Assembly (NCBI GenBank): GCA_030913385.1
Contig: CP133159.1
Span: 2,006,584 to 2,070,583, forward strand
DNA length: 64,000 nt
DNA from: Cytophagaceae bacterium ABcell3
GTDB lineage: Bacteria > Bacteroidota > Bacteroidia > Cytophagales > Cytophagaceae
Direction: 5' to 3'
The translations under genes were made by a program, and so were the position numbers. Every line of letters starts with the position of its first letter. The first letter of the stretch is position 1. The notes beneath the pieces are model-generated. The model was not told where the DNA came from. It saw only the letters and a list, made by a program, of their open reading frames with translations, and did not search any database. This document shows, piece after piece, positions 1 to 64,000 of this stretch.

Positions 1-1
1 G

Positions 2-1336
2 CTTCGTGAAGTGTTTGCTTCGGCCACGCTCCCTTTAGAAGGAAATGCTTCAGGAAGTTTGCAGGTAATGGGGCCTATGGAAACACGTTGTCTGGATTTT
101 AAAAATATATTTATCTTATCAGCGAATGAAGGGATTTATCCCGCAAAACCTTCTTCAGACACGCTTTTGCCATACCAGGTTCGGAAAGCTTATGGGTTGC
201 CTGATTATGAAACGCACGATGCAAATTACTCTTACCAGTTTTATAACCTGATTCAACGGGCAGAAAATGTTTATTGTTTTTACAATACGGAAGCTTCTGG
301 AGCAGGAAAAGGCGAAATAAGCCGGTATTTTCAGCAACTTAAATATGAGCTCTCGGGCCAAAAAGGGGCTTTTGATTTTTCCAGTCGTATTTTTTCCTTT
401 GACCTTGGTAAAAGTGTAGAGCCTAAGCCTATTTCTATACCTAAAGACGCAAATGTCCTTCGTGAAATATTAAATTATACCGAAGGGAGCGGAAAGGGAT
501 TTTACTTGTCTCCCTCGGCCCTTAGTGTTTACCTTAACTGCCCACTTCAGTTTTACTTTACCTATATCAAAAAAGTAAAAGTCCCTGAAGAGGGAACTGA
601 AGATCTTGAGGCATGGGCTATGGGTAATATTGTTCACCGGACTATGGAACTGTTGTATGAGGCACATGTAGAAAGTGGACAGCCTGTTACTGCCAGCGAT
701 ATTAAAGAATTGCAGAAAAAGGCCAATGCTGTCATGGACAAAGTGTTGGATGAGGAAATGATTAGCCAATATAGGAGGAAGGGGTTTAATAACTTATTGC
801 TTGCGGCACTACGGAAATATGTCCTGAATATTTTGCTAAATGACTTGGAGTCCGTTCCCTTCAAAGTGCTCTCTTCGGAAGAAAAAATTCGGACAGGCAT
901 AAAAGTAGGTGGCCATGTTTTTGAATTAGGAGGGAAAATTGATCAAGTGAGAGAAAGGGCAGGGGAGGTTTGTTTGGTAGATTATAAAACCGGAAAAAGC
1001 CAAAAAGAACCTGTGAAGTTACTCGCTGAACCTGAACTTTATGTGGAAGAGGTTATTGGAAACCAGCAAAAGTTTAGGTATATATTTCAAATGGCAATGT
1101 ATGGATGGCTTTATCAAAACGTTAAATCGGTGCCATTCCCGTCCCTGCAACTTCATTTTCTTCGTGATAACCATATTCTCCAGCTTCAGTATCCTTCGGG
1201 ATCAGACCCTTGCTGGTTTGGCGATAAACTTGCTGAAAAGCTCCAAGAACTAAGTGACGCTGACGTACCTTTTTTGCAGACCGAAGATGAGAAAAGCTGC
1301 ACTTACTGTGCGTTTAAAAAAATATGCCAAAGGTAG
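2..1336 (+). CDS. AddB-like PD-(D/E)XK nuclease, C-terminal part (5' partial)
   Basis: The frame is open to the left edge of the window, so this is the 3' end of a longer gene and the GTG at position 11 is not a real start. The end carries the RecB/AddB nuclease fold: an LSPSALSVYLNCPLQFYF segment (first cluster Cys near residue 180), a LVDYKTGK motif supplying active-site Asp and Lys, a QMAMYGWLY helix, and a terminal CTYCAFKKIC. One upstream Cys plus three terminal Cys matches the 4Fe-4S staple of AddB-type nucleases. The upstream part (NEGIYP, LPYQVRKAYGL) looks like the inactivated helicase portion. The likely role is the second subunit of an AddAB-type end-resection nuclease in double-strand-break repair. 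An AddA partner would lie to the left and is not visible. Confidence 0.85.
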   Translation, partial: LREVFASATLPLEGNASGSLQVMGPMETRCLDFKNIFILSANEGIYPAKPSSDTLLPYQVRKAYGLPDYETHDANYSYQFYNLIQRAENVYCFYNTEASGAGKGEISRYFQQLKYELSGQKGAFDFSSRIFSFDLGKSVEPKPISIPKDANVLREILNYTEGSGKGFYLSPSALSVYLNCPLQFYFTYIKKVKVPEEGTEDLEAWAMGNIVHRTMELLYEAHVESGQPVTASDIKELQKKANAVMDKVLDEEMISQYRRKGFNNLLLAALRKYVLNILLNDLESVPFKVLSSEEKIRTGIKVGGHVFELGGKIDQVRERAGEVCLVDYKTGKSQKEPVKLLAEPELYVEEVIGNQQKFRYIFQMAMYGWLYQNVKSVPFPSLQLHFLRDNHILQLQYPSGSDPCWFGDKLAEKLQELSDADVPFLQTEDEKSCTYCAFKKICQR

Positions 1337-1624
1337 TAGTAGCGCTTGTATTTCCAGGGAATTTTAAGAAATAATTATTTTTTTGCGGAGTTTTTTTGAA
1401 GGTGTTTTTTGAGTTTTTTGATACAATTGTAAGAAAAGTCCCTTAAATTTTAAGGGTGTTCTGTTAAACAATACCATGATTGTTATAATAGCGTCATGAT
1501 TTAAGGGTGTGTTTTCTAAATTATTGAAAAATAGTGTTTTGTAAATGTTTGCTAAGTGCTGTATTTTAGGATAACAATTGCAAGATTGCACTTGTTGGTA
1601 TGTAAATTCTAAAAAAACTTAGCC

Positions 1625-1975
1625 ATGAAAAAAATCGAAGCTATTATAAGAACGTCCATGTTCAATACAGTAAAAGAAGCCCTTCATGCTATAGGTGTAG
1701 ACTTTTTTACTTTTGCAGACGTGAAAGGCGTAGGCAACCAAAAAAGTGAGCGGGGAACTTATAGGGGGGTAGAGTATGATTTAGGTTCTATTGCCCGGAC
1801 ACAATTGAATATTGTTGTTCCTGAAGATATTGCAGATGACGTTATTCAAGCCATCCTTGCTCATGGTGCTACTGGAGAAATAGGTGATGGAAAGATTTTT
1901 GTAACCGATGTAGCCCAAGTCATTCGCATTAGAGATGGAAAAGTTGACGATGCAGCATTGCAGCCCGTTGGCTAA
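1625..1975 (+). CDS. P-II family nitrogen regulatory protein
   Basis: This 116-residue protein has the usual PII length. It starts MKKIEAIIR, has a T-loop region (QKSERGTYRGVEYDLG) that keeps a Tyr at the position uridylylated in enterobacterial GlnB, and has the C-terminal signature GDGKIFVTDVAQVIRIRDG. PII trimers sense 2-oxoglutarate, ATP and ADP and bind ammonium channels or nitrogen enzymes. No amtB or glutamine synthetase gene is adjacent, so the partner is unknown. It stands alone in the + direction and ends at a strong hairpin shared with the convergent gene. The first T-loop part differs from the proteobacterial form, so modification at the Tyr is uncertain. Confidence 0.93.
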   Translation: MKKIEAIIRTSMFNTVKEALHAIGVDFFTFADVKGVGNQKSERGTYRGVEYDLGSIARTQLNIVVPEDIADDVIQAILAHGATGEIGDGKIFVTDVAQVIRIRDGKVDDAALQPVG

Positions 1976-2078
1976 ACGGAGCTGTTAAAGCGGTGCTTGT
2001 AAAGTAAGGCTGATTGGAAATAGAAGCTATTAAAAGATAAAGTCCTGCGTATAACGTTTATACTGGTTTTCAAAGCAC

Positions 2079-2110
2079 TAAGCCTTTCTTGATATTATAA
2101 GAAAGGCTTA
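2079..2110. terminator. Bidirectional intrinsic terminator-like hairpin
   Basis: A perfect 12-bp stem, TAAGCCTTTCTT / AAGAAAGGCTTA, with an 8-nt loop lies between the convergent PII and outer-membrane protein genes. The T tract is weak on both sides. Confidence 0.7.
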
Positions 2111-2146
2111 GTTTCCTAAATTAATATTGTTCTTGGGTTTTATCTC

Positions 2147-2761
2147 TTATAGTCTAAATGCTATACCAAGGTTTAGGTTATAGTTATACATCCTTCCAGA
2201 GAAATCAGGAGCTTCCATAGAGTCATAGCTAAAACGACTAAAGCTAGGTTCTAGGAAGACTGAAAATACAGTAGCTCCCCGAAACTCCAACAGCATGCTA
2301 AATTTTGTGAACATCCTATTGGACATTGTCTCGTTGAAATCGTCCCTTACCGTTCTGAAAGTGCCAAGTGTAAAAGCGGGAGACAAATGAAAGAATGGTG
2401 CTTGAATCAAATCAAACCCAATTCTTCCGCCGCCCATATACATCGTTCTCCAATGAGTTCTCCTTTGCACTGTAGGTTGTATTCCTGTCGGTACATCAAT
2501 ATCGCGAATTCCTACGCCGGAGAAACCTGCTTCGGCGCCTAACCTTAATCTGTTTACCCTAAGCGTAACAAATGCGTTAGGTGATGCATTGAGTCCTCGG
2601 CTTTCAAATGGTGTAGTAACCTCTGGAAGCTGATAGTTGAATTCCGAATAACCAGCCCCAAAGGGACTTATGTAAACCCCTAGTTCTTGCCCCTTGACTT
2701 GATGTGTCAATGAGGCGATAGATAGTGATACAAGTAATGTAAGTAACCTCTTCATGTTCAT
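2147..2761 (-). CDS. Predicted outer-membrane beta-barrel protein, function unknown
   Basis: 204 residues. The N-terminus (MNMKRLLTLLVSLSIASLTHQVKGQ) is a clear Sec signal peptide with likely cleavage before QELGVY. The rest has alternating hydrophobic and polar beta-strand character (FVTLRVNRLRLGAEAGF, FTKFSMLLEFRGATVFSVFLEPSF) and ends in NLNLGIAFRL, typical of a small outer-membrane barrel or porin-like protein. It is convergent with PII and not part of an operon. The family is not recognised. Similar orphan barrels occur at 29499-30233 and 55975-56475, with no clear sequence similarity by eye. Confidence 0.7.
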   Translation of the reverse strand: MNMKRLLTLLVSLSIASLTHQVKGQELGVYISPFGAGYSEFNYQLPEVTTPFESRGLNASPNAFVTLRVNRLRLGAEAGFSGVGIRDIDVPTGIQPTVQRRTHWRTMYMGGGRIGFDLIQAPFFHLSPAFTLGTFRTVRDDFNETMSNRMFTKFSMLLEFRGATVFSVFLEPSFSRFSYDSMEAPDFSGRMYNYNLNLGIAFRL

Positions 2762-2884
2762 CCCCTCTTGCCTTTTATATATTAAGAATAAAAAATCGTG
2801 GATTGTTAATGAAAAAATTACATTTACCTATTGATTTCTGATGATTCAACTATTAAATTAGTATTACAAACAAACATTACCGTT

Positions 2885-3133
2885 ATGAGAAATCTGTTGC
2901 TGTATTTTAGATCCTTGTTTCAAGGAGTTTTTAGTCTTGCAGTATTTCTTGCTGCATTTTATGTATCAGTTGTTTTCTTCCTGCTATCAGTACTTGAAGA
3001 GATCTGGAGCGGAAAGGAAAATCCATCACGAGTGGCACGTATGGAGATGTTTGTAGAAAAGATCCAAAAATACGCAGGCGATGAGCGGCCTCAGCAAAGG
3101 AAGCATCTTCAGGTCGATGAAAGTGTTTCTTAA
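2885..3133 (+). CDS. Small inner-membrane protein, unknown
   Basis: The frame is open from 2831, but the ATG at 2885 (MRNLLLYFRSLFQG) is the more natural start and gives 82 residues. One long hydrophobic segment (VFSLAVFLAAFYVSVVFFLL) is followed by a charged tail (EEIWSGKENPSRVARMEMFVEK). The family is not recognised. It lies about 70 nt before the cupin gene in the same direction and could be co-transcribed with it. It may be a genuine small membrane protein, but coding status rests only on an open frame and sensible composition. Confidence 0.5.
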   Translation: MRNLLLYFRSLFQGVFSLAVFLAAFYVSVVFFLLSVLEEIWSGKENPSRVARMEMFVEKIQKYAGDERPQQRKHLQVDESVS

Positions 3134-3200
3134 GGATCGTTATTTTTAACATTATTAGCTGTTCCGGGTTAACGGAATATTGACAAATTAGAGTTTTTTA

Positions 3201-3698
3201 ATGATTAAGATTGATAGTGCACTACTGGATGAGACATCCACAAAAGCTGCTGCAAGTCCCCGCAGGAGAATGAACTATAACTTTCATTCGACCATGGAAG
3301 ATAGTATGCACCGTATGCTCAATGCCATGGAGCCTGGTACTTATGTTCAGCCACATAAACATGAGGATCCTGACAAGACGGAAGCGTTCATTATTCTGCG
3401 GGGCTCAATTGCAGTAGTTATATTTGATGCAGATGGTACCCCCCAAGAAGTGCATGTGTTGAAAGCTGAATCAGGAAGTTATGGGTTGGAAATTCCCCCT
3501 CGCGTATGGCATACGCTTATCTGCCTAGAACCTGGTTCGGTAATTTATGAGATCAAACATGGGCCATATACCGCCTCTACAGATAAAAATTTTGCTTCAT
3601 GGGCGCCCGCTGAAGAATTCCCAGAAGCTCATTCCTACCTGCAAAAATTAATCAATCAGTTTAACCTAAAAGTTTATGGCAAGGAGCAACCCGCATAA
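3201..3698 (+). CDS. WbuC-type cupin-fold metalloprotein
   Basis: 165 residues. The protein opens with a WbuC-like IDSALLDE...AAASPRRRMNYNFH stretch, then a cupin barrel: QPHKHEDPDKTEAFIILRGSIAVVIFD with metal-binding His (HKH) and Glu, and the second motif IPPRVWHTLICLEPGSVIYEIKHGPY. WbuC-family members are small single-domain cupins often found in O-antigen or sugar-nucleotide loci, with enzymatic role poorly defined. No sugar genes are adjacent here, so the substrate cannot be guessed. The start fits the conserved N-terminus. A short membrane ORF overlaps its 3' end. Confidence 0.85.
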   Translation: MIKIDSALLDETSTKAAASPRRRMNYNFHSTMEDSMHRMLNAMEPGTYVQPHKHEDPDKTEAFIILRGSIAVVIFDADGTPQEVHVLKAESGSYGLEIPPRVWHTLICLEPGSVIYEIKHGPYTASTDKNFASWAPAEEFPEAHSYLQKLINQFNLKVYGKEQPA

Positions 3699-3792
3699 TG
3701 AAAAGCCCCCTCAGTTTTGGTTTATGCTCAGGATTTTGGCTTTTGCTGGAACCCTTTTATTGCTCTACCTTATCTATTGGATTTTTGGATAG
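3676..3792 (+). CDS. Possible 38-residue membrane peptide overlapping the cupin 3' end
   Basis: An ATG inside the end of the cupin gene opens a 38-codon frame that runs past the cupin stop. It has a polar N-terminus (MARSNPHNEKPPQFWFMLR) followed by one transmembrane segment (ILAFAGTLLLLYLIYWIFG) ending at the stop. The overlap suggests translational coupling. The composition is typical of a single-pass membrane peptide, but chance cannot be excluded because the region is T-rich. Confidence 0.35.
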   Translation: MARSNPHNEKPPQFWFMLRILAFAGTLLLLYLIYWIFG

Positions 3793-3985
3793 CTTTTTAT
3801 TGGTTTAAGTTTTGGTGTGCTTGGAAATAGTGCAAGACTTGTATTAGGTGTTTCGTCTAATAAATGAAAATGCTTAATTATAAATATGTGTATTTTGTTT
3901 ATTTTTATATGTTTTTGTCTTATTTTTGTCTATTCTAGGCCTGTGGCTGTGCTGATTTGCTCGGCAGGTTTAATTTCTCTGATTA

Positions 3986-5911
3986 ATGAAGAAACATTTA
4001 CTTCTTTTTTCTTTTCTCATTCTGGCTATAGTGTTATTGCGTTTGATCTTTAATGCACCAGAAAAAGAAAAGTATGTTGATGAGGTTTTGCCTGCGTCTT
4101 TTGCCATTGTTAAACTAGATGATGACTACCAAATTGTTGACGATACTTTAGATTTCGATTTTCAGTACCCTCAAATCGAGAAGTTTGTGCATACTCCTCT
4201 TCGACAAATGTCTATGGAAGGGGAGGTGGTGCGCAAGCATGAATCTTTTTTAAAATATTATCAATCTTATTTACATTCTGAAAACCCCAATGCTAGAGAA
4301 ATTGGTTTTCTGGCTTTGGGAATGTATTACTCTGTGCTCGGTGAAGGGGAGGTTTCTTTAGAATACTTTAATAGGCTTGAAGGGTTTTATGATCATGACC
4401 TTGTAGTTTATTGGCGTGGCAGGTCTTTGGCCCTTGAAGGCGCTTACCTTGATGCTTCTCTGTTAATAGAGGAAAGCCTAGAAAGACAGATTTATGAAGA
4501 TTCTTGTAAGAAATACCTTATAGTGGCAAGTTTAGCGTCTGAAGATTGGGGTGCTGCTTATAATTTGATCCAAAACTACCCAGAAACCAAACAATATTTA
4601 AGTGAAGGGGAATATTTAAAATTATTAAAGGCTAATGTTTCTTCTTTGGAGTTTTTTGTTGAAAAGGTTGGTATTGATGTTTTTAAGTTTCCGTTTTATG
4701 CAAGTTTGTTCGTAGCTATTATTTGGTTTTTTCTACTCATTAGCTTAAATATTTTTGAAGCGAGGATCTTTCCTGCTGTTTTTGCCACGTTGGCCTTGAG
4801 CGCACTTTCTACTCTATTCTTAACTGAGTTTTTATACAAGTTTTATGGTATAAGTTTATTACAAGTTTCGCCATCAGATTATTTTGTTTACTATGTAATG
4901 GTGGTAGGTGTGGTGGAAGAGCTTGTGAAGGGAATTCCTTTTATAGTATGTTATTTGATTTTTAGGCCTAAAGACTCTGTTGCTATTTTGCTTATGGCTG
5001 GAATGTCTGGTTTGGCTTTTTCATTTATTGAAAACATTACTTATCTGGATAAATACGGGCATAATATTGTGTCTGTTAGAGGTTTTAGTCCCACTATTGT
5101 TCATGTTGTCTTGACTAGTTTTTTGGCTTATGCAGTAATCTACAATAGATTTTATAAAAAGAAATTGGTCGGACTTTATTTGTTAATGGCTTTTGCTGCT
5201 AGTGCATTTTTACATGGTGTTTATGATTATTTTCTTGAAATAGATGATGGGGTAAGAGATACCAGTTCCCTTTCTATTGTATTGGTTCTTGTATTAATAT
5301 TTATCTACGGAATGATTTTGGGGAATAGCTTAAACGTTAGTTCTAATTTTTATTATGACAAATCATTGCGGTTAAAGAATAGGGTTTGGCGCTTCTTGGC
5401 AGGGCTTTTTGCTATTGAAATGTTTGAGTATGCAAGTGTGCTGTATTATAGTGGGGTGCAATCTTCAGACCTTTGGCTTATAGTCAACTTTTTTAAAGTT
5501 ATTTTTGTGGTATTCCTCATATCACACATAATCACCTATAAAGATCTTATTAAGGGTCGTTGGCATATATTTAACTTGTGTCCTTTTTATAACAGAACAC
5601 ATTTAAACAAATTAATGACTATGTCAGGTAAGTTGGTGGTTAGCGACCAGGAACATGTTTTTAAGCCGGTAGCGAGGGTAGTGGATCGCGCTTATAATTC
5701 TGCTTACATTGCGTTGGCGGGATTGGATATTCCCAAATTTGTAGGGAAAACGCCTGTGTTATATTTTTTTAGCTCAGGTATCCAGAAAGCAAAGCTTGGC
5801 TATTTTAATGAAAAAGGAGATTTTATCAAGTATAAAGAAGTAAAAATAAAATTAGATGAACAGGACTGTTACAAAAAAAGTAGGCAAAAAGAAGAAGGTA
5901 GTCAAGCCTGA
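3986..5911 (+). CDS. PrsW-family intramembrane metalloprotease with N-terminal helical-repeat domain
   Basis: 641 residues. An N-terminal anchor (LLLFSFLILAIVLLRLIF) is followed by about 200 residues of helical, TPR-like sequence. The membrane region carries PrsW hallmarks: VVEELVKGIPF with two Glu near residues 309-315, GLAFSFIENITY, HVVLTSFLAYA, and FLHGVYDYF. These His, Glu and Asp residues are the proposed metal ligands and catalytic residues of the family. In Bacillus, PrsW performs site-1 cleavage of an anti-sigma factor. No sigma/anti-sigma pair is visible here, so the substrate is unknown. The 3' end overlaps the next TPR gene by 56 nt, indicating coupled expression. Confidence 0.85.
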   Translation: MKKHLLLFSFLILAIVLLRLIFNAPEKEKYVDEVLPASFAIVKLDDDYQIVDDTLDFDFQYPQIEKFVHTPLRQMSMEGEVVRKHESFLKYYQSYLHSENPNAREIGFLALGMYYSVLGEGEVSLEYFNRLEGFYDHDLVVYWRGRSLALEGAYLDASLLIEESLERQIYEDSCKKYLIVASLASEDWGAAYNLIQNYPETKQYLSEGEYLKLLKANVSSLEFFVEKVGIDVFKFPFYASLFVAIIWFFLLISLNIFEARIFPAVFATLALSALSTLFLTEFLYKFYGISLLQVSPSDYFVYYVMVVGVVEELVKGIPFIVCYLIFRPKDSVAILLMAGMSGLAFSFIENITYLDKYGHNIVSVRGFSPTIVHVVLTSFLAYAVIYNRFYKKKLVGLYLLMAFAASAFLHGVYDYFLEIDDGVRDTSSLSIVLVLVLIFIYGMILGNSLNVSSNFYYDKSLRLKNRVWRFLAGLFAIEMFEYASVLYYSGVQSSDLWLIVNFFKVIFVVFLISHIITYKDLIKGRWHIFNLCPFYNRTHLNKLMTMSGKLVVSDQEHVFKPVARVVDRAYNSAYIALAGLDIPKFVGKTPVLYFFSSGIQKAKLGYFNEKGDFIKYKEVKIKLDEQDCYKKSRQKEEGSQA

Positions 5912-6695
5912 AAAGCCACAAAAAAGCAATTCTTCAAAATATGTTTTTATTGGTATAGGTGTTTTTGTTGGTTTAGTGACTATTGCTGTAGTTTTTTTCA
6001 ATTATATGAATTACTACTCCGCCAGAAACTATCTAAAAGAAGCTAAACAGTTTTTAGAGCAGGGCGATGAGTATTGGGCTATGCAATATGCTAAAAATGC
6101 CTTGATTCGTGATAATGAATATGCAGATGCCTATTTGTTTAAGGCTGGCTTGTTGATGGAATGGAAGAATTATGAAGAATGTGTTTCACAAATTAAAATG
6201 GCCATGTTGTATAGCGATGCTCCTACGATAGACATGCATTTTGTTTATGGAAAGTGTTTGTATAAGATCGGTAAATATGAAGAAGCGTATGTTCACTTAG
6301 ATAAGGTATATGAAGAAACTCCTAAAAGGGATAGTGTTTCATTGTTCCTTGGCGATATATATTCAGCCCATATGCTCGATTATGCTTCGGCAGCAAAATT
6401 GTATAGGGAGTTCTTTGACGATCACAGAAATAGTGTTGATGCCGCTTTAAAAATTGGTGATTCTTATTACAAATTAGAAGACTATGACCAGGCGATGAAA
6501 TTCTATGATGTAGTTCTTCGTATCGATGATGAGCATGCAGGTGCTTTATATGGAATGGCAAAATGTTGTTTCAAAGACGAGGACTCCTTTGCGGATGGTT
6601 GTCGTAAAGCCACTTTGGCTGCTCAATTTGGCCATGCAAAGGCTGAGGCTTTGCTCCAGACTTATTGTTCAGACGGTGAAGTGGACTTTGAATAA
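5856..6695 (+). CDS. Membrane-anchored TPR-repeat protein
   Basis: 279 residues. A Lys-rich N-terminus (KKVGKKKKVVKPEK) precedes one transmembrane helix (YVFIGIGVFVGLVTIAVVFF). At least four tetratricopeptide-type repeats follow: LEQGDEYWAMQYAKNALIRDNEYADAY; YGKCLYKIGKYEEAY; a repeat around SAAKLYREFF; and IGDSYYKLEDYDQAMKFYDVVLRIDDEHAGALY. It probably serves as a scaffold facing the periplasm. It overlaps the PrsW-like gene by 56 nt, so the two proteins are likely made together and may interact. The start at 5856 is the first Met of the frame, placing the basic stretch before the anchor. Confidence 0.8.
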   Translation: MNRTVTKKVGKKKKVVKPEKPQKSNSSKYVFIGIGVFVGLVTIAVVFFNYMNYYSARNYLKEAKQFLEQGDEYWAMQYAKNALIRDNEYADAYLFKAGLLMEWKNYEECVSQIKMAMLYSDAPTIDMHFVYGKCLYKIGKYEEAYVHLDKVYEETPKRDSVSLFLGDIYSAHMLDYASAAKLYREFFDDHRNSVDAALKIGDSYYKLEDYDQAMKFYDVVLRIDDEHAGALYGMAKCCFKDEDSFADGCRKATLAAQFGHAKAEALLQTYCSDGEVDFE

Positions 6696-6710
6696 GTTTT
6701 GTGAATTTTT

Positions 6711-6737
6711 GCTCAGGGTTATTCCCTGAGCTTTTTT
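6711..6737 (+). terminator. Intrinsic terminator after the PrsW/TPR operon
   Basis: GCTCAGGG / CCCTGAGC stem with a 5-nt loop, followed by TTTTTT. It also lies just past the convergent 6742-6945 gene. Confidence 0.85.
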
Positions 6738-6741
6738 ATTG

Positions 6742-6945
6742 CTATTCGCCTATTTCCCTAAGGTCATAATCACTGCCTTTGCCATACTGGGTAAGTTCTT
6801 CTAGTGTTAAGGTTTCCAGTGTGAGCAATGATTTGATTTTTATGTTTTTAGGGCTTATTTCTTCTACAATAAACTCTGTTACTTCTCCAAAGTTTTTTAT
6901 TTTATATTTCTTTCCTACTCGGAGTGTGTCTCTGGAAATTGCCAT
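6742..6945 (-). CDS. Small conserved-looking protein, unknown
   Basis: 67 residues, charged and beta-rich: MAISRDTLRVGKKYKI, then KNFGEVTEFIVEEISP, ending in LEELTQYGKGSDYDLREIGE. It resembles small SH3-like or KOW-like cytoplasmic proteins, with no catalytic motif. It lies 18 nt downstream of the DoxX gene in the same direction, so it is probably its operon partner. No family is recognised. Confidence 0.6.
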   Translation of the reverse strand: MAISRDTLRVGKKYKIKNFGEVTEFIVEEISPKNIKIKSLLTLETLTLEELTQYGKGSDYDLREIGE

Positions 6946-6963
6946 AGTTTTTAATGTTTGTCG

Positions 6964-7437
6964 TTACCAGTATTTAGCTCTTCCGCGGCCTTTGGGCTCC
7001 GCTAACAGTCCGTCTGTAGACGCCCATCCGCCACCTTTAATGATAAGGGCTGTGGCCATGCCTATTGTAAGCAGATGGAACTCTATCCCATGTCCTTCTT
7101 GATTTCCCTGCCAATCTATGAAAAAGCCATATTGCAAATGAACCATAAAAATAGCACCGATCATAACAATTCCGATAGACAGTGCCATAAATCTGGTTAA
7201 GAACCCAATAATCAAACCTACAGCGCCAATAGACTCTGCCATTATTACCAAGAAAGCCACTGCAGCCGGTACTCCCAGGGATGTTGTAAAAAACTCCATA
7301 GTACCGGAGAATCCAGCCCCGCCAAACCACCCAAATAGTTTCTGTGCCCCGTGTGGAAATATGACGGCTCCTAAGGTTACCCTTATGATAAATGTGGAAA
7401 AGTCGTTGTCATTGGTTGCTAAAAACTGCTTGAACAT
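6964..7437 (-). CDS. DoxX family integral membrane protein
   Basis: The ATG at 7437 (MFKQFLATNDNDFSTF) is preferred over one at 7533, because the extra 32 residues are not DoxX-like. Motifs include IIRVTLGAVIFPHGAQKLFGWFGGAGFSG near the N-terminus and four predicted transmembrane helices. A conserved acidic site sits in IMAESIGAVGLIIGFLTRFMAL, and ...HGIEFHLLTIGMATALIIKGGG is near the end. DoxX proteins are small four-helix membrane proteins, variously linked to thiosulfate:quinone oxidoreductase and to oxidative stress. No such partner is visible here, so the specific role is open. Confidence 0.85.
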   Translation of the reverse strand: MFKQFLATNDNDFSTFIIRVTLGAVIFPHGAQKLFGWFGGAGFSGTMEFFTTSLGVPAAVAFLVIMAESIGAVGLIIGFLTRFMALSIGIVMIGAIFMVHLQYGFFIDWQGNQEGHGIEFHLLTIGMATALIIKGGGWASTDGLLAEPKGRGRAKYW

Positions 7438-7934
7438 AGTTTTTCTATTTTCTTCTTTAACTCGAATCATGCCATAGGGTTCGTAATGAGTGGCAAAAGA
7501 ACAAAAAATCAGCGCATTTTTGCTGCAAAGCATAGTGGTGCTATGGTTAAAGCAAAAATGCGAGCAAAGCGACTGATTTGAAGTTGTTTTGCTACGTAAT
7601 AGAAAGTTCTATTGCATATTTCAGGTTTAATCAATACTTTTTTGAGACTAGCCACAAATGCACAATCTACTTTTTGGTCTTACATTCGAAGTATTCCAAT
7701 ACGTCTTCGTGTAAGGCTACACACACTTGTGACTTTTTCAGCAGGTCCTAAATAGGTTCCCAAGCATAGGGAATTGATGTTTTCATAAAACCTTCTTGCC
7801 TTATTAGTTTAGCATACTCTTGCTTCTTTCTCTTTTTTTTTTAAAAAAAAGCAAGTTTCGATAACCTTTTGGTGGACATAATATTTATATTTTTAATAGT
7901 GAGAGAAGAAGAAGTAACTTTTAACTGGCGATGT
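7438..7934. other. Intergenic region with a dispersed repeat and no gene
   Basis: About 500 bases between divergent DoxX and FkbM genes. The part at 7525-7630 is one copy of a dispersed repeat, listed separately. The remainder is AT-rich with no convincing ORF. Confidence 0.6.
7525..7630 (+). repeat. Dispersed intergenic repeat R1, copy 1
   Basis: It shares the blocks GCAAAGCATAG, GAGCAAAGCGACTGA, TACGTAATAG and ATTGCATATTTCAGGTTTA with copies at 27631-27727 and, inverted, 55701-55870. It includes a small hairpin, AATAGAA / TTCTATT. Confidence 0.65.
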
Positions 7935-8672
7935 ATGAAAACAAAAATCAAGAAAGCGCTCCAGAAGAGCCTAGGGTTTGAGAACTATCTTTTTGGGTTT
8001 TCGCTCTACAAGATTTGGATGATGAGGTATGATTCTTCGGAAAGAGATTTTCTGGAGTTTATGAAGTTGCTGCCTGAGGAGGGTGTTGTACTGGATATAG
8101 GAGCAAATATTGGCCTAATGACAGTTACACTTTCTAGAAAATTTAAGAAAAGCCAGATATTTTCGTTCGAACCTGTCCCAAATAATTACAAAGCTTTGAA
8201 AAGGGTTTCAGATTTTTTTGGGTGTGGCAATGTAAGCTTTTTTCAACATGCACTAGGTAATGAGGAAAAGGAAATGTCTATGGTGATGCCGGTTAAAGAT
8301 TCTGTGAAAATGCAAGGCTTGTGTCATATGGTGGACGAGTCAATACCTAAGCAGAGCCAGGGAGAGCTTTTTGTTACTGATGTAAAAAGATTAGATGAGC
8401 TTGAATGCTTGAAGCATGACTGTGGCCCTGTTACTGGCATTAAGCTAGATGTTGAGCACTTTGAATGGGCTGTATTAGAAGGAGGAAGGGAATTGATTAA
8501 AAAATATAAGCCCGTAATATATTGTGAACTTGCCGATAATATGAACAGGGTCAAGAGTTTTATGCTCCTTTTAAATCTAGGGTATAAAGCCAAAGTGGTT
8601 TGTAATGGAACGCTTGTTGATTTTGATGAGAAAAAACACAAGAATTTAAACTTTATCTTTGTTCCAATTTAG
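7935..8672 (+). CDS. FkbM family methyltransferase
   Basis: The ATG at 7935 (MKTKIKKALQKSL) gives 245 residues; the open frame upstream from a TTG at 7869 does not look like the family. The class I SAM-binding motif is VVLDIGANIGLMTVTLSRKF, with an acidic post-motif (IFSFEPVPNNYKAL). Later come GIKLDVEHFEWAVLEGG and PVIYCELAD, all typical of FkbM-type O-methyltransferases acting on sugars or lipids. No polysaccharide genes are adjacent. It precedes the cbb3 operon but is separated from it by a strong terminator, so it is a separate unit. Confidence 0.87.
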   Translation: MKTKIKKALQKSLGFENYLFGFSLYKIWMMRYDSSERDFLEFMKLLPEEGVVLDIGANIGLMTVTLSRKFKKSQIFSFEPVPNNYKALKRVSDFFGCGNVSFFQHALGNEEKEMSMVMPVKDSVKMQGLCHMVDESIPKQSQGELFVTDVKRLDELECLKHDCGPVTGIKLDVEHFEWAVLEGGRELIKKYKPVIYCELADNMNRVKSFMLLLNLGYKAKVVCNGTLVDFDEKKHKNLNFIFVPI

Positions 8673-8714
8673 ATTAGCGGTAAAGAGTCATATTTGTGTT
8701 TGTTAAAATGGAAG

Positions 8715-8743
8715 AAAAGACCTGAGTGATCTCAGGTCTTTTT
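8715..8743 (+). terminator. Intrinsic terminator after the FkbM gene
   Basis: Perfect stem AAAAGACCTGAG / CTCAGGTCTTTT with a TGAT loop and T tract. It isolates the following cbb3 operon. Confidence 0.88.
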
Positions 8744-8863
8744 GTGTTTGCAGTGCTGTAAGTGTTTGTGGTTTAGTTGTTTTTTTGTGATTTTGAATTT
8801 TTCTTAGGTTGGTAGGCAATTTTTCTAGAAAATCAAATGACTCGCCTTTGCTTTTTTCAAAAG

Positions 8864-8875
8864 TGATAAATGTCA
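8864..8875. promoter_or_regulatory. FNR/CRP-like palindrome upstream of ccoS
   Basis: TGATAAATGTCA fits TGA-N6-TCA and ends 77 nt before the ccoS ATG. It is nearly identical to the site at 20169-20180. It matches the FNR consensus TTGAT-N4-ATCAA at 7 of 10 positions. Assigning it to an Fnr/Crp-family regulator is inference. Confidence 0.45.
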
Positions 8876-8951
8876 TTTTTCCTTCTGTTCATGGTCATTC
8901 TATGGAGGCTTAAGTATGCCTTCCTTTGTAAGTAAACAAAGCTAAAAAACC

Positions 8952-9125
8952 ATGAGTGTAATCTTCATTTTGATCTTGATTAGCCTATTGGTCGCAGGGA
9001 CTTTCCTTGCTGCATTTTTATGGGCTATGAAGTCTGGCCAGTTTGACGATGAGTTTACTCCTTCGGTCAGAATGCTGTTTGATGATGAAAAGCCTAGTAA
9101 ACAACAATCCAATTCTCATAAATAA
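8952..9125 (+). CDS. ccoS: cbb3-type oxidase assembly protein CcoS
   Basis: 57 residues: one transmembrane helix (VIFILILISLLVAGTFLAAFLWAMKSG), then QFDDEFTPSVRMLFDDE, the typical CcoS pattern in which the helix is followed by GQFDD and a short acidic tail. CcoS is needed for haem b and copper insertion into CcoN. It ends 2 nt before the ccoN start, so it heads the oxidase operon. The CcoI copper ATPase gene that often precedes ccoS is absent here; the next gene upstream is a methyltransferase behind a terminator. Confidence 0.9.
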   Translation: MSVIFILILISLLVAGTFLAAFLWAMKSGQFDDEFTPSVRMLFDDEKPSKQQSNSHK

Positions 9126-9127
9126 CC

Positions 9128-11293
9128 ATGCTTAAAGACAACCTAACACAAGACCGGGACAGGCATGTGGTCAGTAATATCGATCAGGAGATCGTTATGT
9201 ATGATAACACTATTGTACGTAACTTTTCTATCGCTGCCGCTGTCTGGGGAATCATTGGTATGATAGTGGGACTTACAGCCGCACTTCAACTGGTGTTTCC
9301 TGCGCTTAATTTCTCAGAAATTACAACTTTTGGTCGTATCAGGCCTTTGCACACCAATGCTGTTATTTTCGCTTTTGTCGGAAACGGGATTTTTGCAGGG
9401 ATTTACTATTCCCTTCAGCGCCTTTGTAAGACAAGGATGTACAGCGATGCATTGAGCAACATTAATTTTTGGGGATGGCAATTGATTATTCTTTCTGCCG
9501 TCATAACCCTGCCTTTGGGAATCACTTCCAGTAAGGAATATGCTGAACTTGAATGGCCAATCGATATTGCTATTACAGGTATATGGGTGGTTTTTGGCTG
9601 GAATATGTTTGCCACCATTTTAAAAAGGAGGGAGAAGCATATGTATGTGGCTATCTGGTTTTACATTGCCACATTTGTTACTGTTGCGGTTCTTCATATT
9701 GTAAACTCCTTTGGGCTACCTGTAAGCTTTATGAAAAGCTATTCATGGTATGCAGGTGTGCAAGATGCCCTGGTCCAGTGGTGGTACGGACACAATGCGG
9801 TGGCATTCTTCCTGACAACTCCTTACTTGGGTTTAATGTATTATTTTGTGCCTAAGGCTGCTAACCGTCCAGTATATTCATACCGGTTATCGATCATTCA
9901 CTTTTGGGCATTGATATTTATTTATATATGGGCAGGTCCGCACCACTTGCTATATACCGCACTTCCTGACTGGGCACAATCTTTAGGGGTAGTGTTTTCT
10001 ATTATGTTGATCGCACCTTCTTGGGGGGGGATGCTCAATGGACTTCTTACTTTAAGAGGTGCTTGGGATAAAGTCCGGGAAGATGTCGTGCTAAAATTCA
10101 TGGTCGTTGCGCTGACGGCTTATGGTATGGCAACCTTTGAGGGGCCTATGCTTTCATTAAAGAATGTAAACGCTATTGCACACTTTACCGACTGGGTAGT
10201 GGCGCACGTACACGTAGGTGGCCTAGGGTGGAACGGTTTCCTTACCTTTGGTATGCTTTATTGGCTATTCCCTAAGATGTACCGTACTGAACTATGGTCA
10301 AAGAAACTTGCCAATTTCCACTTCTGGATTGGTACGCTAGGTATTATCTTCTATGCCCTTCCTATGTATTGGGCTGGATTTACACAAAGCTTAATGTGGA
10401 AAGAGTTTACCGCTGATGGTTTCCTTGCTTATCCTAACTTCCTTGAAACGGTAACGCAGATTAAACCTATGTATTTGCTGCGCGCATTTGGTGGAGGGTT
10501 GTTCATTGTCGGTGCATTGGCTATGTGCTACAACCTTTACATGACAGCTAAAAAGGGCTCTTTCCTTGCCAATGAGCCATCACAGGTGCCAGCTATTAAA
10601 GAAGAGAAGCATGATGCTAAAGAGCACTGGCATAGAGCTATAGAAAAGCGCCCTACGCAACTTCTGATCTTTAGCTTAATAGTGATTTTGATAGGTGGAT
10701 TGGTTGAAATGGTGCCGACTTTCCTTGTGAAGTCTAATGTGCCTACTATTGCCAGTGTTAAACCTTATACACCACTCGAACTAGAAGGAAGGGATTTGTA
10801 TATCAAAGAAGGTTGCAATAACTGTCATACCCAGATGATCAGGCCGTTCAGGTCAGAAACAGAAAGGTATGGCGAGTATTCGAAGGCTGGAGAGTTTGTT
10901 TATGACCACCCATTCTTGTGGGGATCTAAACGTACAGGGCCGGACTTGCATAGAGAAGGTGGCAAATATCCTGATTCATGGCATTACAACCATATGTTGG
11001 ATCCAGAGTCTATGTCTCCTGGCTCAATCATGCCTGCTTATCCATGGATGATTACCAGAAAGCTAGATACTGACAATTTAGAAGCGAAAATTTCTGCCAT
11101 GAGAAAATTAGGTGTCCCATATCCTGAAGGGTATGAAGACAAGGCACTGGCTGACCTGCAAACTCAGGCTGTAGGAATATCTGACAATCTCGCCCAAAGC
11201 GGTATCAGAGTAACTAGTGATAAAGAAATTATAGCCATGATTGCATACCTGCAAAGGTTAGGTATAGATATCAAAGGTGAAAGTAACGAATAA
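9128..11293 (+). CDS. ccoN: cbb3-type cytochrome c oxidase subunits I and II, fused CcoN-CcoO
   Basis: 721 residues. The first ~480 form a 12-helix haem-copper oxidase subunit I: an RPLHTNAVIFAF haem ligand region, WWYGHNAVAFFL and WAGPHHLLYTALPDW (CuB ligands), and WVVAHVHVGGLGWNGF (haem ligands). After a short linker and one anchor helix (LLIFSLIVILIGGLVEMVPTF), the C-terminal ~200 residues are CcoO. They carry one haem c site (GCNNCHTQMIRPF near residue 563) and the SWHYNHMLDPESMSPGSIMPAYPW segment. The enzyme reduces O2 to water with high affinity and pumps protons. The ccoN-ccoO fusion is common in Bacteroidota. Transcription is probably low-oxygen-induced (see the palindrome upstream of ccoS). 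Confidence 0.97.
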   Translation: MLKDNLTQDRDRHVVSNIDQEIVMYDNTIVRNFSIAAAVWGIIGMIVGLTAALQLVFPALNFSEITTFGRIRPLHTNAVIFAFVGNGIFAGIYYSLQRLCKTRMYSDALSNINFWGWQLIILSAVITLPLGITSSKEYAELEWPIDIAITGIWVVFGWNMFATILKRREKHMYVAIWFYIATFVTVAVLHIVNSFGLPVSFMKSYSWYAGVQDALVQWWYGHNAVAFFLTTPYLGLMYYFVPKAANRPVYSYRLSIIHFWALIFIYIWAGPHHLLYTALPDWAQSLGVVFSIMLIAPSWGGMLNGLLTLRGAWDKVREDVVLKFMVVALTAYGMATFEGPMLSLKNVNAIAHFTDWVVAHVHVGGLGWNGFLTFGMLYWLFPKMYRTELWSKKLANFHFWIGTLGIIFYALPMYWAGFTQSLMWKEFTADGFLAYPNFLETVTQIKPMYLLRAFGGGLFIVGALAMCYNLYMTAKKGSFLANEPSQVPAIKEEKHDAKEHWHRAIEKRPTQLLIFSLIVILIGGLVEMVPTFLVKSNVPTIASVKPYTPLELEGRDLYIKEGCNNCHTQMIRPFRSETERYGEYSKAGEFVYDHPFLWGSKRTGPDLHREGGKYPDSWHYNHMLDPESMSPGSIMPAYPWMITRKLDTDNLEAKISAMRKLGVPYPEGYEDKALADLQTQAVGISDNLAQSGIRVTSDKEIIAMIAYLQRLGIDIKGESNE

Positions 11294-11304
11294 AATATAA
11301 GATA

Positions 11305-11529
11305 ATGCTAAAGTTTATAAAGCATCATATGTCAGAAATCGGTGGGATAGAAATCTATCCTATCATTTCCTTTCTTATTTTCTTCATATTCTTTTTGGTA
11401 GTACTCATACTGGTTTTTGGAGCCAATAAAGAGTATCTCCGAGAGATGGAGCATTTACCCTTAGATGGACAAGCAGATGAGGAAGGTCAGGATAATGTAT
11501 TGTTTCATTCAAACCAGAAAGTGCAATGA
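11305..11529 (+). CDS. ccoQ: CcoQ-like small subunit of cbb3 oxidase
   Basis: 74 residues with one transmembrane helix (YPIISFLIFFIFFLVVLILVF), then NKEYLREMEHLPLDG and an acidic tail. This is the CcoQ/FixQ pattern of helix plus short basic/acidic cytoplasmic tail. It starts 11 nt after ccoNO, and its stop overlaps the ccoP start (ATGA). CcoQ stabilises the interaction of CcoP with the core complex. The assignment rests mainly on position and topology, since the sequence is short and variable. Confidence 0.82.
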   Translation: MLKFIKHHMSEIGGIEIYPIISFLIFFIFFLVVLILVFGANKEYLREMEHLPLDGQADEEGQDNVLFHSNQKVQ

Positions 11530-12413
11530 ATTTCAAACTTTTAACAATGAAAAAGCAGTGGTTTATTCCTGCTATGCTCCTGGCGGCTCTTAACTTACTG
11601 CCTGTGTCCGCTTTTGCAGCAGAAGATAAAGGACTTTTACAGTCTTTGTTGTCAAACCAGGATGCTTTTCTGTCAGTACTTCTTATTCTTATCATATTTG
11701 TGGTGTTAGTCTTGTTGTTTGTACTGGTGGCCTTCCGTGCATTGATCAATTTCTTGCAGGCTGAGAATAAGTTTGCTTCCTCCAATGCTGTGGAGCCTCA
11801 GCAATCTTGGTGGGCTGCTTTACAAGACAAATTGACTGATGCTGTTCCTGTTGAACGTGAGCATGAGGTGTTGACCTCACATGAATATGACGGAATCAGG
11901 GAACTTGATAACAATTTGCCTCCTTGGTGGAAATTTATGTTTTACGCTACCATTGTTTTCTCTGTGGTCTATTTGGGTTACTATCATTACTATGATGGGC
12001 CTTCTTCGGCAGAGGAGTATTATGCAGAAATGAAAATTGCGGAAGCGAGGATTGCCGAACATAGAGAAAAAGCGGGGAATCTTATAGATGAAAACAATGT
12101 GGAAGTGCTGGATGATGTATCGCACCTTGCCAGTGGAGAAGCGATCTATAGCCAGAATTGTGCTGCCTGCCACGGTGTCGCTGGTGAGGGAGGGGTTGGG
12201 CCTAACTTGGCAGACGAGTATTGGCTATATGGTGGTGATATTAAAGATATCTTTAAGTCAATAAAATATGGAATTCCTCAGAAAGGTATGATAGCCTGGC
12301 AAGGACAACTTACGCCTTTGCAAATTCAGGAAGTGTCCAGCTTTATTTATCATATGCATGGAACAAACCCTCCGAACGCTAAAGAGCCGCAAGGGGAAAT
12401 TCATAAAAGGTAA
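11526..12413 (+). CDS. ccoP: cbb3 oxidase subunit III, CcoP (one haem c)
   Basis: 295 residues from the ATG overlapping the ccoQ stop; an alternative start at 11547 (MKKQWFIPAML) gives a cleaner signal sequence. Two transmembrane helices follow the signal (VLLILIIFVVLVLLFVLVAF and a second at FMFYATIVFSVVYLGYY). Between them lies the FixP_N-type motif HEYDGIRELDNNLPPWW. The periplasmic domain has one haem c site, CAACHG, and a MIAWQGQLTPLQIQEVSSFI tail supplying the Met ligand. Proteobacterial CcoP has two haems; only one is present here, as in other Bacteroidota. Confidence 0.94.
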   Translation: MNFKLLTMKKQWFIPAMLLAALNLLPVSAFAAEDKGLLQSLLSNQDAFLSVLLILIIFVVLVLLFVLVAFRALINFLQAENKFASSNAVEPQQSWWAALQDKLTDAVPVEREHEVLTSHEYDGIRELDNNLPPWWKFMFYATIVFSVVYLGYYHYYDGPSSAEEYYAEMKIAEARIAEHREKAGNLIDENNVEVLDDVSHLASGEAIYSQNCAACHGVAGEGGVGPNLADEYWLYGGDIKDIFKSIKYGIPQKGMIAWQGQLTPLQIQEVSSFIYHMHGTNPPNAKEPQGEIHKR

Positions 12414-12440
12414 TTACAAACAAATTAAAACAGATCATCA

Positions 12441-13850
12441 ATGTCTGAGCATTCAGGAAATACTGCTGCCTTTAGAGATTCGATTTCTACTGTTGATAAA
12501 TCAGGGAAAAGGGTATGGCTGTACCCTCGAAAACCGCAGGGTAGGTATACCAATGCCAGGACGGGTGTGTCTTTGTTTTTGCTGACCTTGTTCTTCACCG
12601 GTCCTTTTTTGAGGATCGGTGGGGAACCTGTTTTGCTGCTCAATGTCATTGAGCGCAAGTTTATTATTTTCGGCAAAGTCTTCTGGCCTCAAGATTTCTA
12701 TCTCTTCGTTATTGCCTCTTTGATAATGATGGTTTTTATAGTCGTGTTTACTGTAATATATGGACGGATTTTTTGTGGCTGGGTGTGTCCCCAAACCATC
12801 TTCATGGAAGGGGTGTTTAGAAAGATTGAGTACTGGATTGAGGGTGATTATAAGAAGCAACAGGCATTGGATAAGGCACCGTGGAGTGGTGCGAAAATTG
12901 GCAAGAAAGTATTTAAACATAGTGTGTTTTATGGAATAGCTTTTTTGGTGTCCAATACCTTTCTGGCTTATATGATAGGTTCGGAAGCCATTTTGGACTT
13001 AATAAAATCGTCACCTTTTGAGCATCCAGAAACTTTCGGTAGCCTAGTGCTTTTTGCAGGTGTTTTTTATGGGGTTTTTGCACGTTTTCGAGAACAAGTT
13101 TGTACGACTGTTTGTCCATACGGGCGTTTGCAAGGCGTACTTATGGACAGGAACTCTGTACTGGTCGCCTACGATTATAAAAGGGGCGAACCTCGTATGA
13201 AGTTTAGGAAAAATGAAGACCGGGAAAACGCTGGTAAAGGAAGTTGTATAGACTGTAGCTTGTGTGTCGATGTCTGTCCTACGGGTATAGATATTAGGAA
13301 CGGTACCCAAATGGAATGCATTAGCTGTACGGCGTGTATAGATGCCTGCGATTTTGTAATGAAAAGGACTGGCCAGCCAACAGGGTTAATTAGGCATGAC
13401 AGTGAAGAGGGTATTGCTAATAGGCAACCTTTTCGCTTTACCAAGCGCATGATGTCTTATTCTGCTGTCCTGGTAGTGCTTGTTTTTGTCTTGGGTGTAC
13501 TTATAATTACTAGAACAGATGTGCAAACTTCTATTCTCCGAACGCCAGGTATGATGTACCAAATCCAGGAAAATGGCTATGTCAGCAATTTGTATAATTA
13601 TAAAGTCATTAATAAAAGCAGTCAGGATATGCCTCTCTACTTTATGCCTTTGAATTTCGAAGGAGAAATAAGAATGGTAGGGGGCAATGATGTTAGCTTG
13701 GAGAAACATGGGCTTGCTTCTGGGTCTATGTTTGTTCTCTTGGACCAACAGCAAATTACAGAACCTAAAACCCGTTTGGAAATTGGTGTGTTTTCTGACG
13801 GAAAGATGGTAGAAAAAGTTAAAACTACCTTTATGGCACCGGTTAATTGA
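12441..13850 (+). CDS. ccoG: Cytochrome c oxidase accessory protein CcoG (FixG/RdxA family)
   Basis: 469 residues. The membrane part has several helices with IFCGWVCPQTIFMEGVFR and CTTVCPYGRLQGVLMDR. It is followed by two 4Fe-4S ferredoxin motifs (CIDCSLCVDVCPTGIDIR and CISCTACIDACDFVMKR) and a C-terminal immunoglobulin-like domain. CcoG is a membrane polyferredoxin implicated in reducing Cu(II) for cbb3 oxidase assembly. It is 28 nt after ccoP in the operon. Length and motif order are standard. Confidence 0.95.
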   Translation: MSEHSGNTAAFRDSISTVDKSGKRVWLYPRKPQGRYTNARTGVSLFLLTLFFTGPFLRIGGEPVLLLNVIERKFIIFGKVFWPQDFYLFVIASLIMMVFIVVFTVIYGRIFCGWVCPQTIFMEGVFRKIEYWIEGDYKKQQALDKAPWSGAKIGKKVFKHSVFYGIAFLVSNTFLAYMIGSEAILDLIKSSPFEHPETFGSLVLFAGVFYGVFARFREQVCTTVCPYGRLQGVLMDRNSVLVAYDYKRGEPRMKFRKNEDRENAGKGSCIDCSLCVDVCPTGIDIRNGTQMECISCTACIDACDFVMKRTGQPTGLIRHDSEEGIANRQPFRFTKRMMSYSAVLVVLVFVLGVLIITRTDVQTSILRTPGMMYQIQENGYVSNLYNYKVINKSSQDMPLYFMPLNFEGEIRMVGGNDVSLEKHGLASGSMFVLLDQQQITEPKTRLEIGVFSDGKMVEKVKTTFMAPVN

Positions 13851-13886
13851 GTATTATTTAATGAGAATGTTTAAAAACTTATAGCT

Positions 13887-14315
13887 ATGAATTGGGGATA
13901 TAGTATAGCAGTGGCTTTTGCCTTTTTTATGGCGTTTATCATTTATTTGGTGGTAGGTACTTATAAACAAAACGTTGATTTGGTGTTTGACGATTATTAT
14001 GTTCGTGAGATCAAATTTCAGGAACAGATTGATAAAAGCGTTAATGCCGCTGATAAACCGCTAAAATGGTCTGTAAGAAATGACTCAGTGGTGGTCAAAT
14101 TCCCTGAATCGGTAGACTTCCAGACGCTGAGCGGTGAAATCGTTTTTTACAGGCCCGACCATTCTGGATCTGATATCAAAGAACGCATCTTTCCTGGGAC
14201 TTCTGGCGAGCAGGTATTTCCGGTGTCAAAGTTTAGACAAGGGAAATACCGGTTAAAAACAGATTGGCAGTCTGGCGGGAATAACTATTATGATGAACAG
14301 ATAATTGTTCTTTAA
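13887..14315 (+). CDS. ccoH: FixH/CcoH family protein
   Basis: 142 residues: one N-terminal anchor (GYSIAVAFAFFMAFIIYLVV) followed by a periplasmic beta-sandwich with the family element YKQNVDLVFDDYYVREIKFQEQIDKS. CcoH binds the cbb3 complex and is needed for its stability. Its position between ccoG and a SafE gene matches the usual Bacteroidota order. It is 37 nt after ccoG. Confidence 0.92.
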   Translation: MNWGYSIAVAFAFFMAFIIYLVVGTYKQNVDLVFDDYYVREIKFQEQIDKSVNAADKPLKWSVRNDSVVVKFPESVDFQTLSGEIVFYRPDHSGSDIKERIFPGTSGEQVFPVSKFRQGKYRLKTDWQSGGNNYYDEQIIVL

Positions 14316-14316
14316 T

Positions 14317-15021
14317 ATGGAGACACAAATGTTCATGGCCGCCTTTCTTATCGGCGTGGCTGGTAGCCTGCACTGTATAGGTATGTGCGGGCCTTTGGCT
14401 ATGGCCCTTCCTGTCAGAGATAAGCATATGATTGGCAAAGTCGCTGGTAGGTTGCTCTATAACTTTGGTCGAACGGCCACATACGCATTTATGGGTTTGT
14501 TCTCTGGGCTTATAGGGAAGGTGTTTTATCTGGCAGGTTATCAGCAGGTATTGTCTATTTTATTGGGCGTATTGGTAATTGCTGCTGTTTTATACCCTTC
14601 TTTGGTAAAAGGCAAGATCAATGTTATTGGGTTTGGATTGGTAAATTCAATCAAAAGAGGATTGACAAGGGTATTTAACAATGGCTCTTACCCTGGCTTA
14701 ATGTTCACTGGAGTATTAAATGGTTTTTTGCCCTGTGGGTTGGTTTATATGGCATTGGCAGGAAGTATGGCTACTGGTGGTATGATTTCTGGTAGCTTGT
14801 TCATGGCTGCTTTTGGTCTTGGGACACTGCCAGTGATGATGGCCGTTTCTTTGGGCGGCGCTTTTGCCAGCGAGTCTATAAAATCTAAAATTCGCAAAGC
14901 TGTGCCTGCCATGATGGTGGTTATGGGTTTGGTATTGATACTCCGCGGCCTCAACCTCGGCATCCCTTATGTAAGTCCCGCCGTGGGAGCAGAAGGGCAG
15001 GAGGTGCATAGTTGTCATTGA
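14317..15021 (+). CDS. Sulfite exporter TauE/SafE family protein of the cbb3 operon
   Basis: The ATG at 14317 sits just after the ccoH stop; a second ATG at 14329 has GGAG a few bases upstream and may be the real start. About 234 residues with six helices. The N-terminal signature is GVAGSLHCIGMCGPLAMALP, whose Cys and His suggest metal contact, and a second half-motif is GFLPCGLVYMALAGSMATG. SafE genes closing cbb3 operons are often annotated as CcoH-adjacent proteins and are thought to help copper or haem delivery; a sulfite-export role is doubtful. The last 506 bp recur at 18256-18761. Confidence 0.9.
   Translation: METQMFMAAFLIGVAGSLHCIGMCGPLAMALPVRDKHMIGKVAGRLLYNFGRTATYAFMGLFSGLIGKVFYLAGYQQVLSILLGVLVIAAVLYPSLVKGKINVIGFGLVNSIKRGLTRVFNNGSYPGLMFTGVLNGFLPCGLVYMALAGSMATGGMISGSLFMAAFGLGTLPVMMAVSLGGAFASESIKSKIRKAVPAMMVVMGLVLILRGLNLGIPYVSPAVGAEGQEVHSCH
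14513..15018 (+). repeat. Direct repeat SafE-3', copy 1
   Basis: The 3' two-thirds of the SafE gene, matched by 18256-18761 at a constant offset of 3743 bp with about a dozen substitutions. Confidence 0.95.
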
Positions 15022-15157
15022 AATAGATTCCTTCTTGTTTTGGGCTTATACTTCTATAGTTATAAACTTATCGGAAAATGTTATGGTTTTAAGATTTGGA
15101 AGAAAAATGAGGTTGTTGTTTTTACCCCATTTTCCTTCTTCAAAATCTTGCAATAAT

Positions 15158-17170
15158 TTATTCTAATATGAAGCTTTTACCTTGTTTTTCGTTTTGGTTG
15201 ATTGTGTACAAGTAATATACACCTTTGGGCAAATGCTTGAGATCGATTATGTTTTCTCTTTTATTTGTATTAATAGAAAAGACATTTTGTCCTAATGAGT
15301 TAATTATGAATATTTGATATTCATTTAAATCTTTTCCTGTAATATTTAGGTTAATTGTGCCTGTACTGGGATTGGGGTATAAGGTTAAGCTATAACTAGA
15401 ATCAGCTTTAACCTTTTGTGGTATTTCAACGTCTTTTATTTTTAAGTCGGTATTATAGACTTTAGCTTTTTTATTTTGAGGTGCATCTGAAAAACAATCT
15501 ATTTCTTTACAGTTATTTATATACCTCTGAATACCGGCAGAAAATCCAGGCCTAGCTACAAAGCCAGGGCGAATATTGATTTCATTCCCCGCAGTTAATA
15601 CTGTTGCTCCACTGCTTTGTCCATTTGTTGTGTTTACTAGAATGGTATTGCTTGCAGAATGATTTCCTGATATGGAAGAAGACGTTAGGTTAAGATCATA
15701 GTTTAAATCCTTAAAGGCTCTCAACTGTGAAGTGTAATCTTGGCCATTAATATGAAAGGTGCCTCCCTCGTGGATGTTGAAGTGGAAAAGACTAGTTTCA
15801 TTGTAAAAACAAACGCCAGGGCTATTTTCCAATATTACTTTTCCTGTACTATAAACATTGAAAATATATGATATATCTAACATTTTTTCTTTAACCCTTA
15901 AGTCTCCATGTATATAGAAAGAAATACCGCACTTTTGATCGCAGGCAAAATTTATGTCAGAATTAGAATCAATTATTAGTTCTGCGCCATTTTCAACCCA
16001 TATTTCACAATCAGCGGGAAGGGTTATGTTACAATCTATAGTTAGCTTTGCCCCTGGCCGAACACGGATTTTTTCATAAAGCCTTATGTCAGTATCTAAT
16101 ACCATGTCCTCTTCTATAAAGAGTATGCCATCTGCATAGCAGGTTTCAACAAAATTTTTCATGTTGGTTATTGACAATGTACGATGCATTTCAGCTATAT
16201 TGTCTCCGCTTAAATATGTTCTTCCAGCGTAATAGGGGTCAGCATTATGCATTACATGATTGTTTATTTCCCCTTCTATTTCATTGCAGGGTTTTACCTT
16301 TGTCTCACAATCATTACAATGGTTTATGCATGGGAAAAAACAGTGGCCTATTTCATGAATTAGTGCTTTGTATAAATTAAATGCCTTATCGTCTAGTATT
16401 GTCTGCCATGAGCGAGTGTTCTCTTCATCTTCAAGTAAGCATTGGCCTGCGATATAGCCATTATAATGATCAGTCATGGAAACTCTCGATGATTTATTGA
16501 AGTCATCATAATAAGGTCTTTCAGCACAATCAATACCGTTAATGGTACCATTACAGTATGCTGTTAAACTATCATAAGTATCTTTGTTCTCAGTAAAGAA
16601 AACATTGATACCCGGCTCAATTGATGAATTATTGCTTACTAATGCGTCTAATTGATTAAAATACGAGTTGCTTGATGGGCAGGGAAGTCCGAAACCATTA
16701 TTTTGATTGTTCCATAAATATGGATCTACTATATAATGTTTGGAAACATTAAACCGTATTTTGGTGTCAGGGATATGGTCAGGGCTTCGGCACAAAGATG
16801 GATGGCCGTTCGTAAGGTTTTCCCATTCTCCATCATTGGGTGGAAGGATGTTTTTTAATCTATGATGTAGTCTTCCTATAGCCTCGTCTAAAATATACTG
16901 ATGTTCTGGGTTGCCTTCTTCGAACATCCTAGGATCATTTTCATCATATTGTATGAATATTAAGTTTACCCGCACTTCTTTGTAGGTTGTATTGTTGTTA
17001 GGTTTAAAGAAGCCTAATGGGTAATTGGGATTTATGTTCAATAGCCGTGAGCATAAACCATTAGAGTTTTTTGGCTGTGCCTCTCCCATTCCGCATGTGC
17101 GTGTGTTTTGCGAAATACCAGAAGTTATTATCCCAAAAATGTAGTATAACAGTAGTAATCTAAATTTCAT
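15158..17170 (-). CDS. Secreted metalloprotease-like protein with T9SS type A sorting domain
   Basis: 670 residues. A signal peptide (MKFRLLLLYYIFGIITSGIS) precedes a domain with ALIHEIGHCFFPCINHC, an HExxH zinc motif near residues 268-282; the third ligand spacing does not fit metzincins exactly. Further on is a run of beta-helix-like short strands (LTIDCNITLPADCEIWVENGAE). A three-coathanger-type segment (VLTAGNEINIRPGFVARPGF) follows. The last ~75 residues are a type IX secretion sorting domain: SYSLTLYPNPSTGTINLNITG ... LGQNVFSI ... LPKGVYYLYTI. The product should reach the cell surface or medium. Its substrate is unknown. It lies in a module bracketed by the SafE direct repeat. Confidence 0.8.
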   Translation of the reverse strand: MKFRLLLLYYIFGIITSGISQNTRTCGMGEAQPKNSNGLCSRLLNINPNYPLGFFKPNNNTTYKEVRVNLIFIQYDENDPRMFEEGNPEHQYILDEAIGRLHHRLKNILPPNDGEWENLTNGHPSLCRSPDHIPDTKIRFNVSKHYIVDPYLWNNQNNGFGLPCPSSNSYFNQLDALVSNNSSIEPGINVFFTENKDTYDSLTAYCNGTINGIDCAERPYYDDFNKSSRVSMTDHYNGYIAGQCLLEDEENTRSWQTILDDKAFNLYKALIHEIGHCFFPCINHCNDCETKVKPCNEIEGEINNHVMHNADPYYAGRTYLSGDNIAEMHRTLSITNMKNFVETCYADGILFIEEDMVLDTDIRLYEKIRVRPGAKLTIDCNITLPADCEIWVENGAELIIDSNSDINFACDQKCGISFYIHGDLRVKEKMLDISYIFNVYSTGKVILENSPGVCFYNETSLFHFNIHEGGTFHINGQDYTSQLRAFKDLNYDLNLTSSSISGNHSASNTILVNTTNGQSSGATVLTAGNEINIRPGFVARPGFSAGIQRYINNCKEIDCFSDAPQNKKAKVYNTDLKIKDVEIPQKVKADSSYSLTLYPNPSTGTINLNITGKDLNEYQIFIINSLGQNVFSINTNKRENIIDLKHLPKGVYYLYTINQNEKQGKSFILE

Positions 17171-17265
17171 TATTAGGCATTGGTTTAGTTCTCATATTAT
17201 TTGTTCAAGTTGATTTTTGAATAAACAAAACCTTTATGGTCTTTGTAGTTAGCGAGGTTCAAGCA

Positions 17266-18093
17266 TTATTTCTTTAATACTTCTATTTCCTTCTTCAACT
17301 TCTCATTCTCCTTCTTCATTTCAATCATGTATAGGGTAAGTTCTTCTACTTTTTTTAGAAGGATGATGTCCATGTCGGCAACGTTAATGCCGTTTTCTTC
17401 AACTTCTGCGGCTGATGGAACTTCAGGAAGGTGGCTGTTTTCTTTTATAAATGACTCTACTTCTTCTAATGGTCTCAGTTTATAGTCTTTGGCAAATACA
17501 TAATCTGGGAAGCACCGGCTTTGAGTTAGACGTACCTTTACTTCTGTTGCATATATAGTTCCGTTGACTGATAACCTGGCGTCATCAGGCAAGCAGTCTG
17601 CTCCTTGGTTCATGTTAATTGCAACTTTTCCATCTCCTCTTACATAAAAAGGACTCATACTATTTGCGCCAATGTCCCTAATTTGGAAAAAATAGCTGTT
17701 GCGGGCATTTGCTGCAGTGCCAAATGTTTGTACGTCAACAGTTAAAGCGTTTAATGGATTGCCTCCGCTGCTAGGATGGAATATATGAGATGCGCCTTGT
17801 ACTCGTAGGCCATTTGCTGGAGGTGTGTGATAAGTTCCTATTGATAACCCTCCATTGTAATGGGAAAGTAATTTAGTATTTTGGTTCTGTTGAATTCTCA
17901 TTCCGTGCCTATTAGATTCTGTTACATTTATATGAAATTTAGAATCATTCCTAGGTGCGACATCTATTCCTACATTACCATTTGATGTGCTTCCGATGTT
18001 TTGAGTTCCTCCGGGTACTCTGATCTGGGCGTGTAAGTTAAAAGAAATTAATAAAGTGACTGCAAAAGTTGCAATGAGTAATGTTTTTTTTAT
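17266..18093 (-). CDS. Fibre-like secreted protein with C-terminal coiled coil; non-AUG or damaged start
   Basis: The first ATG in frame is at 17901. Upstream, the frame stays open and encodes a textbook signal peptide (KKTLLIATFAVTLLISF, cleavage after LHA) that begins at an ATA codon at 18093-18091, where ATG would be expected. The mature part begins QIRVPGGTQNIGSTSNGNVGI, like repetitive tail-fibre or cell-wall anchored proteins of Bacteroidota. The C-terminal third has DYVFAKDYKLRPLEEVESF and HLPEVPSAAEVEENGINVADM. It ends in a coiled coil (LLKKVEELTLYMIEMKKENEKLKKE). This end is common in Bacteroidota tail-fibre-domain proteins and probably trimerises. The exact role is unknown. Confidence 0.65.
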   Translation of the reverse strand: MKKTLLIATFAVTLLISFNLHAQIRVPGGTQNIGSTSNGNVGIDVAPRNDSKFHINVTESNRHGMRIQQNQNTKLLSHYNGGLSIGTYHTPPANGLRVQGASHIFHPSSGGNPLNALTVDVQTFGTAANARNSYFFQIRDIGANSMSPFYVRGDGKVAINMNQGADCLPDDARLSVNGTIYATEVKVRLTQSRCFPDYVFAKDYKLRPLEEVESFIKENSHLPEVPSAAEVEENGINVADMDIILLKKVEELTLYMIEMKKENEKLKKEIEVLKK

Positions 18094-18255
18094 TTTTTTT
18101 GTTTGATTTAGTTTATGCGTGCAAACTTAGTGTTTAGTCTTAAGTTGTGCAAGTTTAATTTATTATTTGTGGGTATAAGTCCATGTTATTGTTTTGATTG
18201 TCTATAGACAGTTTTTTTTGTGGGTTTTGTCGGATAGGGTTAGGCTGTTTTAACG

Positions 18256-18764
18256 TAGGGAAGGTGTTTTATCTGGCAGGTTATCAGCAGGTGTTGTCTA
18301 TTTTATTGGGCGTATTGGTAATTGCTGCTGTTTTATACCCTTCTTTGGTAAAAGGCAAGATCAATGTTATTGGGTTTGGATTGGTAAATTCAATCAAAAG
18401 AGGATTGACAAGGGTATTTAACAATGGTTCTTACCCTGGTTTAATGTTCACTGGAATATTAAATGGTTTTTTGCCCTGTGGGTTGGTTTATATGGCTTTG
18501 GCAGGAAGTATGGCTACCGGTGGTATGATTTCTGGTAGCTTGTTCATGGCTGCTTTTGGTCTTGGGACACTGCCAGTGATGATGGCCGTTTCTTTGGGCG
18601 GCGCTTTTGCCAGCGAGTCTATAAAGTCTAAAATTCGCAAAGCCGTCCCTGCCATGATGGTGGTTATGGGTTTGGTATTGATACTCCGCGGCCTCAACCT
18701 GGGCATCCCTTATGTAAGTCCCGCCGTAGGTGCAGAAGGGCAGGAGGTGCATAGTTGTCATTAA
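18256..18764 (+). pseudogene. Truncated second copy of the SafE gene
   Basis: It matches 14513-15018 from TAGGGAAGGTGTTTTATC to the last codons, and ends in its own TAA. The N-terminal part with the GSLHCIGMCGP motif is missing, and no family-like start precedes it, so it should not make a working transporter. By eye about a dozen bases differ and only one changes an amino acid (Val to Ile in the TGVLNGFLPCG stretch). The decay is therefore recent, or the copy was functional elsewhere until it was brought here. Confidence 0.88.
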
Positions 18765-18805
18765 GGGTTTGGGGTAAAAGAAAAATAGTATATATATAGC
18801 ATATT

Positions 18806-18834
18806 AAAGCCATGGATACTTTATCCATGGCTTT
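18806..18834. terminator. Bidirectional terminator
   Basis: Perfect 13-bp stem AAAGCCATGGATA / TATCCATGGCTTT with a 3-nt loop, between the SafE remnant and the convergent COG0523 gene. Confidence 0.85.
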
Positions 18835-18850
18835 TGTTATTTAGGTTGGT

Positions 18851-20032
18851 TTATAAGGGCCAACTATCTTGTAAGAGCTGGTTTTGTTGGATAGCTTTTG
18901 CTTCTTCCTCAGAGCATATACATTTTTGGAGTTCTGAGATTATTTGCTCTTTATTCAAGTCTTGGCCTATAATCACAATTTCTGTCATTCGGTCTCCCCA
19001 AGTTGGGTCAAAGCGTGATAAAATAAAGTCTTCATCTACTTGGTAATATTTCCACTCATCGCGAGGTTTGGATGCCCACCATACACCGGCTTTGTCCGCT
19101 TTCAGTGATCCTCCTGCTTGGCTCCAGGCTATGGCATCATCCGGTCTTGAGGCTAACCAAAACAAGCCTTTGCTTCTGATGATGTTTTCTGGCCAGAGGT
19201 GGTTGACATAGTTCCAGAAACGTTCTGGGTGGAAAGGTGCCCTACTTCGAAATACAAATGACCCTAGTCCGTACTCTTCAGTTTCGGGAGTATGCTCAGT
19301 TTCTAGTTCCTTGATCCTCCCTGCAGAAGATGAAGCCTTTTCGAAGTCAAATAACCCTGTATTTAATATTTCCTTAGGCGGAACTTTGCTCATTTGAGAT
19401 TCTATGATCCTTGCCTCAGGGTTTAGTTTTTTTAGTATAGCTTTTAGTTCTCCTAACTGGTAAGAGGAAACCAGGTCAGTTTTGTTTATAATGATTACAT
19501 TGGCAAATTCGATTTGATCTGTTAGCAAGTTGACGATGGTTCTGTTGTCAGATGGGTCTTCGTTGAGGTCTCTCGTCCATACCGTGTCTCCACTGGTAAA
19601 GTCTTTTGAAAAATTAAACGCATCTACTACTGTTACCAAAGTGTCTAGTGTGCTGAACTTTGTCAGGTCTATACCGGACTCCTCATCTACATAAGAAAAA
19701 GTTTGTGCTACCGGCAAAGGTTCTGAAATCCCTGTAGACTCTATAAGCAGGTAGTCGAACCGCTCTTCTTTGGCCAACTTTTCTACCTCTTTTAAAAGGT
19801 CTTCACGTAGTGTACAGCAAATACAACCATTAGACATCTCGACTAACTTTTCTTCGGTCCTAGAAAGCACGTTTTCGTTCTTTACCAACGCTGCATCCAC
19901 ATTTACTTCGCTCATGTCGTTGACAATGACTGCTACTTTAAGATTTTCTTTGTTATGTAAAATATGGTTTAGCAATGTTGTTTTACCTGCGCCTAAAAAG
20001 CCACTCAACACTGTTACTGGAAGGTTTTTCAT
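18851..20032 (-). CDS. COG0523 (CobW/ZigA-like) GTP-dependent metallochaperone
   Basis: 393 residues. The G1 motif [15 protein letters not shown] is at residues 11-25, the metal-binding CxCC motif (GCICC) is at 69-73, the Walker B region is [15 protein letters not shown], and NKTD is the guanine-specificity motif. The C-terminal CobW_C domain contains [18 protein letters not shown] and [22 protein letters not shown]. This long form is the zinc chaperone type often expressed on zinc starvation, rather than a cobalamin enzyme; no cobalamin genes are nearby. A GCAAC-AAT-GTTGC palindrome lies about 50 nt upstream and may be a Zur-type operator. Confidence 0.88.
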
Positions 20033-20078
20033 ACACTTATTATTTTTTTTGTAAAGTAAGCATGAATATGTTTTAATT

Positions 20079-20091
20079 GCAACAATGTTGC
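20079..20091. promoter_or_regulatory. Palindromic operator candidate upstream of the COG0523 gene
   Basis: GCAAC-AAT-GTTGC, extendable to TTGCAACAATGTTGCG, is centred about 50 nt upstream of the GTPase start. Zinc-responsive (Zur) control is inferred from the target gene, not from a known motif. Confidence 0.35.
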
Positions 20092-20168
20092 GTATAAATA
20101 CTTGTTTGCAGTTTTTGTTGCTTTTGTTTTCAGCAGTTCTCCACTAGCGCACTAAAATTTCCCAGTGA

Positions 20169-20180
20169 TGACAAATGTCA
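20169..20180. promoter_or_regulatory. FNR/CRP-like palindrome upstream of the cupin gene
   Basis: TGACA-AA-TGTCA is a perfect palindrome of the TGA-N6-TCA class ending 69 nt before the cupin ATG at 20249. It shares TGAYAAATGTCAT with the ccoS site. Confidence 0.45.
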
Positions 20181-20248
20181 TATTTTTCTGTTGCCACAGT
20201 CATATTTTTGCAGTCTGGTTGATTTTATATTGCATAAAATTTCATAAT

Positions 20249-20548
20249 ATGGATAAGCTGATTTCAGATTTGAAGACAGAGTTGGCCTATGCGGATGATA
20301 GGCCTGCAAGTATATTGCTCAAGCATAACTCATCTAAGGTGCTGTTACTTGCTATAAAGGCGGGGCAGGAGTTGCAGCCTCATACAAATCATGAGGATAC
20401 TATACTGACAATTACTGAAGGAGATGGGGCTTTAGTAATGAACGGAAGTGAACATTTCCTGAAAACAGGGGCTGTAGTGCGTATTCCGGCAGGGGTAATG
20501 CATGCGCTTCATGCACTTTCTGATATAAAATTTATATTGATCCGCTGA
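20249..20548 (+). CDS. Small cupin-domain protein
   Basis: The ATG at 20249 (MDKLISDLKTELAYADDRPAS) is chosen over 20165, because the extra residues read through the palindromic operator and lack protein character. 99 residues, with a minimal cupin barrel: AIKAGQELQPHTNHEDTILTITEG carries the His/Glu metal ligands, and IPAGVMHALHALSDIKFILIR is the second motif. Proteins of this kind bind a metal ion and may have a regulatory or redox role; the substrate is unknown. It is divergent from the COG0523 gene. Confidence 0.8.
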   Translation: MDKLISDLKTELAYADDRPASILLKHNSSKVLLLAIKAGQELQPHTNHEDTILTITEGDGALVMNGSEHFLKTGAVVRIPAGVMHALHALSDIKFILIR

Positions 20549-20642
20549 GGTTAAATTAAATTTATACACATTTATTTTAACAGCTTTGGAATTTTCTTTT
20601 AATTTGAACCTATAATCAAAAAAGTATCAAAGCTGTACAGTT

Positions 20643-22280
20643 GTGGAGTTAGCCCCTAATACCTTTACCGAGTTTGCCTTAATTTTAGCCCTTGCTGCTT
20701 TGATAGGGGCTGTAGGAAGACTGCTCAAACAACCCCTTATTATTTCTTTTATTGTAGTAGGCATCTTGGCTGGGCCTGCTGGTTTTGATATCCTCAGCCT
20801 TGAAGAAGAGGTGGAACTATTGGCCGAAACAGGAATTGCTATTTTGCTATTTGCTGTTGGCCTTAAGCTTGATGTTGCCCTAATCCGTTCAACGGGAAAA
20901 GTTGCTTTTTTAACGGGTATGGGACAGGTGATTTTTACTTCAGTCATTGGTTATTTGATCGGGCTGCTTTTAGGGTATAGTAATATTACCTCTCTTTATA
21001 TTGCTATTGCTTTAACTTTTTCCAGTACCATTATTATTGTAAAATTATTATCTGACAAAAAGGAAATAGACTCTTTACATGGACAGATATCCCTCGGTTT
21101 TCTGATCGTGCAGGATATTGTAGTGGTTTTGCTCATGATCGTCTTGTCTGCCTATGGGGCTGGTGCGGCAGAGGAAAGCACGACAACTGCTATGTTGACT
21201 GTTTTTATTAAGGGGATAATATTATTGGCGTCCATTGCTTTGTTGATGAAGTATGTATTGCCTTATCTTGTTCATCAATTGGCAAAGTCACAGGAGTTGC
21301 TGGTGCTTTTTGCCATTGCCTGGGCGGTAGCACTTGCAGCCATAGGGGACAGTATTGGCTTTTCTAAAGAAGTAGGAGCGTTTTTGGCTGGTGTGTCCCT
21401 GGCTTCTACTCATTATCGGGAAGTGATCAGCGGCAGGCTCGTGGCATTAAGGGATTTTTTGCTTTTGTTCTTCTTTATCAACCTGGGTGCGCACTTAGAC
21501 CTTTCTGAAATGGGCGCTCATATACTTCCTGCGTTTGTATTTTCGATTTTTGTCCTTTTAGGTAACCCTTTGATAGTGCTTGTTATTATGGGGCTGATGG
21601 GGTATAGACGCCGTACAGGTTTTTTGGCGGGTTTGACGGTGGCGCAAATCAGTGAGTTTTCGCTCATTCTGGCGGCTCTAGGTTTTTCTCTAGGGCATAT
21701 CGATTCTGAAACTGTAGGGCTTATTACCTTGGTAGGACTTATTACCATTGGTCTTTCCACCTATATGATCATTTATTCTCATCCAATTTTTGAAAAGCTT
21801 TCTCCTATGCTCAAGGTTTTTGAAAAACCTGTGCCATATCGGGAGGCTATTGCCAAGCAAATGGAGCAAAAGAAAATTGATGCCATTGTTTTTGGGCTTG
21901 GCCGTTATGGAGAAAATATTGCAGAAAGCTTGGAAAGGGAAAACTATAATATACTAGGTGTAGATTTCGACCCTATTGTCGTACAACGTTGGCAGGAAAT
22001 GGGTAGGGATGCCCGCTATGGTGATGTGGAAGACCCTGAGCTGGCGGAACATTTACCTTTAAAAAACACCAAATTTGTTATTAGTACTTTTCCTGATGTT
22101 AACGTGAGTATCTCGTTGCTTAAGTATTTGCGTGAGCTAGATTTTAAAGGTAAAATAGCCCTTACAGCACATAGACGTTCTGATGCGGAGAAGCTACAAA
22201 AGCATCAAGCTGACCTTATTTTGCTCCCTTTTGCAGAGGCTGCTGTAAATATTGTAAGTAAATTAAAAAGCAAGGAATAA
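20643..22280 (+). CDS. CPA2-type cation:proton antiporter with RCK (TrkA-N) domain
   Basis: 545 residues starting at GTG. About 12 transmembrane helices form a Na+/H+-exchanger domain (FSSTIIIVKLLSDKKEIDSLHGQ and SLGFLIVQDIVVVLL are typical KefB/RosB elements). The cytoplasmic TrkA-N domain follows at about residue 412: AIVFGLGRYGENIAESL (NAD-binding), LGVDFDPIVVQRW, and FPDVNVSISLLKYLREL. It probably exports K+ or Na+ in exchange for protons, gated by nucleotides. It precedes uspA and a lactate permease in the same direction. Confidence 0.9.
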   Translation: MELAPNTFTEFALILALAALIGAVGRLLKQPLIISFIVVGILAGPAGFDILSLEEEVELLAETGIAILLFAVGLKLDVALIRSTGKVAFLTGMGQVIFTSVIGYLIGLLLGYSNITSLYIAIALTFSSTIIIVKLLSDKKEIDSLHGQISLGFLIVQDIVVVLLMIVLSAYGAGAAEESTTTAMLTVFIKGIILLASIALLMKYVLPYLVHQLAKSQELLVLFAIAWAVALAAIGDSIGFSKEVGAFLAGVSLASTHYREVISGRLVALRDFLLLFFFINLGAHLDLSEMGAHILPAFVFSIFVLLGNPLIVLVIMGLMGYRRRTGFLAGLTVAQISEFSLILAALGFSLGHIDSETVGLITLVGLITIGLSTYMIIYSHPIFEKLSPMLKVFEKPVPYREAIAKQMEQKKIDAIVFGLGRYGENIAESLERENYNILGVDFDPIVVQRWQEMGRDARYGDVEDPELAEHLPLKNTKFVISTFPDVNVSISLLKYLRELDFKGKIALTAHRRSDAEKLQKHQADLILLPFAEAAVNIVSKLKSKE

Positions 22281-22330
22281 CTTTTAATTTTATATATTAA
22301 ACCTTTATTTTGGTCTGAACCATTTTTTGT

Positions 22331-22342
22331 TGACTTTGATCA
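22331..22342. promoter_or_regulatory. FNR/CRP-like site upstream of uspA
   Basis: TTGACTTTGATCAT at 22330-22343 matches TTGAT-N4-ATCAA at 8 of 10 positions. It ends 89 nt before the UspA ATG. Confidence 0.4.
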
Positions 22343-22431
22343 TAACCAATAGTGCTTAATGCCTTTAATTTATAGAGAAGAGGTTTCTACCTTTATACTG
22401 TTCTTGTCAAATACCAATTAATTTTAATATT

Positions 22432-23265
22432 ATGAAGCGCACAATCCTTTTTCCAACAGACTTTTCAGATAATGCTCATATAGCATTGGATTATGCTGTT
22501 GCCTTTGCAGATTCCTTAGATGCAGAAATTCTTGTTTTTCATGCTTATTCTATTGCTCTTATTAATACTGATATGCCTTATAGTGTTATTGAAGAAGAGT
22601 TGGAAAGGGTCAAGCATAAGGCTATTGAGGATTTAGAGGCTCTTTGTAAAACAATTAAGGAAAAGAACCCTGAAGTGAGCGCTTCTTATATTCTGAAACA
22701 AGGTTTCGCAGGTTCTATGATTGTTGAGTTTGCTAAGGACAGGGATGTGGATATGATCATAATGGGTACCCAAGGGGCGGGGGCTGTTAAATCTTTCTTT
22801 ATAGGAAGCAATGCGGCAGACGTTATAGAAAATGCCTCTTGTCCAGTTTTGGCAGTGCCTGAGCGGGTACCATACAAAGGTATTAAAACTATTGCTTTTG
22901 CCAGCGATTATTACGACTCTGATATTAAAGACCTTTCTAAGCTTACTATTATAGCGAAAGCACTCGATGCAGAGATTACTATTATCAATATATCAGACGA
23001 AGGCAAGGAGATTCAAGAGGCTGTTAGTGCTAGGTTTATGCGTGAAGTAAGGGAGCGTAATAGTTACCCCCGTATTGAATTGAAACTTATAGAAAGCGAC
23101 GATGTGGAGAAAAGTTTGGAAAAATACATGAAAGAAAACCCTACTGACCTGTTGGTTACTTCTACAAGGAAGAGGAACCTTTTGGAAAAGTTCATGGAAA
23201 GAAGCCTTACCAAACAGCTCGCTTACCATGCAAAAGTCCCTTTACTTGCATTTCATCAGAAGTAA
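22432..23265 (+). CDS. Universal stress protein, two tandem UspA domains
   Basis: 277 residues. The first domain starts RTILFPTDFSDNAHIALDYA and ends with the ATP-binding motif GTQGAGAVKSFFIGS plus NASCPVLAVP. The second domain begins at about residue 147 (GIKTIAFASDYYDSD) and ends LAYHAKVPLLAFHQK. Tandem Usp proteins are common in Bacteroidota and often sit beside anaerobic or redox genes. An FNR-like site lies upstream. The next gene, a lactate permease, starts 8 nt after its stop, so the two form an operon. A second tandem UspA occurs at 58339-59166. Confidence 0.93.
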   Translation: MKRTILFPTDFSDNAHIALDYAVAFADSLDAEILVFHAYSIALINTDMPYSVIEEELERVKHKAIEDLEALCKTIKEKNPEVSASYILKQGFAGSMIVEFAKDRDVDMIIMGTQGAGAVKSFFIGSNAADVIENASCPVLAVPERVPYKGIKTIAFASDYYDSDIKDLSKLTIIAKALDAEITIINISDEGKEIQEAVSARFMREVRERNSYPRIELKLIESDDVEKSLEKYMKENPTDLLVTSTRKRNLLEKFMERSLTKQLAYHAKVPLLAFHQK

Positions 23266-23273
23266 GTCGTTAG

Positions 23274-24770
23274 ATGAACATATTAGTTTTTGTATTGCCT
23301 TTTGCTGTACTATTGCTGCTTACCATCGGTTGGCGTCGGCCGCTTTGGCAAGCAGCAATGGCCAGTTACGTAACAGGTGTTGTTATTTCTTCTATTGCGA
23401 GAGGGTTTGAAATGCCATTGCTGGCTGTACCCATGACCCATGCTTTTTTTATTGCGGTAGAATTGGCTGTTATCCTTTTTGGAGCCATTTTTTTTCTGAA
23501 TTTTCTGAAAATAAATGGAGCTATTGATAAAATACAGGGGTCGTTAAACAGTGTTACTTCGGATAAACGCTTGCAAGCTATCTTGCTGGCTTGGCTTTTT
23601 GGAGGGTTTATTGAAGGAGCGTCAGGGTTTGGAACTCCTGCAATGATCGTGGCACCGTTGTTGGCCTCTTTGGGCTTTCCATTGATGGTGGCTGTGGTAC
23701 TTCCACTTATGGCCAACACTACTGCTGTTACTTTTGGTGCTGTTGGTACGCCTGTCAAAATTGGATTTGCTGGCATTGAAAGTGCTAATGCTGCTGGAGT
23801 GTTTGCTGCTTCTGTCAATTTGTTGGCAGGCTTGCTGGTGCCGCTTTTTATCTTGTTCTTTGTTGTCCGCTTTACCGGAGGTACATTGAAGAAAGATTTT
23901 AAACAGGCAGTGCCTTTTGCGCTTTGGGCAGGACTTTGTTTTTTAGTCCCGTACTTCTTACTTTCTTTTGCCGGGGTGGAGTTTCCTTCTATGGCCGGTG
24001 GTTTGTTGGGCTTGTTTTTGTGCATCATAAGTATTCGATATAAGTTTCTTGTGCCTGAAACACAGACTGGTGTGTCAAAGCCTGACCTTGCCGGACTTGT
24101 AAAAGCTTTTATGCCCTATACTCTTTTGTGTGTGTTGCTTGTTGTGGGCAAATTGGTTTTCAGGAATGTTATCATTCTTGACCTGTGGTATGAAGCAACG
24201 CGCAATTTTGCTGTATTTCAACCAGGCATGGCATTCTTAACGGCTATATTGGTTTTGTACCTCATTTCTCCAAAATTTCGGAGCAGTAAGATTAAAATAG
24301 CAGCACTAGATGCTTTTAAAGTGCTTCCCAAGCCTTGGGTAGCTATATTCTTTATTGCGGCACTTGCTCAGAATTTGCTTTTTGTGGGTAGAGAATTTAG
24401 TGTTATCTGGCAACTTACGCCTTATTTATCTGAAGCAGGGGTGCTGTTTACGGCTGTTGCCGCTGGAACCTTTGGTAGTTTTGCTGCCGGTAGTGCTACT
24501 GTATCAAATTTGCTCTTTGGTCGTGAGATATATGAAGCGGCTTTGGCTGCTGGTGCTGGTGCGGTGGCTGCTCTCGGAATGCAATTGATAGGCTCTGGAA
24601 TTGGAAATGCCCTGGCGCTTCAAAATATTGCGGTAGTTCAAGCTGCTGTGAAGATGGAGGGTGAAGAAAAGAATATCCTTCGACAAGTGGTTATTCCATG
24701 TATGATATATTTGGTAGTAGCTTTTCTGGCAGGAATGCTTATCCTTAACTTAACTAGGACTATACACTAG
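23274..24770 (+). CDS. lldP: L-lactate permease (LctP/LldP family)
   Basis: 498 residues with about 12-14 helices. The family signature GGFIEGASGFGTPAMIVAPLL is near residue 113, and TAVTFGAVGTPVKIGF follows. A later conserved patch reads AAVAAGTFGSFAAGSATVSNLLF, and IGNALALQNIAVVQAAV is near the end. It moves lactate (or glycolate) with protons across the inner membrane. It lies directly after uspA, implying co-expression. Together with the D-lactate-dehydrogenase-like gene at 56644 it suggests lactate handling under low oxygen, which is inference. Confidence 0.92.
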   Translation: MNILVFVLPFAVLLLLTIGWRRPLWQAAMASYVTGVVISSIARGFEMPLLAVPMTHAFFIAVELAVILFGAIFFLNFLKINGAIDKIQGSLNSVTSDKRLQAILLAWLFGGFIEGASGFGTPAMIVAPLLASLGFPLMVAVVLPLMANTTAVTFGAVGTPVKIGFAGIESANAAGVFAASVNLLAGLLVPLFILFFVVRFTGGTLKKDFKQAVPFALWAGLCFLVPYFLLSFAGVEFPSMAGGLLGLFLCIISIRYKFLVPETQTGVSKPDLAGLVKAFMPYTLLCVLLVVGKLVFRNVIILDLWYEATRNFAVFQPGMAFLTAILVLYLISPKFRSSKIKIAALDAFKVLPKPWVAIFFIAALAQNLLFVGREFSVIWQLTPYLSEAGVLFTAVAAGTFGSFAAGSATVSNLLFGREIYEAALAAGAGAVAALGMQLIGSGIGNALALQNIAVVQAAVKMEGEEKNILRQVVIPCMIYLVVAFLAGMLILNLTRTIH

Positions 24771-24812
24771 GACCTTCTGTGTAACTTGGATTTTATTTAT
24801 ATCTTGAGAAAC

Positions 24813-24848
24813 AAAAAAGCTGCCCTTATTTTAAAGGACAGCTTTTTT
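24813..24848. terminator. Bidirectional terminator
   Basis: AAAAAAGCTG / CAGCTTTTTT stem, then CCTT / AAGG after one mismatch, between the convergent lactate permease and the repeat protein. Confidence 0.85.
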
Positions 24849-24868
24849 GTTGCCTATCTTATATGATT

Positions 24869-26602
24869 TTAGAATGGAATAAGGCTTCCCAGCACTGCAG
24901 CAACTCCTGAGATGACCAGTGTAGCCACTACCCACCATGAAGCTGACATGGCTGTTTTTCTGGTGTTCTCAGCCTGCTGAAGCGCATAGAGTTTGGCATA
25001 TTCTAATGTTTCTTTGGTTTTTTCTTCTACTTTTTCTGCAAAATCCAAAGTGTCCTGTTTAGCTTCCTCAAATTTTTCAAAGATGAGTTCCGCTTCGCCT
25101 TTGCTCAGTGATGAGTTGGCACTGATAAGGGCTACCATGGTATCTTTGTCAAACTTTTGGAACCGTTCTTTCAGGATAGGGACGGCCGCATTTGGATCAT
25201 GAAGCATTTGGGTGAAATCCTGCTTCATTCTGTCGTAATTTAGCTCTTCGCGATCCATAGAGTTAAAGTACTTCCTTACTTTATTTTCGAATTGTGTAAG
25301 GACTCCTTCTGCCTTATCCATTTGCTTGGTCGCTTTGCTTGATCCTTCAGTAGCCACTTCCGCTGTTTTTTCTTTATTTTCCCTAAGCTTGTTGCCTAAG
25401 TTAAGTACTACATTTTGAACCTGGCTAACTACTTTTTTTGCTTCCTCTTCGTCTATGTCTGTTCTTGCAGAAATAGCATTGACAATAGCTGCACGATCCA
25501 GGCTTTTTATTTTTCTTCTCATGATGTCCTTTGAACTAACAGGATCTCTCATGATTGTTTCGATATCTTTTTTCAGACGGTCTGCTGTAAACTCTTTTTT
25601 ATCCGTAGCGTTTAAGTAATCAGCTACTTTCTTTCTAAAGTTTTCAGCATCCTCATCTGTGCCTGGCGTAAACTTGTCAAAAGCCTCGGTCAATTTATCA
25701 GCATTGCTACCGCCAGATTTTACAATACCCTTTGCTTCATCAAAAGTCTGCTTTAATTTACTCGCTTTTTCCTTAGAAATAGTAGGGGTGGATTCTGCAA
25801 TTTCCACAAAAGTCTTTTTAAGCAATCCTTCGTCGGTAAACTCAGTCTTTTGCTTAAATTCCAGTTCATTTAAAATGGATACTAGATCATCTTTTATTTT
25901 ATCATAATCCAGATCTTTAGGCTGCATTTTTTGGATGTAATCGTCAAAGTTTTTGACGATTTTGTTATTGTCCATTACCCCTGCAATTTCAGACCTAATG
26001 GCACCTACAGTTTTTTGCGCAACATTGGCCATTTTGTCTTCTTCAGATTTTCCAAAGATAGCTTTTGCAGTGTCTGCAGAAGCTTTAAATCCTTCTCTTG
26101 CCATGTTCCAGATAGTTCCGGTAATGGATCTGCCTACTCTGTAATCCAAATAAGCGACAGTGGTCATGGTCAGAGCCCAAATGACAAGCCCTAAAGTAAT
26201 ACCTAGACCAACATCGGCTATAAGGCTAAACCTTACTGCTAACCAACTGGCAAAGAACAACGAAATGGCAGACGCCAAAACAGACCACAAACCTGCTGCC
26301 GATGTTATTTTTACACCAAGCGGTGTGCTGCTTTCACTGCTTTCGTCTTTCTTGTCTGACTTGTTCTCGTTTTTATTTCCTGTAAACTTATCCTTTATAT
26401 TACCGATCAGGGATATACCTGTAGCGGTAGCAAGTGCCGATAATAGCAGCTGAAATGCAAGTGCTAGTATAACACCTGCTATAACGCTGAAGAAAAACTG
26501 TGGACTTAGGTTGATAAACCCTGTTTCAGGTACCTGTGCCATACCTTTAAGGGCCGTTCCGCCTATCAGTCCTCCTGTCAATACTATACCTTTCCCTTTC
26601 AT
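24869..26602 (-). CDS. Membrane protein with three internal ~77-residue repeats
   Basis: 577 residues. Hydrophobic segments occur near residues 36-62, 103-127, 130-152 and 555-572. Between the third and the last lie three related helical units at about 218-292, 321-398 and 438-516. Each has the pattern Y-x(7,9)-(D/E)L-(N/D)YD-(R/K)-(I/M)K-(Q/D)D, a segment such as IMRDP or MLHDP, then FDRxxxV-x-ISA and an acidic -(E/D)EEAxxV- end. Similar repeats are recalled in some large cyanobacterial membrane proteins, but this was not checked. A coiled coil at 518-548 leads into the last helix. Function is unknown. It is convergent with the lactate permease. Confidence 0.75.
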   Translation of the reverse strand: MKGKGIVLTGGLIGGTALKGMAQVPETGFINLSPQFFFSVIAGVILALAFQLLLSALATATGISLIGNIKDKFTGNKNENKSDKKDESSESSTPLGVKITSAAGLWSVLASAISLFFASWLAVRFSLIADVGLGITLGLVIWALTMTTVAYLDYRVGRSITGTIWNMAREGFKASADTAKAIFGKSEEDKMANVAQKTVGAIRSEIAGVMDNNKIVKNFDDYIQKMQPKDLDYDKIKDDLVSILNELEFKQKTEFTDEGLLKKTFVEIAESTPTISKEKASKLKQTFDEAKGIVKSGGSNADKLTEAFDKFTPGTDEDAENFRKKVADYLNATDKKEFTADRLKKDIETIMRDPVSSKDIMRRKIKSLDRAAIVNAISARTDIDEEEAKKVVSQVQNVVLNLGNKLRENKEKTAEVATEGSSKATKQMDKAEGVLTQFENKVRKYFNSMDREELNYDRMKQDFTQMLHDPNAAVPILKERFQKFDKDTMVALISANSSLSKGEAELIFEKFEEAKQDTLDFAEKVEEKTKETLEYAKLYALQQAENTRKTAMSASWWVVATLVISGVAAVLGSLIPF

Positions 26603-26712
26603 ATCTCCTTTTTCTTTAGCCTACAACTAAATCAACGAGTTGGTTAATGGAATTGGTTCCCGATAACTTTTGGGTTCACATGCAGTTTTCTTACAAGGAG
26701 CATAAGTGAAAT

Positions 26713-27603
26713 ATGAGAGATTTTTTTAAGGTTTTGAAACGTGCTGTGGTTGAATACATAGATGATGAACCATTTGACTTAAGTGCAATTGTGGCCTTTT
26801 ATGCAATATTTTCTCTTCCGGCTTTATTGATCATTGTCATTTCTTTGGTAGGATATGTGTTTGGGCATGATGCTGTGGAGGGTGAGATAGAAGCTCAAAT
26901 ATCAGAAGCCATTGGACAGGAAGCGGCTGTTCAGGTTCAAACCATGATAGCCAATGCCTACGAAGATGAAAACACCAAATTAATGACTATTATCGGTATA
27001 GCGGTACTTTTGTTTGGTGCTACTTCTGTGTTGGTATCTCTGCAAAGATCGCTGAATCGGGTTTGGTGGGTTCGGACAAAAAAAGAAAGTACTGGGGTCA
27101 AGAAAATTGCCAGAGACCGAATTGCCTCATTTGGGATTATCCTTGCCATCGGGTTTCTCTTACTTATATCTTTACTCGTTACAGCAGGGTTGTCAGCACT
27201 TGGTTCATGGGTAAGGCAAGCTTTGCCCACTTCTTTGTATTACTTTTTTTATGTATTACATTTTGTTGTTTCTCTTACTTTTATTGCCGTTCTGTTTTCG
27301 TTGTTGTTTAAATTCCTCCCAGATGTACGTGTTCAGTGGAAAAGCTTATGGAAAGGTGCTTTGTTTACCTCGTTTTTGTTTATGATAGGCAAATTTGCCA
27401 TGGGTATATATTTTGGCAATATGGATCCAGCCTCTTCTTATGGAGCGGCGGGTTCTGTTATTTTGATTCTCTTATGGGTAAATTACTCTTGCCTGATTCT
27501 TTTTCTTGGTGCAAAATTTACCAAAAAATATGCTGAATATCACCACCACTATGTAGAGCCAAAACCTCATGCAGAATGGTCTGCTCATGGCTTTGGGGCT
27601 TGA
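26713..27603 (+). CDS. YihY/BrkB family membrane protein, copy 1
   Basis: 296 residues with six predicted helices. The family core is visible: AIVAFYAIFSLPALLIIVISLVGYV, LMTIIGIAVLLFGATSVLVSLQRSLNRVW, LWKGALFTSFLFMIGKFAMGIYF, and YGAAGSVILILLWVNYSCLILFLGAKFTKKYAE. YihY/BrkB proteins are inner-membrane proteins of unsettled function (once mislabelled RNase BN). It starts about 110 nt upstream of, and divergent from, the triple-repeat protein. A paralogue lies at 34933-35844. Confidence 0.9.
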   Translation: MRDFFKVLKRAVVEYIDDEPFDLSAIVAFYAIFSLPALLIIVISLVGYVFGHDAVEGEIEAQISEAIGQEAAVQVQTMIANAYEDENTKLMTIIGIAVLLFGATSVLVSLQRSLNRVWWVRTKKESTGVKKIARDRIASFGIILAIGFLLLISLLVTAGLSALGSWVRQALPTSLYYFFYVLHFVVSLTFIAVLFSLLFKFLPDVRVQWKSLWKGALFTSFLFMIGKFAMGIYFGNMDPASSYGAAGSVILILLWVNYSCLILFLGAKFTKKYAEYHHHYVEPKPHAEWSAHGFGA

Positions 27604-27630
27604 TGGAGTATCCAGATTATGCAATAGGGG

Positions 27631-27727
27631 GCGTCATGAGGGGCAAAACAAAAAATCGAGCAAGCGACTGACTGACTTGAGGTAGCTTTGTCACGTAATA
27701 GAAGTTCCTATTGTATATTTCGGGTTT
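27631..27727 (+). repeat. Dispersed intergenic repeat R1, copy 2
   Basis: It shares GCAAAACA, GAGCAAGCGACTGA, ACGTAATAGAAGTTCC and ATTGTATATTTCGGGTTTA with the 7525 copy in the same orientation. Confidence 0.65.
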
Positions 27728-29462
27728 ATTTTACAATTACCGTGTAGTTTTTGCTGTTTTGCCCAGGTTTCATCCATCCGGGGGCAATATCTATCCTTAA
27801 TGTATACGTTCCAGCAAAATCGGGCATAATGACTTTTACTTCTTGGTCTACGGAAGCGCCTGGTTCCAAACGGTTCGTTATAATATCTTGTTTGAGTTGT
27901 GTAGGCGTGGGGTGTTCTTCAAACATTCTAGGGAGCAACTTGGCCATTAGGTCAGGGTTTGCGTTAAAGTCTACTGTTTGCTTAAAGTTGTTTTTGATTC
28001 TGATGGGTAAACGAATAGTGTCACCTTGGTCAAACTCCAGGTTTTCCGGCAGTACTTCAATGTCTACTTTGTTGTATGACCTAAAGTTGTTTATGTGCCG
28101 GTAGTAAATATATTCTCCAAATACTGTTTTTAATGAATCAGAATCTGGCAGGGGTGACCTGTGAATTTTTATAATATTTTTTCCTTGTAGAGAGTCTTCA
28201 AAAGGCCAAAAATCATACATGTTTCCCCTGGCTCCGCTGGTGTTGTAACTGTGTCCGGTGCCTTGGTCTGAATAAAAGTTATATTTGGAAGCCCATTGGT
28301 ATGAGTTGATAAAAACTACAGGACGGCCTTCTGCAATTTCTTCTATCTCTTGCGCCCATTGGTCCCAACCATGAAATTGGGTCTTGAAACCTAGGCTTTT
28401 CCATGTAATGTCAGAAACCATTAGAAAACGTGCTCCTGCTATAAAAATAACAGAGGGAATGGTTAGGTACAATATCCATTTTCTTAGCTTTTCATGATAT
28501 AATGCTTTATTGTAACTGAGGATAATTAATGGAATAAATGCTGGAATTGTCCAGTTTGCTTCTACCCAACCTTTAAATGTTGACAAGAAGAAGAAAAAGA
28601 AAATACCAAACATGGTGTATTTCAAGGCCCGCTCAAACTGATTGCTTACTTTATACGAAAAAGCAGTGTATAGTACAAAAATGCCAATAAATGGGCCTGT
28701 TACTAACAGTTGTCCCAACAGGTAATCTAATGTATACCGTACCTGGTAAGGGTCTGTAGAACGTGTAACCAAATGATATCTTAAAGAAGGATAGTCGTTA
28801 TCTATTTGCCACAATATATGTGGGAGAAATAAAACAAAAGAAAAAAGTACAATTCTCCAGAAGGAAACCCTGATGAGTAGGAGTGGGTTAGACAGAATGA
28901 CGAAAAACAAAACTAATACCCCATGGTATTTGCTATACAAAAGTAAGGCTATGGTGACCGCAAGGAGCAACTCTGATTTGATGCCTGGGTGCTGTAAAAA
29001 ATATTTATATACATAAAAGAACAATGCAGTAAAGAGGATCAGCGGTATGTCCGGTACAGCTAGGAAGCCACTGGCATTGAACATGCTGATAGAAAAAGCA
29101 ATAGCTGCAAAAAGCAGGACATCCTTTTTGTCTTTATCAGTCATTTTCCAAATGAGGTAAACAGCCAGTGTGCTGCTGATGGCGATGAAAAAACGTACCC
29201 CAAATTCATTTTGGAAGAGCGTGTATCCCGCTTTAATCAAAACAGCAATTGCAGGTGGGTGGTCAAAATACCCCCAGTCTGGGAAACGGCTAAACATCCA
29301 GTAGTAACTTTCGTCATGCGCTAGCTGGATCAATCCGCCTTGAATGAGGTTGATCGTAAGCCAAAAGATGAGAAATACTGAAATGTAAAAACCGGAGCTA
29401 TACTCAGCTCCGGAGAACAGTTTTTGCCTTGTCATGTGCAATTGATGTTTTCCGTTTTGCAA
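27726..29462 (-). CDS. GT39-like membrane glycosyltransferase (ArnT/PMT type)
   Basis: 578 residues. The first periplasmic loop carries LAHDESYYWMFSRFPDWGYFDHPPAIAVLIK, whose DE-x-YY-x-W and DHPP pattern is the acidic catalytic signature of undecaprenyl-phosphate-dependent GT39/GT83 enzymes. About ten more transmembrane helices follow. The last ~200 residues form a soluble beta-rich domain (LEFDQGDTIRLPIRIKNNF ... MPDFAGTYTLRIDIAPGW). The protein probably transfers a sugar from a polyprenyl carrier to lipid A, protein or glycan; the acceptor is unknown. It is followed downstream by R1 repeat copy 2. Confidence 0.85.
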   Translation of the reverse strand: MQNGKHQLHMTRQKLFSGAEYSSGFYISVFLIFWLTINLIQGGLIQLAHDESYYWMFSRFPDWGYFDHPPAIAVLIKAGYTLFQNEFGVRFFIAISSTLAVYLIWKMTDKDKKDVLLFAAIAFSISMFNASGFLAVPDIPLILFTALFFYVYKYFLQHPGIKSELLLAVTIALLLYSKYHGVLVLFFVILSNPLLLIRVSFWRIVLFSFVLFLPHILWQIDNDYPSLRYHLVTRSTDPYQVRYTLDYLLGQLLVTGPFIGIFVLYTAFSYKVSNQFERALKYTMFGIFFFFFLSTFKGWVEANWTIPAFIPLIILSYNKALYHEKLRKWILYLTIPSVIFIAGARFLMVSDITWKSLGFKTQFHGWDQWAQEIEEIAEGRPVVFINSYQWASKYNFYSDQGTGHSYNTSGARGNMYDFWPFEDSLQGKNIIKIHRSPLPDSDSLKTVFGEYIYYRHINNFRSYNKVDIEVLPENLEFDQGDTIRLPIRIKNNFKQTVDFNANPDLMAKLLPRMFEEHPTPTQLKQDIITNRLEPGASVDQEVKVIMPDFAGTYTLRIDIAPGWMKPGQNSKNYTVIVK

Positions 29463-29498
29463 ATATACAATTGCCGCATGAGGAATTTAGGAAAAAAC

Positions 29499-30233
29499 TC
29501 AGAAGTTAAACGAAGCGCCAAACAGTCCATAGTGAAATAGTACTGAGTTGTCTGTTCCATTAATGCCTGTTTCGGTATGCATCATTCTATAACCTATCCG
29601 CGCAGTGACATGTGGTGAAACTGCGTAAGGTAAAGCCACCTGGTAGTCCAGAAACCGGCCATTGTCTGTATAAATACCGTCACCTTCTACCAATATACCT
29701 AACCTGTTAAACAATCTAGCTTCGGCATGAAAATGGACTAAAGGCGTTATGTCAAGTTCTGTTTGTTGCGTGCCCATATCTCCCTGTCTTAGGAAAATGG
29801 CTTTGTCCATAACATTTCCAGAGATACCAGCTGCTGCTTGTACCCTGTCTCCCAATAAAAAGAAGTACCTGTATGTTGCTCTGTAATTGTTTAGCGTGTA
29901 AGTAAGTGCTGTTCCTGTATTTGCCTGAAAGACATTGCCGTTAAGGCTAAAGCTTTCATCAAATGTGCCACTATAACGCTGCTGAAGCGGGGCATAGGTA
30001 AAGAATATGTCATGTCTGCATGCTATCCTATATCCTAACCTTAGCCTAAGTGCAAATGCAGGATCCGAGCCTAGTTCTGTTCCGGCATTGAACTCTGACA
30101 TGCCTTCTCCCGGACTTGATATTCTGTTATATCCTTCTAAAGCTCCTGCGGCTTCAAAATCTGTAATTACCTGTGCTTTTGATTCTACTACACAAAATGT
30201 GATTAAAAACGATATTATTACTAACCTCCACAT
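29499..30233 (-). CDS. Predicted outer-membrane beta-barrel protein
   Basis: 244 residues with a signal peptide (LVIISFLITFCVVESKAQ). Strand-like amphipathic segments include ALRLRLGYRIACRHDIFFTYAP and YALPYAVSPHVTARIGYRMM, and the C-terminus is YGLFGASFNF, with the terminal Phe typical of barrels. The family is not recognised. It lies 36 nt upstream of the GT39 gene in the same direction and may be co-transcribed, suggesting an envelope-linked role. Confidence 0.7.
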   Translation of the reverse strand: MWRLVIISFLITFCVVESKAQVITDFEAAGALEGYNRISSPGEGMSEFNAGTELGSDPAFALRLRLGYRIACRHDIFFTYAPLQQRYSGTFDESFSLNGNVFQANTGTALTYTLNNYRATYRYFFLLGDRVQAAAGISGNVMDKAIFLRQGDMGTQQTELDITPLVHFHAEARLFNRLGILVEGDGIYTDNGRFLDYQVALPYAVSPHVTARIGYRMMHTETGINGTDNSVLFHYGLFGASFNF

Positions 30234-30344
30234 ACCTTTCTCCCTTTACGTTTTATAAAAGAACCTGATTAATATTATATTTGTTGAGTGCGATTTAAAT
30301 TTTTTCTATTTCTTTTAGGTTGATATGTAAAAAAAGGAAAAAGT

Positions 30345-30566
30345 ATGGCAGGATGTGGATATGTATGTCCTTCGTGTAATAATAGTGGTTTTGATGAAGC
30401 TGGCAATGCCTGCCATTGGTGCAGACCAGTGAATCAGAGCAAGTGTACCGAAGAGCCTAATAAGGATGAGGACATAGAATCCTGGTTGGAGAATGTGCAT
30501 GGAGGGTCTTGTTGCTGGGATGATAATGACTACGATGATGAATCAGAACAAGATAAAGATAAATAG
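30345..30566 (+). CDS. Small cysteine-rich acidic protein
   Basis: 73 residues with eight Cys. The N-terminal part, CGYVCPSCNNSGFDEAGNACHWC, resembles a single DnaJ-type CxxC zinc module (CPSC...CHWC), and SCCW lies further on. The tail is very acidic (DDNDYDDESEQDKDK). A metal-binding role is likely, and identity is unknown. A GC-rich hairpin follows at 30567-30600. Confidence 0.55.
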   Translation: MAGCGYVCPSCNNSGFDEAGNACHWCRPVNQSKCTEEPNKDEDIESWLENVHGGSCCWDDNDYDDESEQDKDK

Positions 30567-30600
30567 CCGCCAACCCAGCAAATGGCTGGATTGACGGCGG
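30567..30600 (+). terminator. GC-rich hairpin after the cysteine-rich ORF
   Basis: CCGCC / GGCGG outer arms and CCAGC / GCTGG inner arms. It has no strong T tract, so it could be a terminator or a transcript-end stabiliser. Confidence 0.5.
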
Positions 30601-30631
30601 GGTTGACGGAATTATGCTTTTGCTCCTTTTA

Positions 30632-31363
30632 TTAAGCTTGTGCTTTTTGCAGTCTTTTCTCTGCTAGTTTCAATGTTTTTTTTGCTACATTTTCTGCAGC
30701 TTTAGGACCTACTCCAGTTACAAAAGGATAGTCCACTTCTGTATGGCCAGGGGTGAATAGTGACCTTAGAAAGTTGAAGTTGCTGACTTTGGCTCCTGAC
30801 TTTTTCATTTTATCTTCGTTAGAATAGGGGATAGGCACAAATTTCTCGTGAACCCATCCTGCTTTTAATAAAATATTGTCAAGTTTTTCAGGAAAGCCTG
30901 TCATCTTTTTGTCGGCTACTATGGGTTTGCTTCCGTCGTTTACAAACCCAAAGGTGGATGTACCGTGACATACTGCCGATAGCAACTTGCCTTTCTGATA
31001 AGCTTCTAATATTTTTTGGTGTAGCTCCCTGTCTATGTTTACATCGAATAAGCAGCCATGGCCTCCCGGTAGGTAAATAATATCTGTTTCATCCGTATTC
31101 ATGTTTCCAACCGGCTGTACTTGGCTAAACTTATTGACGATTTCTTTCCCTATTTCGGTATCAGGTGAAAAAGATTCAGATAGCCCCAAGCCAAATGTGC
31201 TCATGACTTCATTTTTCTCCAGACTTTTCGGATCTCCCTTAGGTTGATGCCCGTTTACCGTATAAAAATTGATCTCAGACCCGCTTTTTTGAAACTCTTT
31301 GTAAGCGTCATACAACTCTTCCCAATGAAAACCTACTGTACTTATGACCACTGCTACTTTCAT
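30632..31363 (-). CDS. DJ-1/PfpI-family protein (Hsp31-like, class I glutamine amidotransferase fold)
   Basis: The ATG at 31363 (MKVAVVISTVGFHWEEL) is chosen; a longer frame from 31399 adds only MLKNKKGNKHFS. About 243 residues. The nucleophile elbow SAVCHGTSTFGFVNDG has the Cys, FHWEELYDAYKEFQKSG has the conserved Glu, and PGGHGCLFDV is the family loop. Related Hsp31/glyoxalase III proteins detoxify methylglyoxal or act as chaperones. The C-terminal TPGHTEVDYPFVTGVGP fits this family. It is monocistronic. Confidence 0.85.
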   Translation of the reverse strand: MKVAVVISTVGFHWEELYDAYKEFQKSGSEINFYTVNGHQPKGDPKSLEKNEVMSTFGLGLSESFSPDTEIGKEIVNKFSQVQPVGNMNTDETDIIYLPGGHGCLFDVNIDRELHQKILEAYQKGKLLSAVCHGTSTFGFVNDGSKPIVADKKMTGFPEKLDNILLKAGWVHEKFVPIPYSNEDKMKKSGAKVSNFNFLRSLFTPGHTEVDYPFVTGVGPKAAENVAKKTLKLAEKRLQKAQA

Positions 31364-31489
31364 ACTAAAATGTTTATTGCCCTTCTTATTTTTCAACAAT
31401 GGTTAAATTGTTTTCGTTTTATGGAACTTTTTCAAGATTTGCTCATACCGTGTTCAGTACGGCTGATGTGAATTGGTTTGTGTTATTTT

Positions 31490-32024
31490 TATTTGTTAGT
31501 CAGTTGGTTGTGTGTTTGGTGCGAAAAATTTTCATATAGCTTTAACAATTTGCTTATACCGCCAGTTGAATTTATAGAGAGACGGAATTAGAGGGAGTTG
31601 GATTTTAAATTGCTGTTTTATTTCGACTTGTTGTTCTGACGTATGGTGCTGTAGGTAGAGGAGTTGGGGCATACGGAAGTGATACGGAAGTTGCAGTGCG
31701 GTTGGTAAGTGATACACGTTGGTTTGGTTTGTGAAGTTGGGTGTTGTTGGCAAGTGGAGTTTGAAGTGTGGTTGGATAGCTTATGTGAAGTTGGAAAGTA
31801 GGGTAGTAGCTAGCAGGGTTGATTGTGCGTTTGGCAGTGTTGAGGAGTGAGAAGGGGCAAAACGTAGGAAAGCAGCTTAAGAGGGAATGGTAGAGGAGAG
31901 ATATCAGCAGACAATCAAGTTGATAAGTTAAAAACAAGAACCTTAGTGAAGAAAGATTTGAGGGGTGAGAAGTAAGGTTTGACAATACAGCGTGAAAACG
32001 GAGGCCATAGGTCTCCGTTTTTTT
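31490..32024 (+). other. C-poor, G/T-rich segment ending in a + strand terminator; candidate non-coding RNA
   Basis: Between the DJ-1 and DnaJ genes (both on the - strand) about 500 bases have no convincing gene. By my count the + strand of 31561-31980 is only about 8 percent C, while G and T dominate. The segment runs directly into a good + strand terminator. Minus-strand ORFs here are rich in S, T, L and P with no family features and look like composition artefacts. No tRNA or known riboswitch form is recognised. Confidence 0.4.
31995..32024 (+). terminator. Intrinsic terminator (+ strand)
   Basis: AAAACGGAG / CTCCGTTTT stem with a 9-nt loop and a run of seven T on the + strand. It abuts the stop codon of the - strand DnaJ gene. 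Confidence 0.75.
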
Positions 32025-32880
32025 ATGAGAGAAAATAAATGACCGTTAGGTGTATTATCCCATCAAATAAACCTGCAATACCAATTTTCATTTTAATCTC
32101 TGTACTTTTAACTATAAGAAGAAACATTAAGGAACATATGAAGTAAATGGCTATGAGAGGCCAGAACGTCTTAGTTGGGTGAATTAACGCTTCAAATTTT
32201 AATATCCTCTCGCCATTAAAAATTTCAGCATAATTGATAAATCCAAAAAGGCGAGTTGAGTATAGTGTTACTTCTTCGTTAAGTCCAAGGTTATAAGGTT
32301 TTACAGTAAGTGCCTTCCCGTTGGTAAAGTAAACCTTGTCCCTAGCGTTAGGATTAGAGGTGTGTCTAGCACTTTTTTTACCATATTGGTAAATTAAAAC
32401 AGTGGTTTCTGTAGACTTTACAGCGGGAAGTGTATAATCTATGACAAGAAGTGCATTAAACAATAAAAGAAAAGCTACCGGGTATTTCATGAAATAGCAG
32501 ATTTTTCTCATAGCTTCTTCATTCCTTGCCCAGCGTTTTGCCTCAGCTTTCTTTCTTCGCTCGTCTGCTTTTTTGCGTTGTTCTTCTTTTGCGTTATTAC
32601 GGTTTGTGCTGCTGTTTTTTTGCGAGGTGCTGTAACGGCTTCTTCTGGTGTTTTTTGTAGAACTGGTTTTAGTGTAGTTGGCTTTGGTAGGCCTCCTGTA
32701 CTTTTCTGGGTTCATCAGGTGGTCATGGGCTTGTCTCAGCCGGATGAACTTTGCCTGTGCTCCAGGCGCTTGGTTGATGTCAGGGTGGTACCTTTTGGCT
32801 AAGCGCCGAAAGGCTTTTTTTATTTGCTCTTTATCTGCGCCAGGAGTAAGTTCAAGTTCACGATACCACTTGCTGTTCAT
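32023..32880 (-). CDS. Membrane-anchored DnaJ-domain protein
   Basis: 285 residues. The J domain (residues 1-70) reads SKWYRELELTPGADKEQIKKAF with the HPD tripeptide (KRYHPDINQ). A basic, Ser/Arg-rich linker (KTSSTKNTRRSRYSTSQKNSS) and a Lys-rich helix follow. The C-terminal half has transmembrane helices (YPVAFLLLFNALLVIDYTL; FWPLIAIYFICSLMFLLIV) and a small extracytoplasmic domain. That half is related to 33004-33552, which suggests a membrane co-chaperone recruiting DnaK. The domain combination is not recognised. Confidence 0.8.
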   Translation of the reverse strand: MNSKWYRELELTPGADKEQIKKAFRRLAKRYHPDINQAPGAQAKFIRLRQAHDHLMNPEKYRRPTKANYTKTSSTKNTRRSRYSTSQKNSSTNRNNAKEEQRKKADERRKKAEAKRWARNEEAMRKICYFMKYPVAFLLLFNALLVIDYTLPAVKSTETTVLIYQYGKKSARHTSNPNARDKVYFTNGKALTVKPYNLGLNEEVTLYSTRLFGFINYAEIFNGERILKFEALIHPTKTFWPLIAIYFICSLMFLLIVKSTEIKMKIGIAGLFDGIIHLTVIYFLS

Positions 32881-33003
32881 TTGTTGTTTTTGATCGTTTG
32901 CCTGTTTTTTAGATAATGTTAACTTCCTAATATGGTGAAAATATCTTTAGAAATCAATTGGTGAACATGTTTAAACGCTGGATTTTCCCATAGCTTTCTC
33001 TTG

Positions 33004-33552
33004 CTAATTGAAAATTTCAGCAAGCAGGTAAAAGCCTAAGTTTGTAAAGACAATGAAGGTGCCGCCGCTTAGTTTGTGATTGTCCTTTTTTATTTTGAAG
33101 AAAGCCATTCCGAGGAATATCATCACTAAGGGATAAATGCGATGGATGGCGTGCTGATATGGTTCAATGGTTCTTGATCTATTGTTTCGGCTAACGCTCA
33201 GAGACTTTACTTTGCCCAACAGAAGTGAAGAAGATACACTTACTTCTTGGTGCAGCTCTACGGCACCGGCTGCTGTTTTGATGGTTTTCCCGTTTGACAA
33301 GGTGACTTTGTCATAAATATGTTTGCCTGCTTTATTAAACCTGCTTCCTTGGTCAAAGATAGGTTCAACTGCTGTAATGCTATGGCGGGATGTATGGCCG
33401 GGCAGGTGTAGGTCGGCAATAAGCAGTAGATTGATGAAAATTGTTGCTCCTACTAAAATTGAAATACCCTTGATAGTTAATTTTATAGCTTTATCGGCCT
33501 TTTGTTCCGCTAATTGTTGCTCTGTTGGTTTTTTAGAAGGATATTGTTTCAT
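33004..33552 (-). CDS. J-less paralogue of the membrane domain of the upstream DnaJ protein
   Basis: 182 residues. A short cytoplasmic helix (KKPTEQQLAEQKADKAIK) leads to a first transmembrane helix (GISILVGATIFINLLLIADLHLP). An external domain with DKVTLSNGKTIKTAAGAVELHQEVSVSSSLLLG follows, matching DKVYFTNGKALTVKPYNLGLNEEVTLYSTRLFG in the DnaJ protein. A shared helix pair ends the protein (IYPLVMIFLGMAFFK; FTNLGFYLLAEIFN). Hence it is a paralogue without the J domain. It lies about 120 nt upstream of the DnaJ gene and in the same direction. Function is unknown. Confidence 0.7.
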   Translation of the reverse strand: MKQYPSKKPTEQQLAEQKADKAIKLTIKGISILVGATIFINLLLIADLHLPGHTSRHSITAVEPIFDQGSRFNKAGKHIYDKVTLSNGKTIKTAAGAVELHQEVSVSSSLLLGKVKSLSVSRNNRSRTIEPYQHAIHRIYPLVMIFLGMAFFKIKKDNHKLSGGTFIVFTNLGFYLLAEIFN

Positions 33553-33732
33553 TTTTGCATCATACGTAAATTATCGTAGAGAGGGTTCTGTGTCTATTGC
33601 TTAATTTGCTGTTCATGACTTCTTTTCAATAGCTGGGAAATTGGGTAGTTGTAATAAGGTTGCTTAAGGGTAATTTTTTAAGATGCTATTTTTTTAGTTT
33701 TAAAGCAATATTAATTTCTGAACCCTTTCGAA

Positions 33733-34209
33733 TTACCTTATTATGCTTTCATATTTTATGTATTCAACAATTGAGTCTAGTTCTGCTTCACTCATATGCT
33801 TAAAAGAAGGCATGAGCATCTGGTAAAGCTCATAAAGTTCTTTTGCGTAAGGATCTCCTGACTTTATTACTTCACCAGGATCTTTTATAAAGTTCTTTAA
33901 TCCTTCCTCAGAGTGTCTGTTTTCAACGCCTTTCAAATTAGGCCCGACCATTGATCTGTCAAAGCTGTGGCACATTATGCAATTTTCTTTGAATAGTGAG
34001 GCACCTGTTTCATTGAAATGAATACCTGCTGCTTTAGCTTTTTTATGGTTTATCCCATCGTCAGGAAAAGTAATACCTCCACAATAAATGACCTGCTCTT
34101 CTTTTAATTCTTTAGAGTACAGAAAAGCATAAACAAATACAGCAATAGCCAGTGCTGCGAGAAATGTTAGGCTGGCAAAAAGCCTGCTAAAAAGTTGCTT
34201 ATTGCGCAT
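33733..34209 (-). CDS. Membrane-anchored mono-haem cytochrome c
   Basis: 158 residues. One N-terminal anchor (LFASLTFLAALAIAVFVYAFLY) precedes a cytochrome c domain: haem-binding CIMCHSFDRSMVGPNLKGV and a distal LMPSFKHMSEAELDSIVEYIKYE with the Met ligand. It overlaps no gene but ends close to its neighbour: its start lies 3 nt after the 34213-34689 gene's stop, so they are probably coupled. It may donate electrons to the cbb3 or another oxidase. Confidence 0.88.
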   Translation of the reverse strand: MRNKQLFSRLFASLTFLAALAIAVFVYAFLYSKELKEEQVIYCGGITFPDDGINHKKAKAAGIHFNETGASLFKENCIMCHSFDRSMVGPNLKGVENRHSEEGLKNFIKDPGEVIKSGDPYAKELYELYQMLMPSFKHMSEAELDSIVEYIKYESIIR

Positions 34210-34212
34210 GTT

Positions 34213-34689
34213 TTACTGCTTTATTGCTTTTAGTAACTGATACATATTCCCATCGCTTACCATAGCCCCACTTTGGACCAGTTCAAATATCTCTTGTTCC
34301 TTTTCCTTTCTGTAAGGTTTTTCAGTCTTAAAAATTTCAACTTGCAGGTCATTTAGCTTTTCGGGGTTTTCGTTGATTTCCTTAATGAAAGAGTCATCTT
34401 TTAAGTTCGCCTCTCCTTGTATATTTAAACCAATTAATACCATGCGGTCGTCGAGGCACTCAAAGGCCATAAGGCTGTTGGTCTCGCGATGTTCCAAGAA
34501 GGTGATTTTAGAAAGAACTTTTTCCATTACTATATCTGAAAATATAGTAATCAGCTCTTTGACTTTCTCCGGGTCATTTTCTTGTAATCTTTTGTAATCA
34601 TCGGCCGTAATGGTGTTGGCGGCTAAAAAGTTGATGAACTCTGGTTTTAATTCTTCTAATTCTTCAGGGGTAAGAAGTCTATATTTCAT
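34213..34689 (-). CDS. Conserved Bacteroidota protein, probably DUF6495
   Basis: 158 residues, acidic and helical, with no signal peptide. It opens MKYRLLTPEELEELKPEFINFLAANTITADDY and has a central IFSDIVMEKVLSKITFLEHRE; this N-terminal pattern matches my recollection of DUF6495 proteins (moderate certainty). It is 3 nt upstream of the cytochrome c gene, so co-expressed. Function is unknown. Confidence 0.65.
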   Translation of the reverse strand: MKYRLLTPEELEELKPEFINFLAANTITADDYKRLQENDPEKVKELITIFSDIVMEKVLSKITFLEHRETNSLMAFECLDDRMVLIGLNIQGEANLKDDSFIKEINENPEKLNDLQVEIFKTEKPYRKEKEQEIFELVQSGAMVSDGNMYQLLKAIKQ

Positions 34690-34863
34690 AAGGTATTATC
34701 GCATTTCTTTTTACAAAGAAAATATTTTCGTTTTCAAAAAAGTAGGTTTTTTTGAGGAATGTGGCGGAAGGTAAGCTGTGTCGGTGCTTTTGCGGCAAGG
34801 ATCGAAGCGGTTACCCCGCAGTCCCGACGATAGGAGGGCGAGGAGTAATAGCGGAGAGCCTGG

Positions 34864-34926
34864 TGTTCCGGGGCTTAAGCTAAAAGGTTGCTTTTATGCG
34901 CCTATGGCTGCTAAAGCCCCGGAACA
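34864..34926. repeat. GC-rich long hairpin element
   Basis: TGTTCCGGGGCTT / AAGCCCCGGAACA, 13 bp perfect, around a 37-nt loop. The flanking 34760-34860 is GC-rich and looks like an intergenic repeat of the kind seen in Bacteroidota, though no second copy was seen in this window. Confidence 0.55.
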
Positions 34927-34932
34927 GCCGCC

Positions 34933-35844
34933 CTATAATTTATTGTCAAAGTCTTTGTCCTTGACCCATTTAAACCTGTAGGCATAATGGGCTGGCTCTA
35001 TGTGTTTTCCTCTCATGCGTGCATAGGCTTTGGTGAAGGAAGCTCCGTAAAAGAATGCCAGCGAATTGTAAAAAAGCCATAGAGCAACTAACACAATAGG
35101 GGCTGCATAATCATACAGGTCTTCTATGCCTTCGTCAACCACTAATACAGATAGCAACCAAATGCCTATGAGGAAAAGAAGGGTGGTAATGGCTGCACCG
35201 ACTATGGTTGGCTCCCACTTTATTTTTACGAAGGGGAGTATCTTGTAAAGTACGGCAAACCAAAGCCAAACAAAAAGTATGGTTAGGATATTGATTATAA
35301 GTATAACAATAGGATCATTGGTACCAGTTTCTCCGCCTGTGGCATATTCAATGCCTCGTTCTAAGGCAACATTTGCAAAAAATAATATTCCTGTTGCCAA
35401 GACAAGTATAAAGGTTAATCCTCGTTCAACCCACATTTTTTTCCAAAAGCTCTTGAAAGCTGGTTTTACCTGCCACAAGTTGTTTAGGATGTCCTGAAAG
35501 AATACCAAAAGCTGGGTAGCCAGTGAGAGGACGGTAAAGGTATAGGCTATGAGTAACCAGATATTTTTGGAGGCTTGTATCATGTATCTCTCGGTTATGA
35601 TCCCAAGGATATTTGCCGAGTCTTCTCCAATAATTACTGCCAATTGTTTTTGTAGCTCATGGTATAAAGTGTTCGTTTCAAAAAAGAAGCTGAGGCAAAA
35701 GATAACTATTACAAAAATGGAGGGTAAGCCAAAAAGTGAAAAGTAAGCAATGGCTGAGGCGAACTCTCCTGGGTGGTTTTCTTTAAAAATTTGCCATGAT
35801 TCTAAAAATAATGAAAAAAAGCGCTTAAGTTTTTGTTTGTTCAT
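34933..35844 (-). CDS. YihY/BrkB family membrane protein, copy 2
   Basis: 303 residues with the same core as 26713-27603: GEFASAIAYFSLFGLPSIFVIVIFCLSFFF, WLLIAYTFTVLSLATQLLVFFQDILNNLWQV, and YDYAAPIVLVALWLFYNSLAFFYGASFTKAYARMRGK. Six predicted helices. The two copies are clearly divergent paralogues, not a recent duplication. Upstream is a single AT-rich promoter region. Confidence 0.88.
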   Translation of the reverse strand: MNKQKLKRFFSLFLESWQIFKENHPGEFASAIAYFSLFGLPSIFVIVIFCLSFFFETNTLYHELQKQLAVIIGEDSANILGIITERYMIQASKNIWLLIAYTFTVLSLATQLLVFFQDILNNLWQVKPAFKSFWKKMWVERGLTFILVLATGILFFANVALERGIEYATGGETGTNDPIVILIINILTILFVWLWFAVLYKILPFVKIKWEPTIVGAAITTLLFLIGIWLLSVLVVDEGIEDLYDYAAPIVLVALWLFYNSLAFFYGASFTKAYARMRGKHIEPAHYAYRFKWVKDKDFDNKL

Positions 35845-35951
35845 AGTGAAACAATGGGATCAAAGACTTGTTCGACTTAAACAACTTTGAAGTGAGCTTT
35901 TAGTTATTTGCTATGACGCTATTTAAACCGAATTATATATTTTATGGAGAA

Positions 35952-36671
35952 TTAATTTCGGACGATGATTTTGATTTTTTGTGACGGAATGTCGAATGGC
36001 TTTATTTTCTTATATGAGTTTGGTAGGTTTCCTAGGGTTGGAGTATTATTTACAAAGTTTTGTAGGAACCATTCTCCTTGGTAATTTTTGCCTTCCAAAT
36101 ACGATAGCATGTCTTGCAGGCTTTGCTGGTCGAGCTGCTTGGTATGGACAGTGGTTCTCACTTCAAATGGAAAGTTTTCAGAAAGTAGGTAGTCTATAGC
36201 GGTTTCAAAGTTTGGGAATAGATGAGACCTTGTAACCTCTTGAAAATGGTTAAGAGGTGCTTTGAAGTCTAGAGCTATATAATCAATGAGCTTTTGTTGG
36301 GTGAGTCTTTTTAGTATCTGCGGATTGGAACCGTTGGTGTCTGCTTTAACTTTGAGACCTAGTTTTTTTACTTTGTACAAGAAAGCTTCGAGCCCTTTGT
36401 GCAGGGTAAACTCCCCGCCACTGAGTACTACGCCTTCTAACAGATTTTTTCGGGTTTGTAAAAACTCAAGCACTTCGGCATAGGATTTTTGTCCTTTCCC
36501 ATATACAATTTCTGGATTATAGCAGTATGGGCACTTCATGTTACAGCCTGCAAACCATAGAATGCAGGCTGTATGTTCTGGATAGTCCAGCATGGTAAAG
36601 GGGGTAATGCTATAGACCGGTTTTACAGCTTCTTCTGTTTTCAAGGAAATGTTTTCTTTGTTTATGTTCAC
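35952..36671 (-). CDS. nrdG: Anaerobic ribonucleotide reductase activating protein (radical SAM)
   Basis: 239 residues. After an extended N-terminus, SITPFTMLDYPEHTACILWFAGCNMKCPYCYNPEIVYG has the Cx3Cx2C radical SAM motif (CNMKCPYC). GVVLSGGEFTLHKGL is the SAM-binding GGE-type motif. NrdG reduces S-adenosylmethionine to generate the glycyl radical on NrdD. Its start region overlaps the small glycyl-radical ORF by 62 nt in another frame. The start at 36671 is retained because PVYSITPF belongs to the conserved fold. Confidence 0.9.
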   Translation of the reverse strand: MNINKENISLKTEEAVKPVYSITPFTMLDYPEHTACILWFAGCNMKCPYCYNPEIVYGKGQKSYAEVLEFLQTRKNLLEGVVLSGGEFTLHKGLEAFLYKVKKLGLKVKADTNGSNPQILKRLTQQKLIDYIALDFKAPLNHFQEVTRSHLFPNFETAIDYLLSENFPFEVRTTVHTKQLDQQSLQDMLSYLEGKNYQGEWFLQNFVNNTPTLGNLPNSYKKIKPFDIPSQKIKIIVRN

Positions 36672-36792
36672 CTTTCTTGCCAGTGTTAAAACTTTCTACA
36701 GGCCTGTGATAGCCCATAACTCTTGTAAAAACCAAGCATTTTGACCTTTTTTCTTCATTTTGTTCAAGTAGCAATTGTATCGGGTCTTTCAT
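36610..36792 (-). CDS. Separate C-terminal glycyl-radical segment of NrdD
   Basis: 60 residues: KRSKCLVFTRVMGYHRPVES then FNTGKKGEHKQRKHF. This is the conserved C-terminal glycyl-radical region of class III ribonucleotide reductases (RVxGY holds the radical Gly). It starts at an ATG inside the end of nrdD (29-nt overlap, +1 frame) and its tail overlaps nrdG. It includes one Cys that would complete the four-Cys zinc site whose other members are in NrdD. See findings for alternatives (frameshift, split gene, base error). Confidence 0.75.
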   Translation of the reverse strand: MKDPIQLLLEQNEEKRSKCLVFTRVMGYHRPVESFNTGKKGEHKQRKHFLENRRSCKTGL

Positions 36793-38902
36793 AGTCTTGT
36801 TGTTTGTTTTGAGTATTTAAAGATTGAATTAATTCGTCATCGCAGTGTGGGCAGTATTCATGTTCGCCGTTGAGGTATCCATGAACAGGGCAAAGGCTGA
36901 ATACTGGTGTTACTGTTATATATGGTAACCTGAAGTTTGTGATTACTTTTTTGACAAGTTTTTTGCATGCCTCTGGCGAGCTGATTTTTTCGCGCATATA
37001 TAAGTGCAATACCGTTCCTCCGGTATATTTGCACTGTAGCTCGTCTTGAAGCAATAAAGCCTCGAAAGGGTCGTCTGTATGGTCTACAGGTATTTGAGAA
37101 CTGTTGGTGTAGTAGATGTTTTCGTCTTCTCCGGCTTGAATAATGTCCTTGAAACGCTTTTGGTCTTCTTTGGCAAACCTATACGTTGTGCCTTCTGCCG
37201 GGGTGGCTTCAAGGTTATAAAGGTTGCCGGTTTCTTCTTGAAACTCTTTCATGCGGTTTTTGATGTGTTCCAGTAGATCCAGCGCTATAGTTTTCCCTTC
37301 TTCGGTTATGATATCTAGTTTGTCATTGGAGTAGTTTCTGATCATTTCATTGATGCCATTGACACCAATAGTAGAAAAGTGGTTTCTGAAATGGGGCAGG
37401 TAGCGCTTGGTATAAGGGTAAAGCCCCCGGTCATACATTTCTTGAATAAATTTCCTTTTCTTTTCTAAAGTTGATTTGGCAATGTTCAACAAATGGTCGA
37501 GACGTTGGTATAGGCCTGTTAGGTTGTTTTTGTATAAGTACCCCAGCCTGGCCATGTTTATAGTTACTACACCTATGCTTCCGGTCATTTCTGCACTTCC
37601 AAATAAACCGTTCCCTCTTTTTAAAAGCTCTCTCAGGTCTAGTTGCAAACGGCAGCACATACTCCTTACGGCATTGGGTTTATATGCCTCCGGGTTTTCT
37701 AAGCGGTTTCCTTCTGCATCATATATATACTGACTGCCAATAAAGTTCTGAAAATACGAAGAGCCAATTTTTGCAGTGTTTTCAAATAAAATATCCGTGT
37801 TTTCGCCTTCCCAGTCAAAGTCCTCGGTAATATTTACTGTCGGTATGGGAAAGGTGAACGGTTGTCCATTAGCATCTCCCTCTGTCATAACGGTATAATA
37901 GGCTTTGTTGATCATGTCCATTTCCTGTTGGAAATGCTTATAGCATAGGTCTGTTAGGTTGTTTGCGCCACGTTGTTTTGCTTTTGTTTGCAGTTCCTGA
38001 CTTGTTAGCCCTTCCATTAGGTGCTTGTTGTTTTTTGTAGGTGTTTGGTCTTTTAGGTCGTCAGGGGCTACCCAGTCTAAGGTAATGTTAGTAAAAGGAG
38101 ATTGCCCCCAGCGTGCCGGCACGTTAAGGTTATAAACAAAACTTCTTATGGCTTTTAGAATGTCATTGTATGCTAAATTGTCTTTGAACACATAAGGAGC
38201 TAAATAGGTGTCGAACGAACTAAAAGCTTGGGCGCCGGCCCATTCGCTCTGGAGGATTCCCAAGAAGTTGGCCATTTGACCTAAAGCTTCTCTGAAGTGG
38301 GAGGGAGGTGTGCTCTCTACACGCCCTCTTACACCATTGAAACCTTCATTGAGGAGTACACGGAGGCTCCATCCTGCGCAGTATCCGGTCAGGCAGTCTA
38401 GGTCATGTATATGAATGTCACCATTTCTGTGGGCATATCCTTCTTCTTTTGAGTAGACCTTGTCCAACCAGTAATTGGCTATAACTTTTCCTGCTACATT
38501 ATTGACTAAACCTGCATTTGAGTAGGAGGTGTTGGCATTAGCCTTGATTCTCCAATCAGTACGGCTAATGTACTCTTCGATGGTCTGGGTACTATTAACA
38601 TAGGTGGTGTCCTCGCTCAGTCCATTGGCATGTTCGCGTTGCATTTTACGCGTATGCCTGTAGAGCATAAAGGAGCGCATGACTTCAAAATGACCTGCTT
38701 TGAAAAGTTCTTGCTCAATCAAGTCTTGTATATCCTCTACAGACCATAGTTCTTTGTGCCGTAGTTTTTCTACAAGCTTTAGGATAATGGAATCCTCAGG
38801 GTCTTTTTTTACACTTAAGAATCCTTTGTGAATGGCATCACTGATCTTATATAGCTGAAAAGGTTCGTATTCTCCATTGCGCTTGATTACATATCTGGTC
38901 AT
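36764..38902 (-). CDS. nrdD: Anaerobic ribonucleoside-triphosphate reductase, main chain lacking its glycyl-radical end
   Basis: 712 residues. N-terminal ATP-cone: RYVIKRNGEYEPFQLYKISDAIHKGF. Catalytic barrel landmarks are IHIHDLDCLTGYCAGWSL, SMCCRLQLDLRELLKRGNGLFGSAEMTGSIGVV and GINGINEMIRNYS. The end has FSLCPVHGYLNGEHEYCPHCDDEL, three Cys of the zinc site, then stops at DTIAT. The RVMGY glycyl-radical loop is not in this frame; it lies in the overlapping ORF. The enzyme makes deoxyribonucleotides without oxygen, and NrdG follows. Upstream 370 bp carry no clear NrdR or FNR-like site. Confidence 0.9.
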   Translation of the reverse strand: MTRYVIKRNGEYEPFQLYKISDAIHKGFLSVKKDPEDSIILKLVEKLRHKELWSVEDIQDLIEQELFKAGHFEVMRSFMLYRHTRKMQREHANGLSEDTTYVNSTQTIEEYISRTDWRIKANANTSYSNAGLVNNVAGKVIANYWLDKVYSKEEGYAHRNGDIHIHDLDCLTGYCAGWSLRVLLNEGFNGVRGRVESTPPSHFREALGQMANFLGILQSEWAGAQAFSSFDTYLAPYVFKDNLAYNDILKAIRSFVYNLNVPARWGQSPFTNITLDWVAPDDLKDQTPTKNNKHLMEGLTSQELQTKAKQRGANNLTDLCYKHFQQEMDMINKAYYTVMTEGDANGQPFTFPIPTVNITEDFDWEGENTDILFENTAKIGSSYFQNFIGSQYIYDAEGNRLENPEAYKPNAVRSMCCRLQLDLRELLKRGNGLFGSAEMTGSIGVVTINMARLGYLYKNNLTGLYQRLDHLLNIAKSTLEKKRKFIQEMYDRGLYPYTKRYLPHFRNHFSTIGVNGINEMIRNYSNDKLDIITEEGKTIALDLLEHIKNRMKEFQEETGNLYNLEATPAEGTTYRFAKEDQKRFKDIIQAGEDENIYYTNSSQIPVDHTDDPFEALLLQDELQCKYTGGTVLHLYMREKISSPEACKKLVKKVITNFRLPYITVTPVFSLCPVHGYLNGEHEYCPHCDDELIQSLNTQNKQQDYERPDTIAT

Positions 38903-39272
38903 AAGGTGCTTTTTTTATGTCAAAAAAAAATCTAGGCCAATTTCTAAGAAAAAAGGTGTAGTTTGTTGAATCCTAAATTTATTATCAGGGGTAAAGTCTT
39001 TCTTATGCTATTGGTCTTTTAACTCAAATCTATAAGTCATTAAGGAGTCAGGAAATAAGCTAAATCATTTTTTTAGACCCCTATTTTTGCTATTTGGCTC
39101 CTGATTGTTGAAAACTTTTAAAATATTTTGGATCCTAAAATCGCCATCGTTTGTGTGGGAGGCCTTTTGCTTTTTCTATTAGGGTGTGGTAATGGGTGGG
39201 GAAAGTGGTTAATAAAAAAAGTCTGACAGGAGTGGGTGTCAGACTTTTTCTTATTGATTAAAAATGAGAGAC
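38903..39272. other. Intergenic region upstream of nrdD
   Basis: 370 AT-rich bases with no ORF of note. A terminator for the converging direction lies at 39216-39249; otherwise nothing recognised. Confidence 0.6.
39216..39249. terminator. Intrinsic terminator for the C45-like gene
   Basis: AAAAAGTCTGACA / TGTCAGACTTTTT, 13-bp stem with an 8-nt loop, downstream of the - strand C45-like gene and symmetric enough to act both ways. Confidence 0.85.
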
Positions 39273-40313
39273 TTAATCTTGAACAGCCTTTTTTCTTTTC
39301 GGTGTTCTTTTGTTGGCTTCTTTTGACAATAACCAGTCAAGTCTGATTTCAGGTTTAAATCTCTTAGCAGTTGGCTGCCCTTCTGCCCTGAGTATTTTTG
39401 AACTTGTTAGTTCTGTGATAGTAGCCCAACACGTTCCAAAACCTATTTCAGGAAGGTCTAGGAGTAAACTTTTACTTTTGTCTGCCAAGACCTCTCTTAT
39501 ATCATCAATGGTTAAGTCTTCCTCTTTTTCTGCCAAGAGCTCTTTGGTTTCCTGTAGTCTTATGGTCGATTTACTCCATTCATTTTCCGACTGTTCAAAA
39601 GCTTTCATTTCAGGAGATTGGAAATGATTGGTGCAAGAAATGAAGTTGCGTTCAGGCTTTCTGACCATAGTTTTCTCCGGTGCTGCTTCTACAACGACCA
39701 TCGATCTCTTTTTGTCAGAAATTAAGTAATTGCTAGAGACGGAAAGGGGGGCTTGTTCAATTATATGGATGGCTTCATCTGTACTGCTACAGTTTTCTAA
39801 AATATATCTAACAATAAAGTAGTAGTTTACGCCCGGCTTATGTGATTTTCCGTCTACGTGGGTGGCAGTTATGGCTAGGCCTTTTTCATTGAACCCATCT
39901 TCGCGTCCAATAAAAGTTTTTGAATGGGCTAAGTAGGCAAATTTGCCATCTGGTTTTACGAGACTGGCTTCGGTAAACTTTGTCTCGTTATAGTGAAAAT
40001 CAAAACTTCTGGCAAACAGTACCTGATCTTCATTTTTGTAGGCAAAAGAGGTGCCTTGGGATTCTTTTTCAGGAGCTCCGGGGCTTAACAACAGTGTGGC
40101 GATATGTTCTTCTGAAACACCTAGGGTTTCTGCCAAACCTTTTATCTCATCAATAACCTCTGGAAAGAAATGTTGAAGTTCTTTGTAGCTTTCCTTGCCA
40201 AACTCTAGTTTGCTTTGGTCTAAATCAGGTAGTTGATATTCGTTTTTGATTAGATTGGTGGCGTGTTTAACCCCCATTTCATGGTATGAACCTCTTAGTC
40301 TTGGATGATACAT
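39273..40313 (-). CDS. C45-family acyltransferase/amidohydrolase-like protein, nucleophile Cys apparently missing
   Basis: 346 residues. Conserved landmarks of the penicillin acyltransferase/linear amidase family are present: VLFARSFDFHYNET, DGFNEKGLAITATHVDG, YLISDKKRSMVVVEAAP and NFISCTNHFQSPEM. Family members cut themselves before an N-terminal Cys in a G-C-T-S/T-F-A context. Here that position reads QGTSFAY, so Cys is replaced by Gly. Such a protein is likely inactive as an autoprocessing hydrolase, or uses the Thr or another residue. No signal peptide. It is monocistronic. Confidence 0.72.
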   Translation of the reverse strand: MYHPRLRGSYHEMGVKHATNLIKNEYQLPDLDQSKLEFGKESYKELQHFFPEVIDEIKGLAETLGVSEEHIATLLLSPGAPEKESQGTSFAYKNEDQVLFARSFDFHYNETKFTEASLVKPDGKFAYLAHSKTFIGREDGFNEKGLAITATHVDGKSHKPGVNYYFIVRYILENCSSTDEAIHIIEQAPLSVSSNYLISDKKRSMVVVEAAPEKTMVRKPERNFISCTNHFQSPEMKAFEQSENEWSKSTIRLQETKELLAEKEEDLTIDDIREVLADKSKSLLLDLPEIGFGTCWATITELTSSKILRAEGQPTAKRFKPEIRLDWLLSKEANKRTPKRKKAVQD

Positions 40314-40830
40314 AATAGTAATAATGATGTAAAATAACCCTACTTAAAGTTATGACTCAATCAATGATTGAATGGTAACTTTTCCTTTTCTAAAACCTTT
40401 ATGAGGCATATACTGCTAGTGAATTGTTACTAATTCCCACAGTTTTTTTACCAATGCGGAAATAAGCCTGTCATAAAGTGGGCGGAAAGATAGGGAAAAA
40501 TACTGATTAAGGTAATTATTTGGTATAAAAATAAGTTTAAAAGGTGTTTTTTATGGATAAGGTAGTTTTGTGGTAGGATATTAATTTTAAGTTCAACAAC
40601 AGTGTATGTAAAGAGGCGGTTGTTTCATTTGAAGAAGGTTAGGGGGAGTTTTTTTACATTTATCTTGTGTTTTTTGCTATTTATGTGAAACTTGTCCAAT
40701 GGCTTGGCGTATATAGTATCATTTTTATGGATGAATGTAGGACTTTAGGGGATTTTTCTTGCGAAGAGATCTTATTTAAATAGAATTTGAATTTTTTAAT
40801 TATACTTTAACCAAATACACATTACTATTT
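40314..40830. other. Long intergenic region between divergent C45-like and TM2 genes
   Basis: About 515 AT-rich bases. No ORF, tRNA, hairpin or repeat was recognised; it presumably holds promoters for both neighbours. Confidence 0.6.
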
Positions 40831-41169
40831 ATGGACGCACAAAAAGTGGACATGTTTATTATGTCCAACAGTAAATTTTTTGAAAGTCATCACATTGAGT
40901 CGATAAGAGAAAAGCTTTTAGCGGCTAGCGATGACAAATGGGGAGCTATTCAAGCGGTTTCTCTTAAGGATCCTACCACCATGCTTATTGTTTCACTTGT
41001 TGCTGGCCAACTTGGCATTGACAGGTTTATGATTGGCGATACGGGAATGGGGATCGGTAAGCTTTTGACCTGTGGAGGTTTTTTAGTTTGGGCTATTGTT
41101 GACTGGTTTATGATACAAGGTGCTGCTAGGGAAAAGAACCTGCAGAAGCTAATGAAGGTGATTGGCTAA
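40831..41169 (+). CDS. TM2-domain membrane protein
   Basis: 112 residues. The C-terminal part has two helices with the TM2 signature (LIVSLVAGQLGIDRFMIGDTGMGIGKLLTCGG) and VWAIVDWFMIQ. The N-terminal 50 residues are soluble. TM2 proteins are widespread small membrane proteins with no settled function in bacteria. It begins a tight five-gene series (TM2, DUF2752, DUF4870-like, M48 peptidase, GNAT), with the DUF2752 gene starting 1 nt after its stop. Confidence 0.87.
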   Translation: MDAQKVDMFIMSNSKFFESHHIESIREKLLAASDDKWGAIQAVSLKDPTTMLIVSLVAGQLGIDRFMIGDTGMGIGKLLTCGGFLVWAIVDWFMIQGAAREKNLQKLMKVIG

Positions 41170-41170
41170 T

Positions 41171-41590
41171 ATGGCAATGGGCAGGAACAAACTGTATATG
41201 TTGCTGTCAGTTGCTTGTCTGGCGGGGTATATCTGGCTTACAATAGCTTTTTATATGTACAATACTAATAAAGAAAACGCCTTTAGTATGTGCATGATCA
41301 AGAATGTAACAGGTATCCCCTGTCCATCCTGTGGCTCAACACGTGCAGTAATGGCCTTACTGAACGGAGGACTTGCAGAGTCTGTGCTGTTGAACCCTTT
41401 TGGGGTAATTGTTTTGTCTATTATGGTTCTTGCGCCTTTGTGGATATTATTCGATCTTATGTTAAATAAAAGCTCGCTACACCTTTTTTATAATAAAGCA
41501 GAAACATTTTTCCGGAAGAAGTATATAGCGGTTCCGCTAATTATCCTTGTTCTGGCAAATTGGATAAGAATTATTTGCGCAGGCTTATGA
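41171..41590 (+). CDS. DUF2752-domain membrane protein
   Basis: The ATG at 41171 directly follows the TM2 stop. About 139 residues with the DUF2752 signature GIPCPSCGSTRAVMALLNGG near residue 45 and three hydrophobic segments. TM2 and DUF2752 genes are frequent neighbours in Bacteroidota. The CPSCG Cys pair suggests metal or redox binding; function is unknown. The next gene starts in the overlap ATGA. Confidence 0.85.
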   Translation: MAMGRNKLYMLLSVACLAGYIWLTIAFYMYNTNKENAFSMCMIKNVTGIPCPSCGSTRAVMALLNGGLAESVLLNPFGVIVLSIMVLAPLWILFDLMLNKSSLHLFYNKAETFFRKKYIAVPLIILVLANWIRIICAGL

Positions 41591-42039
41591 TTTCAGTTAA
41601 AGAATTTGTTTATACGCCATCCGATCATGAGTCAGAAAGGGCATCTAACAGTTATGTTATGTCTCTTGTGGCACTAATTGCCGGATTGCCTCTACCCATA
41701 GTCAACCTGATTGCTACGTTTATTTTTTTTATGGGAAACAGGAAAGCCACTTACTTTGTACGTTGGCACTGTATCCAGGCCTTATTGTCGCAAGTTTCTC
41801 TGCTGGTTTTTAACACCTCTCTCGTATGGTGGACAATTGCTATTGTGTTTGGAGACCAGATAGCAGATAATCAATACTTTTCCTGGTTGTTTACTGTACT
41901 TCTGTTTAATATAGTAGAGTTTATTTTCACAATTTACACGGCTGTGAAAACCCGCAATGGAATACATGTGGAATGGTTTTTTTACGGTAGCCTAACAAAC
42001 TTAATTTGCAAACCTGCGCATGAAGAAAGTACTGTCTGA
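41587..42039 (+). CDS. DUF4870-like four-helix membrane protein
   Basis: The ATG at 41587 overlaps the preceding stop (ATGA). About 150 residues with hydrophobic segments at YVMSLVALIAGLPLPIVNLIATFIFF, WHCIQALLSQVSLLVFNTSLVWW and LFTVLLFNIVEFIFTIYTA. The KATYFVRWHCIQALLSQ stretch resembles the DUF4870/YrhK-type loop. The 3' end overlaps the M48 gene by 20 nt. Assignment is by pattern only. Confidence 0.65.
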   Translation: MISVKEFVYTPSDHESERASNSYVMSLVALIAGLPLPIVNLIATFIFFMGNRKATYFVRWHCIQALLSQVSLLVFNTSLVWWTIAIVFGDQIADNQYFSWLFTVLLFNIVEFIFTIYTAVKTRNGIHVEWFFYGSLTNLICKPAHEESTV

Positions 42040-42826
42040 ATTATCTATAGCTGTCCTTTTTGTAGGAGGAGTCTGGTTTTTGCTTAGCCAGGTAAATTGG
42101 CTTTCTGTTTTGGGAATGAATAATTCAGAAGAGCGACTTGAAAATCAGCTAGGGGAAATTTTTGAAGAATATTTAAATAATGAAGAAGAGGAAGTGGAGG
42201 CTCCTGCTATATATTCTCCTGTAGATTCTTTGTTAAATCACCTATGTAGTGCCAACGATATTGAAAGAGAAAGTATTCAATTGCATGTAGTCCGGAAAGA
42301 TGTTGTTAATGCTTATGTTGTTCCTGGCAGGCATATGGTTGTGTATACTGGTTTGTTGGCAAAGTGTTCCAGTGAGGCGGAACTGGCCGGCGTGATTGGT
42401 CATGAGCTTGCGCATATTGAAAAGAAGCATGTAATGAAAAAACTTATACGTCAAGCTGGTTTGGCAGTGCTTGTTTCTCTGACTGCGGGCAATGGCGGTG
42501 CGGAGGCTGCCGCTCAGCTAATGAAGCTACTTTCTGCGGCTTCCTATAGCCGGGATATGGAAAGAGAAGCTGATTTTACATCAGTAGACTATCTTATTAA
42601 GGCTGATATTGACCCAGAGCCTTTTGCCGAACTGATGTATCAATTTTCAGAAAAAGACCATGAAATGCCGGCAGCCCTGAAATACCTGTCCACACACCCT
42701 GCTTCTGAGGAAAGGGCTGTTGACATTATTAATTATATGCAGGGGCAAAACTGCCAAAAGTATCCTGTACTCCATCCGCAGACATGGGATAATATGAAAG
42801 TAAAAGTTAAGGATGAGGACTTTTAA
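42020..42826 (+). CDS. M48-family membrane-anchored zinc metalloprotease
   Basis: 268 residues. A signal-anchor helix (SELSIAVLFVGGVWFLLSQ), then the catalytic core: VIGHELAHIEKKHVMKKL holds HExxH at residues 128-132, and READFTSVDYL supplies the third zinc ligand (Glu). Length fits short periplasmic M48 proteases of the LoiP/BepA type, lacking TPR repeats. It probably cleaves damaged envelope proteins. Co-translated with the DUF4870-like gene upstream. Confidence 0.9.
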   Translation: MKKVLSELSIAVLFVGGVWFLLSQVNWLSVLGMNNSEERLENQLGEIFEEYLNNEEEEVEAPAIYSPVDSLLNHLCSANDIERESIQLHVVRKDVVNAYVVPGRHMVVYTGLLAKCSSEAELAGVIGHELAHIEKKHVMKKLIRQAGLAVLVSLTAGNGGAEAAAQLMKLLSAASYSRDMEREADFTSVDYLIKADIDPEPFAELMYQFSEKDHEMPAALKYLSTHPASEERAVDIINYMQGQNCQKYPVLHPQTWDNMKVKVKDEDF

Positions 42827-42839
42827 TGGATTTTAAGAT

Positions 42840-43247
42840 ATGATAGTTTATCAGACTGAAAATAACCTTCTGGCGGAGGAGTTTCATGATATTCTTATCC
42901 GCTCAACTTTAGGTGAACGCAGGCCGGTTGATGATATGGATAAAATCAGGGCAATGGTGGAAAATGCAAACCTGATTGTTACTGCAAGGCATGAAGGGCG
43001 GCTGGTAGGTGTTGCCAGATCAATTACAGATTATGTGTATTGTACTTACCTTTCTGACCTGGCCGTGGACGAGGCTTATCAGAAGCAAGGAATCGGCAAA
43101 GAGCTTATAAGACAAACCAAAATTGCCTCCCCTCAGGCAAAGCTTATCCTACTGTCTGCCCCTAAGGCAATAGACTATTATCCGCGCATCGGCATGGAAA
43201 GACATAATAATTGCTTTTTTCTGGACGATGTGAAACTCCTGAAATGA
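42840..43247 (+). CDS. GNAT-family N-acetyltransferase
   Basis: 135 residues. The acetyl-CoA loop is LAVDEAYQKQGIGKELIRQTK (Q/RxxGxG/A), preceded by GRLVGVARSITDYVYCTYLSDL. C-terminal PKAIDYYPRIGMERHNNCFFL is typical of small GNATs. Substrate unknown. It is 13 nt after the M48 gene. Confidence 0.85.
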   Translation: MIVYQTENNLLAEEFHDILIRSTLGERRPVDDMDKIRAMVENANLIVTARHEGRLVGVARSITDYVYCTYLSDLAVDEAYQKQGIGKELIRQTKIASPQAKLILLSAPKAIDYYPRIGMERHNNCFFLDDVKLLK

Positions 43248-43439
43248 TAAACATTTTGCTGTTTTTCTTTGTGTAGAATCCGCATATTTCTGTTTATCTC
43301 AAAATTTGATTCGGGCTGACTTTCTATTTCTTTCAGAAAAAAAACTTAAGTATTTGTAAATTAGATTATAATTATCCTAAAATTCAGTTTCAAACCCTTT
43401 TCAGTAAACGCTCTCCTGACGAGTTGCTCTTCATGCTCT

Positions 43440-43958
43440 TCAGAACGTTTCATGATGTTCTGAACTGTTGTTTACGCTTCTGAACTTTCTGGTACTGATA
43501 TTGAAAAGTACCCTGTGTTCTCCCGGGCCGTCATAGTTTCTGGTAAACATAAATCCATCTTCTGTTTGTCCGTCGCCTGGCTTTATTGAAAAACCTATTT
43601 TTTTGTGAAAGGTAATTGAAAGTCTATTTTCAGGAGAGGTGAGGCATTCTATTACTGTTACCCCTGATGGCTCTGCCTTTTCAATAAAAGCACTATAAAG
43701 TTTTCTTCCTATACCTTCTTTTCGGAAGTCAGGATTGACACCAATAAAGTGAACATAGCCAATGGTAGGATTTGCCGGAGATATAAAGCCTATGAGAAAA
43801 CCTTTAATAAGTCCCTTTTCTTCAATGATAAAGCTTGTGTCTGAGAAATGATCAAAAAACAAACGTGGGAGTTTGTCTGTCATTTGTTTGCGCCCCCACC
43901 AGTCATCAAGCTTTGGTATGATTTTGTCGTAATCGTTAGGTTGTATATGTCTGATCAT
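43440..43958 (-). CDS. GNAT-family N-acetyltransferase
   Basis: 172 residues. A typical GNAT core: GYVHFIGVNPDFRKEGIGRKLYSAFIE with the RxxGIG pyrophosphate loop, then TSPENRLSITFHKKIGFSI. The C-terminus is short and acidic. Substrate unknown. It lies 16 nt downstream of lgt in the same direction, so it may be part of the lgt transcript. Confidence 0.83.
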   Translation of the reverse strand: MIRHIQPNDYDKIIPKLDDWWGRKQMTDKLPRLFFDHFSDTSFIIEEKGLIKGFLIGFISPANPTIGYVHFIGVNPDFRKEGIGRKLYSAFIEKAEPSGVTVIECLTSPENRLSITFHKKIGFSIKPGDGQTEDGFMFTRNYDGPGEHRVLFNISTRKFRSVNNSSEHHETF

Positions 43959-43974
43959 GTTTTTTTATTCCAGG

Positions 43975-44823
43975 TTAAGCTAGTTGAGCAGTGGACTTTT
44001 GCTGTTTTTGTTTTATAAGGCTTATGATAATAAAAACAGCACCGGCTATAATATATGGGATGCTGAGAATTTGTCCCAAGTCCAGGAGCAGGTTTTCTTC
44101 AAACGCCACCTGCCGTTCTTTTACAAATTCGATTAGAAACCGTGAAATGAATATGAGACTCAAGCAAAGGCCAAAGAAAAAACCATTCCCTAATTTTTGA
44201 TTTGCTGTTCTATAAAGGTATAGTAGTAACCAGAATATCATAAGGTAACAAATCGCTTCATAAAGCTGGGCTGGGTGTCTCGGCTGGTTGTCTACTTGAA
44301 GGAAAACAAATGCCCAAGGCTTTGTGGTAGGGTAACCTATAATTTCAGAATTTACCAGATTGGCCATGCGGATAAAAACACATGCCAGAGGGGCGGCAAT
44401 TGCCATATAGTCTAAGGTTTTTATTAACGGTTGTTTGGTTTTATAGGAGTAAAATAACAAGGCTATTAATACACCTAGGCCACCACCATGACTCGCAAGT
44501 CCTGAGAAACCTGAAAAAAAGTATACGCCCTCTGGTGTTTTTTGTATTGGTAAGAACATTTCAAGAGGGTTTGCCAGAAAATATTCAGGCTCATAGAACA
44601 GACAGTGTCCTAACCGAGCTCCTGCAATAATTCCTATTATTGAATATAGGGTTAGTTTATCTAAGTGTTCGGCCGGAATATGCTCTTTACGAAAAATCCA
44701 TTTCATTACATACACAGATAGAATCAGGCCGGTAACAAAAAGAAGGCCATAATACCGCACAGGAAATCCGAGAATGTTGAATATTTCAGGCTGTATGTCC
44801 CAGTATATGTAGTTGAATAGCAT
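43975..44823 (-). CDS. lgt: Prolipoprotein diacylglyceryl transferase
   Basis: The ATG at 44823 (MLFNYIYWDIQPEIFNIL) is preferred over 44883 because earlier residues do not match the family. About 282 residues, seven helices. Conserved elements: VRYYGLLFVTGLILSVYV, GARLGHCLFYEPEYFLANP, ASHGGGLGVLIALLFY, and RHPAQLYEAICYLMIFWLLLYLYR. Lgt attaches diacylglycerol to the lipobox Cys of prolipoproteins, for example the DUF4249 lipoprotein here. Standard gene. Confidence 0.94.
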   Translation of the reverse strand: MLFNYIYWDIQPEIFNILGFPVRYYGLLFVTGLILSVYVMKWIFRKEHIPAEHLDKLTLYSIIGIIAGARLGHCLFYEPEYFLANPLEMFLPIQKTPEGVYFFSGFSGLASHGGGLGVLIALLFYSYKTKQPLIKTLDYMAIAAPLACVFIRMANLVNSEIIGYPTTKPWAFVFLQVDNQPRHPAQLYEAICYLMIFWLLLYLYRTANQKLGNGFFFGLCLSLIFISRFLIEFVKERQVAFEENLLLDLGQILSIPYIIAGAVFIIISLIKQKQQKSTAQLA

Positions 44824-45698
44824 TGGGTGAAAATTTATCGGTAAAGATAAGAGGTTTGATGTTAAGGATGAACAAAACGGCATTCCTGTAGTGCCGATTT
44901 TTTATCGGCATGGCTAAATTACGAGTAAAAGATAATCCTCAAAACTAACAGCTATAAAACTAGCGGTAAGCTCCACACCCCCTCCAAGTGTTTCAAAAAA
45001 CCTTGGAGGGGTTCAATAACGGTTATAGCTTGATTTTATAAGTCAATTGTAACATCCTTGACGGTAAGTTCTATGATGGTAAGTGCCGAAGAGTAGACGG
45101 AAAGGGTAATTCCATAATCAGTAGCCCGGCAGCGCAATACCTGTCAGCGTCCATAAGACCTGGTCAGACTCTGGCACATATTAGTTAACCCCGAACAATC
45201 AACCAACACAGCTTACCGCAACCAGATTGCCGCGGCATTTTTTCATAAGAAACTAAAGGCTAAAGTTTCATGCAAAGAACTTTCCCGACCACTACCTTAT
45301 GCCTCGCAATGACGGTTATATTTTGGTTTTCTGCTGATTATAACCTTTATAATAACCTGTCATTCCGACGCAGGAGGAATCTGTTAGACTCTAGCACCCC
45401 TGGTAATAAGAGCAGATAAAGGCACTCATGCTGTTACCCCGACAGATGCTTCGTCCCTCAGCATGACAATTATGATTATTAAGGGCAAAGGGTAATAATA
45501 TTTACGTTGGTATCAACACGGGGTAATGAAACAACCACAAGTCCTTATTCAAACAGGCTCCGCAACAGGTGCGGGGATGCAGGTATAGTGTTTGTTTTTA
45601 GAGTTTAAAACACTACCCCAAAAACTAACAGCCAAAATTTACGATAACCTCCCAACTGGTAAGAGCCGAAAAGTTGACAAAAGGATAGGTCAATAATC

Positions 45699-45945
45699 AG
45701 CAGTCCGGTAGCTACTAAGGGCGGGTGGGGACTCTATGGCTGGTGTGGGCATATTGCGGCTTGTGGGGTGCCGGATTTTTAAAAATGCCGCCATAAAATA
45801 CTGCCTTTGACAATGAATCGTCAGTTAAGGCATTTTTCTGGCAGGGAGGGGCTGTGCGTTTAGTGCGTGGCAATATATGCCTTTCAGCCATAGTGTCTTT
45901 TTTTGGTTACCTTTTTTGGACAAGCAAAAAAGGTAAGAAGAAATG
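45699..45945 (+). repeat. Family B repeat, copy 1
   Basis: Starts CAGCAGTCCGGTAGCTAC and ends in a hairpin TTACCTTTTTT / AAAAAAGGTAA. The span 45728-46259 is also repeated at 60716-61247. Confidence 0.85.
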
Positions 45946-46068
45946 GAGAATGAGCTTTAGGAAACATTAGCTCATTAGGTGTATTAATAAGGCGACCAAT
46001 TTAATGATTTGATGATGCTCTAATCGTCAGGTCTGGTACATAACACCCTCAATTACAACTCACCCCAA

Positions 46069-46255
46069 CGTCATTGCGAGGAGAAACGACGAAGCAATCT
46101 CATCGTCAAGTCTAATATTCATTACCCCACAAACAATCAACCTATACTGCTTATCTCAAACAGATTGCCGCGGCATTTTTTCATAAGAAAACTAATGGCT
46201 TATAACTTCAATCCATAGAACTTTACCCACCACTATCTTGCGCCTCGCAATGACG
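46069..46255 (+). repeat. Family A inverted-end element (MITE-like)
   Basis: 187 bp bounded by CGTCATTGCGAGG and CCTCGCAATGACG, with inner GAAGCAATCT and AGATTGC arms. No ORF. Confidence 0.75.
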
Positions 46256-46491
46256 GTTAAATTCTGATTTTCTGCTAATTAAAACCTTAATGTTAGACGC
46301 TGGCACCTGCCTAATATTTGGCAATTCACATTCCTGCTTTACCCCAACAGCCCCCCGCAACAGGTGCGGGGAGACAGCTATAGTGTTGATTTTAAAGCTT
46401 AAAAACACCATCCCCAAAAGGTACACCCAAAGCCAGCGTAACCTTCAAACCGGTAAGAGCCGAATAGTAGACAAAAGAATAACTCAATAAT

Positions 46492-46738
46492 CAGCAGTCC
46501 GGTAGCTACTAAGGGCGGGCGGGGACTCTATGGCTGGTGTGGGCATATTGCGGCTTGTGGGGTGCCGGATTTTTAAAAATGCAGCCATTAAAAACTGCCT
46601 TTGACAATGAATCGTCAGTTAAGGCATTTTTCTGGCAGGGAGGGGTTGTGCGTTTAGCGCGTGGCAATATGCCTTTCAGCCATAGTGTCTTTTTTTGGTT
46701 ACCTTTTTTGGACAAGCAAAAAAGGTAAGAAGAAATGG
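46492..46738 (+). repeat. Family B repeat, copy 2
   Basis: As copy 1, about 90 percent identical by eye. Confidence 0.82.
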
Positions 46739-47298
46739 AGAATGAGCCTTAGGTAACATTAGCTCCTTAAATTTAATAATAAGGGGATCAGTTTAATGAT
46801 TTGATGATGCTCTAATCGTCAGGTCTGGTATTTGACACCCTCTATTACAACTCACCCCCAACGTCATTGCGAGGAGGAAGGACGAAGCAATTTAATTGTC
46901 AGGTCTGGTATTATACTGTCTGAACCGGGATTCGAAAGATGGAAGGATAGGCAGGATTTAAGGATAGATGTTATTACAACCTATAAGATAATAACACCCC
47001 CACAATCACCAAATTACCCCCAACGTCATCGGTAGGAGGCACGACGAAGCAATCTAGTCGTCAGGTCCAGTATTTGACACCCTAACAATCAACCAATACA
47101 GCTTACCGGCACCGTTTAATATTTGGCAATTCACATTCCTGCTTTACCCCAACAGCCCCCCGCAACAGGTGCGGGGAGACAGCTATAGTGTTGATTTTAA
47201 AGCTTAAAAACACCATCCCCAAAAGCTACACCCAAAGCCAGCGATAACCTCCAAACCGGTAAGATCCGAAAAGTAGACTAAAAGAATAACTCAATAAT

Positions 47299-47545
47299 CA
47301 GCAGTCCGGTAGCTACTAAGGGCGGGCGGGGACTCTATGGCTGGTGTGGGCATATTGCGGCTTGTGGGGTGCCGGACTTTTAAAAATGCCGCCATAAAAT
47401 ACTGCCCTTGACAATGAATCGTCAGTTAAGGCATTTTTTTGGCAGGGAGGGACTGTGCGTTTAGTGCGTGGCAATATGCCTTTCAGCCATAGTGTCTTTT
47501 TTTGGTTACCTTTTTTGGACAAGCAAAAAAGGTAAGGAAAAATGG
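47299..47545 (+). repeat. Family B repeat, copy 3
   Basis: As copy 1; minor differences (for example GGAAAAATGG at the end). Confidence 0.82.
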
Positions 47546-48089
47546 ACAATGAGCTTTAGGTGACATTAGCTCATAAGTTTATTATTAGGGCGATCAATTT
47601 AATGATTTGATGATGCTCTCATCGTCAGGTCTAACAATATTCCCCCGAACAATCAACCAACACAGCTTACCGCAACATTTTTTCATAAGAAACTAAAGGC
47701 TAAAGTTTCATGCAAAGAACTTTCCCGACCACTACCTTATGCCTCGCAATGACGGTTATATTTTGGTTTTCTGCTGATTATAACCTTTATAATAACCTGT
47801 CATTCCGACGCAGGAGGAATCTGTTAGACTCTAGCACCCTTGGTAATAAGAGCAGATAAAGGCACTCATGCTGTTACCCCGACAGATGCTTCGTCCCTCA
47901 GCATGACAATTATGATTATTAAGGGCAAAGGGTAATAATATTTACGTTGGTATCAACACGGGGTAATGAAACAACCACAAGTCCTTATTCAAACAGGCTC
48001 CGCAACAGGTGCGGGGATGCAGGTATAGTGTTTGTTTTTAGAGTTTAAAACACTACCCCAAAAACGGGTCACCGTATTTTTCTGGGGAT

Positions 48090-49010
48090 TTAAGCAAAAA
48101 GCTTAGAGAGCCTGAACAAGAAGAACCTTGTATCTACAACGCCTCTTAAGTTTGCCCTGAAGAGCTTTATTTTTGAATTAAAAGATTCCGCATTTGCATT
48201 GGTAGATCTATTGTCAAAGAAGTTTAGAATATTGCTCATATGGTTGCTTACTGTATTTGCTACCGTTAAAAATTCCTTGGTTCCCATCTCATGAGTTTTA
48301 TTGATCCATTCAGCAAACTTTTTTTCAGCGGATATTTTTGTGTTGCTTTCATATATTAGCCTAAACCCAAGAACATGGTCATAAGCTTTTTTGAGGTCTG
48401 GATAATTTTCAAAAGCTATGTTGGCTCTCTGCTCTTGGCTTTGAGTCCAATCAGCTTTCTTTTTGGCAAAGACATACCTGCAGCGGGCCAAAAGTTGCTT
48501 TGGGGTGTCCCCATTGGGCAATAAGGGTGCTTTATACCTAACGCCATTCTTTTTGGCAGCTTCGATAGCCTTGTTTTCCATATCTAGTTCAACCCATCTT
48601 TGATTGACCCTTATATGTTGTAGAGCCTCCAGGGCCAGCCTTACTACATGAAAGCGGTCTGTAACCAAATTTGCCATGGGGAAACATGTTCTTGCGGATG
48701 ACTCCATGTTTTTTGCCATGTCAAGGGTTACTTCCTTTACTTTATTCCTTTGTTCCAGAGGGATTTTCTCTAGGACTTGTATGATATTTGCCGACAATGT
48801 GCCTTTTACAGAAGCTACCAAAGAGCCTTTTTTGCCTCTCCCGTTTTTATTGGTAATAAAAGTGTACAACTCTCCTTTTGACAGTGCAACTTCGTCTATA
48901 CTAAGATGCTCTCCGATATTGTCCGGAAAGACCAAATAGTCCTCTGCATGCTCTTTTTGTTCCCACTGCTTAAACCCACTGCTTTTCTTCTTATAGTGCC
49001 TCCTCAACAA
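48090..49010 (-). CDS. IS transposase, catalytic part (ISL3-like DDE)
   Basis: 306 residues: LSIDEVALSKGELYTF (first catalytic Asp), LVTDRFHVVRLALEALQHI (second Asp) and NANAESFNSKIKLFRANLRG (Glu). The frame is open upstream of the first ATG for about 20 codons (EDTIGNIGSYYEVKGDLL), matching the natural join to the N-terminal ORF. Full activity would need a +1 (or -2) frameshift from 49042-49428, or the element is inactivated by one inserted base. Confidence 0.85.
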   Translation of the reverse strand: MLRRHYKKKSSGFKQWEQKEHAEDYLVFPDNIGEHLSIDEVALSKGELYTFITNKNGRGKKGSLVASVKGTLSANIIQVLEKIPLEQRNKVKEVTLDMAKNMESSARTCFPMANLVTDRFHVVRLALEALQHIRVNQRWVELDMENKAIEAAKKNGVRYKAPLLPNGDTPKQLLARCRYVFAKKKADWTQSQEQRANIAFENYPDLKKAYDHVLGFRLIYESNTKISAEKKFAEWINKTHEMGTKEFLTVANTVSNHMSNILNFFDNRSTNANAESFNSKIKLFRANLRGVVDTRFFLFRLSKLFA

Positions 49011-49041
49011 ATCCCCTTTGACCTCATAATAGCTGCCAATG

Positions 49042-49428
49042 TTACCAATGGTATCTTCGCGGGTCTCGACCTGTACCTTTTAAAAAATCTGAAAGCTCTT
49101 GAGTGATTTTAGAGCCTTCAGCTACAAATGAATAGTCATTGTAAACTATTTTGTTCTTGCATGTTTTATGCCTCCACCTTCGTCGCTTAAATTCAAGATA
49201 AACGGCTTTTCCCCTGATAGGGAAATCTTGAACAATTTTAGGTTCATAAAAACCTTTAGACTCGTACTCTTCAGGTTTATGCTTTCCTAATAGCCGGTTC
49301 TGCTCAATGAGGTTGATTTTATAAAAAGCTCTTTTGCTGTTCAGGTCACATAGCTCTATTACAGCTTCTATTTCAAAAAAATCTAGTATGCCTTCCGGCA
49401 AAAAAGGGGCAATAATGCTTTCTTTCAT
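49042..49428 (-). CDS. IS transposase N-terminal region
   Basis: 128 residues ahead of the catalytic ORF: MKESIIAPFLPEGILDFFEI, FEIEAVIELCDLNSKRAFYK and EFKRRRWRHKTCKNKIVY. This DNA-binding part resembles the separate N-terminal ORF of ISAon1-type transposases. Its end, LKGTGRDPRRYHW, runs out of frame at CGAGACCCGCGAAGA, where the catalytic frame continues. Confidence 0.8.
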   Translation of the reverse strand: MKESIIAPFLPEGILDFFEIEAVIELCDLNSKRAFYKINLIEQNRLLGKHKPEEYESKGFYEPKIVQDFPIRGKAVYLEFKRRRWRHKTCKNKIVYNDYSFVAEGSKITQELSDFLKGTGRDPRRYHW

Positions 49429-49563
49429 CTTGCCTTAAAATTAACAAATCAAACCAAGACTCCCCAACTTTTACGTGTGAGCCCCAAAAACTAACAGCCA
49501 AAATTTACGATAACCTCCCAACTGGTAAGAGCCGAAAAGTAGACAAAAGGATAGGTCAATAAT

Positions 49564-49810
49564 CAGCAGTCCGGTAGCTACTAAGGGCGGGTGGGAACTC
49601 TATGGCTGGCGTGGGCATATTGCGGCTCGTGCGGTGCCGGATTTTTAAAAATGCCGCCATAAAGAACTGCATCTGACAATAAATTGTCAGTTAAGGCATT
49701 TTTTTGGCAGGGAGGGACTGTGCGTTTAGTGCGTGGCAATATGCCTTTCAGCCATAGTGTCTTTTTTTGGTTACCTTTTTTGGACAAGCAAAAAAGGTAA
49801 GGAAAAATGG
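49564..49810 (+). repeat. Family B repeat, copy 4
   Basis: Directly right of the IS; the IS sits in the sequence just before this copy. Confidence 0.82.
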
Positions 49811-50090
49811 ACAATGAGCTTTAGGTGACATTAGCTCATAAGTTTATTATTAGGGCGATCAATTTAATGATTTGATGATGCTCTCATCGTCAGGTCTAAC
49901 AATATTCCCCCGAACAATCAACCAACACAGCTTACCGCAACATTTTTTCATAAGAAACTAAAGGCTAAAGTTTCATGCAAAGAACTTTCCCGACCACTAC
50001 CTTATGCCTCGCAATGACGGTTACATTTTTGGTTTTCTGCTAATTATAATTTTAAGGTATAACAAAAAATCTTAATAAAACCACTATTCA

Positions 50091-50760
50091 TTCCATTGTC
50101 CCACCACGTCATCGGTAGGAGGAGCGACGAAGCAATCTCATCGTCAGGTCTAGTATCATTGTCTCACAACAATCAACCAATACAGCTTACCGCAACCAGA
50201 TTGCCGCGGCATTTTTTCATAAGAAACTAAAGGCTAAAGTTTCATGCAAAGAACTTTCCCGACCACTACCTTATGCCTCGCAATGACGGTTACATTTTTG
50301 GTTTTCTGCTAATTATAATTTTAAGGTATAACAAAAAATCTTAATAAAACCACTATTCATTCCATTACCCACCACGTCATTGCGAGGAGGAAGGACGAAG
50401 CAATCTCATCGTCAGGTCTAGTATCATTGTCTCACAACAATCAACCAATACAGCTTACCGCAACCAGATTGCCGCGGCATTTTTTCATAAGAAACTAAAG
50501 GCTAAAGTTTCATGCAAAGAACTTTCCCGACCACTACCTTATGCCTCGCAATGACGGTTACATTTTTGGTTTTCTGCTAATTATAATTTTAAGGTATAAC
50601 AAAAAATCTTAATAAAACCACTATTCATTCCATTGTCCCACCACGTCATCGGTAGGAGGAGCGACGAAGCAATCTCATCGTCAGGTCTGGTATCATTGTC
50701 TCACAAAAATCAACCAATACAGCTTACCGCAACCAGATTGCCGCGGCATTGTTCATAAGA
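50091..50760 (+). repeat. Tandem array of ~268-bp units containing family A
   Basis: Unit starts at 50091, 50360 and 50628 (TTCCATT...CCACCACG). Each holds a family A element and AATTATAATTTTAAGG. A partial earlier unit begins near 49.87 kb. Confidence 0.85.
50374..50556 (+). repeat. Family A element within the tandem array
   Basis: Bounded by CGTCATTGCGAGG / CCTCGCAATGACG, 183 bp. Confidence 0.75.
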
Positions 50761-50947
50761 AACTAAAGGCTAAAGTTTCAGACAAAGAACTTTGGTAAGC
50801 TCCATTCCCTCTCCAAGTGTTTAAAAACCTTGGAGTGGTTCCTTAACGGTTATCGCTTGATTTTATAAGTCAATTGCAACATCTTTAGACCTATTTTGTA
50901 CATGACTACTCATCACTTTAATTAATTTCTGCTAACCCCTCATAGTG

Positions 50948-51790
50948 TTACCAAGTTTTTTCTGAAAGATCTTTTAGCCTTTCTTTTTCTTTGTCAGATA
51001 AACTTTCCATACCTTTGGTGCTAATTTTGTCGAGGAGGTAATTCAGCTCTTTCTCTCTTTCTGCTTTCTGTGCCCAATACTTTTCATCAATGTCATAATA
51101 CTTCTTTTTCTGTCCGAAGCTAGTACCGGTCGTTATTATGTTAGGTTTTTTTGCTATAAGCCAAACAAATAGTATAGAAGGAATAAGTATAGCTAAAATC
51201 GGTAAAGTGTTGCTTGTTATGGCTTCTGGAAAAAACGCCAAAGCGATAAGTAAGCCTATGGCACCGCCTCCCAAATGTGCTTCGTGCCCTATGTTGTCTT
51301 TCTGAGATTTTATTCCGTAAATAGAGTACAGGACATAAAGTAGCCCGTAAACCCATCCAGGAATATGTACTGGAAGAAAAAAGAACCCTATGCTAATACC
51401 AGGGAACAAAGCAATGGCGGCAAAAACAATCCCGCTAACTGCACCTGAAGCTCCTACAGCACTGTAGTTGTAATGGTTCCTATGGATGAACAATGCCAAT
51501 AAATTTCCTCCTAACAAACTACCAAAGTAGATGGCCAAAAATTTTCCTGCCCCTATAAAGTCCTCAAGTCCGCTGCTGAAAAAGTATAAGGTGAGCATAT
51601 TGAAAATATAGTGGCGCCAGCTAACATGTAGAAATCCAGACGTTATAAGCCTTTTATAGTCTTTTCTGGCTAAGATATCATCTACCCTAAAAGAGTATCT
51701 GTTAAGGTAACTGTAACTTTGGAGACCATAATAGGTGATAACCCCGCTTGCAATAATGATGGTTAAACCAATAATACCTAACGCTGCCAT
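50948..51790 (-). CDS. Rhomboid-family intramembrane serine protease
   Basis: 280 residues, six helices. HVSWRHYIFNML holds HxxxN (residues 60-64), SAVGASGAVSG holds the catalytic Ser115 in GASG, and NIGHEAHLGGGAIGL the catalytic His172. C-terminal 70 residues are a charged cytoplasmic tail ending in ERLKDLSEKTW. It cleaves transmembrane substrates within the membrane; substrate unknown. Right after repeat cluster 1, on the - strand. Confidence 0.92.
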   Translation of the reverse strand: MAALGIIGLTIIIASGVITYYGLQSYSYLNRYSFRVDDILARKDYKRLITSGFLHVSWRHYIFNMLTLYFFSSGLEDFIGAGKFLAIYFGSLLGGNLLALFIHRNHYNYSAVGASGAVSGIVFAAIALFPGISIGFFFLPVHIPGWVYGLLYVLYSIYGIKSQKDNIGHEAHLGGGAIGLLIALAFFPEAITSNTLPILAILIPSILFVWLIAKKPNIITTGTSFGQKKKYYDIDEKYWAQKAEREKELNYLLDKISTKGMESLSDKEKERLKDLSEKTW

Positions 51791-51864
51791 TGTAACTTGA
51801 TAGAATAATTTTGCCTTTGGATCTTGATACTGTTATATAAAAAGTATGTAAACTCCAGTAAAGT

Positions 51865-52203
51865 TTACACCTCAATAATAACAGAATTTCCTTCAGAAAA
51901 ATCCCCGGAGGTCCATTGCCAGCTTTCATGGAGCTTTACCTTACCATCAGGTAAGACTTCAGGTGTTGAAGTACATTTTCCAGTCCTGATTTCATTGTCC
52001 TTATTGATATGCTGGTAAACCATTTCAAGAACTCCATTAGGGGCTGCTTTTGCAATTAAAGTGCCTTTAGTGATTTGTCCTCCCGAGTAGTTGGCCCACA
52101 CTATGTTTCCTTCTTGGAAATAATGAAAAACCGTTTCGTCTGAAACCTCTCCATTTTCTGAGTTGCCTATAGACTTAAACGTTCTATTATTGTAATTAAT
52201 CAT
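51865..52203 (-). CDS. Small conserved beta-rich protein
   Basis: The ATG at 52203 (MINYNNRTFKSIGNSENGEV) is preferred over 52287. About 112 residues: VSDETVFHYFQEGNIVWANYSGGQITKGTLIAKAAPNG, then GKVKLHESWQWTSGDFSEGNS. Homologues in Bacteroidota are, as I recall, often misnamed N-acetylglutamate synthases; nothing here suggests an acetyltransferase. Function unknown. Confidence 0.6.
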   Translation of the reverse strand: MINYNNRTFKSIGNSENGEVSDETVFHYFQEGNIVWANYSGGQITKGTLIAKAAPNGVLEMVYQHINKDNEIRTGKCTSTPEVLPDGKVKLHESWQWTSGDFSEGNSVIIEV

Positions 52204-52347
52204 CTTTAAGAGTTCTTTTTTTAGCCGTAAAAGACTAAAAGTATAAAAAGTAGGGATTTTCTCCCTTAGATGAACATGTACATTCATGGTGTTTACATGT
52301 GCAGAGGGAATTGTAAATTAAGATACATAGATATCAATATTAAAAAT

Positions 52348-53202
52348 TTACCACTCTTTTACAAATTCATGCTTACGATAGCTAGTGAAAATGCCTAGTC
52401 CCCCTTCAATATTTGAATGGATATTTTTGGGTTCAGAAAAGGGGTCACCTGAAAAAGTGTTCTTTAGGTCTTCATCATACTGATAGTAGTGTTCATCAAT
52501 GGTATAAAGCGTGATGATTAATTTACCACTTTCGCCTATACCTTTGGAAAAAGAGCTTGTGAATGGGCCAACCTTTCCATTGGCTATCTGCTTGTCGTTA
52601 ACCAAAAGGCTGGATCCATGGCTGCCAAAGAATAGAGATGGGCTAGTGTAATAGTAAGAGCTGTTGTAATTGCTCGCAATGTCGCCTCTTAGCTTAAAGT
52701 GATCCGTTGGTTCAGGGCTATGCCAATCAATAGAAACTTTTACATCATAATAAGGCTCTCTTGCTGAGGAGTCAATCAATGATGAATCTATAGAAATATT
52801 TATGTTTTGAACACTTTCTTTCGGAACTGTAGTGTAGCTGCTTGCTTTAAGTCCGCTTGGGGTGGTCACATTCAAAAAGTAAGTTTTACCTGGAATGATA
52901 GGTAAATCAGATGTTGTTGTCATATAGGTCTGTTCCATAGGGTAGTAATTTAAGGTTACTTCCTGCTCTCCATTTGATATAACAACGTCGGCATCTTTCA
53001 CATAGTAGTCTTCGCCACTAGTGCTACTGCCTGGAGGGAAACTTTTAGCAATTTTAACCTCTATATTCTCATCGTCAGGAGATAAAAATGCTCCAACTAC
53101 CAGTTTCTCAACAGGGGCTGGCAGTTCTCGGTCGGTAACTGTTTTAATGCACGAGGACAGTAAGGGCATAAAGCATAAACTAAATATGATTACAAGGCGC
53201 AT
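52348..53202 (-). CDS. DUF4249 lipoprotein paired with a TonB receptor
   Basis: 284 residues. The N-terminus is a lipoprotein signal (IIFSLCFMPLLSSC with lipobox LSSC). DUF4249 features: LVVGAFLSPDDENIEVKIAKSFPPG and ADVVISNGEQEVTLNY, then PGKTYFLNVTTPSGLKASSYTTVP. It starts 1 nt after the TonB receptor stop in the same direction, the usual operon. Such lipoproteins sit on the outer membrane and likely help the receptor take up its ligand. The ligand is unknown. Confidence 0.87.
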   Translation of the reverse strand: MRLVIIFSLCFMPLLSSCIKTVTDRELPAPVEKLVVGAFLSPDDENIEVKIAKSFPPGSSTSGEDYYVKDADVVISNGEQEVTLNYYPMEQTYMTTTSDLPIIPGKTYFLNVTTPSGLKASSYTTVPKESVQNINISIDSSLIDSSAREPYYDVKVSIDWHSPEPTDHFKLRGDIASNYNSSYYYTSPSLFFGSHGSSLLVNDKQIANGKVGPFTSSFSKGIGESGKLIITLYTIDEHYYQYDEDLKNTFSGDPFSEPKNIHSNIEGGLGIFTSYRKHEFVKEW

Positions 53203-53203
53203 G

Positions 53204-55549
53204 TCAGAATTTTAGGTTATAGGTAATAGATGGAATGATAGGAAATAATGACACTTGTTTTAAAACAGTCTGGTTTCCTGTGTTGCTGTAGGTGTTTTCT
53301 AAAAAGTAGAAGTAAGGGTTTTGTCTGTTGTATAGGTTGTAAACGCTTAAATCCCATGTTCTTACTTTTCTTCCTTTTAGCTTTTTAATAAATTGGATGC
53401 TTAGGTCCAAACGGTGATATGGAGCCATTCTAAATTGGTTCCTATCTTCATAATAGTAGTATGATGTATAACTTGCCGTAGGGCGACTGCTTTGTTCTGA
53501 AGGAGTGAATGGTTGAAAAGCTGCGTTGGGCATGGTAATGGCATTTCCTGTCCCATATACCCAAGTGCTTGACAAATGGATTTTTTCAGAAGCTTTAAAT
53601 AAACCTACCAATGAAATATCGTGTCTTCTGTCATAGCGAGCATAAAACTTTCTGCCCCAGTTAACATCGTCAAACTGGAGTTGAGTCCAGGAAAGGGTGT
53701 AGCCAGCCCACCCAGAAAAGCGACCTGCTTTTTTATGTAACAAAAACTCAATACCGTATGACCAGCCTTGGCCTTGTGTTACATTGTCTTCCCAAGATCG
53801 CCCATCTTCTAAGTTGTAAGGGTCGTCAAATAAGATAAAGCTTGCACCTTCTCTATATCCGGCCATCCTGTCGGTTTTTTTATAGTATCCTTCAATAGAA
53901 AAAGTAGTATTTAACGGCATGAAATCCTTGGCCATACCTAATGTTACCTGTCGTGACCGGGCTGGCATGACATTTTCTGTAGCAGGAACCCATAGGTCTA
54001 TGGGCATGCCTATTCCGCCACTAGTTAGCTGGTGGGCAAACTGGTTCATTTCCGCATACCCTGCTTTAATTGATAAATCAGGTTTTAATTGGTAGCCTGC
54101 TGTTAGTCTAGGTTCAGGATTGATGTAGTGCTCTCCGTTGACATAGAAGCTTGACAAGCGAATTCCTCCATTGATGGTTAAAGCTCTAAAAGGCCTAAAT
54201 TCATCTTCTATAAAAATAGCCGTTTCAAGAGCCCTGGTCCTGGAGCTAAAGTCGAGGTCAGAGTTAATATATGAGCCTTGGAACACCAAAGCTTCAGGGT
54301 TTAAAGTATGATGGGTTAATGATATTCCGGCAAATAGTTTATGCTTGTCCGAATGGAAGTATTCAAACTGTTGTTTTACCGAAATTTCGCTGACAAGGGA
54401 ATTGAAGTTCAGAAAAAAAGTTTCTCCGCCCCAGTTATCTTCAGACCTGATATTAAAATTATACCCACTGTAAGTAAGGGCTGTTTGTGAAAAAACTCTT
54501 TTATTAATAATTCTGTCCCAACCTAGCGTATATGCTTGGTTTCTCCACCCTAAATTGCCTTTGGATTGATTATCTTCGAATTGAGTAGAAATTGAAAACC
54601 TGTCATTCCCGTTATATCCACTGAGGTAGATGGTGTTTTTAGGGTCTACTTTGTATGAAATTTTTCCTGCAAGATCATAAAAATAGTATCCTGCCCGAAA
54701 ATCTCCTGTCATAAACGGCCTAGTGAGTACATCTAAATAGGTACGCCTTCCGGATATCATAAAAGTTAGTTTGTCTTTTACAATAGGTCCTTCTAGTGTA
54801 AAGCGTGAGGCTATAAGGCCAATTCCGGCTTCTCCTGTTATTCTTTCAGGATTCCCACTTTTTAGCTCCATATTAATGACGGAGGATAATCGACTTCCAT
54901 ACCTGGCAGGGAACCCGCCTTTTATAAGATTTACATTTTGTAAGGCATCTCCATTAAATGAAGAAAAGAAACCGAAAAGATGGTAAGGGTTATACACCAT
55001 GGCATGGTCCACAAGGAAAAGGTTTTCTCCAGGCCCGCCACCTCTGACGTATAGACCAGCCATGCCCTCTGAACCTGTTTGTACGCCTGGCATTAATTGA
55101 AGGGCTTTTAGTACGTCTTTTTCTCCAAATAAAGTTGGGATGCTTTTTATTTGTTCTACCGGAAGGTCTATGCTGCTGATTTCAGCGCCTTCGCTAATTT
55201 TTTTTTGTTTTTGTCCTTCTAGCACCACTTCATCCAAGTAGTAGTCTTCTGTAGACAATACCACGTCAAGGGAAAAGTCCTCGGTGGCTGGAACTTTCTT
55301 AGTTACTGACGTGAAACCGATTAGTGAAAAAGAAATTTCCACCGAGTCTGCCGGGTCAATGGTAAATGAGTAAAAACCAGCCTTGTCGGTAACCCCCTCT
55401 TTTTTGGGTGTAGATAATGATACCTTTACGCCTTGGAGGGGTTGTTTGGATAGCTCCTCTGTTACCTGCCCTTTTATTACTACTTGTTGTCCGTAAGTAG
55501 TAAAAGAGCTTAAGAAGAAAAGTAGAACAAAAGTTTTTTTGAAGGCCAT
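53204..55549 (-). CDS. TonB-dependent receptor with carboxypeptidase-like N-terminal domain
   Basis: 781 residues. Signal peptide (TFVLLFFLSSFTTYGQ), then a carboxypeptidase regulatory-like domain (VVIKGQVTEELSKQPLQGVKVSL) up to residue ~110. The plug is at LPVEQIKSIPTLFGEKDVLKALQLMPGV, then ARYGSRLSSVINMELKSGNPE and a 22-strand-type barrel ending FPIIPSITYNLKF. Imports a large substrate using TonB energy. Unlike SusC it lacks SusC length (~1000). Partner is the DUF4249 lipoprotein. Confidence 0.92.
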   Translation of the reverse strand: MAFKKTFVLLFFLSSFTTYGQQVVIKGQVTEELSKQPLQGVKVSLSTPKKEGVTDKAGFYSFTIDPADSVEISFSLIGFTSVTKKVPATEDFSLDVVLSTEDYYLDEVVLEGQKQKKISEGAEISSIDLPVEQIKSIPTLFGEKDVLKALQLMPGVQTGSEGMAGLYVRGGGPGENLFLVDHAMVYNPYHLFGFFSSFNGDALQNVNLIKGGFPARYGSRLSSVINMELKSGNPERITGEAGIGLIASRFTLEGPIVKDKLTFMISGRRTYLDVLTRPFMTGDFRAGYYFYDLAGKISYKVDPKNTIYLSGYNGNDRFSISTQFEDNQSKGNLGWRNQAYTLGWDRIINKRVFSQTALTYSGYNFNIRSEDNWGGETFFLNFNSLVSEISVKQQFEYFHSDKHKLFAGISLTHHTLNPEALVFQGSYINSDLDFSSRTRALETAIFIEDEFRPFRALTINGGIRLSSFYVNGEHYINPEPRLTAGYQLKPDLSIKAGYAEMNQFAHQLTSGGIGMPIDLWVPATENVMPARSRQVTLGMAKDFMPLNTTFSIEGYYKKTDRMAGYREGASFILFDDPYNLEDGRSWEDNVTQGQGWSYGIEFLLHKKAGRFSGWAGYTLSWTQLQFDDVNWGRKFYARYDRRHDISLVGLFKASEKIHLSSTWVYGTGNAITMPNAAFQPFTPSEQSSRPTASYTSYYYYEDRNQFRMAPYHRLDLSIQFIKKLKGRKVRTWDLSVYNLYNRQNPYFYFLENTYSNTGNQTVLKQVSLFPIIPSITYNLKF

Positions 55550-55700
55550 TAGCTGTTAAAATATGGGATATTATAAAAAGTTAGCTAAGGTAATTGGTTT
55601 TGTCTTGAAAAAGAAATTGTTTGACGACTGTTTTTGCTTTGCTGAAGGGCTGGTCTTTTTGTTCCTTGGAAGGGGAAGTGCATAGTAGGCGCCCTCGGAT

Positions 55701-55870
55701 TAAACCTAAAATATGCAATAATGGAATTTATTGTTACGTATCAAGGTAGCTTTAAAAATCAGTCGCTTCGCTCACATTTGTGTCTTAACCACAGTGCTGC
55801 TATGCTTTGCGATTCCAAAGGGCTAATGTTGTTTTGCTTCTCATGACGAAATATAATGCATATTACAGGT
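55701..55870 (-). repeat. Dispersed intergenic repeat R1, copy 3 (inverted)
   Basis: On the - strand it shares GCAAAGCATAG, GAGCGAAGCGACTGATTT and GCATATTTTAGGTTTA with copy 1, and GTCATGAG...GCAAAACA with copy 2. It lies in the ~425-bp gap upstream of the TonB receptor gene; the rest of the gap holds nothing else recognisable. Confidence 0.65.
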
Positions 55871-55974
55871 TGAAAAATGCAAAAAAACAGCCCATGAAAA
55901 ACTTAATGGATTAGAAACTTTGCGATTATGCAACTTGCTCAAGGAAGTTTTTGAAAGAATTAGGAGCTTATGTT

Positions 55975-56475
55975 TTACGGCGTTTCTGGGGGAGGTAACT
56001 CGTCTTTTCTAGATACAAAGAAAAAATTTATTCCAGACACTGTTCTAAAGCCACTGTGGAAGTTTCCGTTAAAGTCGGAGCTGTAATAAGGTGCCACCTC
56101 AAAGAATAACCCTGCATTGGGAAATGGGAAAGGGAAGCCTTCTACAGCTATTGGTGCAACTACCCCAAAAAAGTTATCCTGATGCCCATAAAACTCAGCC
56201 CTAGGCCCGATGCCAATAACAAAATTGATCCTGTCAAACCAGTTAAACCTTCTTTTAGCCAGTAACTCGGTTTTTATATGTTGCTGATCTGCAAAATTGG
56301 TGTACTGAAGGTCTTGCAGTCTTATGTCAGCAAAAAACTTTGTTCTTTGAGAAGTTTTAAAAGAAAGTCCCGGTTCTGAACCGGAAGGGTAAACGCCAAT
56401 CCCAACCTGGGCAAAAGTAAAAAAAGGTGTGCTTAATGTGCCTAAAAAGATAAATAAAGTAAGTAGGTGTTTCAT
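55975..56475 (-). CDS. Predicted outer-membrane or periplasmic protein
   Basis: 166 residues with signal peptide (LLTLFIFLGTLSTPFFTFAQ). Strand-like sequence includes RFNWFDRINFVIGIGPRAEFYG and GLFFEVAPYYSSDFNGNF, ending in a Pro-rich tail ELPPPETP. Resembles small barrel proteins but the family is not recognised. Divergent from the D-2-hydroxyacid dehydrogenase gene. Confidence 0.65.
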   Translation of the reverse strand: MKHLLTLFIFLGTLSTPFFTFAQVGIGVYPSGSEPGLSFKTSQRTKFFADIRLQDLQYTNFADQQHIKTELLAKRRFNWFDRINFVIGIGPRAEFYGHQDNFFGVVAPIAVEGFPFPFPNAGLFFEVAPYYSSDFNGNFHSGFRTVSGINFFFVSRKDELPPPETP

Positions 56476-56643
56476 GTTTTGTTTCTTTTTTCAAAAATCA
56501 GGTGCAAGTTGAAAAATGGGTATGATATTTCTTATAGCTAAATCTGCTTTATATCATAGGGGCTTTTTCTTGCTTTTGTCAATTTTAACTTTTAATTAAG
56601 CTTTTAGTTAAGCATTTTATTCATTCAAAAATCTAAATTTTTT

Positions 56644-57639
56644 ATGAGAATTACCTTTTTTAGTGCCAGAAAATATGAAAAGCCTTTTTTTGACTCAGCT
56701 TGTGCTGGTAAAGGATTTGACTGTAACTATGTAGAAGTGCACCTCAATCAAGAATCAGTTTTGCTAGCTTCAGGATCTGATGTTGTTTGCTTGTTTGTAA
56801 ACGACACTTGCAACCGTGAAATAATTGAGCAGCTTTCTGAGATGGGGGTAAAATTAATTGCCTTGCGTTCTGCAGGTTTTAACCACGTTGACTTAAAAGC
56901 TGCAGCGGAGCATAATATTCCTGTGGTGCGGGTACCTGCTTATTCCCCTTACTCAGTGGCAGAACATACCATTGCTATTATCATGACGCTAAACCGGAAA
57001 ACCCATAGAGCTTATAACCGGGTAAAGGAGGGTAACTTTAGCCTTAACGGGTTGATGGGATTTGACCTTCATTGCAAAACTGCTGGCCTTATAGGTTTAG
57101 GTAAAATAGGAAAGGCTACGGCAAAGATCCTTTTAGGTTTTGGATGTAAGGTCTTGGGGTATGACAAATATGAAGATGAAGAGTGCAAGAAGCTTGGTGT
57201 TGAATACACCAGTATTGACAGGATATTTTCAGAGTCAGATATTGTATCGCTTCACTGTCCTTTGACGCCTGATACGCATCATATTATCAATAAAGATACT
57301 ATTGAAAAGATGAAGGATGGTGTGATGCTGATCAATACAAGCAGGGGGGCCCTTGTGGATACCAAAGCAGTAATTGAAGCATTAAAAACAAGTAAAATTG
57401 GACACCTTGGTTTAGATGTGTATGAAGAGGAAGGGGATTTGTTTTTTGAGGACCTGTCTGATCAGATCATAACAGACGACGTGTTTATGAGGCTACTTAC
57501 TTTCCCTAATGTGTTAATAACAGGGCATCAAGCTTTCTTTACTAATAATGCTATGAGAAATATTGCAGATATTACTATTGGTAATATTGTGGATTTCAGG
57601 GAGAAAAAAGAGCTTGAAAATGCTGTGGTTCTAGAGTGA
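56644..57639 (+). CDS. D-2-hydroxyacid dehydrogenase, D-lactate dehydrogenase type
   Basis: 331 residues. NAD-binding loop AGLIGLGKIGKATAKILLGFGCKVLGYDKY, substrate Arg region LINTSRGALVDTKAVIEALK, and NVLITGHQAFFTNNAMRNIADITIGNI with the catalytic His. Length and this last motif match fermentative D-lactate dehydrogenases (LdhA). It would reduce pyruvate to D-lactate with NADH when oxygen is short. It could act on another 2-oxoacid. Confidence 0.88.
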   Translation: MRITFFSARKYEKPFFDSACAGKGFDCNYVEVHLNQESVLLASGSDVVCLFVNDTCNREIIEQLSEMGVKLIALRSAGFNHVDLKAAAEHNIPVVRVPAYSPYSVAEHTIAIIMTLNRKTHRAYNRVKEGNFSLNGLMGFDLHCKTAGLIGLGKIGKATAKILLGFGCKVLGYDKYEDEECKKLGVEYTSIDRIFSESDIVSLHCPLTPDTHHIINKDTIEKMKDGVMLINTSRGALVDTKAVIEALKTSKIGHLGLDVYEEEGDLFFEDLSDQIITDDVFMRLLTFPNVLITGHQAFFTNNAMRNIADITIGNIVDFREKKELENAVVLE

Positions 57640-57716
57640 TTTTTTTTGTCGTTATTTTAGTGAACATTTCATGGATGCAAAAGTTAATATAGTACCTTTT
57701 GAAAACAGTGGAAAAT

Positions 57717-58196
57717 ATGCATGGAGATCTTTCGAAAAGTGAAATTGATGAAGTCTTGACTCAGCAGTATATTGGACGCATTGGGTGCAGTGTGGGAGAT
57801 AAGCCATATATTGTGCCGGTAGCCTATAGTTATGATGCAGCGTCTTCATCTATTTATGGTATGACCGGCGAAGGTATGAAGACTGATTTTCTTAGAAAAA
57901 ACCCGCTGGTTTGTTTTGAGGTCGAATCGGTTAAAGATATCACGCACTGGAAGAGTGTGGTGGCTTGGGGAGTATTTGAAGAATTGTCAGGGCCAGACGC
58001 TAAAAATGCCATGCATAAGTATTCAGAGAAACTTAAGTCTCTGGTGCATTCAAACGATGAGTTGTTGGCAAAAGTTAGCTGGGATATTTCTCATGAGGAT
58101 GTTCCTGATAAAAACGCAATTATATACCGGATTAAGCTTACTGAAAAGTCAGGCAAGTTTGAAAGTTTCGTGGCTTCTGAAAGCCATCAAAGGTAA
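57717..58196 (+). CDS. Pyridoxamine 5'-phosphate oxidase-fold flavin-binding protein
   Basis: The ATG at 57717 (MHGDLSKSEIDEVLTQQYIGRIGCS) fits the family better than the TTG at 57699. About 159 residues: the split-barrel VLTQQYIGRIGCSVGDKPYIVPVAYSYD, GEGMKTDFLRKNPLVCFEVE and WKSVVAWGVFEEL, typical of the NimA-like/PNPOx-like group. These bind FMN, F420 or haem; exact substrate not known. Lies between the D-LDH-like gene and a convergent uspA. Confidence 0.87.
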   Translation: MHGDLSKSEIDEVLTQQYIGRIGCSVGDKPYIVPVAYSYDAASSSIYGMTGEGMKTDFLRKNPLVCFEVESVKDITHWKSVVAWGVFEELSGPDAKNAMHKYSEKLKSLVHSNDELLAKVSWDISHEDVPDKNAIIYRIKLTEKSGKFESFVASESHQR

Positions 58197-58206
58197 GTAT
58201 TGTATA

Positions 58207-58296
58207 AGTGAATACTTGATGTATTCACTCATGTATTTTTTTAGCTTGTAATTTTTTTATCTGCAGAAAGGCCTGGATGAGAGTTCAGGTCTTTTT
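58207..58296 (+). terminator. Two consecutive hairpins, terminator
   Basis: AGTGAATAC / GTATTCACT (58207-58229) followed by AAAGGCCTG / CAGGTCTTT with T tract (58267-58296). Confidence 0.75.
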
Positions 58297-58338
58297 TTGC
58301 TTTAAGAAAATTAAGATTTGCTACACATAAGTGTTTTT

Positions 58339-59166
58339 TTATTCCTTGTGCATGGCCAAAACCGGAACAAAAGCATGATGCGCCATTCTACGGGTAAGGC
58401 TTTTTTGGAAAAGGCGTTGGTAAACAGGACGTTTTCTGGTGCTTAATATTAAAAGTTTGGAATCGTTTGATTCAACAAAATTTGTTAATGCATCAAAAAC
58501 ATTGCTGCTTTCTATTATTACGAAGTCTATGCTTTGGTAATTATGAACAGAGGCTTCTTCCGACATTTTTGCCTTAAAAGCTTCCTGTTCTTTAGGTGTT
58601 AGTTTTTTACTTATGTTGAGAAAAGTAACTTTGGCATTAAAAATAGAGGCAAACTTAAAGGCAAAGCTAATATTTTCTTTTTCATTGCCCTTCATGTCAG
58701 TAGCATATACAATGTCATCTAATGGGTGGAAGGTATGGTTTTCTGGAATGACCAGTACAGGACAAAGGACATTCTCAATGATTTTAGAGGTAATGGTGCC
58801 AGGAAATAGCTCTTTAAGACCATGAGCACCTTCGGTATTCATGAATATGATGTCAATATTTTCTTCTTTTATTACTTTAAGAATTTCTTCTAGCACAAAA
58901 CCACGCCTTACGATGCATTTGCTTTGGGTTTCAGAAGAAATGTATTGGTTGACAAACTCTTCACATCGCTCTTGTAGCATTTTTTGGCCATAGTGGTATA
59001 CATCTTCAGGGGATTTTACCTTTGTGCCGGCAGGAAGTGGAGGGGGGATAAAAAAGGAATGAAGCACAATGATTTCTGTGTCTGACTTTTTGGCCAAATC
59101 ATTGGCGTAAATCAGGGAGTTTGATGTATGATCTGTAAGATCTGTAGGGCAAAGTATTTTTAGCAT
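58339..59166 (-). CDS. Universal stress protein, two tandem UspA domains
   Basis: 275 residues: LKILCPTDLTDHTSNSLIYANDLA, the loop NTEGAHGLKELFPGT (ATP-binding pattern with Asn replacing the first Gly), then a second domain from DIVYATDMKGNEKENI to MAHHAFVPVLAMHKE. Diverged paralogue of 22432-23265. Upstream begins repeat cluster 2; no FNR-like site is seen within 100 nt. Confidence 0.9.
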   Translation of the reverse strand: MLKILCPTDLTDHTSNSLIYANDLAKKSDTEIIVLHSFFIPPPLPAGTKVKSPEDVYHYGQKMLQERCEEFVNQYISSETQSKCIVRRGFVLEEILKVIKEENIDIIFMNTEGAHGLKELFPGTITSKIIENVLCPVLVIPENHTFHPLDDIVYATDMKGNEKENISFAFKFASIFNAKVTFLNISKKLTPKEQEAFKAKMSEEASVHNYQSIDFVIIESSNVFDALTNFVESNDSKLLILSTRKRPVYQRLFQKSLTRRMAHHAFVPVLAMHKE

Positions 59167-59978
59167 CTTTTTAAGGCTGTTCCTTTCAGTGGTAAACTTA
59201 TTAGTTTCTGTAAATTATTCAAAAGAATATATCTACACTTTTTTGCATTACTTTTAAGTGTTAAATATCCAGATATTTACAAAAGTAGCATGGAACCCTA
59301 TTTGTAAAAGAGATTTAGGATCTATTTAAGAATGAAACGACAATTCTTACAAGCCGGTTACATGTCATGACAAAGAAATATAGGGGGTATCCCGAGGAAC
59401 AAGTGGGCTGTTAGTAACTAGCACCTACCTAACATTTGGCCACTCACATTCCTGCTTTATCCCAACAGCCCCCGATGATACGAGGTATGAATGTAGAGCC
59501 GATTTTTTATCGGCATGAACTACATTGTTTGTTTTCTACCTTTGCCCCCCCCCCCCACGTCATCGGTAGGAGGAAACGACGAAGCAATCTCATCGTCAGG
59601 TCTAGTATGACACCCTAACAATCAACCAACACTGCTTATCTCAAAAAGATTGCCGCGGCATTTTTTCATAAGAAAACTAATGGCTTATAACTTCAATCCA
59701 TAGAACTTTACCCACCACTATCTTGCGCCTCGCAATGACGGTTAAATTCTGATTTTCTGCTAATTAAAACCTTAATGTTAGACGCTGGCACCTGCCTAAT
59801 ATTTGGCAATTCACATTCCTGCTTTACCCCAACAGCCCCCCGCAACAGGTGCGGGGAGACAGCTATAGTGTTGATTTTAAAGCTTAAAAACACCATCCCC
59901 AAAAGCTACACCCAAAGCCAGCGATAACCTCCAAACCGGTAAGAGCCGAATAGTAGACAAAAGAATAACTCAATAATA

Positions 59979-60225
59979 AGCAGTCCGGTAGCTGCTAAGG
60001 GCGGGCGGGGACTCTATGGCTGGTGTGGGCATATTGCGGCTTGTGGGCTGCCGGATTTTTAAAAATGCCGCCATTAAAAACTGCCCTTGACAATGAATCG
60101 TCAGTTAAGGCATTTTTCTGGCAGGGAGGGGTTGTGCGTTTAGCGCGTGGCAATATGCCTTTCAGCCATAGTGTCTTTTTTGGGTTACCTTTTTTGGACA
60201 AGCAAAAAAGGTAAGAAGAAATGGA
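59979..60225 (+). repeat. Family B repeat, copy 5
   Basis: Close to copy 2, with a CTGCTAAGG start variant. Confidence 0.82.
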
Positions 60226-60684
60226 GAATGAGCCTTAGGTAACATTAGCTCATTAGGTTTATTAATAAAGGATCAATTTAATGATTTGATGATGCTCTAA
60301 TCGTCAGGTCTGGTATTTGACACCCTAACAATCAACCAACACTGCTTATCTCAAAAAGATTGCCGCGGCATTTTTTCATAAGAAACAAAAGGATGATTCG
60401 ATGATATGATGATGCAATGATATATAACCTGTCATCCCGAGGCACGAGGGATCTGTTAGACGCTGGCACCTGCCTTCGTAATAGGTACAGATAAAGACAC
60501 TCATGCTGTTATCCAAGCAGATCCTTCCTGCGTCAGGACGACAAGAAGAAGTGTCAAGGGCAGAGGGTAATACGGCATTGGATACAAATTGAGAAAAGCA
60601 GAGTCTCAAAAACTAACAACTAAAGCCAGCGATAACTCCAAACTGGTAAGAGCCGAAAAGTAGACTAAAGGAATAACTTTATAA

Positions 60685-60934
60685 TCAGCAACCCGGTAGC
60701 TACTAAGGGCGGGCAGGGACTCTATGGCTGGTGTGGGCATATTGCGGCTTGTGGGGTGCCGGATTTTTAAAAATGCCGCCATAAAATACTGCCTTTGACA
60801 ATGAATCGTCAGTTAAGGCATTTTTCTGGCAGGGAGGGGCTGTGCGTTTAGTGCGTGGCAATATATGCCTTTCAGCCATAGTGTCTTTTTTTGGTTACCT
60901 TTTTTGGACAAGCAAAAAAGGTAAGAAGAAATGG
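60685..60934 (+). repeat. Family B repeat, copy 6
   Basis: With its right flank it forms a ~530-bp near-identical match to copy 1 and flank (45728-46259), offset 14,988. Confidence 0.85.
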
Positions 60935-61056
60935 AGAATGAGCTTTAGGAAACATTAGCTCATTAGGTGTATTAATAAGGCGACCAATTTAATGATTTGA
61001 TGATGCTCTAATCGTCAGGTCTGGTACATAACACCCTCAATTACAACTCACCCCAA

Positions 61057-61243
61057 CGTCATTGCGAGGAGAAACGACGAAGCAATCTCATCGTCAAGTC
61101 TAATATTCATTACCCCACAAACAATCAACCTATACTGCTTATCTCAAACAGATTGCCGCGGCATTTTTTCATAAGAAAACTAATGGCTTATAACTTCAAT
61201 CCATAGAACTTTACCCACCACTATCTTGCGCCTCGCAATGACG
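61057..61243 (+). repeat. Family A element in cluster 2
   Basis: Same as 46069-46255: ends CGTCATTGCGAGG / CCTCGCAATGACG. Confidence 0.78.
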
Positions 61244-61666
61244 GTTAAGTTTTGACTTTCTGCTAGTTAGAACCTTAGTAATAACCTGTCATCCCACACC
61301 GATAGCTATCGGGAGAGGGATTTGTCAGACACTAGCACTTAGGAAATAAAATAACAAAAGCTGCCAAAAGTCCTTTACCCAAACAGATCCTTCCTTCGTC
61401 AGGATGACTAGAAGAGTGTCAAGGGCAGGGGTTAATATTCTTATCCTAAAAATTAAAAGCCAGAACAAGTGGTAAGCTCCATCCTCCTCCAAGTGGTTAA
61501 CAACCCTTGGAGGGGTTTCTATGTGCAAAAACACCCTTGGTTGCTCGAATTTTGTTTGTAAGTATTTCAATTTTAAAAGATTATAAAATTATATACAAAT
61601 GCTCAAACAATAGGTTTAGTTGTAAGTTTAATGCGGTATAATCAACTAATTTCAAACCGGATAAAT

Positions 61667-62965
61667 ATGAGAAAACCTAAAGTGCTGATGCTGGGTTGGG
61701 AATTTCCTCCTGTCATCAACGGAGGCCTTGGTGTGGCTTGTTTAGGGCTGAGCAGGGCTTTGTCAGCGTATGCGGACCTGACTGTTATATTGCCTAAATC
61801 GAGTCCAGACTTCAGAGTAAATAATGTAGAGCTAATAGGATTAAACAACCTTGACGTGGACGAATTAAGACGCTCTTCTAGCTCAAGCGTTTTATATCAA
61901 GGTTTTTCTGAGAAAGTAAGTGAAATACCTGTAGATGTCCTTCCTTATTCATCTACGTTGTATGACACACTAGTTACACAAGAAAAAATGAAAGCCCTTC
62001 AAGAAGATGTTGAAACAGTCGATAATGTGCGTCTGAAGAATATCTTTAAGTCAGGTGAACTATATGGGGCAGATGTGCATGAAAAAGTATATGAATTTGC
62101 CAGACAGGCTAAATTATTGGCCGCACAAAAAGATTTTGATGTTATCCACTGTCATGACTGGATGACTATTCCAGCGGGTTTGGAAGTACAAGCAATGACT
62201 GGAAAGCCTCTTGTGCTGCATGTACACTCCTTAGAATATGATCGTGCCGGCGCACATAGTAGGAGTTGGGTATATGAAATTGAAAGGCTAGGAATGCATT
62301 CTGCCGATATGGTCATTCCTGTAAGCTATTATACTGGCAGTATTGCCCAGCATCATTATGGCGTTGACCCTGCCAAGATTGTTGCTATACATAATGGTAC
62401 TGACCCGGTGGTGCCATTTAAAGCAGAAAAGCATTTTCCTGAAGACCTTGTATTGTTTCTCGGAAGAATTACTGAACAAAAAGGGCCTGAATTTTTTCTG
62501 GAAGTAGCAGATCAGGTTGTTAAAACCAATCCCAATGTACGCTTTGTGATGGCAGGAACAGGGGACAGGTTGAAAAGCTTAATAGAAGGAGGTGCCTATA
62601 GGCAGATAGGGCATAAGTTTCATTTTACAGGTTTCCTCAACAAAGAAAAGGTTCATAATCTTTACGCTATGAGCGATGTGTATTGCATGCCATCTGTTTC
62701 TGAACCTTTTGGATTGTCGGCTCTGGAAGCGGCTCAGTTTGGAGTGCCTTGTGTTATTTCTAAGCAGTCTGGAGTAGCAGAAGTATTAAACGGGTCTCTG
62801 AAAGCTGATTTTTGGGATGTGAAAAAAATGGGCGAGCATATTAGCTCTTTGTTGGAAGATAAGTCCTTGAAAGAAAGTTTGATTAAAGAAGCAAATAAAA
62901 ACTTGTTAGATTGTACATGGGAAAAAGCAGCTGAAAAGGTGAGGCATGTTTATGATTATGTATAA
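61667..62965 (+). CDS. Glycogen-synthase-like glycosyltransferase (GT4/GT5)
   Basis: The ATG at 61667 (MRKPKVLMLGWEFPPVINGG) is chosen over 61631 because the extra 12 residues lie outside the conserved fold. About 432 residues. N-terminal PPVINGGLGVACLGLSRAL, FDVIHCHDWMTIPAGLE, then C-terminal LVLFLGRITEQKGPEFFLEVADQ, MPSVSEPFGLSALEAAQFGVPCVISKQSG with the retaining Glu pair region. It would add glucose from a nucleotide donor to glycogen or another glucan. Monocistronic, with terminator downstream. The acceptor is not certain. Confidence 0.85.
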   Translation: MRKPKVLMLGWEFPPVINGGLGVACLGLSRALSAYADLTVILPKSSPDFRVNNVELIGLNNLDVDELRRSSSSSVLYQGFSEKVSEIPVDVLPYSSTLYDTLVTQEKMKALQEDVETVDNVRLKNIFKSGELYGADVHEKVYEFARQAKLLAAQKDFDVIHCHDWMTIPAGLEVQAMTGKPLVLHVHSLEYDRAGAHSRSWVYEIERLGMHSADMVIPVSYYTGSIAQHHYGVDPAKIVAIHNGTDPVVPFKAEKHFPEDLVLFLGRITEQKGPEFFLEVADQVVKTNPNVRFVMAGTGDRLKSLIEGGAYRQIGHKFHFTGFLNKEKVHNLYAMSDVYCMPSVSEPFGLSALEAAQFGVPCVISKQSGVAEVLNGSLKADFWDVKKMGEHISSLLEDKSLKESLIKEANKNLLDCTWEKAAEKVRHVYDYV

Positions 62966-63000
62966 AGTTGTAAATGGCATCTAGGGACTCATATACCGGT

Positions 63001-63030
63001 AAAAGGCAGCTTTTGAAGTTGCCTTTTTTT
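63001..63030 (+). terminator. Intrinsic terminator after the glycosyltransferase
   Basis: AAAAGGCAGCTT / AAGTTGCCTTTT stem with one mispair and a T-rich tail. Confidence 0.75.
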
Positions 63031-63123
63031 ATTTCTAATTAGATTCTCAATAACCTTGATTAACCGTACTTTTCTCCTTTAACCATAGCCATTGATTTGT
63101 TACTTTTTTAAATGAGATTTCTA

Positions 63124-63137
63124 ATGATAAAAATCAT
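63124..63137. promoter_or_regulatory. FNR-like palindrome upstream of the FixL-like sensor
   Basis: ATGAT-AAAA-ATCAT, a near-consensus FNR box (TTGAT-N4-ATCAA, mismatched only at the outermost base of each arm), about 72 nt upstream of the ATG at 63209. Confidence 0.5.
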
Positions 63138-63208
63138 GTTTTGACTTAAGATTTATTTTAGCTTTTTTTGGTTCTTAAGTAGAAGTTTGTAGTAACGTAA
63201 ATATTATA

Positions 63209-64000
63209 ATGAGCAAGAATACACCCGGTGGCTCTCACGCCAAACAGCTAAAAGCAATTTTTGATAGTGTAATTGATGGGATTATTACTATAGATCATAA
63301 GGGGATTATTCAAACTGTTAACCCTGCGACACTAGAAATTTTTGGATACTCTGAGTCAGAACTTATTGGGCAGAATGTAAAAATGCTTATGCCTGAACCT
63401 GATCGCTCTAAGCATGACCAGTATATTCATAACTATGAAAAGACAGGAGAAGCTAAAATAATTGGTAAAGGGAGGGAGGTTAAAGGAAAGAAAAAAGATG
63501 GCACTTTGTTCCCATTTTTGTTAAGTATCAGTGAAACTGAAATTGATGGAGAGAAAATTTACACAGGAATTATTCATGATATCAGTAAGTTAAAAATGGC
63601 TGAAGAGGCTTTGGTCGAGAGCGAGCATAAAATCACTTCTATTATCAATGCTGCTGTTGATGGAGTTATTACTATCAATACACGAGGGATTATAGAAATG
63701 GTCAATCCTTCCGCTGCCCGTATTTTTGGATATGAGCAGGATGAACTTTTAGGTAAAAGTATTAATATGCTTATGCCTGAGCCTGATAGGAGTCATCATG
63801 ACGCCTATGTTAATAATTATCTAAAAACCGGACATCATAGGATTATTGGTATAGGGAGAGAGGTAACAGGACTGAGGAAAGATGGCACAACTTTCCCTTT
63901 CTTTTTAAGTATTAGTGAGGTGAAACTGAAGGATAGGGTCATATTTACAGGTTTTGTGCATGATATCACAGAGCAAAAAATGGCTGAAGAACAGTTGAGA
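63209..64000 (+). CDS. Sensor with two tandem FixL-like haem-PAS domains (3' partial)
   Basis: 264 codons in frame to the window edge, with no stop. PAS 1 (about 13-127) and PAS 2 (about 141-255) both carry GYSESELIGQNVKMLMPEPDRS- or GYEQDELLGKSINMLMPEPDRS-type segments, then HD-x-Y and IIG-x-GREV. Against Bradyrhizobium FixL, the proximal haem ligand His200 equals His69 and His197, Tyr203 equals Tyr72 and Tyr200, and Arg220 equals Arg89 and Arg217. Both domains are therefore predicted to bind haem and sense O2 or NO. Beyond the edge, a histidine kinase or other output domain is expected but unseen. An FNR-like box lies upstream. Confidence 0.88.
   Translation, partial: MSKNTPGGSHAKQLKAIFDSVIDGIITIDHKGIIQTVNPATLEIFGYSESELIGQNVKMLMPEPDRSKHDQYIHNYEKTGEAKIIGKGREVKGKKKDGTLFPFLLSISETEIDGEKIYTGIIHDISKLKMAEEALVESEHKITSIINAAVDGVITINTRGIIEMVNPSAARIFGYEQDELLGKSINMLMPEPDRSHHDAYVNNYLKTGHHRIIGIGREVTGLRKDGTTFPFFLSISEVKLKDRVIFTGFVHDITEQKMAEEQLR

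Follow-up and report, generated by a model that had tools for sequence, protein, structure and literature searches.

A T9SS-cargo module lies between two diverged copies of a safE gene end in a Cytophagaceae genome

Genes and repeats at the safE locus

The window, the whole stretch of 64,000 nucleotides that was analysed, corresponds to contig positions 2006584-2070583 of a 5.115-Mb single-contig genome, and the coordinates of the safE locus given below are those of the window. On the plus strand lies an intact safE-type gene of the DsbD_2 family (14317..15021 in the ORF list; PF13386, E 8.3e-46), which begins with an ATG at 14317 in a reading frame that is open from a TTG at 14305, and which is the last gene of a ccoNO-ccoP-ccoG-fixH-safE run. 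The family match and the preceding ccoNO, ccoP, ccoG and fixH genes bear out the name SafE, first given to this gene in a sequence-only reading of the window.

We find that the 3' end of this gene is present twice in direct orientation. Copy 1 (14513..15019, plus strand) completes the intact gene, and copy 2 (18256..18762, plus strand) is a displaced, 5'-truncated remnant that lacks about the first 66 codons. The repeat was initially detected with 300-bp reference copies starting at 14513 and 18256, and extends over 507 bp at an offset of 3743 with no indels and 97.6% identity, far more than chance would give (BLAST printed E as 0.0); homology stops at the first base of the stop codon, at position 15020, the two stop codons being TGA and TAA. 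Between the copies lies the module (15020..18255), to which as a whole no strand is assigned. The earlier reading had described a repeat of 506 bp with about a dozen differing bases and one amino-acid change around a 3.2-kb module, all of which is right to within 1-2 bases. It had also placed the module inside the duplicated gene; the duplication stands, and the position is corrected here, since the module adjoins the stop codon of the intact gene and has the displaced gene end on its far side. Between the safE remnant and the neighbouring cobW-family gene (18851..20032, minus strand; PF02492, E 9.2e-58) is a terminator-like hairpin (18806..18834, plus strand; fold z -2.70), and we infer that the safE operon probably ended here originally. 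A terminator sought after copy 1 gave a fold no better than that of shuffled sequences (z -1.20).

The module has a GC content of 35.3% (measured on 15022-18255) vs 42.2% for the operon, and its value falls at the 2.2nd percentile among 3.2-kb windows taken from 1.264 Mb of the genome. It holds two minus-strand genes, one for a T9SS-sorted protein that bears an HEXXH motif, the other for a fibre-like protein. The former (15158..17170, minus strand) encodes 670 amino acids with a T9SS type A sorting domain at the C-terminus, recognised above the curated cut-off by both Pfam (Por_Secre_tail, E 3.9e-11, 43.5 bits vs 27) and NCBIfam (TIGR04183, 36.9 bits vs 23), in agreement with the label "T9SS" that the gene had carried before. 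By its motif only, HEIGH, which was recognised by eye, the protein may be called metalloprotease-like: Peptidase_M10 is matched below threshold (E 0.087, 13.1 bits vs a cut-off of 24), and a structure model of the N-terminal 350 residues has a pLDDT of 31 and is unusable. Matches to this protein at 0.001 occur in 146 of 195 relatives; among the matches listed, nearly all are to the sorting domain, and two, both from a single genome (G027; 29 and 30%), reach the HEXXH-bearing part.

The fibre-like protein (17266..18096, minus strand; from the ORF list and relatives in the order) has a frame that is open to about 18096, where there is no ATG, GTG or TTG, and its first ATG is at 17901; the start of the protein looks signal-peptide-like by eye. 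Of 390 genomes examined in the order, 128 have a relative of its C-terminal half with an E of 1e-10 or better, and the protein has no match in Pfam at 0.001, NCBIfam at 0.01 or PHROGs at 0.01. A search of viral contigs with both module proteins confirmed no relative. Neither of the two genes is an integrase by the ORF list, Pfam, NCBIfam or PHROGs, and the module contains no replication or recombination gene.

Divergence of the two copies and the locus in relatives

Within the repeat the copies differ at 12 positions (14550, 14685, 14697, 14713, 14754, 14775, 14883, 14901, 14904, 14958, 14985 and 14988), with 11 of the changes synonymous and one, at 14713, replacing V with I. An exact count over 168 codons gives S=121, N=383, dS=0.097 and dN=0.0026, a dN/dS of 0.027 that is not near 1, and the differences are unclustered along the repeat (largest gap 135 bp, P 0.31). 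In-place duplication would predict 6.5-7.2 nonsynonymous changes among the 12, and one is observed. Simulation of a neutral remnant beside an intact copy that accepts silent changes only yields at most one amino-acid change in 12 at P 0.0006-0.0012, and with both copies neutral such an outcome was reached in none of the runs (0/2008, 0/2070 and 0/2054). Because the dN/dS is 0.027 and a neutral in-place remnant is rejected in the simulations, the simplest reading of the two safE copies is that they are alleles whose divergence, under selection, preceded a recent joining; from the single nonsynonymous change, divergence since joining is bounded at about 13% of the silent divergence (95% bound). 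The dN/dS and simulation results support the proposal, made from the sequence alone, that both copies evolved under selection and were then brought together.

A safE match is found in 16 of 19 family genomes, this one included, and each of the other 15 has one match at no more than 48% identity; a scan of named genomes returned a single match, at 45% identity. The order ccoG, fixH, safE is conserved in all 15 relatives' loci, and ccoP and ccoNO precede these genes in 14, the contig of the 15th beginning inside ccoG. Neither module protein has a match at E 1e-5 in these 15 loci, in which the stretch covered downstream of safE is 1.8 kb in one, 3.0-5.1 kb in three and 9.0-9.8 kb in eleven. The idea that the module arrived by recombination, also part of the sequence-only reading, gains some weight from the odd GC content (35.3%) and from the finding that the module is not beside safE in the 15 relatives. 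The relatives' safE regions (16 loci, 249.5 kb) contain no direct repeat of at least 60 bp at a spacing of at least 300, in a set that was chosen around safE and is a weak control for repeat brackets.

Direct-repeat brackets elsewhere in the genome

A low-copy direct-repeat scan of a contiguous sample (contig positions 1406584-2670583, 1.264 Mb, window included) gave 22 rows, 10 of them at least 100 bp long. Higher-copy repeats were filtered out ahead of the bracket count, the 12 rows under 100 bp and the row at 1809607 (a repeat of the T9SS array itself) were left out, and R4b, the second repeat at the R4 locus, was merged, leaving 8 brackets. A T9SS sorting domain lies inside 5 of these 8 (permutation P 2.9e-5, random intervals of equal length), or inside 4 of 7 when the safE locus is excluded (P 2.9e-4); the second figure is the fairer one, because the safE locus was already known when the 100-bp cut and the T9SS class were set. 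The four further T9SS-enclosing brackets are R1 (1524441-1529044), R2 (1572479-1575469), whose repeat is non-coding, R3 (1795999-1797465) and R4 (1809335-1822559). Brackets without a T9SS domain are R5, a tRNA-Ala duplication of two copies, R6, a locus with a Y1 transposase by Pfam, and 2160704-2161296, counted as non-T9SS.

Three of the other T9SS-enclosing brackets, R1, R3 and R4a, also duplicate a gene end, and do so with mostly silent differences. The R1 repeat, 517 bp at 96.7%, spans two genes: it takes in the last part of a sodium/hydrogen-exchanger/TrkA-N (kefB-like) gene and the first part of an AI-2E transporter gene, with the left copy completing the former and the right copy the latter. 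The R3 repeat, 124 bp long, lies close to where an epimerase/DUF2062 gene ends, and the R4a repeat, of 133 bp, includes the last part of a histidine kinase gene and has its displaced copy next to an SMR transporter gene. The silent:nonsynonymous counts come to 10:3 plus 1:0 for R1, 5:3 for R3 (weak taken alone) and 7:1 for R4a; the dS of the scars is 0.10 at safE, 0.28 at R1, 0.19 at R3 and 0.52 at R4a. At least one scar, R1, is by the distribution of its differences a mosaic, because its last 180 bp hold none of its 17 differences (P 0.0007, for a stretch chosen after seeing the data). Pfam confirms the gene families of the kefB-like exchanger, AI-2E, epimerase/DUF2062, histidine kinase, SMR and SDR genes, as well as the Y1 transposase at R4 and R6; a Y1 transposase assignment for an ORF in R1 was given no confirmation by Pfam.

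A targeted set of 60 stretches picked around T9SS hits (79 hits in 1.07 Mb, of which 3 score under the family cut-off) gave 16 low-copy rows, 3 of which enclose a T9SS hit, and a single plausible T9SS-enclosing bracket, N8, which together with N7 occupies 3365933-3369783 in a staggered arrangement. The other two of the three, the rows at 3075464 and N9, were rejected as cargo brackets, being repeats of paralogous T9SS genes themselves, and N4, N11 and 3939350 are repeats inside or of T9SS-type genes. Three rows at 534766-540785 are intergenic repeats, and the remaining ones are N6 (an IS3-like locus, by eye), N5, N10, two short rows of 70 and 128 bp, and N1; a RelE-like toxin name for the ORF at N5 found no Pfam match and was withdrawn. 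N1, which lies outside the contiguous sample, consists of SDR gene copies with 11.5:8.5 silent:nonsynonymous differences, stops and gaps, and encloses a lipoprotein-like gene with no T9SS domain; from these features it looks like an older, decayed scar of the SDR gene.

In the contiguous sample 9 of 34 T9SS hits lie inside brackets, 5 of them in R4. Because this compares with one plausible bracket for the 79 targeted hits, the T9SS enrichment has no counterpart in a high bracket rate per T9SS gene, and part of it may be the effect of one region; the bracket counts of both the contiguous and the targeted set come from one genome.

Origin of the structure and comparison with known systems

We read the structure at safE, with a confidence slightly above even, as the scar of an additive homologous integration of DNA from a diverged relative, probably by a single crossover. 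The donor DNA would have carried the end of the relative's own safE-type gene joined to the two-gene T9SS-cargo module. In the order of events that we infer, it would have recombined with the resident safE, most likely through a single crossover of a circle or a circularised fragment, to leave one intact safE, then the module, and then the second 3' end as the 507-bp remnant on the far side. The T9SS cargo would presumably be the selected payload, and the safE gene would have stayed whole. The observed order of intact gene, cargo and displaced 3' end matches the map left by a single crossover with a partial-gene circle, and a direct repeat of resident sequence is present at both ends of the insert, as expected of additive integration. 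The divergence of the copies is silent-biased, the composition of the module is atypical, and similar scars lie elsewhere in the genome. Against integration, the genomes covered showed neither a donor nor a circle nor an empty site. Further points against it are the joining of the module to part of safE with no replication or recombination gene of its own, the mosaic at R1, which a plain crossover does not predict, the weak 5:3 ratio of R3 together with the non-coding repeat of R2, and the T9SS-cargo link, which is unrepeated in the chosen stretches (one plausible bracket, 79 hits).

A less probable but not negligible route is homology-facilitated illegitimate recombination, in which a linear fragment pairs with the resident safE at one end and joins by chance inside the resident gene at the other. 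It has been proposed to explain how T6SS modules were added step by step in Vibrio cholerae (PMC5361080), but in an E. coli test it accounted for 4 of 60 cases and gave deletions, not duplications (PMC3240628). Such a route would likewise give silent-biased copies and the same final map, with no need of a circle.

We consider it improbable that the structure goes back to a gene-restoring integrative element with a safE end of its own, one that entered by site-specific integration and whose integrase was lost afterwards. Elements of this kind, such as e14 in icd, supply a new 3' end and displace the old one, which is the map of the safE locus, an intact gene with the element's end, the old end displaced, and differences that are mostly silent; however, no integrase is found among the two genes of the module, and the sister scar R1 duplicates 517 bp over two genes, unlike that pattern. 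In-place duplication of the safE end, with module insertion after or together with it and later drift, we hold to be just as improbable: it makes a donor for safE unnecessary, but with the intact copy constrained it meets the simulated P of 0.0006-0.0012, and it is strongly disfavoured unless the remnant itself has been under selection. An assembly artefact or two-strain mixture is very improbable, for although a mixed culture could set two alleles side by side, the genome is one contig with completeness 100 and contamination 1, the scar dS values are very unequal (0.10, 0.28, 0.19, 0.52), unlike those of one contaminating strain, and the safE remnant adjoins unique DNA inside the gene.

A wider reading would be that T9SS cargo spreads in this lineage as integrase-free cassettes by way of neighbour-gene homology, added rather than swapped, a suggestion that we regard as tentative and on the doubtful side. 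Were it true, it would describe a general gene-addition route that builds the secreted and surface proteins of Bacteroidota and leaves datable allelic scars. Much of bacterial variation consists of accessory genes that have neither integrase nor transposon, and their insertion route is usually guessed. A two-allele scar records both the divergence of the donor, in its silent changes, and the time since insertion, in the amino-acid changes and stops of the remnant; should other Bacteroidota show the pattern as well, the gain of T9SS cargo could be counted and dated, and it is the recurrence around T9SS cargo that is worth following. Searches of the open-licence literature, by title and start of abstract, found no description of recurring T9SS-cargo scars of this pattern, and no open-licence work was found that treats type IX secretion and homology-facilitated illegitimate recombination together.

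Several known systems resemble the safE locus in part. In an E. coli lacZ assay, single-crossover plasmid integration produced partial gene duplications in 56 of 60 clones, of 109-950 bp in the 14 clones sequenced (PMC3240628). As at safE, foreign DNA comes to lie beside a chromosomal gene with a partial duplication of it, but the E. coli case involves a laboratory plasmid with an identical gene end, whereas the safE locus is natural, with diverged alleles and T9SS cargo. The T6SS effector-immunity modules of Vibrio cholerae share with safE the gain of secreted-protein modules at a single place, one-sided homology and the displacement of the older gene, but there whole immunity genes are displaced, and here the 3' end of a housekeeping gene beside T9SS-type cargo (PMC5361080). 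For small variable segments of bacterial genomes, which like the safE module are short, non-mobile and set between conserved genes, homology-assisted illegitimate recombination has been proposed; their flanking repeats are mostly under 30 bp, whereas those found here are 124-517 bp, mostly coding and allelic (PMC2884548). Pneumococcal merodiploids that arise through transformation carry tandem duplications some 100 to 900 kb long, on a scale different from that of the safE scar (PMC3784515). Set beside these systems, the safE locus is a new case of a known process, and the recurring T9SS-cargo scars are the new part.

Repeat-bracketed loci

Scar R4, a direct-repeat bracket around T9SS cargo, holds a tandem array of ~2.6-kb units (G000:C1:1809607-1819961), each of which consists of a single gene for a T9SS-sorted protein. 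The genes of the units are near-identical, and two of them are split, each into two ORFs. At G000:C1:3365933-3369783 we find staggered repeats of the form A-X-B-A'-Y-B', in which Y is a T9SS-type gene; the layout looks as if two alternative cassettes from one site had been merged. Repeats of ~680 bp (85%) at G000:C1:1244324-1246345 bracket two small minus-strand ORFs of 111 and 76 aa, and a Pfam search with the 111-aa ORF returned no match.

Start of the fibre-like gene

ATG, GTG and TTG are all absent at the signal-peptide-like start of the fibre-like gene of the 3.2-kb module (window 17266-18096). The gene may use a non-standard start, its frame may slip in an A-run, or a sequencing error may account for the absence.

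Intergenic repeat family

A dense family of intergenic repeats occupies window 44996-50886 and 59409-61419, with units of ~40-300 bp that are in part tandem. Related repeats recur at many sites and in both orientations across 2.12-2.25 Mb of the genome, and ~11% of the contiguous 1.264-Mb sample lies under three or more repeat hits.

A cco-safE run under a PVC title

The contig PXAS01000152.1, titled "PVC group bacterium", bears a ccoNO-ccoP-ccoG-safE run near the Cytophagaceae version, and this MAG label may be wrong. For ccoNO the match is 67%, and for safE it is 45%.
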